Below, one piece after another: positions 1 through 33,530 of a stretch of 33,530 nucleotides of DNA (positions are counted from its first letter, which is position 1; each line of letters begins with the position of its first letter). Below the pieces are notes generated by a model. That model was not told where the DNA came from and searched no databases. It was given only the letters and a program-made list of their open reading frames with translations. The translations under genes were made by a program, and so were the position numbers. Source of the stretch: an uncultured Clostridia bacterium (lineage in GTDB: Bacteria; Bacillota; Clostridia; Oscillospirales; Ruminococcaceae); NCBI GenBank assembly GCA_948465665.1, contig CAOJXI010000003.1:1-33530 (forward strand), written 5' to 3'.

Positions 1-35
1 GGTCGCCAGTTCAGCTCTGCTGAACTCAGCCCGCC

Positions 36-107
36 AGAGTTGGACAAAACCTCCAAGTTTCCTCTTGCAGCCATCATCGCAAACCAACGGTTTGCGATGA
101 TGGCGTA
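36..107. repeat. Intergenic palindromic repeat; inverted partner at 4251-4320
   Basis: Contains perfect hairpin CCATCATCGCAAACC-aac-GGTTTGCGATGATGG; the reverse complement of 4251-4320 (agagttggacaaaacctccaagttttctcttgcagccat...caaaccaacggtttgc...gatggcgta) matches with few differences. Confidence 0.8.
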
Positions 108-215
108 TCTAAGACTGAAAAGCAGAAATTTTCATCGAACTCATATTACAATAGCGAAACTATCCCTGCTAAAAAAACATACAAAAATGTACAGTGGAAG
201 TGATAGCACTGCTTA

Positions 216-263
216 GAGCCTGTTTAGGATCTCAACGTGTGCGGGGAGATTCTAAACAGGCTC
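216..263. mobile_element. Minimal MITE-like palindromic element (GAGCCTGTTTAGGATCT...AGATTCTAAACAGGCTC) flanked by TTA
   Basis: Near-perfect terminal inverted repeats, TTA directly on both sides; the left end is identical over about 30 nt to the element starting at 33438. Confidence 0.65.
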
Positions 264-317
264 TTAGACAAAAGAGCTATAATGAATCCACATTACATTT
301 TAGGAGGATGCAAAGCT

Positions 318-779
318 ATGAGTTTAGGAACCCATTTATTTTATGCAAGGAAAAACAAAGGGTTATCCCAAGAAATAGTTGCAGAAAAACTTGGGGTAAG
401 CAGACAGACAATTTCCAAATGGGAAACAGATGAAACCCTGCCGGATATTCAGCAGTCAAAAAGATTAGCAGTGATGTATAACCTGACATTAGACGAGTTA
501 ATCGACTTTGATATTGACGTAAAGGAAATACAAAACGCCATTGACAGGACAAGCCAGGAAGTAACCGATAAAGTTGACTGGACAAAAGCATGGGGCAAAA
601 AATACCCGATTCTGATACAATACCAAAAGGAGGTTGAAACCGCACCTTATAGGGCGGAATTAGAAAAGCTGCTGGATGATTTGCAGAAAAGATATGGATA
701 TGATGAATTAAACGCTTTTCTGGTTCTCAAGGATATCCTTGCATCTGTCTGGAAAAGCAGGAAGGAAATCCAGAAATAG
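318..779 (+). CDS. XRE-family helix-turn-helix transcriptional regulator
   Basis: HTH motif 'ARKNKGLSQEIVAEKLGVSRQTISKWETDETLPDIQQSKRLAVMYNLTLDELI'; RBS taggagg upstream of ATG 318 (the ORF-track start at 237 lies inside a repeat). Confidence 0.85.
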   Translation: MSLGTHLFYARKNKGLSQEIVAEKLGVSRQTISKWETDETLPDIQQSKRLAVMYNLTLDELIDFDIDVKEIQNAIDRTSQEVTDKVDWTKAWGKKYPILIQYQKEVETAPYRAELEKLLDDLQKRYGYDELNAFLVLKDILASVWKSRKEIQK

Positions 780-790
780 TTAGAATGTAG

Positions 791-826
791 GCGGCGGCTA
801 CCCAGTATGGGCAGCCGCCGTTAAAA
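791..826. terminator. Bidirectional intrinsic terminator between convergent genes
   Basis: Hairpin GCGGCGGCTaCCC-agta-TGGGcAGCCGCCG between convergent stop codons at 779 and 821. Confidence 0.6.
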
Positions 827-1732
827 AATAAATATATTGGGATCAATTTTTTCAAGCCGGCGGTACCCTCGGTTCAAAAGAGCTGTATCATTACGGCGAT
901 TTCCCAAAAGTATCTGCTGTAAAGGCCAGTAAGCGTCGTTAAGTTCCGCTTTCCTTTCTGCAATACTTGGATGGGGATGGCCGTAATGCCGCAGTACCTT
1001 CCTGCCAAATTCCTTTCCAAAATCATCTTCGCTGCAATCAAGGATACATAAAAAGTCATTATCAGGGTCTCCAACTGCAAAATCCCCGAAATCAATTACA
1101 CCATACAGACGTTTGTTTTGAAAAACCATATTATCCGAGCTGAAATCGTTGTGGACAAGACAGGGATTATACTGGAACAATTCCCTGCTTGATAAAAGGT
1201 TATCATATATTTTGCTTATCTTTGTATGTAAGAAAGAGGATAATAGACCTTTATCTTTTAAAGCAGTACATAGGTAAGTATATTCCTGGTTAAAGCGCTG
1301 GCTTTTATCCTCAACAACATCCTGGAATATTCCGCAGGAAATATCAATTTTAATCTGATGAAGTTCCTGGAGGAATTGGGCCTCATCGCTGGCTAACGCT
1401 TCCTTCTCCCTCTCAGTTAGAGTTTTATACATTTGGAAAGAAACAGGCTCCCCAGGAAGGAACGTCATAATATTGAACTGTTCACCCTGATAAACAGTTC
1501 TGGGCGTTTGGAAGGAAAGATGCTGGCGGCTAAGGAAACGATACAGGCTGAATTCCCTCTGTTGGGCAGCATGTACTTCCCTTCGTTTTGGAATTTTAGC
1601 TACAAACTGGCCGCCGCACAGCAGCACATCGCTGTCATCGCCTGACGCAAGATATTGTATTTTATCCACCTGAAATCCTAATTGGTTTAATACAGAGCGG
1701 ATTTCATAAAATTCATCCTGATAATTCAACAT
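821..1732 (-). CDS. Phosphotransferase family protein (APH-like kinase fold)
   Basis: Motifs 'CLVHNDFSSDNMVF' and 'YGVIDFGDFAVGDPDNDF' (APH HxDxxxxN / DFG-like). Start set at MLNYQDEF to avoid overlap with the upstream gene. Confidence 0.8.
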   Translation of the reverse strand: MLNYQDEFYEIRSVLNQLGFQVDKIQYLASGDDSDVLLCGGQFVAKIPKRREVHAAQQREFSLYRFLSRQHLSFQTPRTVYQGEQFNIMTFLPGEPVSFQMYKTLTEREKEALASDEAQFLQELHQIKIDISCGIFQDVVEDKSQRFNQEYTYLCTALKDKGLLSSFLHTKISKIYDNLLSSRELFQYNPCLVHNDFSSDNMVFQNKRLYGVIDFGDFAVGDPDNDFLCILDCSEDDFGKEFGRKVLRHYGHPHPSIAERKAELNDAYWPLQQILLGNRRNDTALLNRGYRRLEKIDPNIFIF

Positions 1733-1742
1733 TGTAAAATAC

Positions 1743-2246
1743 CTACAACTGGCATAAAAACAGCCTGTCCAAAAAACGAATTCCCGCCTGGGTGCGAAAA
1801 TACTTTTCCCGCGCCGTCCTAACGGCGTCCTCGCCGCGGTTTCCTTCATCAAGGTTTACCAAAAAGTCGGCTTCCACTAAAATTTGAAAATCCATTCCGT
1901 CGATAGCGGTATAAGTGTGATGATGCCCTACCAAAAAACTAACCCGTTCTGCCGTCTGTTCAGAAAAACCCAAAGACAGCAGCATTTCCCGCGCTGGGGC
2001 AATTCCCTCTTTTTCCTGATAAGGGCCGTCATGGCAGCCGAATTTCTCCTCAGCAGGCTTAATGCCAATATCATGGACAACCGCTGCTGTTTCCAAGGTA
2101 AAGCGGGTGTTTTCGTTCAGTCCTTCCAGCTCGCCTATGGTTTTGGCATACCCCCAGACTTTGAGAAAATGATTAATCCGTTTAGGGTTTCCAGCCTCCC
2201 AGTCAGCCATTTTATCAATCAACCGGGATATTTTTTGAAAATCCAT
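1743..2246 (-). CDS. HD domain-containing phosphohydrolase-like protein
   Basis: 'ETAAVVHDIGI' HD motif with preceding 'RINHFLKVWGYA' and later 'GHHHTY'. Confidence 0.8.
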   Translation of the reverse strand: MDFQKISRLIDKMADWEAGNPKRINHFLKVWGYAKTIGELEGLNENTRFTLETAAVVHDIGIKPAEEKFGCHDGPYQEKEGIAPAREMLLSLGFSEQTAERVSFLVGHHHTYTAIDGMDFQILVEADFLVNLDEGNRGEDAVRTAREKYFRTQAGIRFLDRLFLCQL

Positions 2247-2282
2247 CCTACATATGCTCCTTTCCTGATTTTATCCATTTTA

Positions 2283-2846
2283 TCATAAGCTGAAAAAGCT
2301 GATGATTTCCTCAGCGCTGACAGGTTTCATGATGTTGGCATCAACCCCAACATCATAGCGAAGAACCCCCTGTCTCCGGTTCTGCTCATTATAATCCCTA
2401 TGGTTATGCTGGTGTCCATGGAGGGAAATGCTTCCCCTGAAAAACCCGTTCCATTCCATAATGGGATAGTGGAATAAAATGAATCTTGTATTGCATACCT
2501 CGATTTCAGCATAATCCTGTATAGAAGTAAACAGGGATTGGTTAAAAGAGGGGTTGTCTGCAAAACGGTCATGGTTTCCCCGTATCAGGTGTTTGGTTCC
2601 TTTTAGTTCAGAGAGGGTTTCCATTGCAAGGCTTGGCCCCTTCATGGTAAAATCCCCTAAAATATAAACTTCGTCCTGAAAATCAACAAGCTGGTTCCAG
2701 TTTTTAATTAGGGCTTGATCCATCTGTTCGATATTTTGGAAAGGGCGTTTTGTGTGCCTGATAATATTTTCATGATGGAAATGCAGGTCTGACGTAAAAT
2801 ATACCAACTGTTTTCCCAGCCTTTCTTTTAACCTGATATATAACAT
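2283..2846 (-). CDS. Metallophosphoesterase (calcineurin-like)
   Basis: 'FTSDLHFHHENII', 'YILGDFT', 'LIRGNHDRF', 'SLHGHQHNH' motifs. Confidence 0.85.
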   Translation of the reverse strand: MLYIRLKERLGKQLVYFTSDLHFHHENIIRHTKRPFQNIEQMDQALIKNWNQLVDFQDEVYILGDFTMKGPSLAMETLSELKGTKHLIRGNHDRFADNPSFNQSLFTSIQDYAEIEVCNTRFILFHYPIMEWNGFFRGSISLHGHQHNHRDYNEQNRRQGVLRYDVGVDANIMKPVSAEEIISFFSL

Positions 2847-2947
2847 AATACATTTTCAGGGTTTAAGCAAGTTAAAATGGACGCATTGACAAACTTTTTT
2901 AGAAATGGTAGTCTAATTTTATAAATTAGTATAGAAGGGATGGTTTT

Positions 2948-4111
2948 ATGGGACTTTTTTTGCAGGCAGCCCTATTTCCCGGCGGGGATATTTCTAAATG
3001 CCAGGAAGCGCTTGAGCAGTGTTCCCGCGACCCGCGGTTGTCTGTCCAAACAGATGGATGCCGCTGGAGCCAATATCCAAAGGGGTCAGCAGTTCTTTTG
3101 AACAACGACTGCTGCGATTATGAATCCCTTGCAGATAAACTTTCCCGTTTGCTGGATGTTCCTGTTATGTTATTATATATCTATGACGGCGATTACTGGG
3201 GCTATTTTCTCTGGAAAGACGGAACAAAAGAAGACGAATTCGCCAGCCTTTCCGACTATTTCAGGGAAGGCGAGCCGCCCAACAAATCGGGGGATGCCAA
3301 AAGGGTAAGCCAATATTTTAAAGTGAAGCCAGAGGACATAGAACGTTACCTTATCCCTTGGCCCGATGATGAGACAGAAGATCACGCTTATAAGGACGAT
3401 GAAGCTGTAATTGGTGATAGCTGGCAGATGGCGGATTTTATGAAAGCCTTGGGGTTTGACTATGACCAGCTTTGTCCGCCTGAACCAGAACCCGACCCGG
3501 AACCAGCCGCCGCCCCTATACAGCAAAAGAAACCTTGTATTATATACAATAATGCCCAGCCAATAGATACCCCTGTCCTGCCAAATGCCCTTACGGATCG
3601 AAAATATGCCCTCAAATGGGTAAAGGAGCTTGGGACAGAACATACAGAGGTTATCCAGGCCCTGCAAAGCAGAAAGTATAAAAGCGCGGTTCCTCTGCTT
3701 ACAGAAGCAATCCAGGCTTATCCCAACACCCCCGCTTTATACCTTCTCCGCGCTTTCTGCTGGAACCAATTGGAGGGGCTGAACCATGGGATGAGCCGCA
3801 AACCCGATATGGATCGGGATTTGACGAAATTCCTAGAGTTTGAACCGGATGACATCATGGCGCTGCGTGCCCGGTGCCCTACTGCGGCGACTACTTCCCG
3901 CTATCAGCGGCATATTTCGGATTTGACCAGGTTAATAGAGCTTGACCCGGAAAATATTGATCTTTACCAGTTGGATCGCGCTTACCGGTATCATTGGGTA
4001 GGGGATGACGATGCCGCCCGCAGGGATTTGGAGGATATTTTGCAGCGCGGGGAACTTTGGACTGTGGATTTAGTTTATCTTTGCAGGGCGTTTGGATTTG
4101 AAATGTCTTGA
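2948..4111 (+). CDS. Hypothetical protein with C-terminal TPR-like repeats
   Basis: 387-aa ORF with RBS (agaaggga); C-terminal helices 'AVPLLTEAIQAYPNTPALYLLRAFCWNQLE', 'HISDLTRLIELDPENIDLYQLDRAYRY' look TPR-like. Confidence 0.7.
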   Translation: MGLFLQAALFPGGDISKCQEALEQCSRDPRLSVQTDGCRWSQYPKGSAVLLNNDCCDYESLADKLSRLLDVPVMLLYIYDGDYWGYFLWKDGTKEDEFASLSDYFREGEPPNKSGDAKRVSQYFKVKPEDIERYLIPWPDDETEDHAYKDDEAVIGDSWQMADFMKALGFDYDQLCPPEPEPDPEPAAAPIQQKKPCIIYNNAQPIDTPVLPNALTDRKYALKWVKELGTEHTEVIQALQSRKYKSAVPLLTEAIQAYPNTPALYLLRAFCWNQLEGLNHGMSRKPDMDRDLTKFLEFEPDDIMALRARCPTAATTSRYQRHISDLTRLIELDPENIDLYQLDRAYRYHWVGDDDAARRDLEDILQRGELWTVDLVYLCRAFGFEMS

Positions 4112-4250
4112 TTTTGACACAAGAGTATATCTATGATAAAATTACGTGGGTTCGGTAAAGCAAATTTGCGGGAAAAGGCTAAGGTGGTAAAAAGTCCAGA
4201 GGACAGCTTTTCGTCGGGCTCACGTGAATTTTATGGTTATTGATCTTAGG

Positions 4251-4320
4251 TACGCCATCATGGCAAACCGTTGGTTTGCTGGATGGCTGCAAGAGAAAAC
4301 TTGGAGGTTTTGTCCAACTC
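4251..4320. repeat. Inverted copy of intergenic repeat 36-107
   Basis: Reverse complement matches 36-107. Confidence 0.75.
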
Positions 4321-4541
4321 TGCGGAGTTGGACGAAGCGGTTAGCTATCATCCCTTAGGCAAGGTTTCCGTTTACTTTAAGCCTGCTGGGGTATTTCGCG
4401 CCTGCGGGCGCGACCAGGGGGCTTTTTAGGAAAGCCCCCTGGACCCGAAACCTTTTTAATCCGCCCCAGCTTCTACTCATCTTAGCTTATCCCCGCAAAT
4501 CAACCTTACCAAACTCACATATAACCGAACGGAGGAAAACC

Positions 4542-5537
4542 ATGGGTGAAGCGCAGCAAGCATCAAAATTTTTAGAATCCTTAAAGAAAAACCTTTCCAA
4601 AATAATGGTTGGCAAAGAACAGGCAGTAGACATGCTATTAACTGCGCTTATCTGCGGAGGCCATGTCCTAATAGAAGACCTTCCCGGTCTTGGAAAAACC
4701 ACCTTAGCGGCAGCGCTGGCGAAATCCCTGACCTGTTCATTCAAGCGGATTCAGTTCACGCCAGACGTACTTCCATCGGACGTAACCGGCTTTACCACAT
4801 ATAACCTGGCAACAGGGGAAAAGGAGGTACGTTTTGGGGCAGTAATGGCGCAGATGGTTCTGGCGGATGAAATCAACCGAACGAGTCCCAAAACCCAATC
4901 CAGTTTATTGGAAGTCATGCAGGAGCACCAGGTAACAATAGATGGAACAACATACCGTTTACCGGAACCGTTCATGGTATTGGCAACCCAGAACCCGTCT
5001 GAGCTGACCGGAACATATCCCTTGCCGGAAGCGCAGCTAGACCGGTTCTTGTTGAAGATCTCCATGGGCTATCCAACCCGTGAGGAGGAGTATTCAATCT
5101 TATCACGCCATAAACAGGCAGCAGCAGGGGAAGGAATAACCGTTAAGGAACTTGAACCAGTAGGAACCGCAGAGGATGTATTAACGCTCCGCCGTGTCTT
5201 CCAAAAAATGAAATGCAGCGATGCGGTTTTAAACTATATCGTCCAGATATCCCAAAGAAGCCGGAACAATGAACAGATAGCGTTGGGAATCAGCCCGCGC
5301 GGGTCTATCGCATTGATGGAAGCATCTATGGCACATGCACTTTTGAAGGGCCGGGACTATGTAATTCCTGACGATGTAAAGGATATGGCTGGCCCGGTTT
5401 TAGGGCATCGTGTCCGTTTAAACCTTCAGGCGAGCATGAAAAACCGTTCTGCCCAGGAAATTATGAAGGAAATAGTGTCCTCGGTAACGGTTCCAGGGGT
5501 TGCAGGGGAAACCGGTTTCTTGGGGGGAGTCCGATGA
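4542..5537 (+). CDS. MoxR family AAA+ ATPase
   Basis: Walker A 'LIEDLPGLGKTTLAAALAKS', 'RIQFTPDVLPSDVTGF', 'VLADEINRTSPKTQSSLLEVMQEHQVTIDG'. Confidence 0.95.
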   Translation: MGEAQQASKFLESLKKNLSKIMVGKEQAVDMLLTALICGGHVLIEDLPGLGKTTLAAALAKSLTCSFKRIQFTPDVLPSDVTGFTTYNLATGEKEVRFGAVMAQMVLADEINRTSPKTQSSLLEVMQEHQVTIDGTTYRLPEPFMVLATQNPSELTGTYPLPEAQLDRFLLKISMGYPTREEEYSILSRHKQAAAGEGITVKELEPVGTAEDVLTLRRVFQKMKCSDAVLNYIVQISQRSRNNEQIALGISPRGSIALMEASMAHALLKGRDYVIPDDVKDMAGPVLGHRVRLNLQASMKNRSAQEIMKEIVSSVTVPGVAGETGFLGGVR

Positions 5538-6748
5538 GGAAGAAAAAAGGAGCGGGAGTTTTTTCGGAAATGAAGCGCCTGCGGGTTCCCTATGTAATTG
5601 TTATGGCGGCAAGCCTGTTCGCAGGGCTCCTTACAGGGATGCGGGTGTATTTTCTAATCTTCTATGTCCAGCTTTTTCTTCTGGTATTCTGCATTGCAGT
5701 TATTGTTTATACAGTTGCGTCTTTTGCATATTTACAGACAATCAGCCAGGAAGAGGCCGTAAAAGGGGATACTGTCCATCTTCATTTGGAAATACATAAT
5801 GAAAAGCCATACCCGTTTACCATGATGCAGGTGCATGTTCAGGCAGTATCCAGCAGGGAAAACAGGGTGCTTTCATTTCATCTTGCCCCAAAAGCGTCTA
5901 TTAGTTTTGATTTGCCAGTTGCCTGCCAGTGGCGCGGGGAAACCGGTATTGGGATGAGTGTGGTTGAACTGCGGGATATGTTTGGACTGGTACATATTTA
6001 TTTTCCTTTAAATTTCCTTCCCTATTACCGCCCCAGACGGCTGCTGGTATTTCCAAAGGCGGAAAAATTATCTTTAAGTATGGTAGGGAACCCCCGCCGC
6101 CTTCAGGTAAGGGGAGCCCTTACCCAGCCGTCGGATTCCGGCAATGATTTATACGGATTACAGGATTATCGGCCGGGGGATACCGACCGCCAGATTCATT
6201 GGAAGGTTTCAGCTGCCCATAACGCTTTATATACAAAATGGTATGAACGGGAAGCCCGCCCCCAGTGTATTATTTTGATTGACGATTGTATGCCCTTTTC
6301 CGGGGAAGAAGGAAAAGTAGCTGCTGACCTTCTCTGCTGTACGGCTGCTTCCCTGTCCAGATGGGCTTTGTCCCATCAAAATGGGGTTTTGCTTTGCGCA
6401 GGCTCCCCTCATATTCCCAAGGTACAAGGCGAAAGCTTCCAGGATTATTCAATGATACAGCAATGGCTTGCCCTGCTTCCTTTTGAGGGGCAAGGGGGGA
6501 TGTCCGGCGAAAATATCAGTTCAGAACTGGCTGGGGGCTTTGCCGCAGGGCTTCCTGTTTATCTGCTTACTGCTTCGCCGTCCTTGCTTGCCAATGTAAT
6601 GAATGTAATCATTCAGCGCGGGGCGCAGATGGTTTGCATATGGGCCGCCATGTCCCCTGGAGAACGTCCCTCTTTTCCTGACGGCGTTTTGGATATTCCA
6701 ATGGAACCTGGCTGTAATATTGGCACAAGATTGGGGGAACGGTTATGA
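5534..6748 (+). CDS. DUF58 domain-containing protein
   Basis: 'GLQDYRPGDTDRQIHWKVSAAHNALYTKWYEREARPQCIILIDD' DUF58 core; ATGA overlap with the MoxR gene. Confidence 0.9.
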   Translation: MRKKKGAGVFSEMKRLRVPYVIVMAASLFAGLLTGMRVYFLIFYVQLFLLVFCIAVIVYTVASFAYLQTISQEEAVKGDTVHLHLEIHNEKPYPFTMMQVHVQAVSSRENRVLSFHLAPKASISFDLPVACQWRGETGIGMSVVELRDMFGLVHIYFPLNFLPYYRPRRLLVFPKAEKLSLSMVGNPRRLQVRGALTQPSDSGNDLYGLQDYRPGDTDRQIHWKVSAAHNALYTKWYEREARPQCIILIDDCMPFSGEEGKVAADLLCCTAASLSRWALSHQNGVLLCAGSPHIPKVQGESFQDYSMIQQWLALLPFEGQGGMSGENISSELAGGFAAGLPVYLLTASPSLLANVMNVIIQRGAQMVCIWAAMSPGERPSFPDGVLDIPMEPGCNIGTRLGERL

Positions 6749-9102
6749 ACCGAATTCGCCAATGGCTTTCCCTGCACCAAAATGTGTGGGGGATTTCTAT
6801 TGATTTGCTGGCAGCCTGGTCGTTTACGGCAGTCTGGATGATTGCGGTTTGTAACTGCTTCCAGGGGCTTTCCTTTGGCCTTAGTGTACAGCGTGCTATG
6901 GGGTTGACTTTGGCTGGCGTATTGGCAGTTTATCTGGTTTCCCGTAAATGGTGGATTTTCCCCGGGGCTGCGGCGTTAGGCGGGTTTGCCCTTTGGAGGC
7001 TTTCACGTACAGATTATTGGGAAGAATTCCTTGCCTGCTTGCAGGATTATACTGCCTGGTGGATGCAGAGATTCCCCCAGGGTGCTGATTATCCTTACCA
7101 TGTTCAATGGGTGCAGTTTTTGGTGGCTGTCCTGATTGGTGCAGCCCTGTTTTTTATGATGCGCCGTTTTTTTTCGTTTCTCCTCCTTTTGGCTGGGAGT
7201 GTTGGGGCAGTCGTTTTAACGGGGATTTTCGCTAACGGAGAAGGGGCGGGGCTTTATCCCTGCCTTGCCCTTTCGCTGATTGGTTTAATTATAGTTCTGC
7301 CAAGAATTTATGCGCGTTATCTTCAAACGCATAACGTCCTAGGAGAATCCCCTGGTGCCAAATTATCAGGCGCAGAAAAAATTAACAGGGTATCATTACA
7401 GCTTTTAGCAGTCCCCGCAGCGCTGGTTTGTGTAGGGCTTGCTTTTTGGATAGTGCCGGAAGATACTTCTGAATGGCAGTCTGTACCGCTTGTCCATTTT
7501 TTATGGGATATGGGGGACTTATTCCGCTTTTCCATTGGAAAGTCAGAAGGATATTGGGAATTTCAGCTTTCCGGCGTAGGGTATCAGCCTTCCCTGGATC
7601 GCCTGGGCGGGCCGGTGGAATTATCCGACGACATCCTGTTTGAAGTGAAATCTGAATCCCCGGTTTTATTGCGAGGAAGCGTCCAGGATACCTATACAGG
7701 GACAGGATGGACTGATTCCCATAATAACGGGAGATTCCGGCTGGAAAGTGCCGTTTGGAACGGAAAACAGAAAGAAGTGTTTGGGTTAAGGCTTCCCAGG
7801 GATAAAAAAGCAAAAGAACTTTACCAGAATTTAACTAGGGAAGTTTCCTTTCAGATATATCCCCGTAACTATCCATATTGTACTATTTTTACAACAGGAC
7901 GGGCGAAAGACGCTGAATTTCTGAACGGCGGGGAGGAAATTTATTTTAACTCCCAGGGTGAAATGTTTACAAGGAACTATATTTCCAGCTCATACCTTGT
8001 AACTGGCAGGGATTTTCTGCCCCGCAGCGCTGGTATGGATCAGGAAATACTTTTGCTGGAACGTCTGACAGCCGGAGAACCTTCCAAGGAAATGATGGAA
8101 ATCTGCGGGCAATACCTTCAACTGCCTGACAGCCTGCCCCAGCAGGTGCGGGATACGGCTGAAAGCATAACCCAAAGATATACGACCCCTTACCAGAAAG
8201 CCGCCGCCTTGTGTGATTGGCTGTCCCAAAATTGTACCTATACCCTTTCCCCGGAACCGCTTCCTGACGGCAGGGATTTTGTAGATTTTTTCCTTGAAAC
8301 AAGGGAGGGTTACTGTGTATACTATGCCTCAGCTATGACTGTTTTCGCCAGATGCGTTGGAATCCCCGCCCGGTTTGTTTCCGGGTTTGGCCTGCGGGAA
8401 GGGGAAAACGAGAATTGGTATTATACTTCTGAGGCAACCGCCCACGCTTGGACAGAAATCTATCTTCAAAATATTGGATGGATTGCCCTGGATCCGCTGG
8501 GGTGGGATCCCAGCCCGCTGTATACTCCTGACGATATGGAAGCAAATCCCCCGGAACCTCCCTACCTCCTTGATGATGAAGATGAGGAGATGGAAGAAAC
8601 TGAATTACTGGGGCTCCCTGAGATTCAGGAGCCGAGTACGTTTCCCGTTTGGGTCTTCTTCCTGTTAATGGTTCTGGTTGGGACAGCGGCGGGGATTTGG
8701 GCTGTTTTTCAGGCTCCGGGCTGGATTTGGAAGTTTGAACGGCTTGAAAAGGATTATCCTGAACCGGGGCAGAAAACAGGATGGATTTATCAGGATATTT
8801 TGCAGTTGGCTGCCTTTTTAGGAATTGTACCTGTAACTGGTGAAACCGCTTTTGAGTTTGCGCAGAGGGCCGATGAAAGGCTGCATATTGACGGTTTGGA
8901 ACAGCCCATGGGAATGGCGGCTGACTGCCTGGTAAAAGTGCAGTTTGGCGGCATTGAACCAACAGAAAGCCAAATACAGGAGATGCTGCAATATCATCAA
9001 AAATTAGAATACCTGGTAAAGATCCGCCTGGGAAAATGGAAGTATTGGTGGAGAAGGTGTATACCTTGTCTCTGGAAATCGGTTTGGAAAAAACGCACTT
9101 AA
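6745..9102 (+). CDS. Membrane transglutaminase-like domain protein
   Basis: N-terminal TM helices and transglutaminase core 'REGYCVYYASAMTVFARCVGIPARFVSGF...ATAHAWTEIYLQNIGWIALDPLGW'. Confidence 0.92.
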   Translation: MNRIRQWLSLHQNVWGISIDLLAAWSFTAVWMIAVCNCFQGLSFGLSVQRAMGLTLAGVLAVYLVSRKWWIFPGAAALGGFALWRLSRTDYWEEFLACLQDYTAWWMQRFPQGADYPYHVQWVQFLVAVLIGAALFFMMRRFFSFLLLLAGSVGAVVLTGIFANGEGAGLYPCLALSLIGLIIVLPRIYARYLQTHNVLGESPGAKLSGAEKINRVSLQLLAVPAALVCVGLAFWIVPEDTSEWQSVPLVHFLWDMGDLFRFSIGKSEGYWEFQLSGVGYQPSLDRLGGPVELSDDILFEVKSESPVLLRGSVQDTYTGTGWTDSHNNGRFRLESAVWNGKQKEVFGLRLPRDKKAKELYQNLTREVSFQIYPRNYPYCTIFTTGRAKDAEFLNGGEEIYFNSQGEMFTRNYISSSYLVTGRDFLPRSAGMDQEILLLERLTAGEPSKEMMEICGQYLQLPDSLPQQVRDTAESITQRYTTPYQKAAALCDWLSQNCTYTLSPEPLPDGRDFVDFFLETREGYCVYYASAMTVFARCVGIPARFVSGFGLREGENENWYYTSEATAHAWTEIYLQNIGWIALDPLGWDPSPLYTPDDMEANPPEPPYLLDDEDEEMEETELLGLPEIQEPSTFPVWVFFLLMVLVGTAAGIWAVFQAPGWIWKFERLEKDYPEPGQKTGWIYQDILQLAAFLGIVPVTGETAFEFAQRADERLHIDGLEQPMGMAADCLVKVQFGGIEPTESQIQEMLQYHQKLEYLVKIRLGKWKYWWRRCIPCLWKSVWKKRT

Positions 9103-9118
9103 AGAAGGTTGAATAGTA

Positions 9119-10342
9119 ATGATAGGACTATTGAAAAAAATACCTATTATGTCCATGGGGACTGGATTTATTTCTGGATATAACAAGTCGAAAGGGTATC
9201 ACTACTTATGGTTTGGTAGCCTGAATGACGCAGATAGGCAGCCTATTCTTTGGAGGGTATTGTCTGTAAAGGGAAATGGGGCTTCTTATCAGGATGACGG
9301 AGGAAATGCCTGTGAAAACCCGCTCTTTTTGCTGACAGAAGACGTATTAGGTTCATATCCTAAAAATGAAGTAATCAGGCGAAACAGCTACATCAAGTTT
9401 TATGAAACGGATTCTGATGCAGGTTGGGATTTAGAGAACCCGTCTTCTATCTGGCAGCAAAGCGACGCCAGGAAATGGTGCCGGCACTTTGAACAGGTTT
9501 GTTTTACAGAAGAAGAACACGCCTCCATATTATCCACCTTTAAAAGCGATAAAGAATACCACAGCAAGCGGGACGCATATAACGCAGCACTTCCCCCCAT
9601 CAAAGCAGCACCCAATATATTAAACGGCGACAAAGTATTTTTCCTTTCATCTGAGGAAGCGGAAAATAACGAATATGGCTTCAAAGACAAAAAGACTTAT
9701 ACTGCAGAACAGGAATGGTGGACGCGCTCTTTTGACAGGTATTCGGATTATGGAGAACATAGCTTTCTTGATGTTGGAATTGTTTTAACCCACTTTGGAG
9801 GGCTTCTCTGCGCGCCGGTCGGCAGTAAAATGTATACACGCCCTGCCTTAAACCTGAACCATAATCAGGTGTTGTTTGCATCCGCCGCCATTGATGGGAA
9901 AGAGCGGGGGCTGCCGCAAACCCCCGCGGTTTTAAAAAAGATTCCCCAAATGCCGGAAAGAAAGATGAAAGGCTGGAAGCTGACGCTGATAGATGAAAAG
10001 CGGAATGGCTTTTCTGTTGGCAGGGCTGTAAAACAGGGCGATGTCCTTATTGTCCCTTATCAAAATGCGGTTGTCTATGATCAGTCTCTTGCCCCAAACG
10101 AACGTATTTCTGCTGTTGTTTTGGACAGCGGGGGGACAGATTTAAAATACTATGGAAATATAGCCCTGCCGGTTTCACCAGATGGGGAAGCACAGATTGA
10201 CCTGTCTTCCATTGCCTTGAAAACAGGAGATAGGATTTTCGTATTTTCCGAACAATGCAATAGGAACAGAAGGACGGATTATGCAAGCCGCCCTGTGGAA
10301 TTGGTTTTAAACCAGCAGCCAGTAAGCTCCCAAAAAGCATAA
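9119..10342 (+). CDS. DUF6273-like domain-containing protein
   Basis: 'YLWFGSLNDADRQPILWRVLSVKGN...LLTEDVLGS...W...SDARKWC...F...E' pattern typical of DUF6273. Confidence 0.65.
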   Translation: MIGLLKKIPIMSMGTGFISGYNKSKGYHYLWFGSLNDADRQPILWRVLSVKGNGASYQDDGGNACENPLFLLTEDVLGSYPKNEVIRRNSYIKFYETDSDAGWDLENPSSIWQQSDARKWCRHFEQVCFTEEEHASILSTFKSDKEYHSKRDAYNAALPPIKAAPNILNGDKVFFLSSEEAENNEYGFKDKKTYTAEQEWWTRSFDRYSDYGEHSFLDVGIVLTHFGGLLCAPVGSKMYTRPALNLNHNQVLFASAAIDGKERGLPQTPAVLKKIPQMPERKMKGWKLTLIDEKRNGFSVGRAVKQGDVLIVPYQNAVVYDQSLAPNERISAVVLDSGGTDLKYYGNIALPVSPDGEAQIDLSSIALKTGDRIFVFSEQCNRNRRTDYASRPVELVLNQQPVSSQKA

Positions 10343-10361
10343 AAAAATTTGAATTCTCCAC

Positions 10362-10390
10362 TTGACAAAAAGGTTCTGTTTGTATAGAAT
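10362..10390 (+). promoter_or_regulatory. Sigma70-type promoter for tRNA-Leu
   Basis: TTGACA (10362) - 17 nt - TAGAAT (10385), 16 nt before the tRNA. Confidence 0.7.
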
Positions 10391-10405
10391 TATAAAGGTA
10401 GCTTT

Positions 10406-10490
10406 GCCGCTATGGCGGAACTGGCAGACGCAAGGGACTTAAAATCCCTCGGTTGAATAAACCGTACCGGTTCGATTCCGGTTAGCGGCA
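10406..10490 (+). tRNA. tRNA-Leu (anticodon TAA)
   Basis: Acceptor GCCGCTA/TAGCGGC, anticodon arm AGGGA-CTTAAAA-TCCCT, long variable arm, T-arm CCGGTTCGATTCCGG; no encoded CCA. Confidence 0.95.
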
Positions 10491-10501
10491 TCAATGGTTT
10501 G

Positions 10502-10556
10502 AAAGCTTTTGGATTGTTTCTTGTTGGAAATAATCCAAAAGCTTTTTTCTTTCTAA
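10502..10556 (+). terminator. Intrinsic terminator after tRNA-Leu
   Basis: AAAGCTTTTGGATT...AATCCAAAAGCTTTTTTCTTTCT. Confidence 0.9.
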
Positions 10557-10602
10557 CGCTTTGCCGCAGAAAAAGGCTGTTATTGTCGGAAGGGGTTGTT
10601 TT

Positions 10603-11430
10603 ATGTTGGAAAGGAAACTGTTTTGTGAAATCTCTCCGCTGGCTTATCAGATTTCAACGCAGAAAGAAATTATGCTCCGCAAACTAAAAAACCTGCCGCT
10701 GAAATCCCGGTTTGCCCGCGAAAAATCCAACAGCGAACTTGAAATACGGATATACCGCCATTCCTCGCTGATCCGCCGGAAACTGGGCAATGTCGATATG
10801 CAGCTGCAGGAAAACAAAGCTGTCAATTTATTCTTAGCCGCCCCTAAAATTGACCATATCCTGATCCGGCCGGGACAAATTTTTTCTTTCTGGGAACTCG
10901 TCGGAAAACCCAGCGTGGCCTGTGGTTATCGGGAAGGTTTGGTGATCGCCTCCGGCAAGCCGGGGAGCGGGATCGGCGGTGGCATGTGCCAGTTTACCAA
11001 CCTGATCCACTGGATGATCCTCCACTCGGATTTAAAAATCTTGGAACACCACTGTCATGACGGTATTGACTTGTTCCCGGACTTTGGGCGTGTAATTCCC
11101 TTTGGCACAGGAACATCCATCCTGTATAATTATTTGGATTACCGTTTTCTGAACAATACTGACAGGACATACCAGCTTATCACCCATATTGATAATGGTT
11201 ATCTATGCGGGGAATTGCGGTGTGATCAAAAGCCTGCGCGGAAATACCATATTGAATGTCGGAACGAGTTCTTTTCCAGGGAACCGGACGGGGTTTTCCG
11301 CAACAACGAAATTTACCGGGTTACGATTGACGTTAGGACGGGGAATAAAATTTCTGAGGAACTGCTCCGTAAAAACCATGCTAAAGTTGCCTATGATTCC
11401 TCGAACCTTACGCTGGTAGATTGTTTCTGA
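10603..11430 (+). CDS. VanW family protein
   Basis: 'LIRPGQIFSFWELVGKPSVACGYREGLVIASGKPGSGIGGGMCQFTNLIHWMILHSDL' VanW core; ATG 10603 with RBS ggaagggg. Confidence 0.85.
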   Translation: MLERKLFCEISPLAYQISTQKEIMLRKLKNLPLKSRFAREKSNSELEIRIYRHSSLIRRKLGNVDMQLQENKAVNLFLAAPKIDHILIRPGQIFSFWELVGKPSVACGYREGLVIASGKPGSGIGGGMCQFTNLIHWMILHSDLKILEHHCHDGIDLFPDFGRVIPFGTGTSILYNYLDYRFLNNTDRTYQLITHIDNGYLCGELRCDQKPARKYHIECRNEFFSREPDGVFRNNEIYRVTIDVRTGNKISEELLRKNHAKVAYDSSNLTLVDCF

Positions 11431-11475
11431 ATGGAAAATGCCAAGTTCATGCTGCTTAGAAAGGATTTCTTAACG

Positions 11476-12894
11476 ATGAAAAAGATTTTCCCTGCTGTTC
11501 CTGCAACAAGCTTTCAGCTTCTTTTAAAAGGGACAGGAGCGGTTTTAATGGGTTTGTTAATAATGGCGGGCTGCCAGCGGGAGATGCCTTCCGCTTCCTC
11601 AAAAGAAACTCCCTCTGAAAGCGCTTCTGTAAATAGCCAGTCTTCCCCGCCGCCCCTTGTAAAACAAAGCGCACGGGGGATTGTCCACATGGAAGAAGAT
11701 GGGACGTTTACCCTTTCCGATGCCGGGGGCAATGCCATACAGTTTTCCCTTTCCGAATACCAGGGGGAAAATACCAGCATAGTACAGGAGGGCGCGAAAA
11801 TCCAGGTGGAATATTTAGAGGAAACCGGGACGCAGCTTTTTAAGGTTCTTTCTTTGTTATTGGTGGCCCCGCCGCCCCTTTGGGCAGAATACCGTTCCCA
11901 GGCAGAGGATATTTTATCCACCATGACCTTAGAGGAAAAGGTCGGACAGTTATTTTTCATCCGCTGTCCTTCTGTGGATACTGCGGAACAGATTGCAGCC
12001 TATCATCCTGGCGGGATTTTAATGTTTGGGCGGGACTTTGAGGGAATAACCACCGAACAGACAATAGAGAAAATTGCATCCTATCAACAGGCTTCCGCCA
12101 TTCCCCTTTTGATTGGGGCTGACGAGGAGGGCGGGACAGTGGTTAGAGTCAGTGCAAACCCTTTGCTCCGCCAGAGCCGTTTTCCCTCCCCCCAGCAGCT
12201 TTTTAACCGGGGAGGTATGAGTGCAATTGTTTCCGATGCAGAAGAAAAAAGCCGCTTATTATTATCCTTGGGGGTAAATGTCAACCTTGCCCCGGTCTGT
12301 GATGTTTCAACTATGCCTGTTGATTTTATTTATAACCGCACGTTGGGACAGGATGCCGCCCATACTGCCGTATATGTGGATATGGTAGTAAGGGTTATGA
12401 AAAAAGAAGGTATTGGATGTGTCCTGAAGCATTTTCCCGGCTATGGGAATAATTTAGATACCCATACAGGGATTGCTTATGACTGCCGGCCTTTGGAAAC
12501 CTTTGAATCGTCTGATTTCCTTCCTTTCCAAGCCGGGATTCAAGCTGGTGCAGGCTGTGTTCTGGTATCCCACAATATTGTTTCGGTTATGGACTCTGCA
12601 AATCCGGCTTCTTTGTCTCCAGAAGTACACCGCATTTTGAGGAAAAAGCTGGGATTCCAGGGAATTATTCTGACCGACGACCTTTCTATGGACGCGGTTC
12701 GGATGTATACGGAAGGGGAAAACGCTGCGGTTCAGGCGGTAGCTGCGGGAAATGACATGCTGATTGTCAGCGACTATATCCGGCAGGTTCCCGCTGTTTT
12801 ACAGGCGGTACAGGATGGGCGCTTGGATGAGGGCCTTATTGACGGGGCTGCTGTTCGTGTTCTGTGCTGGAAAATTTCCCTTGGGCTTATTTAG
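11476..12894 (+). CDS. Glycoside hydrolase family 3 lipoprotein (beta-N-acetylhexosaminidase-like)
   Basis: Lipobox 'LLIMAGC'; 'LEEKVGQLFFIRCPS', 'LIGADEEGGTVVR', 'VLKHFPGYGNNLDTHTG', 'GIILTDDLSMDAV' GH3/NagZ-like motifs. Confidence 0.88.
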   Translation: MKKIFPAVPATSFQLLLKGTGAVLMGLLIMAGCQREMPSASSKETPSESASVNSQSSPPPLVKQSARGIVHMEEDGTFTLSDAGGNAIQFSLSEYQGENTSIVQEGAKIQVEYLEETGTQLFKVLSLLLVAPPPLWAEYRSQAEDILSTMTLEEKVGQLFFIRCPSVDTAEQIAAYHPGGILMFGRDFEGITTEQTIEKIASYQQASAIPLLIGADEEGGTVVRVSANPLLRQSRFPSPQQLFNRGGMSAIVSDAEEKSRLLLSLGVNVNLAPVCDVSTMPVDFIYNRTLGQDAAHTAVYVDMVVRVMKKEGIGCVLKHFPGYGNNLDTHTGIAYDCRPLETFESSDFLPFQAGIQAGAGCVLVSHNIVSVMDSANPASLSPEVHRILRKKLGFQGIILTDDLSMDAVRMYTEGENAAVQAVAAGNDMLIVSDYIRQVPAVLQAVQDGRLDEGLIDGAAVRVLCWKISLGLI

Positions 12895-12951
12895 GGGAAT
12901 CTGTGGAACGAAAGCTTTGTAAAGTACTTTTTTAAAATTTTTTAATTTTTA

Positions 12952-12980
12952 CGTCACACTTTTGGCTCCTTACGTGTCTA
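12952..12980 (+). promoter_or_regulatory. Candidate ECF-type promoter (CGTCAC-N17-TGTCTA), paralogous to those at 30674-30761
   Basis: Same CGTCAC/TGTCT pair after an A/T-tract, with a conserved 5' leader before the ATG at 13060; see findings. Confidence 0.55.
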
Positions 12981-13059
12981 TATAACTGATAGGGAAATTT
13001 TTCTGGACATTCCCGTATATGCGTAATATGGGAAAAATTATTAAGGAAGGCTTTTCTAA

Positions 13060-13207
13060 ATGAAAAGGCTAAACAGATTCGCAGCAGTTCTTTTGGTACT
13101 CTATAAGTGTGGCTTTGTCAATGACAGCATCTGCATTAGAGGTTGAAACTACAAAACAATTTTCTCTATCAGAGGCATTTTTTGCTCCTGATATTTTTGA
13201 TTACTTA
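13060..13207 (+). pseudogene. Decayed 5' end of a secreted-protein gene, frameshifted and interrupted by a MITE
   Basis: ATG with AAGGAAGG RBS encodes MKRLNRFAAVLLVL; a one-base shift continues as ISVALSMTASALEVETTKQFSLSEAFFAPDIFDYL up to the MITE at 13208. Confidence 0.7.
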
Positions 13208-13368
13208 GAACCTGTATTCATAACCGGGGGATGCTGGATGGGCGAGGATTTTTCCAGCCAGACAAGGAGGTTTTCCGCAGCAATCCTGACGGATTGCAAG
13301 GGAAAGCGACGCAGTATGGCTGGAAAAAGACCGCTCAGACAGCGTGGGGCGGTTGTGAATACAGGTTT
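13208..13368. mobile_element. 161-bp MITE, copy 1 (TIR GAACCTGTATTCATAACCG), TTA duplication
   Basis: Near-identical to 23678-23838, same 161-bp length, TTA at 13205-13207 and 13369-13371. Confidence 0.85.
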
Positions 13369-13544
13369 TTAATTCAAAATGACCAAATTGATGAATTTTA
13401 TCAAGCGCAAGAGGAAATATGAAATTGTGTTGTATATCACATAATAGAGTAAAACATTGAAACATTTTTTACTATTTGAAACCTTTGCATTTCAGGATGT
13501 AGGATAAAACCGAGGAGAAGTTTATTCCTGACAGTAGAAAAAAT

Positions 13545-13650
13545 ACTATAGAAATCCTCGAAGTTGTTACCCACAAAATGGACTGAGAGTCCCATAAACG
13601 CAAGGCCCTTCAACCCATTTTGTGGACAATTTTATCGAGGATTGCTATAA
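13545..13650. other. Large imperfect palindrome / possible structured RNA
   Basis: AAATCCTCGAagTTGTtaCCCACAAAATGG...CCCATTTTGTGGACAAttttaTCGAGGATT with internal hairpin GGACT-gag-AGTCC. Confidence 0.55.
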
Positions 13651-13696
13651 GAAACTCATAATCCCATATAAGATTATAAATTATTCAAAAAAATGA

Positions 13697-13740
13697 AAGG
13701 GTCGGTATGTGGAAAAAACCGGCCCTTTCTGTTATACTTT
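13697..13740 (+). terminator. Hairpin terminator / possible attenuator upstream of the MFS gene
   Basis: GAAAGGGTCGGTatgtggaaaaaACCGGCCCTTTCtgttatacttttctt. Confidence 0.55.
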
Positions 13741-13769
13741 TCTTAATGAGAAAATGTTTTAGAAAGAAG

Positions 13770-14966
13770 ATGGAGCTTATGCCGGAAACAGACCGACAAC
13801 TGAAAAAAAGCCGGGGCATTTTGGGAATTGTTACCGTTTTTTTCTGGGCGTCCGAATACTGCCATGTCCCCTTTTTTACCCCCTATTTGAAAACCCTTGG
13901 CCTTACGGCTACCATAATCGGCTTTCTGGTGGGGAGTTATGGTTTTACCCAAATGTGCATCCGTATCCCATTGGGGATTTTTGCGGATGTAAAACGGAAA
14001 TACCGCCTTATCGTCATTGGGGGATGTTTTTTTACAACGGTTTCCTCCCTTGGGCTGTACTTAACGCAGAATGTCCCCCTTATGTTCCTCTTCAGGGTTC
14101 TTGCCGGGGTCGCTGCGTCTACCTGGGTAGGGTTTACAGTTATGTATTCCGGCTATTATCCCCCTTCCGAGGGCACAAAGGCAATGGCCTCCATTAATGC
14201 CTGCAACAATACCGGGAAACTTCTCGCCTTTGTCCTCGGCAGCGTGACAGCCAACCTGTTTGACTACCGCGCCCCCCTTTTAATGAGCTGTATTACTGGC
14301 TTTATTGCAGTCGGGCTGGCGCTTTTTGTGAAAGATGTGGATGTAACACGGAAACCTGTCCAGTTTTCCGCACTGGTTGGGACTTTCCGCGAAGTGGGGG
14401 TTATCCTCCCTGCTGGGCTTGCTATTATCCAGCAGATGATCCTCCAGGCTACCGCCTTTTCCTTTACTTCTGAGGTTACAAGGGGGTTAGGGGCTTCTGC
14501 TGCCCAAATTGGTTTTTCTTCCTCCCTTTTTACTATTTTTCAGATTCTTGCAGCTTTATTTGTGGGGCATCGTATTGCCAATCAACTGGGAGAACGTAAA
14601 ATTATCCCTGCCGCCTTTCTGGTTATGACCCTTTACTGTATCTGCGTTGGGTATGCTTCCAATATTTATGTAATCTATTTAGCACAGGTTTTTGGGGGGT
14701 TTGCAAATGCAACCCTGTTTTCCATGCTGTTAGCAGGCTGTATTAAGTATGTCCCGCAGGAAAAGAAATCTACTGCAATGGGTTTTTTCCAGGCAGTTTA
14801 TGGGTTTGGTATGACCCTTGGGCCGGTTTTAATGGGCAGGCTGGTTGATATCTCCGGCAGCCAGGCCGCTTTTACCGTCTTTGGAATCTGTGCCGTCCTT
14901 GCCGGGACTGCCGCCTATGCCCTGATCCCTGTTGTTGCCAAGCATTATGCAGCTTTACAAAAGTAA
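13770..14966 (+). CDS. MFS transporter
   Basis: About 12 hydrophobic helices, 'RIPLGIFADVKRKYRLIVIGG' MFS loop motif; start MELMPETD chosen with RBS agaaagaag. Confidence 0.88.
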   Translation: MELMPETDRQLKKSRGILGIVTVFFWASEYCHVPFFTPYLKTLGLTATIIGFLVGSYGFTQMCIRIPLGIFADVKRKYRLIVIGGCFFTTVSSLGLYLTQNVPLMFLFRVLAGVAASTWVGFTVMYSGYYPPSEGTKAMASINACNNTGKLLAFVLGSVTANLFDYRAPLLMSCITGFIAVGLALFVKDVDVTRKPVQFSALVGTFREVGVILPAGLAIIQQMILQATAFSFTSEVTRGLGASAAQIGFSSSLFTIFQILAALFVGHRIANQLGERKIIPAAFLVMTLYCICVGYASNIYVIYLAQVFGGFANATLFSMLLAGCIKYVPQEKKSTAMGFFQAVYGFGMTLGPVLMGRLVDISGSQAAFTVFGICAVLAGTAAYALIPVVAKHYAALQK

Positions 14967-15353
14967 ATATCCCAGTGCCAGAAGCAAAGGCCAATCTGCA
15001 TTTTCGGTTTTCAAAAGTATCAGCAAAGCTAAAAGCAGAACCCTGTCTTTATCCTGGAAAAGTTGCTGGATTCCAACTGACAGGCTGTTTCCGGCGGGGG
15101 CTGGATTTGGAGGAGGCAAAGGGGTATGTTGAGCCCTTTCATGATTCTGCCTTGGCTCTGTTATGGCAGGCGGGGGTGTTAAATCCTGTGCAGGGGTTTG
15201 AGGGGTATGGAAGTTTCCGCCTGATGCCTGGCGTATTGTTTCATTTGCCTGCTGCTGCATCCGGCGAACCCGTTGTTCTGCATCCCGCTGCATCCGAAGC
15301 ACATCCTGATCTGATAATACAGTTGGACTATGCCAATGCTCTAAGGTTGGCAT
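14955..15353 (-). CDS. Hypothetical protein, proline-rich middle, hydrophobic C-terminus
   Basis: 132-aa ORF, first-to-last gene of a three-gene minus-strand cluster; overlaps the 3' end of the convergent MFS gene. Confidence 0.6.
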   Translation of the reverse strand: MPTLEHWHSPTVLSDQDVLRMQRDAEQRVRRMQQQANETIRQASGGNFHTPQTPAQDLTPPPAITEPRQNHERAQHTPLPPPNPAPAGNSLSVGIQQLFQDKDRVLLLALLILLKTENADWPLLLALGYLLL

Positions 15354-15371
15354 AACGGTTTACCTCCTTCC

Positions 15372-15818
15372 CTATAATATTCCCACAGGCAATATCCCTG
15401 ACTCCCGCAGGAGCGGGAACATCCGCGCTAAAATCAAAATGCGCGCTGCATCGTCAATCCGTTTGCTTCGTTCCTCGCTGAGAAGCGGCTTTAATGCCCT
15501 GAGCAGAGCAACCCCCTTGTCCTCTTTTTCCAGCGTTCCGGCTTTGTTTATCAACCCAATCATAGATGAAATCATAGATGGGTCAAATGAACCAAACAGA
15601 CCACTTCCGTTTGCAGCCTGGAGCAGATCGGACAAAGGTTCAGGATTCCCGCCCCCGCCTGGATGGACATTTTGGGGCGGAGGGGGTTCTGTGTTTCCTT
15701 CCCCTCCGCCCAGACCAAGCATGGAAGCTAAATTTTGAAGTTTTTGCATCTGCTCCGGTGAACGAAGGATCTCCCCAATTTTTGCGCTGATATCTTCCAC
15801 CCTTCGTCCTCCTTCCAT
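15372..15818 (-). CDS. Hypothetical protein
   Basis: 148-aa ORF with Gly/Pro-rich linker and helical ends; same cluster. Confidence 0.65.
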   Translation of the reverse strand: MEGGRRVEDISAKIGEILRSPEQMQKLQNLASMLGLGGGEGNTEPPPPQNVHPGGGGNPEPLSDLLQAANGSGLFGSFDPSMISSMIGLINKAGTLEKEDKGVALLRALKPLLSEERSKRIDDAARILILARMFPLLRESGILPVGIL

Positions 15819-15833
15819 TTTATAAAAAACTTT

Positions 15834-16076
15834 TTATTTCATTTTTAACTGCTTCATAAGCTGCTGCGCCTCCGGCGTTGAAAGGATACGCTGCAATCTG
15901 ATTGGATCATTCAATATGCCGCGCACCATCTGTGCATCCTGGGCAGGCAGGCTGTTCAGCACTTCGTTTAAGTTCCCCTGCTTCAGACTGTTTTGGATTT
16001 TAGGATCGCTTCCGGCCATTTTCAGCAGTTCGGATACTTTATCCGGCGGGATTTCTCTCCGGCTGGATCTTGCCAT
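15834..16076 (-). CDS. Hypothetical small protein
   Basis: MARSSRREIPPDKVSELLKMAGSDPKIQNSLKQGN...; start at 16076 with GGGGGCG RBS. Confidence 0.65.
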   Translation of the reverse strand: MARSSRREIPPDKVSELLKMAGSDPKIQNSLKQGNLNEVLNSLPAQDAQMVRGILNDPIRLQRILSTPEAQQLMKQLKMK

Positions 16077-16176
16077 AGAGTACGCCCCCTTACGCATATA
16101 ATTGGTTTTTGGGATACGCTGTATTATATGCGCCGTCCCCTAAAAAAATGACAACATAGATTGGAGATGGTATATT

Positions 16177-16665
16177 TTGCCCAACAAACATTTACAGCGT
16201 CTTTTGGCAGTCGCTTCGGACAGCCATGGGAATTATAACGCGCTGGAACAGCTTTTAATGGAAAATCCCAATATTAATGGGCTTTTATTTTTGGGGGACG
16301 GTATGCGTGAGTTTGAAGACCTGCAAAGCGTACACCCTAATCTGCCTATGGTGGGAGTTCCCGGAAACTGCGATTACAGTTACCGGGAACCCCATACCAG
16401 GGTTTACCAGGATGGGGATTTAAGGATTATGCTTACCCATGGGCATTATTATCATGTTAAAGATGGATTGGAGTATTTGCTGGGGGCTGCAAAGTCTTCC
16501 AATGTATCAGCGGTATTATATGGGCATACCCACCGGGAGAAGGTGGAACAGGAAGATGGTTTATGGATTGTTAATCCCGGAAGCCTGGGGTTTTCAAGAA
16601 CGTATGCACTGCTTGAAATTACGCCAAAGGGAATCCAGGCAGAGATAAGGGTTTTGGCCCGATAA
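16177..16665 (+). CDS. YfcE/MJ0936-type metallophosphodiesterase
   Basis: 'AVASDSHGNYNALEQLL', 'LFLGDGMREFEDL', 'GVPGNCDY', 'LTHGHYYHV', 'LYGHTHREKVE', 'VNPGSLGFSR'; TTG start with GGAGATGG. Confidence 0.9.
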   Translation: MPNKHLQRLLAVASDSHGNYNALEQLLMENPNINGLLFLGDGMREFEDLQSVHPNLPMVGVPGNCDYSYREPHTRVYQDGDLRIMLTHGHYYHVKDGLEYLLGAAKSSNVSAVLYGHTHREKVEQEDGLWIVNPGSLGFSRTYALLEITPKGIQAEIRVLAR

Positions 16666-16711
16666 GCTAAAGCAAATTTGCTTTATCGAATCTCCATTAT
16701 TTCTTTCAAAC

Positions 16712-18619
16712 CTAATATTTTACCCCCAACTTTTTCATCCTCCGCCATAGGGTGGACGGGTTAATATGGAGCATCTGCGCAGCTAAAGTACGATTCCCGC
16801 CGCATTTTTTTAAAACCTGTTCCAATTCCTCGGCGCGGGGATCTTTCAGTATAACTTTTTCCTCTTGGTTTGGAGAAGCGAAGGACGTTTCTCCCTCCAT
16901 ACTCTCTTTAATAAAAACCTCGTCTACAATCCGCTTAGGTGTAGTCAATACCAATCTGCGGCAGCAGGATGCCAGTTCGGGCAGATTATAAGGCCATTCC
17001 TGCATTTGTATCCATTTTTCTGCATTGTTGGTCAATCGAATAAACCGGGAAAACCTGTTTTGGCTCTGCTGTAAAAAATAATGTGCCAGGGGAAGGATAT
17101 CGTCTTTCCTTTCCCTTAAAGGCGGGATACGAACCGTAAGGGCATTAAGAGCATAGAAAAATCCAGGGTGCATCATGCCGCTGCCCAAAAGCTCCACAGG
17201 GGAACGGGTTTCAGAGGCAATTACCCGCAGCCGCGCCGGAAAAGGGCGGCTGTCACGTCCGCGAAAAATAATGCCCTGTGTGAGCAGGCGTTCCAGGCGA
17301 AATTGCGCTTCCAAGCTTAACGACCCTGCCTGTTCTAAATATAAAGTTCCGCCTTCTGCCATACCTGCGTATCCTTTAGAAAGGATACGCCCTTCTATTG
17401 TTTCAGTTCCAAAAATGGCATCGCACTGTTCCAAATGATCAATACACCCACAGGGAACGATTATAAATGGGCCGGAGGGGTTGCAGCTATGGATACAGCG
17501 TGCAATCGTTTCCTTTCCTGTTCCAGCTTCCCCTAGTAAAAAAACCGGAACAGATAGGGCAGAGACTTCTTTTGCCTGACGGATAACTTTTTGATACGTT
17601 TGGGAAACGGCGATTAAATCCTCAAAGTGCAGGCCCCCTGATTGTCCCCGGCGGTAAAGTTCCCGGCGCATTTGGGTTTCCATTTCTTCCAGCCTGCGGC
17701 CTTCATGAAAAGATAAAATTGCCCCATTGGGGCGGCCTTCCACCAGGATAGGGGTCATAGTGGCAGCTAAGGTTGTAGCCCCTGCCGACAACACGACTGA
17801 AAACAATTCTTCTCCCTTCTCAAAAACCTGGTTCACTAGCTCTGGCGGGAAGTCGGGAAACTGTCTGCACAATGGCTTCCCTTCCAATTCCCTTTCCGCT
17901 TTGCCAAGCAAAAGTTCCGCAGGATGGTTTGCATGGGTGATAATTCCTTCCCCGCTGATACGGAGAACCCCATTGTGCGTATTATCCAGGAGTGTTCGGA
18001 ATTCTGCGGTGTTGCGCTTTTCCAGATTGCTGGCAAAGGCTACCTTCTCTGCAACGCGGAAAGCCTCTGCAATTGATTCCCTGCCTGAAGACAGGAATAA
18101 ATGGGGCAAGCCTAACTGTAAGGCTTTACGGCAGACTGCATCTCCGCCAATGACAAGTTCTGCTCCATCTGTTTTAGCCTGGACAACGGCAGAGGGAATT
18201 TGAGAGGAATCCTCTACAAAATAGTGGGTTAGGGCAACATTGTACAAATTATTGAAAGATGACATATCACAGAACATATTGGAAAACCCAACGACTGCTA
18301 TATTAGGGCGCTGGTTTTCTGCAAGGGGGAGAACCGCTTTTGCCTGAAGGATAAGGGAAGCCATTTCCTGGCCTGTCAGTTGGATTTCTACAACAGGGAT
18401 TGGAACAGCGTGTTTCATCAGGGAAGCCTGAACCCCCCGGCCAATCAGGATATCCGCCCCCTGTTCGACTGCCCAGCGGGCCTTTTCAGCAGCCTGATCT
18501 GTTTCAATGGCTTGGACAAGAAGCAGACAGGCAGAACTATGCCGGAGAAGCTGTTGGGCGGCTTCCTCAGCTTGTTTGACCATTTCCTCGCGGGGAACGA
18601 AACAGATTAGATTCGCCAT
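16712..18619 (-). CDS. PrpR_N / PAS / AAA+ / Fis-type HTH transcriptional regulator with degenerate AAA+ motifs
   Basis: PrpR-like sensor N-terminus, PAS-like 'NGVLRISGEGIITHANHPAELLLG', Walker A 'GEAGTGKE', 'PPLRERKDDI', C-terminal 'NRTLAAQMLHINPSTLWRRMKKLGV'. Confidence 0.88.
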   Translation of the reverse strand: MANLICFVPREEMVKQAEEAAQQLLRHSSACLLLVQAIETDQAAEKARWAVEQGADILIGRGVQASLMKHAVPIPVVEIQLTGQEMASLILQAKAVLPLAENQRPNIAVVGFSNMFCDMSSFNNLYNVALTHYFVEDSSQIPSAVVQAKTDGAELVIGGDAVCRKALQLGLPHLFLSSGRESIAEAFRVAEKVAFASNLEKRNTAEFRTLLDNTHNGVLRISGEGIITHANHPAELLLGKAERELEGKPLCRQFPDFPPELVNQVFEKGEELFSVVLSAGATTLAATMTPILVEGRPNGAILSFHEGRRLEEMETQMRRELYRRGQSGGLHFEDLIAVSQTYQKVIRQAKEVSALSVPVFLLGEAGTGKETIARCIHSCNPSGPFIIVPCGCIDHLEQCDAIFGTETIEGRILSKGYAGMAEGGTLYLEQAGSLSLEAQFRLERLLTQGIIFRGRDSRPFPARLRVIASETRSPVELLGSGMMHPGFFYALNALTVRIPPLRERKDDILPLAHYFLQQSQNRFSRFIRLTNNAEKWIQMQEWPYNLPELASCCRRLVLTTPKRIVDEVFIKESMEGETSFASPNQEEKVILKDPRAEELEQVLKKCGGNRTLAAQMLHINPSTLWRRMKKLGVKY

Positions 18620-18780
18620 AGGATAAGCTCCTTTTTAATCTTACCGTTTAGGGGTAATAGAGGGATTTCGCGCCTGGCGGATTTCGTTCGGCTCTACTGA
18701 ACTGGCGGCCAGAGTTGTCACCCTGGCCGCCATATCTTTTTGCATTGCTTTATGTACTGCCTGCTTTTGGTTTATTCCCT

Positions 18781-20448
18781 TTATTTTTTCATGATTGCAC
18801 CTTTATTTGCGCTTTCTACCCATTTTGCATATCTTCCCAGCCATCCGGTCTTAATAGAAGGTTCCTTTGGCGACCAGGATTTTTTCCGTTCTGCCCATTC
18901 CTCGTCGGAGATATCGGCATGAATTGAATAATGTGGAATGTCAATTTGAATCATATCCCCATCTTTCAGCAGACCGATTTCCCCGCCTTCAGCAGCTTCC
19001 GGGCAGACATGACCAATTGACGCCCCCCTTGAAGCGCCGGAAAATCTCCCGTCGGTAATTAATGCAACTGTTTTATCCAGCTTCATTCCTGCCAGCGCGC
19101 TGGTTGGGTTAAGCATTTCACGCATACCGGGGCCGCCTTTTGGCCCTTCATAACGGATAACCACAACGTCGCCGTCCACAATGCGGCCATTATAAATGGC
19201 GTCAATGGCTTCATCCTCGCTGTCAAAAACCCTGGCAGGCCCAGTATGGACCAGCATTTCAGGGGCTACAGCACTTCTTTTAACAACGCATCCTTCCCTA
19301 GCAATATTTCCCCATAAAACCGCCAAACCTCCGGTTTTGGAGTAGGGTTCTTCTACGGTGCGGATGGTTGAGGTATCACGATTTACAGCGTTCTGGATAT
19401 TTTCCAAAACGGATTTCCCAGTAACAGTAAGCAGGGAACCATCAATCAGTCCATGCTCTGCAAGCTGCTTCATTACAACCGGAACCCCTCCGGCAGCATT
19501 GAGGTCTTGGATATGGGTTGGCCCTGCCGGGGCAAGATGGCAAAGGTTCGGAACAACTTCGCTGACCTCATTAAATGTCTCTAAACTGACGGGAGCTTCA
19601 GCTTCATTGGCAATTGCCAGCAAATGGAGAACGCTGTTTGTAGAACATCCCAGCGCCATATCAGTAGCAACTGCATTTTTAAAGGCGGCAGGCGTTAAAA
19701 TATCCCTTGGACAAATGTTTTTCTTTACCAATTCCATAATCTGCATCCCCGAACGTTTGGCTAATTGGATTCGCTCGCTATGTACTGCCGGAATTGTACC
19801 ATTGCCGGGCAGCGCCATCCCAATCGCTTCACTCAGACAGTTCATGGAATTAGCGGTGTACATCCCTGAACAGCTTCCGCATCCAGGGCAGCAGTCCATT
19901 TCAAACTGTTTCAGTTCGTCCGCATCAATAAATCCGGCCTTGTAGCTGCCTACTGCTTCAAACATTTTGCTCAGACTGATTTCTTCCCCGTTATGGCATC
20001 CTGCCATCATCGGCCCGCCGCTGATAACGATAGAGGGGATATTCAGGCGCGCCGCCGCCATTAACATGGCAGGGACTATTTTATCACAGTTAGGGATTAA
20101 TACCAGCCCGTCAAAACCATGGGCCAGCGCCATCGTTTCAATACTGTCTGCAATCAGTTCGCGGCTGGGAAGGCTGTATTTCATTCCTTGATGCCCCATT
20201 GCAATCCCATCACATACCCCAATAGCCGGAACCAGAATTGGCGTTCCGCCTGCCATGCTTACGCCGGTTTTGGCGGCAGCGGCAATTTTATCTAAATGAA
20301 TATGGCCGGGGATAATTTCATTAAAGGCGCTGACCACTCCGATTAAAGGGCGGTTCAGTTCTTCATCTGTATAACCCATTGCATAGAACAGAGAACGGTT
20401 AGGGGCACGTTCCGGCCCTTTAATTACATTTTCACTTCTAAGAGACAC
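18781..20448 (-). CDS. ilvD: Dihydroxy-acid dehydratase
   Basis: '[34 protein letters not shown]', '[20 protein letters not shown]', '[36 protein letters not shown]', '[18 protein letters not shown]'. Confidence 0.98.
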
Positions 20449-20507
20449 TGTAATACCTCCTAAATATGTGCCCGAAGGCGGATTTATTTTCAGTCCGGTT
20501 TTCTTTC

Positions 20508-20535
20508 ATTATAGATTATTTTAAAAATTTGTCAA
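20508..20535 (-). promoter_or_regulatory. Sigma70-type promoter of ilvD
   Basis: On minus strand TTGACA - 16 nt - TATAAT. Confidence 0.7.
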
Positions 20536-20578
20536 CCCTCTTTAAAAGGGCAGACAACTTAAAAAGCTTTCAAACTTA

Positions 20579-20608
20579 TTGACAGCGCTACATTAAAAGG
20601 AGTATAAT
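20579..20608 (+). promoter_or_regulatory. Antitoxin sRNA promoter, locus 1
   Basis: TTGACA - 18 nt - TATAAT (consensus boxes). Confidence 0.8.
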
Positions 20609-20614
20609 ATAAAT

Positions 20615-20702
20615 ACAAACGAGGAACCTGAAAGACGGTTGCTCCCTCATTAGCAGTTAGAAATAACCGTAGAGTTAGCAGGTCTAGCGGTTATTTCTTT
20701 TT
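20615..20702 (+). ncRNA. Candidate type I antitoxin sRNA, locus 1
   Basis: Starts downstream of a consensus promoter and ends at intrinsic terminator GAAATAACCG...CGGTTATTTCTTTTT; two further copies in window. Confidence 0.7.
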
Positions 20703-20807
20703 GCCGTTATTATGAAAAAAGTTGACGATTGAAATAACAAGATTAATGATACTTACTATTGCAATCGTATACTGAAGTAAAGAACCCCATGTAACAACTT
20801 CTGTCAT
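20691..20807 (-). CDS. Candidate type I toxin, 38-aa hydrophobic peptide MTEVVTWGSLLQYTIAIVSIINLVISIVNFFHNNGKKK
   Basis: ATG preceded by GGGAGGGG SD; one TM helix with lysine tail; own minus-strand promoter; conserved in 3 copies. Confidence 0.75.
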   Translation of the reverse strand: MTEVVTWGSLLQYTIAIVSIINLVISIVNFFHNNGKKK

Positions 20808-20974
20808 CCGTTTCCCCTCCCTTCCGCGTACAGACTGCACGCTTGCGAAAGGGGAATCCAAACATAAAAAGAAATGTACTCCCCTTTCTGGAAATCAGGT
20901 AAAAGGGAGCAACCGCCCGTCTATTTTGGCTCCCCTAAGAGAACCAAAATTCAGATTCCTCGTTTGTATCTTTT

Positions 20975-21003
20975 ATAATAGCTATAATTCGACTTTTTGT
21001 CAA
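20975..21003 (-). promoter_or_regulatory. Toxin promoter, locus 1
   Basis: Minus strand TTGACA - 17 nt - TATTAT. Confidence 0.75.
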
Positions 21004-21044
21004 TTATGTATTTGGAATTTAGAGGGTAAAATATTTAAAATGTC

Positions 21045-21074
21045 TTGACAGAAGCACTTCAGAAAATGTATAAT
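21045..21074 (+). promoter_or_regulatory. Antitoxin sRNA promoter, locus 2
   Basis: TTGACA - 18 nt - TATAAT. Confidence 0.8.
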
Positions 21075-21080
21075 ATAAAT

Positions 21081-21164
21081 ACAAACGAGGAACCTGAAAG
21101 ACGGTTGCTCCCATAGGCTATTAGAAATAACCGTAGGGCTCAAATCTAGCGGTTATTTCTTTTT
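21081..21164 (+). ncRNA. Candidate type I antitoxin sRNA, locus 2
   Basis: As locus 1, terminator GAAATAACCG-tagggctcaaatctag-CGGTTATTTCTTTTT. Confidence 0.7.
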
Positions 21165-21269
21165 GCCGTTATTATGAAAAAAGTTGACGATTGAAATAAC
21201 AAGATTAATGATACTTACTATTGCAATCGTATACTGAAGTAAAGAACCCCATGTAACAACTTCTGTCAT
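21153..21269 (-). CDS. Candidate type I toxin, 38 aa, same peptide as locus 1
   Basis: Coding sequence matches 20691-20807. Confidence 0.75.
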   Translation of the reverse strand: MTEVVTWGSLLQYTIAIVSIINLVISIVNFFHNNGKKK

Positions 21270-21438
21270 CCGTTTCCCCTCCCTTCCGCGTACAGACTGC
21301 ACGCTTGCGAAAGGGGAATCCAAACATAAAAAAGAAATGTACTCCCCTTTCTGGAAATCAGGTAAAAGGGAGCAGCCGCCCGTCTATTTTGGTTCTCCTA
21401 AGAGAATCAAAATTCAGATTCCTCGTTTGCTGATTTAT

Positions 21439-21467
21439 ATCATACCTGCGTTTTCTCTATTTGTCAA
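21439..21467 (-). promoter_or_regulatory. Toxin promoter, locus 2
   Basis: Minus strand TTGACA - 17 nt - TATGAT. Confidence 0.75.
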
Positions 21468-21602
21468 TTATTTTATAAAAAAACAAATATTTTTTGCAAG
21501 TTTGCCGCTTGACTTTTCCTTAAAATGCAAGTAGTATAGTTCAGACCTTCATTTTTACAGCCTGCATTTCAATTAAACGCCGGTTACGGCAGGAAAGGTT
21601 AA

Positions 21603-22955
21603 GTGATTTTTTTGGTCAGGGATATGACACAGGGCAGCCCCTTGAAACTTATCTTAGGGTTTGCCATTCCTATGGCAATCGGGAACATTTTCCAACAGCT
21701 TTATAGTATGGCAGATACCATTATTGTGGGAAAATTTGTCGGAGTGGATGCGCTTGCAGCAGTTGGCTCAACAGGTTCTTTGAACTTCCTAATCCTAGGA
21801 TTTGTCCTGGGGATTTGCAGCGGTTTTACCATCCCTATTTCCCAATGCTTTGGCGCAGACGATATGAAAGGTATGCGCCGCTGTGTTGCAAATTCTATTT
21901 ACTTGTGCGTTGCCATTACTGGTCTGCTTACTATCATTACTCTGTTATTTACCCGCCAGTTTTTACAATGGATGCACACCCCTGAGGACATCTTCCAGGG
22001 TGCATACGACTATATTATTGTTATCTTTGGCGGGATGTTTGCAATGATGCTTTATAATCTTCTCTCTGGGTTTCTCCGCGCCTTGGGGGACAGCCGGACG
22101 CCATTGTTTTTCCTGATTGTTTCTTCTATTGTAAATATTATACTGGATTTGGTATTTATCTTGATGTTCCATACAGGGGTAGCGGGGGCAGCATGGGCAA
22201 CCGTTATTTCCCAGATAGTTTCCGGGGTCCTATGTTTGGTCTACATTATAAAAAGGTTTCCGGTTCTTCATTTGGATAAAGACGATATGACTGTTGATAC
22301 CAAAATAATGGTTCGTCTGGCACGAAATGGAATTCCTATGGCACTACAATTTTCCATTACGGCAGTAGGCAGTATTGTAATACAAACAGCCGTAAATACA
22401 TTAGGTTCTGCTGTTGTTGCCGCTATCACTGCCGCTGGAAAAGTCCAAAACCTGGTGACACAGCCCATGGACTCCCTGGGGGCAACTGCCGCTACCTACT
22501 GCGGACAGAATTTAGGCGCGCAGAAGGTGGATCGCATCCATCAGGGATTTCGTAAATTTGTTATGGTTTCAACCATTTATGCTATATTCTGTATGGTCGT
22601 TGTGATGGTGTTTGGCTCTACCATCTCCCTGCTCTTTGTAGATAAATCTGAAACCGCCATTTTAGGGCTGATTAGACAATATTTAATCTGGAATGGAGCC
22701 TTCTTTATTCCCTTGGCTCTTATCTTTATTTTCCGAAACGGGCTCCAGGGGATGGGGTTTGGGATTTCCGCTATGCTGGCCGGAATCTGTGAAATGGTGG
22801 CTCGTTCCGCAGTTGCCTTTACCTTAATAAAACCTTTGGGGTTTACAGGAGCCTGCCTTTCCAATCCTGCGGCATGGGTTGCCGCTGACCTGCTCCTTAT
22901 CCCCATGTACTTCCACGTTATACGGATTCTTGACGCCAAGTTTAAGGCAAAATAA
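21603..22955 (+). CDS. MATE family efflux transporter
   Basis: 'GSPLKLILGFAIPMAIGNIFQQLYSMADTIIVGKFVGVDALAAVGSTGSLNFLILG' MATE signature; GTG start with RBS (ATG 21624 also possible). Confidence 0.95.
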   Translation: MIFLVRDMTQGSPLKLILGFAIPMAIGNIFQQLYSMADTIIVGKFVGVDALAAVGSTGSLNFLILGFVLGICSGFTIPISQCFGADDMKGMRRCVANSIYLCVAITGLLTIITLLFTRQFLQWMHTPEDIFQGAYDYIIVIFGGMFAMMLYNLLSGFLRALGDSRTPLFFLIVSSIVNIILDLVFILMFHTGVAGAAWATVISQIVSGVLCLVYIIKRFPVLHLDKDDMTVDTKIMVRLARNGIPMALQFSITAVGSIVIQTAVNTLGSAVVAAITAAGKVQNLVTQPMDSLGATAATYCGQNLGAQKVDRIHQGFRKFVMVSTIYAIFCMVVVMVFGSTISLLFVDKSETAILGLIRQYLIWNGAFFIPLALIFIFRNGLQGMGFGISAMLAGICEMVARSAVAFTLIKPLGFTGACLSNPAAWVAADLLLIPMYFHVIRILDAKFKAK

Positions 22956-22969
22956 TCAATAGCTTTCAT

Positions 22970-23641
22970 TTACATATCTTCAGAAGGGGAGGCCGTCTGT
23001 TTGGAAACGGACGGCTTCCCCTTTCCCACAGTTTGGACAAAATCAATTAAAAAAGAGGATAGTGTAACTGTTATCAGGGAAAATGCAATTCTCTTGAAGG
23101 GGATATAAGTAAGGGAAAGCAAAAGAACTGTTATATCTGTTGCAAGATATGCCCTTGAAATCCGACAGCGGGTAAGTTTGGAGATAACCAGCGCTAAAGC
23201 ATCATCACCTCCGCTTGAACCTCCCTGGCGGATAACAATGCCACAGCCAATTCCAACAAATAGCCCGCCAACCAATGCGGCAGCCAGCGGATGGGCAGAT
23301 AAATTCGGAAGGACTGGCGGGAAGGACTCCCATAAACGGGAAAATCCTGCAAAACACAAGGTAGAAAAAATGGAGGTTTTTAAAAAGTCTTTTCCTAAAA
23401 ATCGGAAGCCTAATAGGTAACAAATTGTATCCAAAATAGGGGAAAGGATGGATGGGGATAGACCAACCCAATAGTTTAAAAAAAGCAGCATCCCCAAAAC
23501 GCCTCCTTCTGTTATCCCTGTTTGCCGGTGGATATTGTAGATACCAAAGGAGAGGATGGATGAGCCAAGAAGGATTAAAAGGACTTTTGGAAGAGGGAAT
23601 AACCGTCGGCGTTCCTGGGTAATGCGCGCTAAAAAAGACAT
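22970..23641 (-). CDS. YitT family membrane protein
   Basis: 'GITEGGVLGMLLFLNYWVGLSPSILSPILD', 'VGGLFVGIGCGIVIRQGGSSGGDDALALVISK' YitT signature. Confidence 0.92.
   Translation of the reverse strand: MSFLARITQERRRLFPLPKVLLILLGSSILSFGIYNIHRQTGITEGGVLGMLLFLNYWVGLSPSILSPILDTICYLLGFRFLGKDFLKTSIFSTLCFAGFSRLWESFPPVLPNLSAHPLAAALVGGLFVGIGCGIVIRQGGSSGGDDALALVISKLTRCRISRAYLATDITVLLLSLTYIPFKRIAFSLITVTLSSFLIDFVQTVGKGKPSVSKQTASPSEDM
22985..23030. terminator. Hairpin overlapping the 3' coding end of the YitT gene
   Basis: GGGGAGGCCGTCTGTTtggaAACGGACGGCTTCCCCTTT between convergent genes. Confidence 0.6.
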
Positions 23642-23677
23642 GGAGATTTACCTCGTTTCTAAAGATAATGTGAATTA

Positions 23678-23838
23678 GAACCTGTATTCATAACCGGAGG
23701 ATGCTGGATGAGCGAGGATTTTTCCAGCCAGACAAGGAGGTTTTCCGCAGCAATCCTGACGGATTGCAAGGGAAAGCGACGCAGTATGGCGGGAAAAAGA
23801 CCGTTCAGACAGCGTGGAGCGGTTGTGAATACAGGTTC
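23678..23838. mobile_element. 161-bp MITE, copy 2
   Basis: Near-identical to 13208-13368; TTA at 23675-23677 and 23839-23841. Confidence 0.85.
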
Positions 23839-23876
23839 TTAGATAAGGCTCATTTGCTTATCCCCGCAAATCAGAC

Positions 23877-24599
23877 TTACAATACTTTAGACAGGAAATC
23901 TTTTAATCTTGGGTGCTGCGGATTTGCAAAAAACGCATTAGGTTCATTCTGTTCCACAATTACGCCGCCGTCCATAAAGAGCACCCTTGTTCCCACTTCC
24001 CTTGCAAATCCCATCTCATGTGTAACAACAACCATCGTCATACCTTCATCCGCCAGTTCACGCATCAATTCCAATACTTCCCCTACCATTTCAGGATCCA
24101 GCGCGCTGGTAGGTTCATCAAACAGGATAACATCCGGGTTCATTGCCAACGCCCTAACAATAGCAATCCTTTGTTTTTGTCCGCCGGAGATGCTGCTGGG
24201 GTATACGTCCGCCTTATCCGACAAGCCGATTCTCTCCAGTAATTTCCGGGCTTTTTCCTCTGCCTCATCTTTAGTCTGTCTCTTTAATGTCACAGGAGCC
24301 AAAGTAATATTTTGTAAAACCGTCAAATGGGGGAACAGGTTAAAGTGTTGGAAAACCATGCCCATTTTGCACCGTACCGCGTCAATGTTGGTGCCTTTTG
24401 CAGTAATGTTCTTTCCCTCAAACCAAATTTCCCCGCCAGTGGGGGACTCCAGTAAATTCAAACACCGCAGAAAGGTAGACTTCCCCGAACCGGATGGCCC
24501 AATTACAACAACCTTTTCACTCTTTTGGATTGTCTCGGTAATTCCATTTAGAACAACATTGTCGCCAAATTGTTTGGTAAGGTTTTTAACTTCTATCAC
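23877..24599 (-). CDS. Polar amino acid ABC transporter, ATP-binding protein
   Basis: '[18 protein letters not shown]', '[41 protein letters not shown]'; GTG start ([12 protein letters not shown]). Confidence 0.95.
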
Positions 24600-25257
24600 T
24601 TTTCGCCAGTCTCCTTTCCAGGCGGCTGAAAATCTTTTCCAGCCCAAGGGTCATTATCAGATAAATAAGGGCTACTGTAAAAAGCGGAACCCATGGATTA
24701 TAAGTAGCGTTGCGGATCATATCCCCGGCCTTGGTCAAATCAGTAACAGCAATAAAGCTTGCCACTGACGTTTCTTTAATCAGTGCAATAAATTCGCTGG
24801 TGTAGGTGGGCAAAACTGCTTTAATAGCCTGAGGCAGAATAATCTTCCATAAGGTTTGGCTGTAAGAAAGCCCCAAAGAACGCCCGGCTTCCATTTGGCC
24901 CTTGTCTACCCCCTGGATGCCCGCCCGGAAAATTTCAGTGCAATATGCGCCGGAGTTTATCCCGAAGGCAAGGCTTGCCACCATAATTTCGTTTTTGCCG
25001 GAAAAGATAACAAAGCCGAATATCATTAACTGTGTCACCATGGGAATTCCCCGGATAATCGTAGTATATAAGTTTGCAAACCATCGCAGCGGCTTGATGG
25101 TGGATATTTTCATCAGTGCAAACAAACACCCCAGAATCGTTCCTATGATGATTGCAAAGAAAGCAATTTCAATGGTTTTTCCCAAACCGCTGAGAATAAC
25201 CTTCCATCCTTCGTTGGCAATCAGCACCCGGTTGATTACCTGAAAAAAATTGTTCAT
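24586..25257 (-). CDS. Polar amino acid ABC transporter, permease
   Basis: '[17 protein letters not shown]', '[57 protein letters not shown]'. Confidence 0.93.
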
Positions 25258-25291
25258 TCCGAATTGATGCCCTCCCTCTGTAAATATGCTA

Positions 25292-25320
25292 ATAAGGACG
25301 GCCAAAGGCCGTCCTTAAAA
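25292..25320 (-). terminator. Hairpin between binding-protein gene and permease gene (possible partial terminator)
   Basis: TAAGGACGGCC-aaa-GGCCGTCCTTA. Confidence 0.6.
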
Positions 25321-25342
25321 CAGCGGAAATACCCAGAAACCT

Positions 25343-26134
25343 TTATTTTCTGTAAATGATTACCTGCTTAGAATTAAAATAGGTATCAGAAAAGCTTACT
25401 TCCTGCAAACGTTCCTCTGTAATGGTCATACCTGCGGCAATCATGTCAATGTTGCCGGATTGGAGCGCCATAATTAAACCGTCAAAAGCCATGTTGGTAA
25501 TTTCCAGCTTTTTCCCGTTATCTGCCGCAATTTCCCGGCACATGGCAATGTCAAAACCTACTACGTCGGTTCCGTCCAGAAATTCAAAGGGAGGGAATTC
25601 TGCATTGGTACCCATTTTAATAACGTCTGTATTATTTGCGGACTTGTCCTCTAATTCTTTCCATTTGCCGGAAGCAATGGTATCAAGCAGGGTATTATAG
25701 GTATCTCCCTGTTTGATTTTTTCAAGGGATGCGTTGATTTGTTCCAGTAAAGCAGTATCTTCTTTGCGTACTGCAATAGCGTATTCCTCAGCTTCCAAAC
25801 CGGGATCGAATATGGTAAAGGTATCGTTTTCCGCTACAATGGATTCAGCGGGAAGCTCGTCAATAATGATGCAGTCAATGTTGCCTGCCTTCAATGCTAA
25901 CGCTGCATCCATGCCGGAACGGTAGCCTTTTACATTGTTGTCGGGGTCGCTGCTGTTTTCCTTGGCAATGCCTTCCCCTGTCGTGCCGGATTGTACGCCG
26001 ATTTTCAGGCTTGCGATATCTGCCAGGCTGGAAATTTCAATTTTGGGCAGGTTGTTCCCGCTGCATCCTGACAGCATACCAGCGGAAATTACCGCCGCCA
26101 TGAAAAACGCGCCTGCTTTTTTTAACATATTCAT
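25343..26134 (-). CDS. Amino acid ABC transporter substrate-binding lipoprotein with circularly permuted lobes
   Basis: Lipobox 'GMLSGCSG', then lobe-2-type sequence followed by lobe-1-type sequence ending 'FSDTYFNSKQVIIYRK*'. Confidence 0.9.
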   Translation of the reverse strand: MNMLKKAGAFFMAAVISAGMLSGCSGNNLPKIEISSLADIASLKIGVQSGTTGEGIAKENSSDPDNNVKGYRSGMDAALALKAGNIDCIIIDELPAESIVAENDTFTIFDPGLEAEEYAIAVRKEDTALLEQINASLEKIKQGDTYNTLLDTIASGKWKELEDKSANNTDVIKMGTNAEFPPFEFLDGTDVVGFDIAMCREIAADNGKKLEITNMAFDGLIMALQSGNIDMIAAGMTITEERLQEVSFSDTYFNSKQVIIYRK

Positions 26135-26388
26135 GATAATTCCTCCAAGTATCAGTTTGCGGGACGCTCCCGGTTGGAAGCTTTCCTGCGTGAATAATAT
26201 ATCACACAATATACGCAAATGCAAGGGAATTTCGGAGGATATTTGAATTTTTATTCATTATCATTCATATTAACTACAATAACAGGGCTTTGAAATGATT
26301 TTTTTGCCTAAACTGCTGCTGCCTTCCCCATATAATGGAACGTTAATCAATCTCAAGTTGTTTAGGCAATGCCTGAAGATGGGAACTG

Positions 26389-27627
26389 CTATGGGCCGCT
26401 GGGATCAAAATACCCGCTGTATTTAATGTCTTCAACAACATCTCCTCCTGTTCCAGATACCATATGGATGCTGGAACGGAGGATTTTATCCAGCCTTTGG
26501 ATTCTATTCCGCAAAGCATTTGCTATAGCTCTGCGGCGGTTTTCATCCAAAAACAGAGAATTTTTGGTGAGTTCCATCCACTCATCTTCAATGTTATCCA
26601 ACTTTTCCAGTTCCAGCCAGTCAAAAGAGGAAACCAATTTTATTTGCTCTTCGTGGCTGGTCTTAAATGGCTTGCAGACTGCTTTCACACTGCCAATCAT
26701 AGTGGCTGGTTTGTCAAACCAGAGGGATGTTCCGCTATCATAAATGGGGGCTGCGCCTGTATATTTCAGCGTTTCAGCATCACGCAGTACACCAAAATTG
26801 TTTTGGTGCCGATCCTCATTGAAAATGATGTAATCCAATACGATCATTTGATCCACTGCCAGTTGAATCCCAGGGATGCCCAAGGCGCTGCAGCAGTTCA
26901 GGTAATGTTGATGTATGGAAATATGATTGGGTTTTCTTTCAGTCTGCATGATATACCATGCAGTAATCAGTTCTGAGTCAGAAGTAATAAAGTCTTCGCA
27001 TAAACTGTATGGGTAGTCTTCCTGCACTGTCAAAGAGTATGATGTATGAGGAATCCCAAGGCGTTTCATAATGATGCTGGCAATGACCTCATTGTAGGGT
27101 TCCTGCTGGGTGGCGCCGCTGCCGCCTTTGAGTAAGCAGCGTTTTCCATCCGCAATGACCCACTTCTTCTTCAGCCAGCCATCCGAAGTGTTGTCCGGCG
27201 ACATCATGTTCATTCTTTCGCTGGACGGGCCCCGGCCAAAAAGGATATTTCCCACATCGTCGGAAAAATCATTTTGGAAGAAATTAATGTCCTCCCACTG
27301 GATGTTTTCCGATACCGGGCATATCCAATATTGATCCGATAGGCTGAGCCCCAGACATTTTTCCAAAAGGAGCTGTGTGCTGGACACGCCCAGTTTTTTG
27401 AGCGCATCCTGGATGCGGTCACGGCTGGCAGGGATTGCCCTTCCAGCCCACCATGAATTAAGCGCTTGCCGGTCTGCAATCCCATTTTTTACAGGTATTC
27501 CAACCGGGATGTGTTCCGGGTTCTTTATCGTGCCAATGGAACGAATCACCCCCGTGGCGCCGTCTAACTGGATATCGGCAGCAGGGATATGCTTGTGCAT
27601 TAGGATATAATTTCTGTTTGCCACCAT
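26389..27627 (-). CDS. HipA-like C-terminal domain protein kinase
   Basis: 'WVIADGKRCLLKGGSG...EPYNEVIASIIMKRLGI', 'DYIIFNEDRHQNNFGVLRD', 'APIYDSGTSLW' kinase-type motifs. Confidence 0.75.
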   Translation of the reverse strand: MVANRNYILMHKHIPAADIQLDGATGVIRSIGTIKNPEHIPVGIPVKNGIADRQALNSWWAGRAIPASRDRIQDALKKLGVSSTQLLLEKCLGLSLSDQYWICPVSENIQWEDINFFQNDFSDDVGNILFGRGPSSERMNMMSPDNTSDGWLKKKWVIADGKRCLLKGGSGATQQEPYNEVIASIIMKRLGIPHTSYSLTVQEDYPYSLCEDFITSDSELITAWYIMQTERKPNHISIHQHYLNCCSALGIPGIQLAVDQMIVLDYIIFNEDRHQNNFGVLRDAETLKYTGAAPIYDSGTSLWFDKPATMIGSVKAVCKPFKTSHEEQIKLVSSFDWLELEKLDNIEDEWMELTKNSLFLDENRRRAIANALRNRIQRLDKILRSSIHMVSGTGGDVVEDIKYSGYFDPSGP

Positions 27628-27770
27628 ATCACCTCTTTTGTTTTTGCTGTTACTTCTGCCAACCTATATTTTCCACTGTTGCCTTGTATCCTCTGTTCCC
27701 TCAAAATATTCTGTTATAATTGACCCCGCCTTTCTTTTTTAGTCAATTATATCACTTTTTCTTTCCATTT

Positions 27771-27950
27771 TCATGCGGCTGCCCTGTGTTCCGCCCCCAA
27801 AAGCCCCCATATGCTGTCTGCGCCGGCGTTTAACGCTTGCTGGAATATTTCTTCGTCGTCCGATTTAAGGGTAATGTCTGCTTTAGGGGCAGGGGAACAG
27901 CCCGTTATTGATAACATAATAACTGTAATGATAAGTATGAAATATTTCAA
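27771..27950 (-). CDS. Small putative lipoprotein (59 aa), not in ORF track
   Basis: TTG start right after the upstream stop with AGGATTAGGA; LKYFILIITVIMLSITGCSPAPKADITLKSDDEEIFQQALNAGADSIWGLLGAEHRAAA, lipobox LSITGC. Confidence 0.55.
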   Translation of the reverse strand: MKYFILIITVIMLSITGCSPAPKADITLKSDDEEIFQQALNAGADSIWGLLGAEHRAAA

Positions 27951-27953
27951 TTC

Positions 27954-28364
27954 CTAATCCTTCCCGCTTGGTACAGCCTTAACATAGATTTCTGAACCGT
28001 CGTCCAAAACCTCGACAAGCCTGCTTTCTCCTTCTTCCAAATCGCTGAGGTCTATATGTCCCGGCAGGGTTTCCAGATAGGCAAAAAGTTCTTCATAGGT
28101 AGAAATTTCTCCCTCGCCGGGATCGAAGCCTTCCACCTTAGCGCGATAAAATTCTATCATTTCTGAAAGATGTTCTTCTTCGGACATATCTTTATTGTCC
28201 TCCATGTTGACGTATACCGTCTTTTTTGCGTTTTTCGGCGGCGCTTCATCTTGGGAAAATGCTGCAATGGAACCTCCTGCCAGGAGGACTGCCAACACTA
28301 TGATTCCACAGATCAATGTTTTTAATTTTATTTTATCGACTCCTTTAAAACGATAGAATCCCAA
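27954..28364 (-). CDS. Hypothetical secreted/membrane-anchored protein
   Basis: Signal/TM 'TLICGIIVLAVLLAGGSIAAFS' and acidic C-terminal region; exact start uncertain. Confidence 0.6.
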   Translation of the reverse strand: MGFYRFKGVDKIKLKTLICGIIVLAVLLAGGSIAAFSQDEAPPKNAKKTVYVNMEDNKDMSEEEHLSEMIEFYRAKVEGFDPGEGEISTYEELFAYLETLPGHIDLSDLEEGESRLVEVLDDGSEIYVKAVPSGKD

Positions 28365-28500
28365 AATATCCTTATCGTTTTTGATATAATCCCTTTGTTT
28401 ATTATATCGACTGATTTCGACAAAAGTAAAGCGCTTTATATAAGGTTATGGAGCAAAAACTTTTAGCTTCTGCTCCATATTGATACTTTTTCTGACAAAA

Positions 28501-29775
28501 TCATTCAGCAAATGGTGTTATAGGATAAGAAATATCCACAGCTTCTTTTTCAAAGGCTTGCGGAGAAATATAATAATAGTTCCCTTCTGGTTCCGCTTCC
28601 TTTGCTGCACTTGTATTGGAAGGTATTACTTTTAAAATTAAACTGTTATCCTCTCCTACGGAAAGAGACAGCAATGTATTATCTCCAATATTTTCTAATC
28701 TTTTCCAAGGAAGCTCCTTTAAATCCAATGTATCTGGTTCAAACCGTATAATAGCCTTTCTTCCATAATCAAGAAGAAATAAATCCTTTTCGGTATTATA
28801 AAAAGAGTTGCATTTTGAATAAATTACTGACTCTAGCTCATCATAAATTAAGGATGCAATTATTTTTGATGTATCTCCCTCAGCTTGAACAATAAATGAC
28901 CCCTGGGAACTATCATGTTGGATATAGAAACAGCCATTATCAAGAGCTACCAAATATCCGGGACAATAGTCTTGATAATAACGAGATTTATATTCAGAAA
29001 TTTCACTCGGCAAAATAATTTTTTCCTTTTGATTCCCTTCTAAATCATACCCTAGAAGATAATGTTCCTTTTGCACTGTATTAATAGGCTTTGTTATATA
29101 AACCCATATCATATTATTATGATATGAAGCCGCATTTACATAATCTTCTGTCTCAAACTCTATAACAGGTTTCATAGTATCTTCTATACAGTTGTAAAGA
29201 TAAACCCCTTGGGTTGAATATCCATCCCAGTTTTTCATCCATATTAGAAATTCGTTTTGACTGAGCCATTCTAATTGAGATGTTATCATCCCTCTGCTTC
29301 CATAATTATAACCTTTTTTAAGAGTTTTTTGGTTAAAGTCATAAATATATGTTCCAATTTCAGGCTGCGGAGTAGGATTAAGAGAAAGATTAACTGGTTG
29401 TGTGTCCATTCCTACTATATACAGTTTTCCATCTTGCAATAAACAGGAACCATTATGGTAATCTGCAACATTCATATTTTGCTGAAATTTTTCTGTATCA
29501 TTGGTAAGGGTTTTGCTCTTTAAATTATATGTTCCATATTGTATATTTTTTTTGTGAAGTGTATATTTATCACGTTCCCTTCCTTCTAACGTTTCCTCAG
29601 TCTCTCCAGCATAACAGATGTAAGCTGTATCCTTATCCAGTGCAAGAATTTTAACTGATTCTGGATATTGTATATTAAAATGTAATTCTTGAATAGTATT
29701 ATCTTTAATCGGTTGACAGGATGCCAAAATAACGCACAGAGAGATTAAGCAGAAAGATTTGATAAATAGTTTCAT
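28501..29775 (-). CDS. Hypothetical lipoprotein (possible beta-propeller-like)
   Basis: Lipobox 'CVILASCQP'; long soluble domain with repeated aromatic/Asp-Gly turns. Confidence 0.65.
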   Translation of the reverse strand: MKLFIKSFCLISLCVILASCQPIKDNTIQELHFNIQYPESVKILALDKDTAYICYAGETEETLEGRERDKYTLHKKNIQYGTYNLKSKTLTNDTEKFQQNMNVADYHNGSCLLQDGKLYIVGMDTQPVNLSLNPTPQPEIGTYIYDFNQKTLKKGYNYGSRGMITSQLEWLSQNEFLIWMKNWDGYSTQGVYLYNCIEDTMKPVIEFETEDYVNAASYHNNMIWVYITKPINTVQKEHYLLGYDLEGNQKEKIILPSEISEYKSRYYQDYCPGYLVALDNGCFYIQHDSSQGSFIVQAEGDTSKIIASLIYDELESVIYSKCNSFYNTEKDLFLLDYGRKAIIRFEPDTLDLKELPWKRLENIGDNTLLSLSVGEDNSLILKVIPSNTSAAKEAEPEGNYYYISPQAFEKEAVDISYPITPFAE

Positions 29776-29867
29776 TTTATTTCCTTCCCATTCGTATAAT
29801 TTTCACATATAGGGAAGCACCGATATATGATTGGTGCTTCCCTGTCCAACTTACAAAATGTTAAATA

Positions 29868-30593
29868 CTAACAAAGGATAACATTATCGTAGTCTTTAAT
29901 AACATCATACATAAGGCTATTGGCAATCCATTTAACCCCTGCTGTACCAGAACGACCAGGATCAACAATGAAAACCTTATTTGTTCCAGTATTAATCCCA
30001 CTTACATTTAGATAATGTACCGCATCGTAGCCAAAGTCAGAAACATGTCTATAGGTGTCAATCACTGGAATGGGGGGATAGTCCCCTATAATTGCATAAT
30101 AAAATTCATTTAGCATATCATCAATGCTATAAACTCCAACCTGCGCATATCCAGTATGTGACTGCCTGTCATTAAGTACATCCAAGAGAGTTTGAATGTC
30201 AATATATTCTGTCTCGTCGGTAGCACCCATAGCACTAGCAAGGCTGGATGTAGATGGAATTGTCCCATTTATATAGGCTAAGGTTTGCTTTGCAGTAAAT
30301 ACTGCACACCATGTAGGGTGTCCAGTTTGTGCATAATGGGGAACACTGATGGTTACAGTCCGTACCCTCTCTAAAGAAAAGGGGTTACTGCGGTTGCCGC
30401 TTAACTTATCCTTAACCTGTGTAATTTGTTCAGGGGTACCAATACGTTCAATGCTCTCTATTTGTTTTTGTGTTGTAGTTAGAAGGTCAGGAACATCCCT
30501 TTTAACATCCTCTGCTGCAAACGCCGGCATAGAGGAAACCGCGCTCATAGAGAGCGCCAAAAGAACCGCCACGAATTTCCTTAGCTTTTTCAT
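29868..30593 (-). CDS. Secreted papain/C39-like cysteine peptidase
   Basis: Signal peptide; 'VPHYAQTGHPTWCAVFTAKQTLAY' (Q and C), 'DAVHYLNVSGI' (H), 'VFIVDP' (D). Confidence 0.78.
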   Translation of the reverse strand: MKKLRKFVAVLLALSMSAVSSMPAFAAEDVKRDVPDLLTTTQKQIESIERIGTPEQITQVKDKLSGNRSNPFSLERVRTVTISVPHYAQTGHPTWCAVFTAKQTLAYINGTIPSTSSLASAMGATDETEYIDIQTLLDVLNDRQSHTGYAQVGVYSIDDMLNEFYYAIIGDYPPIPVIDTYRHVSDFGYDAVHYLNVSGINTGTNKVFIVDPGRSGTAGVKWIANSLMYDVIKDYDNVILC

Positions 30594-30673
30594 AAGAAAA
30601 GCCCTCCTTAATTATTTTATTCCCATACTGCGCACATATAGGAATTCTCAGGAAATTTCCCTATTGCTAAATA

Positions 30674-30701
30674 AAGACAACTAAGAAGAAAAAACGTGAC
30701 G
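30674..30701 (-). promoter_or_regulatory. Candidate ECF promoter for the C39-like peptidase
   Basis: Minus strand CGTCAC - 16 nt - TGTCTT after an A/T-rich tract. Confidence 0.6.
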
Positions 30702-30733
30702 AAAAAATTTTGGAAAAAATTTTTTTAAAAAAC

Positions 30734-30761
30734 CGTCACGTTTCGGCTGTTCAGTTGTCTT
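30734..30761 (+). promoter_or_regulatory. Candidate autoregulated ECF sigma promoter
   Basis: CGTCAC - 16 nt - TGTCTT, same motif and spacing as the divergent one. Confidence 0.6.
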
Positions 30762-30785
30762 AATTGAAAAGGAGGTGAAAAGGGC

Positions 30786-31346
30786 GTGGGAGAAGTAAAA
30801 GAAAGAAGTCCTTTATTCAATGGCGAGGCACGAAAGAAACTGATTGAAAGGGTATACCGGAGTTCGTTTCAAAAGCTGTGCTGGTTTTCCTATACAATTG
30901 CAGAGGATATGGAAACAGCCGAAGAACTTACAACTGAGGCATTTGTCAGACTAATGGAACATCAGCCGGAACTATACGAAGAAAGTGAAGAGGGTATCAT
31001 TAGATATCTTTGCGCAAGTATCCGAAATATTAGTTTAAATTGGATAAAAGGACAAAAGTTTCGGGAACATCTCTCACTTAATGCTACATTAATGGACGAT
31101 CTTTCCCTTTTCGAAGTGATTGCAGACCCTAACGAGACTCCAGAACAGAAAGTCTCGCGTCAGGAGATGTACAATACGCTGCATAATGCAATTGAACAAC
31201 TGTCCCTAAGACAAAAGAAATGTATAGAGTTTTACATACAGGGACTAGACCATAACGAAATTGCAAAGCGGATGAATATAACCCCTGACGCATCAAGATC
31301 ACTTAGAGCTAGAGCAATTGAAAATCTGCGTTCCATTCTGGGTTGA
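30786..31346 (+). CDS. RNA polymerase sigma factor, ECF-like (sigma-70 family)
   Basis: Region 2 'IAEDMETAEELTTEAFVRLMEH...YLCASIRNISLNWIKGQKFR' and region 4 'AIEQLSLRQKKCIEFYIQGLDHNEIAKRMNITPDASRSLRARAIENLR'; GTG start with AAGGAGGTG. Confidence 0.9.
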   Translation: MGEVKERSPLFNGEARKKLIERVYRSSFQKLCWFSYTIAEDMETAEELTTEAFVRLMEHQPELYEESEEGIIRYLCASIRNISLNWIKGQKFREHLSLNATLMDDLSLFEVIADPNETPEQKVSRQEMYNTLHNAIEQLSLRQKKCIEFYIQGLDHNEIAKRMNITPDASRSLRARAIENLRSILG

Positions 31347-31382
31347 AACCTCAATCAATAAAAGCGGAAGGAAGGTGAGTCC

Positions 31383-32114
31383 ATGTTTCCCCATGAAGAA
31401 AATAACCATTCTTTTAAATGGACACAGGAAGAAGAGGAGGAAGCGTATAAGGAATTTTTGGAATCTATGAAAACGTTCCCAGAATCTCAGATAACTCAGG
31501 AAAAATTCTTTTCAGAGGAAAAGCTGGAACGCATCCACGAACGGATTTTTGGACAAACCAAGCCTAAACGGTTTCCACGTGCAAAGAAATTTTGGGTAAT
31601 TGTTGCAGCTGCTGCCGCTATTTTAGGTACTATGACGACAGCGGCAGCTTTTCAGAACCGCTTTCGAAGGTTTTTTCTTCATGAATCCAGCATTGCCACG
31701 GATGTAGAAGTCCTGCCGCCGGATGATGGCGAAAACAGCGAAACAATCTCTTATTATTGGGATGCCGAGTATGTACCGGAAGGGTATACCGTTTATTTTT
31801 CGGATATTTCCGATATGGATACTACAATTATGTATACTAATGAGGGGGAAAACCCTATTACAATTTCAACAATCTCTCTTACTGCAATCCCATCCATTGA
31901 TACAGAGGATACACAAAAACAGGATGTGGAAATTGCTGGCGGCTCAGGATATCTATATACCACATCAGATGAGTCCAAAATAAGGCTGCTGCTTTTATAT
32001 GCTGATTGTGTCCTTTTTATCAGCGGGGAAGGGATTTCTCGGGAGGAACTGTTTAAAATGACAGACTCCCTTTATACAACAAATATTACCATAAATCAGG
32101 AGGATTTGCAATGA
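31383..32114 (+). CDS. Membrane-anchored probable anti-sigma factor with DUF4367-like extracellular domain
   Basis: Cytosolic N-terminus, single TM 'FWVIVAAAAAILGTMTTAAAF', 'YVPEGYTVYFSDISDMDTTIMYTNEGENPITIS...GGSGYLYTTSDESKIRLLLLYADCVLFISGEGISREELFKMTDSL'. Confidence 0.78.
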   Translation: MFPHEENNHSFKWTQEEEEEAYKEFLESMKTFPESQITQEKFFSEEKLERIHERIFGQTKPKRFPRAKKFWVIVAAAAAILGTMTTAAAFQNRFRRFFLHESSIATDVEVLPPDDGENSETISYYWDAEYVPEGYTVYFSDISDMDTTIMYTNEGENPITISTISLTAIPSIDTEDTQKQDVEIAGGSGYLYTTSDESKIRLLLLYADCVLFISGEGISREELFKMTDSLYTTNITINQEDLQ

Positions 32115-32551
32115 ACATCAGAAAAATTTTAGCGTCTGTTTTGACCGTAAGCGCGGTAATATGCTCCATAGGGAACGGCGTATTTGCTTATGAAAGCAGA
32201 AACGAGGGAGAAAATGTCTCTGTGCAAAATGAGGGATCTGTTTTAAGATATGCCCAAATAGCAAAATTCACTCCCACAATTAACTCCAGCGGATCTATCA
32301 AAGTCAGTCTCACCCTTCGGTCTGGTTTAGACTATTCCATGACGCTTGAACTTGAACAGTATGTCGGCGGTTCCTGGGAGTCCATCGACAGTTGGTATTT
32401 AGATGGGAATTATGCTGGCACCATCTCCGAAAGCTGTTCTTTGGAAAGCGGGGAAAGATACCGCGCCCGCGCCTATGTGGAGGTATACGACGAATACGGG
32501 GATATTGTGGAAAGCACCACTAAGTATTCCTCCGCTATAACTGCCCGCTGA
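32111..32551 (+). CDS. Small secreted protein, DUF6147-like
   Basis: Signal peptide; 'YAQIAKFTPTINSSGSIKVSLTLRSG...GGSWESIDSWYLDG...SGERYRARAYVEVYDEYGDIVESTTKYSSAITAR'; ATGA overlap with upstream gene. Confidence 0.7.
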   Translation: MNIRKILASVLTVSAVICSIGNGVFAYESRNEGENVSVQNEGSVLRYAQIAKFTPTINSSGSIKVSLTLRSGLDYSMTLELEQYVGGSWESIDSWYLDGNYAGTISESCSLESGERYRARAYVEVYDEYGDIVESTTKYSSAITAR

Positions 32552-32650
32552 AACCTGCTCCTGCTTTTTCCATCATAATTCCAAAATTTCCAGAGGTTCC
32601 CATACCGCTTTCCCGCAGTATGGGAACCGCCCTTTTCATCTATAAAATTC

Positions 32651-32680
32651 TTGACAAAGCCTTTTCGGGGGATGTATAAT
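32651..32680 (+). promoter_or_regulatory. Antitoxin sRNA promoter, locus 3
   Basis: TTGACA - 18 nt - TATAAT. Confidence 0.8.
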
Positions 32681-32686
32681 AAAAAC

Positions 32687-32771
32687 AAATGAGGGGCCCG
32701 TAAGACGGCTGCTCCCCCTACTGGTTACAAAGAAATAGCCGTAGAGTTGTCAGTCTGGCGGCTATTTCTTT
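32687..32771 (+). ncRNA. Candidate type I antitoxin sRNA, locus 3
   Basis: Terminator GAAATAGCCG-tagagttgtcagtctgg-CGGCTATTTCTTTG; diverged homolog of loci 1 and 2. Confidence 0.7.
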
Positions 32772-32875
32772 GTTATGTTATGGAACAGATTAATCAACGC
32801 GATAACAAGGTTAATGATACTTACTACCGCAGTTATGGACTGAAGCAAAGCGCTCCAAGTAACAACATCTGCCAT
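32762..32875 (-). CDS. Candidate type I toxin, 37-aa MADVVTWSALLQSITAVVSIINLVIALINLFHNITKK
   Basis: Homolog of 20691-20807; GGGAGGGG SD. Confidence 0.75.
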   Translation of the reverse strand: MADVVTWSALLQSITAVVSIINLVIALINLFHNITKK

Positions 32876-33042
32876 CCGCTTCCCCTCCCTTCTGCGCGCA
32901 GACCGCACGCTTGCGGAAGGGGCTGCACATGCTTCAAAGAAATGTACTCCCCTTCCTGGAAAGTCCGCAGGGGGAGCAGCCGCCCGTCCGGTTTGAATCC
33001 TTGGATGGTCTCCAAACCGCGGGTTCCTCATTTGTTTCTCTA

Positions 33043-33071
33043 AAAATACCATATTTTTCCTATTTTGTCAA
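33043..33071 (-). promoter_or_regulatory. Toxin promoter, locus 3
   Basis: Minus strand TTGACA - 17 nt - TATTTT. Confidence 0.7.
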
Positions 33072-33087
33072 TCGTTTTATGCCGATG

Positions 33088-33128
33088 AAAGGGGTATGCT
33101 GTAAAATTTTGCAGCATACCCCTTATTT
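33088..33128. terminator. Hairpin terminator
   Basis: AAGGGGTATGCTGtaaaattttgCAGCATACCCCTTATTTTG. Confidence 0.65.
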
Positions 33129-33244
33129 TGGGCTGATTTCCAGAATCATCCGATTCTGACTGGGGTTTTTTCTCTCCTTTCGGGGAACCATACCATTACA
33201 GCCGGTTATTACCGGCCTATCATTGTGAAAGAAGGTACTATATT

Positions 33245-33427
33245 ATGAATCGAGTCATGTCTTCCGCTGTATCCGGCCTTGTGCTGACTGCTGCCATTGG
33301 AACCGCTGCCTATATGGCTTCCCACAGCCCCCAAGCCAAACGCAGGAAGTTAAAACGTACTGCCAACCATGCCCTCCATACTTTGGGGGATATGGTGGAC
33401 ACGGTTGCCTGCATGATGCACGGATAA
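33245..33427 (+). CDS. Small membrane-associated protein
   Basis: MNRVMSSAVSGLVLTAAIGTAAYMASHSPQAKRRKLKRTANHALHTLGDMVDTVACMMHG; RBS aagaagg. Confidence 0.6.
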   Translation: MNRVMSSAVSGLVLTAAIGTAAYMASHSPQAKRRKLKRTANHALHTLGDMVDTVACMMHG

Positions 33428-33437
33428 CTGTTCCTAA

Positions 33438-33530
33438 GAGCCTGTTTAGGATCTCAACGTGTGCGGATTAGCGAGCGGATTTTTTGCCCAGCAAGGCAAA
33501 AACCCGCAGCAATCCTGACGGATTGCAAGG
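33438..33530. mobile_element. Partial MITE-like element, cut by window end
   Basis: Left end GAGCCTGTTTAGGATCTCAACGTGTGCGG as at 216; internal CCGCAGCAATCCTGACGGATTGCAAGG shared with the 161-bp MITEs. Confidence 0.65.

Follow-up and report, generated by a model that had tools for sequence, protein, structure and literature searches.

A probably functional, circularly permuted amino-acid-binding lipoprotein and its permuted relatives in Clostridia

The window analysed here is a stretch of 33,530 nt from an uncultured Clostridia bacterium of the Ruminococcaceae. It carries on its reverse strand a transporter operon that encodes a substrate-binding lipoprotein, here called P0001, followed by a permease and an ATPase. 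The features of the locus, with the basis on which each was assigned, are the following.

25343..26134 (stop included), (-): CDS of the circularly permuted substrate-binding lipoprotein P0001 (263 aa); the same full-length protein occurs in L001 and L002
26063..26134, (-): signal peptide and lipobox, residues 1-24 (AGMLSGC, with Cys24 as the putative lipidated residue); read from the sequence
25826..26038, (-): lobe 2a, residues 33-103, N-terminal in mature P0001 and holding D92; HMM segment mapping and rotated GlnH alignment
25670..25825, (-): segment 1b, residues 104-155, comprising the end of lobe 2, the second crossover strand (EEYAIAVRK) and two lobe-1 helices; segment HMMs, AlphaFold model and rotated alignment
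25625..25669, (-): linker, residues 156-170, bridging the former termini (C to N) within lobe 1; defined by the flanking segments
25346..25624, (-): lobe 1a, residues 171-263, C-terminal, holding R242 and ending with the first crossover strand (QVIIYRK); Pfam, segment HMMs and rotated alignment
25255..25350, (-): RNA hairpin AAGGACGGCC-TTT-GGCCGTCCTT between the binding-protein and permease genes; predicted fold of -30.7 kcal/mol, z -3.26
24586..25257, (-): permease gene of the standard polar-amino-acid type (BPD_transp_1); domain matches
23877..24599, (-): GlnQ/TcyN-like ATPase gene, whose GTG start overlaps the permease stop; domain matches

The gene order P0001-permease-ATPase is that of E. 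coli glnHPQ, and the domain matches agree with an earlier, sequence-only reading of this DNA (the preliminary description), according to which the partner permease and ATPase are standard. The hairpin is strong, has a perfect 10-bp-class stem, is without a clear T-tract and may act on stability or stoichiometry. The gene immediately upstream of the operon, 26389-27627 (-), encodes a protein of 412 aa whose match to HipA_C lies below threshold (23.1 bits against a cut-off of 30.5). A tRNA gene at 10406-10490 (+) is the sole Rfam match in the window, and L002 has a tRNA at 6423-6511. P0001 holds one copy each of segments 1a, 2a and 1b; no further segment copy lies within the window, and two more SBP_bac_3 genes are found elsewhere in the genome.

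With glnHPQ of E. coli K-12 as the reference, the segments of P0001 follow each other as 2a-1b-linker-1a, while those of E. coli GlnH are arranged as 1a-2a-1b. Residues 172-263 match positions 1-92 of the Pfam profile SBP_bac_3 (115.9 bits; cut-off 26.4), and in a phmmer search against PDB chains two stretches of P0001 matched T. maritima ArgBP and the reconstructed protein AncQR in reversed order; for 6svf, residues 172-263 fall on positions 12-104 of the chain and residues 38-151 on positions 114-224. The rotated P0001 sequence aligns with GlnH with a score of 276 over 218 positions, 69 of which are identical (32%). In the native order lobe 1a alone aligns, with a score of 174, the maximum in 200 shuffles being 57. 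The swapped halves that the preliminary description had read in this SBP_bac_3 protein are borne out by Pfam, phmmer, the segment HMMs and the rotated alignment, and its ORF, coordinates and quoted sequence are all exact. Standard GlnH, HisJ and ArgBP (SBP_bac_3, cluster F) thus share with P0001 the same segments, the same ligand-anchor residues and the same glnHPQ-like gene order, but differ from it in chain order (1a-2a-1b versus 2a-1b-1a).

In the standard fold, the polypeptide passes from one lobe to the other twice. The preliminary description had placed the breakpoint at the inter-lobe crossover, which holds for the first of these two crossovers, but it had assigned the C-terminal helices LLEQINASLEKIKQGDTYNTLL to lobe 2. 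In GlnBP these helices are part of lobe 1, its large and discontinuous domain, and the cut in P0001 therefore falls at the first of the two crossovers. The two lobe-1 helices of segment 1b in P0001 are accordingly those that terminate standard proteins.

An AlphaFold2 model of mature P0001, calculated with 62 permuted homologues, reached a pLDDT of 95.1 and a pTM of 0.87, figures to be read with the caveat that the family fold may be reproduced whatever the chain order. In this model the secondary-structure elements occur in rotated order, and segment 1b completes the same lobe as 1a. When the model was compared with the PDB by Foldseek, which keeps sequence order, the overlays covered lobe 1a only (84-86 columns, 1.0-1.4 A, 51-53% identity; 4prs, 6ggp and 4zv1). 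Longer Foldseek matches to OpuAC, EgtU and HisG had low identity, a TM of about 0.4-0.56 and an rmsd of 6-9 A; we rejected these proteins as relatives of P0001 and regard the matches as probable pseudo-symmetric overlays.

The residues that hold the alpha-carboxylate and the alpha-ammonium group in GlnBP are R75 and D157, the contact residues being named here from established structural knowledge. In the rotated alignment their equivalents in P0001 are R242 and D92, and neither position varies among 62 proteins of the 2a-1b-1a order or among 18 of the 1b-1a-2a type introduced below. Identical residues are found in P0001 at the GlnBP contacts F13, F50, A67, G68, T70, R75 and D157, while D10, K115, G119 and H156 are replaced by N, Q, T and I. 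As the two anchor residues are kept and invariant, the ligand is likely an alpha-amino acid, and all family matches of P0001 are SBP_bac_3 amino-acid proteins. The best NCBIfam models were those for lysine/arginine/ornithine-binding and glutamine-binding proteins, both far below their cut-offs, and a search of the locus and its relatives against Rfam returned tRNAs only, with no riboswitch or T-box to name the substrate.

The distribution of such proteins was followed with a profile of lobe 1b-linker-lobe 1a, which is matched in one piece by permuted or tandem proteins alone. Within the genus of the window the P0001 protein is present in three of four genomes. In the same GTDB family, full-length profile matches were found in at least about 95 of 398 sampled genomes, roughly a quarter, from dozens of genera; further matches came from other families within the order and from other members of the class. 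A phylum-wide sample of 399 genomes, searched at a stricter threshold, gave full-length matches in only three genomes beyond that of the window. Separate segment HMMs applied to the fetched DNA distinguished 95 distinct proteins of the order 2a-1b-1a, seven of the order 2a-1b-1a-permease, 18 of the order 1b-1a-2a and 76 standard ones, a tally that leaves out another 16 permuted loci, found in the class search, and reflects what was fetched, not true frequencies. A lipobox-like motif is present in most permuted relatives, and a permease ORF lies directly downstream on the same strand in 105 of the 115 permuted ORFs with enough flank, a count that takes in loci fetched more than once.

P0001 thus belongs to a large permuted group of the same class, which also contains fusions to the permease and proteins with a second rotation, 1b-1a-2a; in this rotation the cut lies within lobe 2, behind the PAKxFVxxNN helix. 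The second rotation is encoded at the following loci, and also at L124-L126 and L260-L265.

L003, 4001-4708
L004, 4001-4750
L005, 4001-4729
L006, 4001-4735

The hosts of these four are Oscillospiraceae and Clostridia MAGs, and in all four, where this was checked, permease and ATPase genes lie downstream. The AlphaFold model of the L004 protein had a pLDDT of 88.7 and a pTM of 0.80, and its segments 1a and 2a together overlay GlnBP and AncQR in Foldseek (2.2-2.3 A over 176-182 columns), which indicates that both lobes of the second rotation stand in their normal relation. A third cut is seen in L133 and L175, where the C terminus retains the first lobe-2 helix (SKIQSIDDL and TFDDCATAADVEEIL, respectively) and the N terminus starts at the next strand. 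The permease-fused proteins (L091 at 1036-2550 (+), L104, L105, L106, L142, L143 and L150) share the 2a-1b-1a order of P0001; in these the new C terminus at the hinge runs straight into the permease, whereas the permease of P0001 is a separate gene. At the N terminus of L091 a membrane-anchor-like stretch takes the place of the lipobox.

In L159-L163 (L159 at 533-3532 (+)) a permease is fused to an array of two or three binding domains, each of standard order. Such domains are often most closely related to others of their own array, suggesting that they were duplicated recently or underwent gene conversion. In tandems of this GlnPQ type (6h30; L159-L163) the permuted profile spans the junction of two units, but these proteins consist of two or three complete standard-order units plus a permease, whereas P0001 has one of each segment.

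Several other explanations of the P0001 sequence have to be weighed. The draft genome of the window is fragmented (287 contigs; completeness 70%), so that pieces of two genes might have been joined in assembly or gene calling, and the preliminary description had itself named an assembly error as the finding that would speak against its reading. Such an error is excluded by the independent same-genus genomes L001 and L002, which encode the same 263-residue protein without gaps (84% and 81% identity), and about a hundred further distinct proteins in other genera have the segment order of P0001. Compared with the window gene, L001 and L002 gave pN values of 0.09-0.11 and pS values of 0.66-0.69; the resulting dN/dS of about 0.06, with dS near saturation, points to purifying selection, and an artefact of either kind can practically be dismissed. 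It is also highly improbable that P0001 depends for its function on domain swapping, in a dimer or array in which lobe 1a completes lobe 1 of another molecule: domain swapping is compatible with the sequence alone and tandem homologous units are known in relatives, but the single-chain model is confident throughout (see the pLDDT above), the linker need only bridge two ends of one lobe, and linkers are of similar length across the permuted group. A chimera, with lobe 2 and lobe 1 drawn from different binding-protein genes, might be read from the identity of P0001 to standard proteins, which is 51-57% in lobe 1a and 30-41% in 2a and 1b. Lobe 1a is, however, generally the more conserved part, and in the model 1b and 1a make up one lobe. 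Where a permuted protein has a very close standard partner, moreover, identity is even along the chain: L003 and L139 are 80.6% identical (79, 81 and 82% over the three segments) and L133 and L210 75.5% (73, 78 and 78%), with L139 or L210 as the nearest standard row for each segment, which argues for the rearrangement of one gene as opposed to a fusion of pieces of different genes. We consider a chimeric origin very unlikely. The reading as a circular permutation is supported by the segment order, the relatives in dozens of genera, the confident fold model, the kept ligand-anchor residues and the standard permease and ATPase.

How often the permutation arose was addressed in trees for which the segments had first been restored to standard order; these were quick searches giving unrooted trees with many weak branches. 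An alignment that combined complete permuted sequences with fragments of standard order paired the lobes wrongly and was left out. In the tree of 149 rows the chain orders are interleaved, with 11 order changes, although on an unrooted tree such counts cannot alone separate gain from return. A single event behind all permutants, followed by changes of the cut point and returns to standard order, would fit the result that proteins of the order 2a-1b-1a are not rejected as one clade when L133 is left aside (AU test, p=0.25) and that the 1b-1a-2a proteins are likewise not rejected (p=0.58), and the linkers of the two rotations are loosely alike (YINGVEG and YISGVEH). Against it stand the rejection of one clade of all permutants (p=2.1e-6), the different points at which the two rotations are cut, and L133, which is cut at a place of its own, retains SKIQSIDDL at the C-terminal end and clusters with standard proteins; with L133 included, one clade of 2a-1b-1a proteins is rejected as well (p=0.0025). 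A single origin is therefore unlikely, though it deserves more weight than the explanations dealt with above. Given the AU rejection of single permutant clades, the permutation most likely arose more than once.

The standard order was assumed to be ancestral, since the family members of known structure have it. The route from it was probably an in-frame tandem duplication followed by trimming of the ends. We infer this route as the most economical one from the tandem arrays in the same order of bacteria, which indicate that in-frame duplication does happen there, and from the profile that spans the GlnPQ junction. Among the segment-mapped proteins, tandem standard-order arrays were found but no direct duplication intermediate.

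Taking together segment order, conservation, gene neighbourhood and predicted fold, P0001 is very probably a functional lipoprotein that binds amino acids for an ABC importer and is a natural circular permutant of type II (SBP_bac_3, cluster F). Its chain is cut at the first inter-lobe crossover strand, with a linker of ~15 residues joining the old C and N termini in lobe 1. Judging from the segment order and the GlnBP fold, both new termini would then lie at the hinge and the lobes would be joined by one covalent crossover instead of two, while the fold, the cleft and the anchors for the alpha-amino and alpha-carboxylate groups would be retained. We infer that P0001 binds an amino acid by Venus-flytrap closure, with its lipid anchor beside the hinge, and it would pass the amino acid to the neighbouring permease and ATPase. 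In the seven permease-fused relatives the hinge would tether the protein to its transporter. Both crossovers would, judging from the order and the known fold, be retained in the second rotation. On balance we favour the broader view that in this class one amino-acid-binding family occurs naturally in all three cyclic orders (1a-2a-1b, 2a-1b-1a and 1b-1a-2a), cut at three or more positions and permuted independently more than once, and that the hinge-cut form has a one-strand instead of a two-strand covalent hinge, with the hinge as the attachment site for a lipid anchor or a permease.

The nearest precedent of P0001 is Tp0684/TpMglB-2 of Treponema pallidum, a naturally permuted type I, cluster B glucose-binding lipoprotein for which the terms 'Type Ic' and 'Cluster Bc' were proposed, which binds its ligand and changes conformation, and whose type has been reported in many Gram-positive gut bacteria (PMC4990184). 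Both proteins are natural permutants with a lipid anchor and adjoining ordinary permease and ATPase genes (PMC4990184). They differ in that the permutation of TpMglB-2 relocates three strands of a single lobe and creates a fourth crossover (PMC4990184), whereas P0001 is cut at a crossover and loses one covalent crossover; in that the permuted part of TpMglB-2 is poorly conserved (13%; PMC4990184), whereas the segments of P0001 are all clearly homologous; and in that TpMglB-2 is a type I sugar binder, P0001 a member of a type II amino-acid family. The best PDB sequence matches included no permuted chain, and in the literature, of which our coverage is incomplete, we found no description of natural permutation in the amino-acid SBP_bac_3 family. 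What is new here is apparently a separate, large and seemingly recurrent set of permutants in another type of binding protein than that of TpMglB-2.

For annotation these proteins present a hazard, as linear profiles cover them in part; Pfam accounts for 92 of the 263 residues of P0001. Circularly permuted binding proteins are also made by engineers for biosensors. The matched permuted and standard pairs, with identities of up to ~80% and two different cut sites, make the effect of chain order on folding, affinity and flytrap closure measurable, and the natural set of permutants offers a view of how permutations arise in real genomes.
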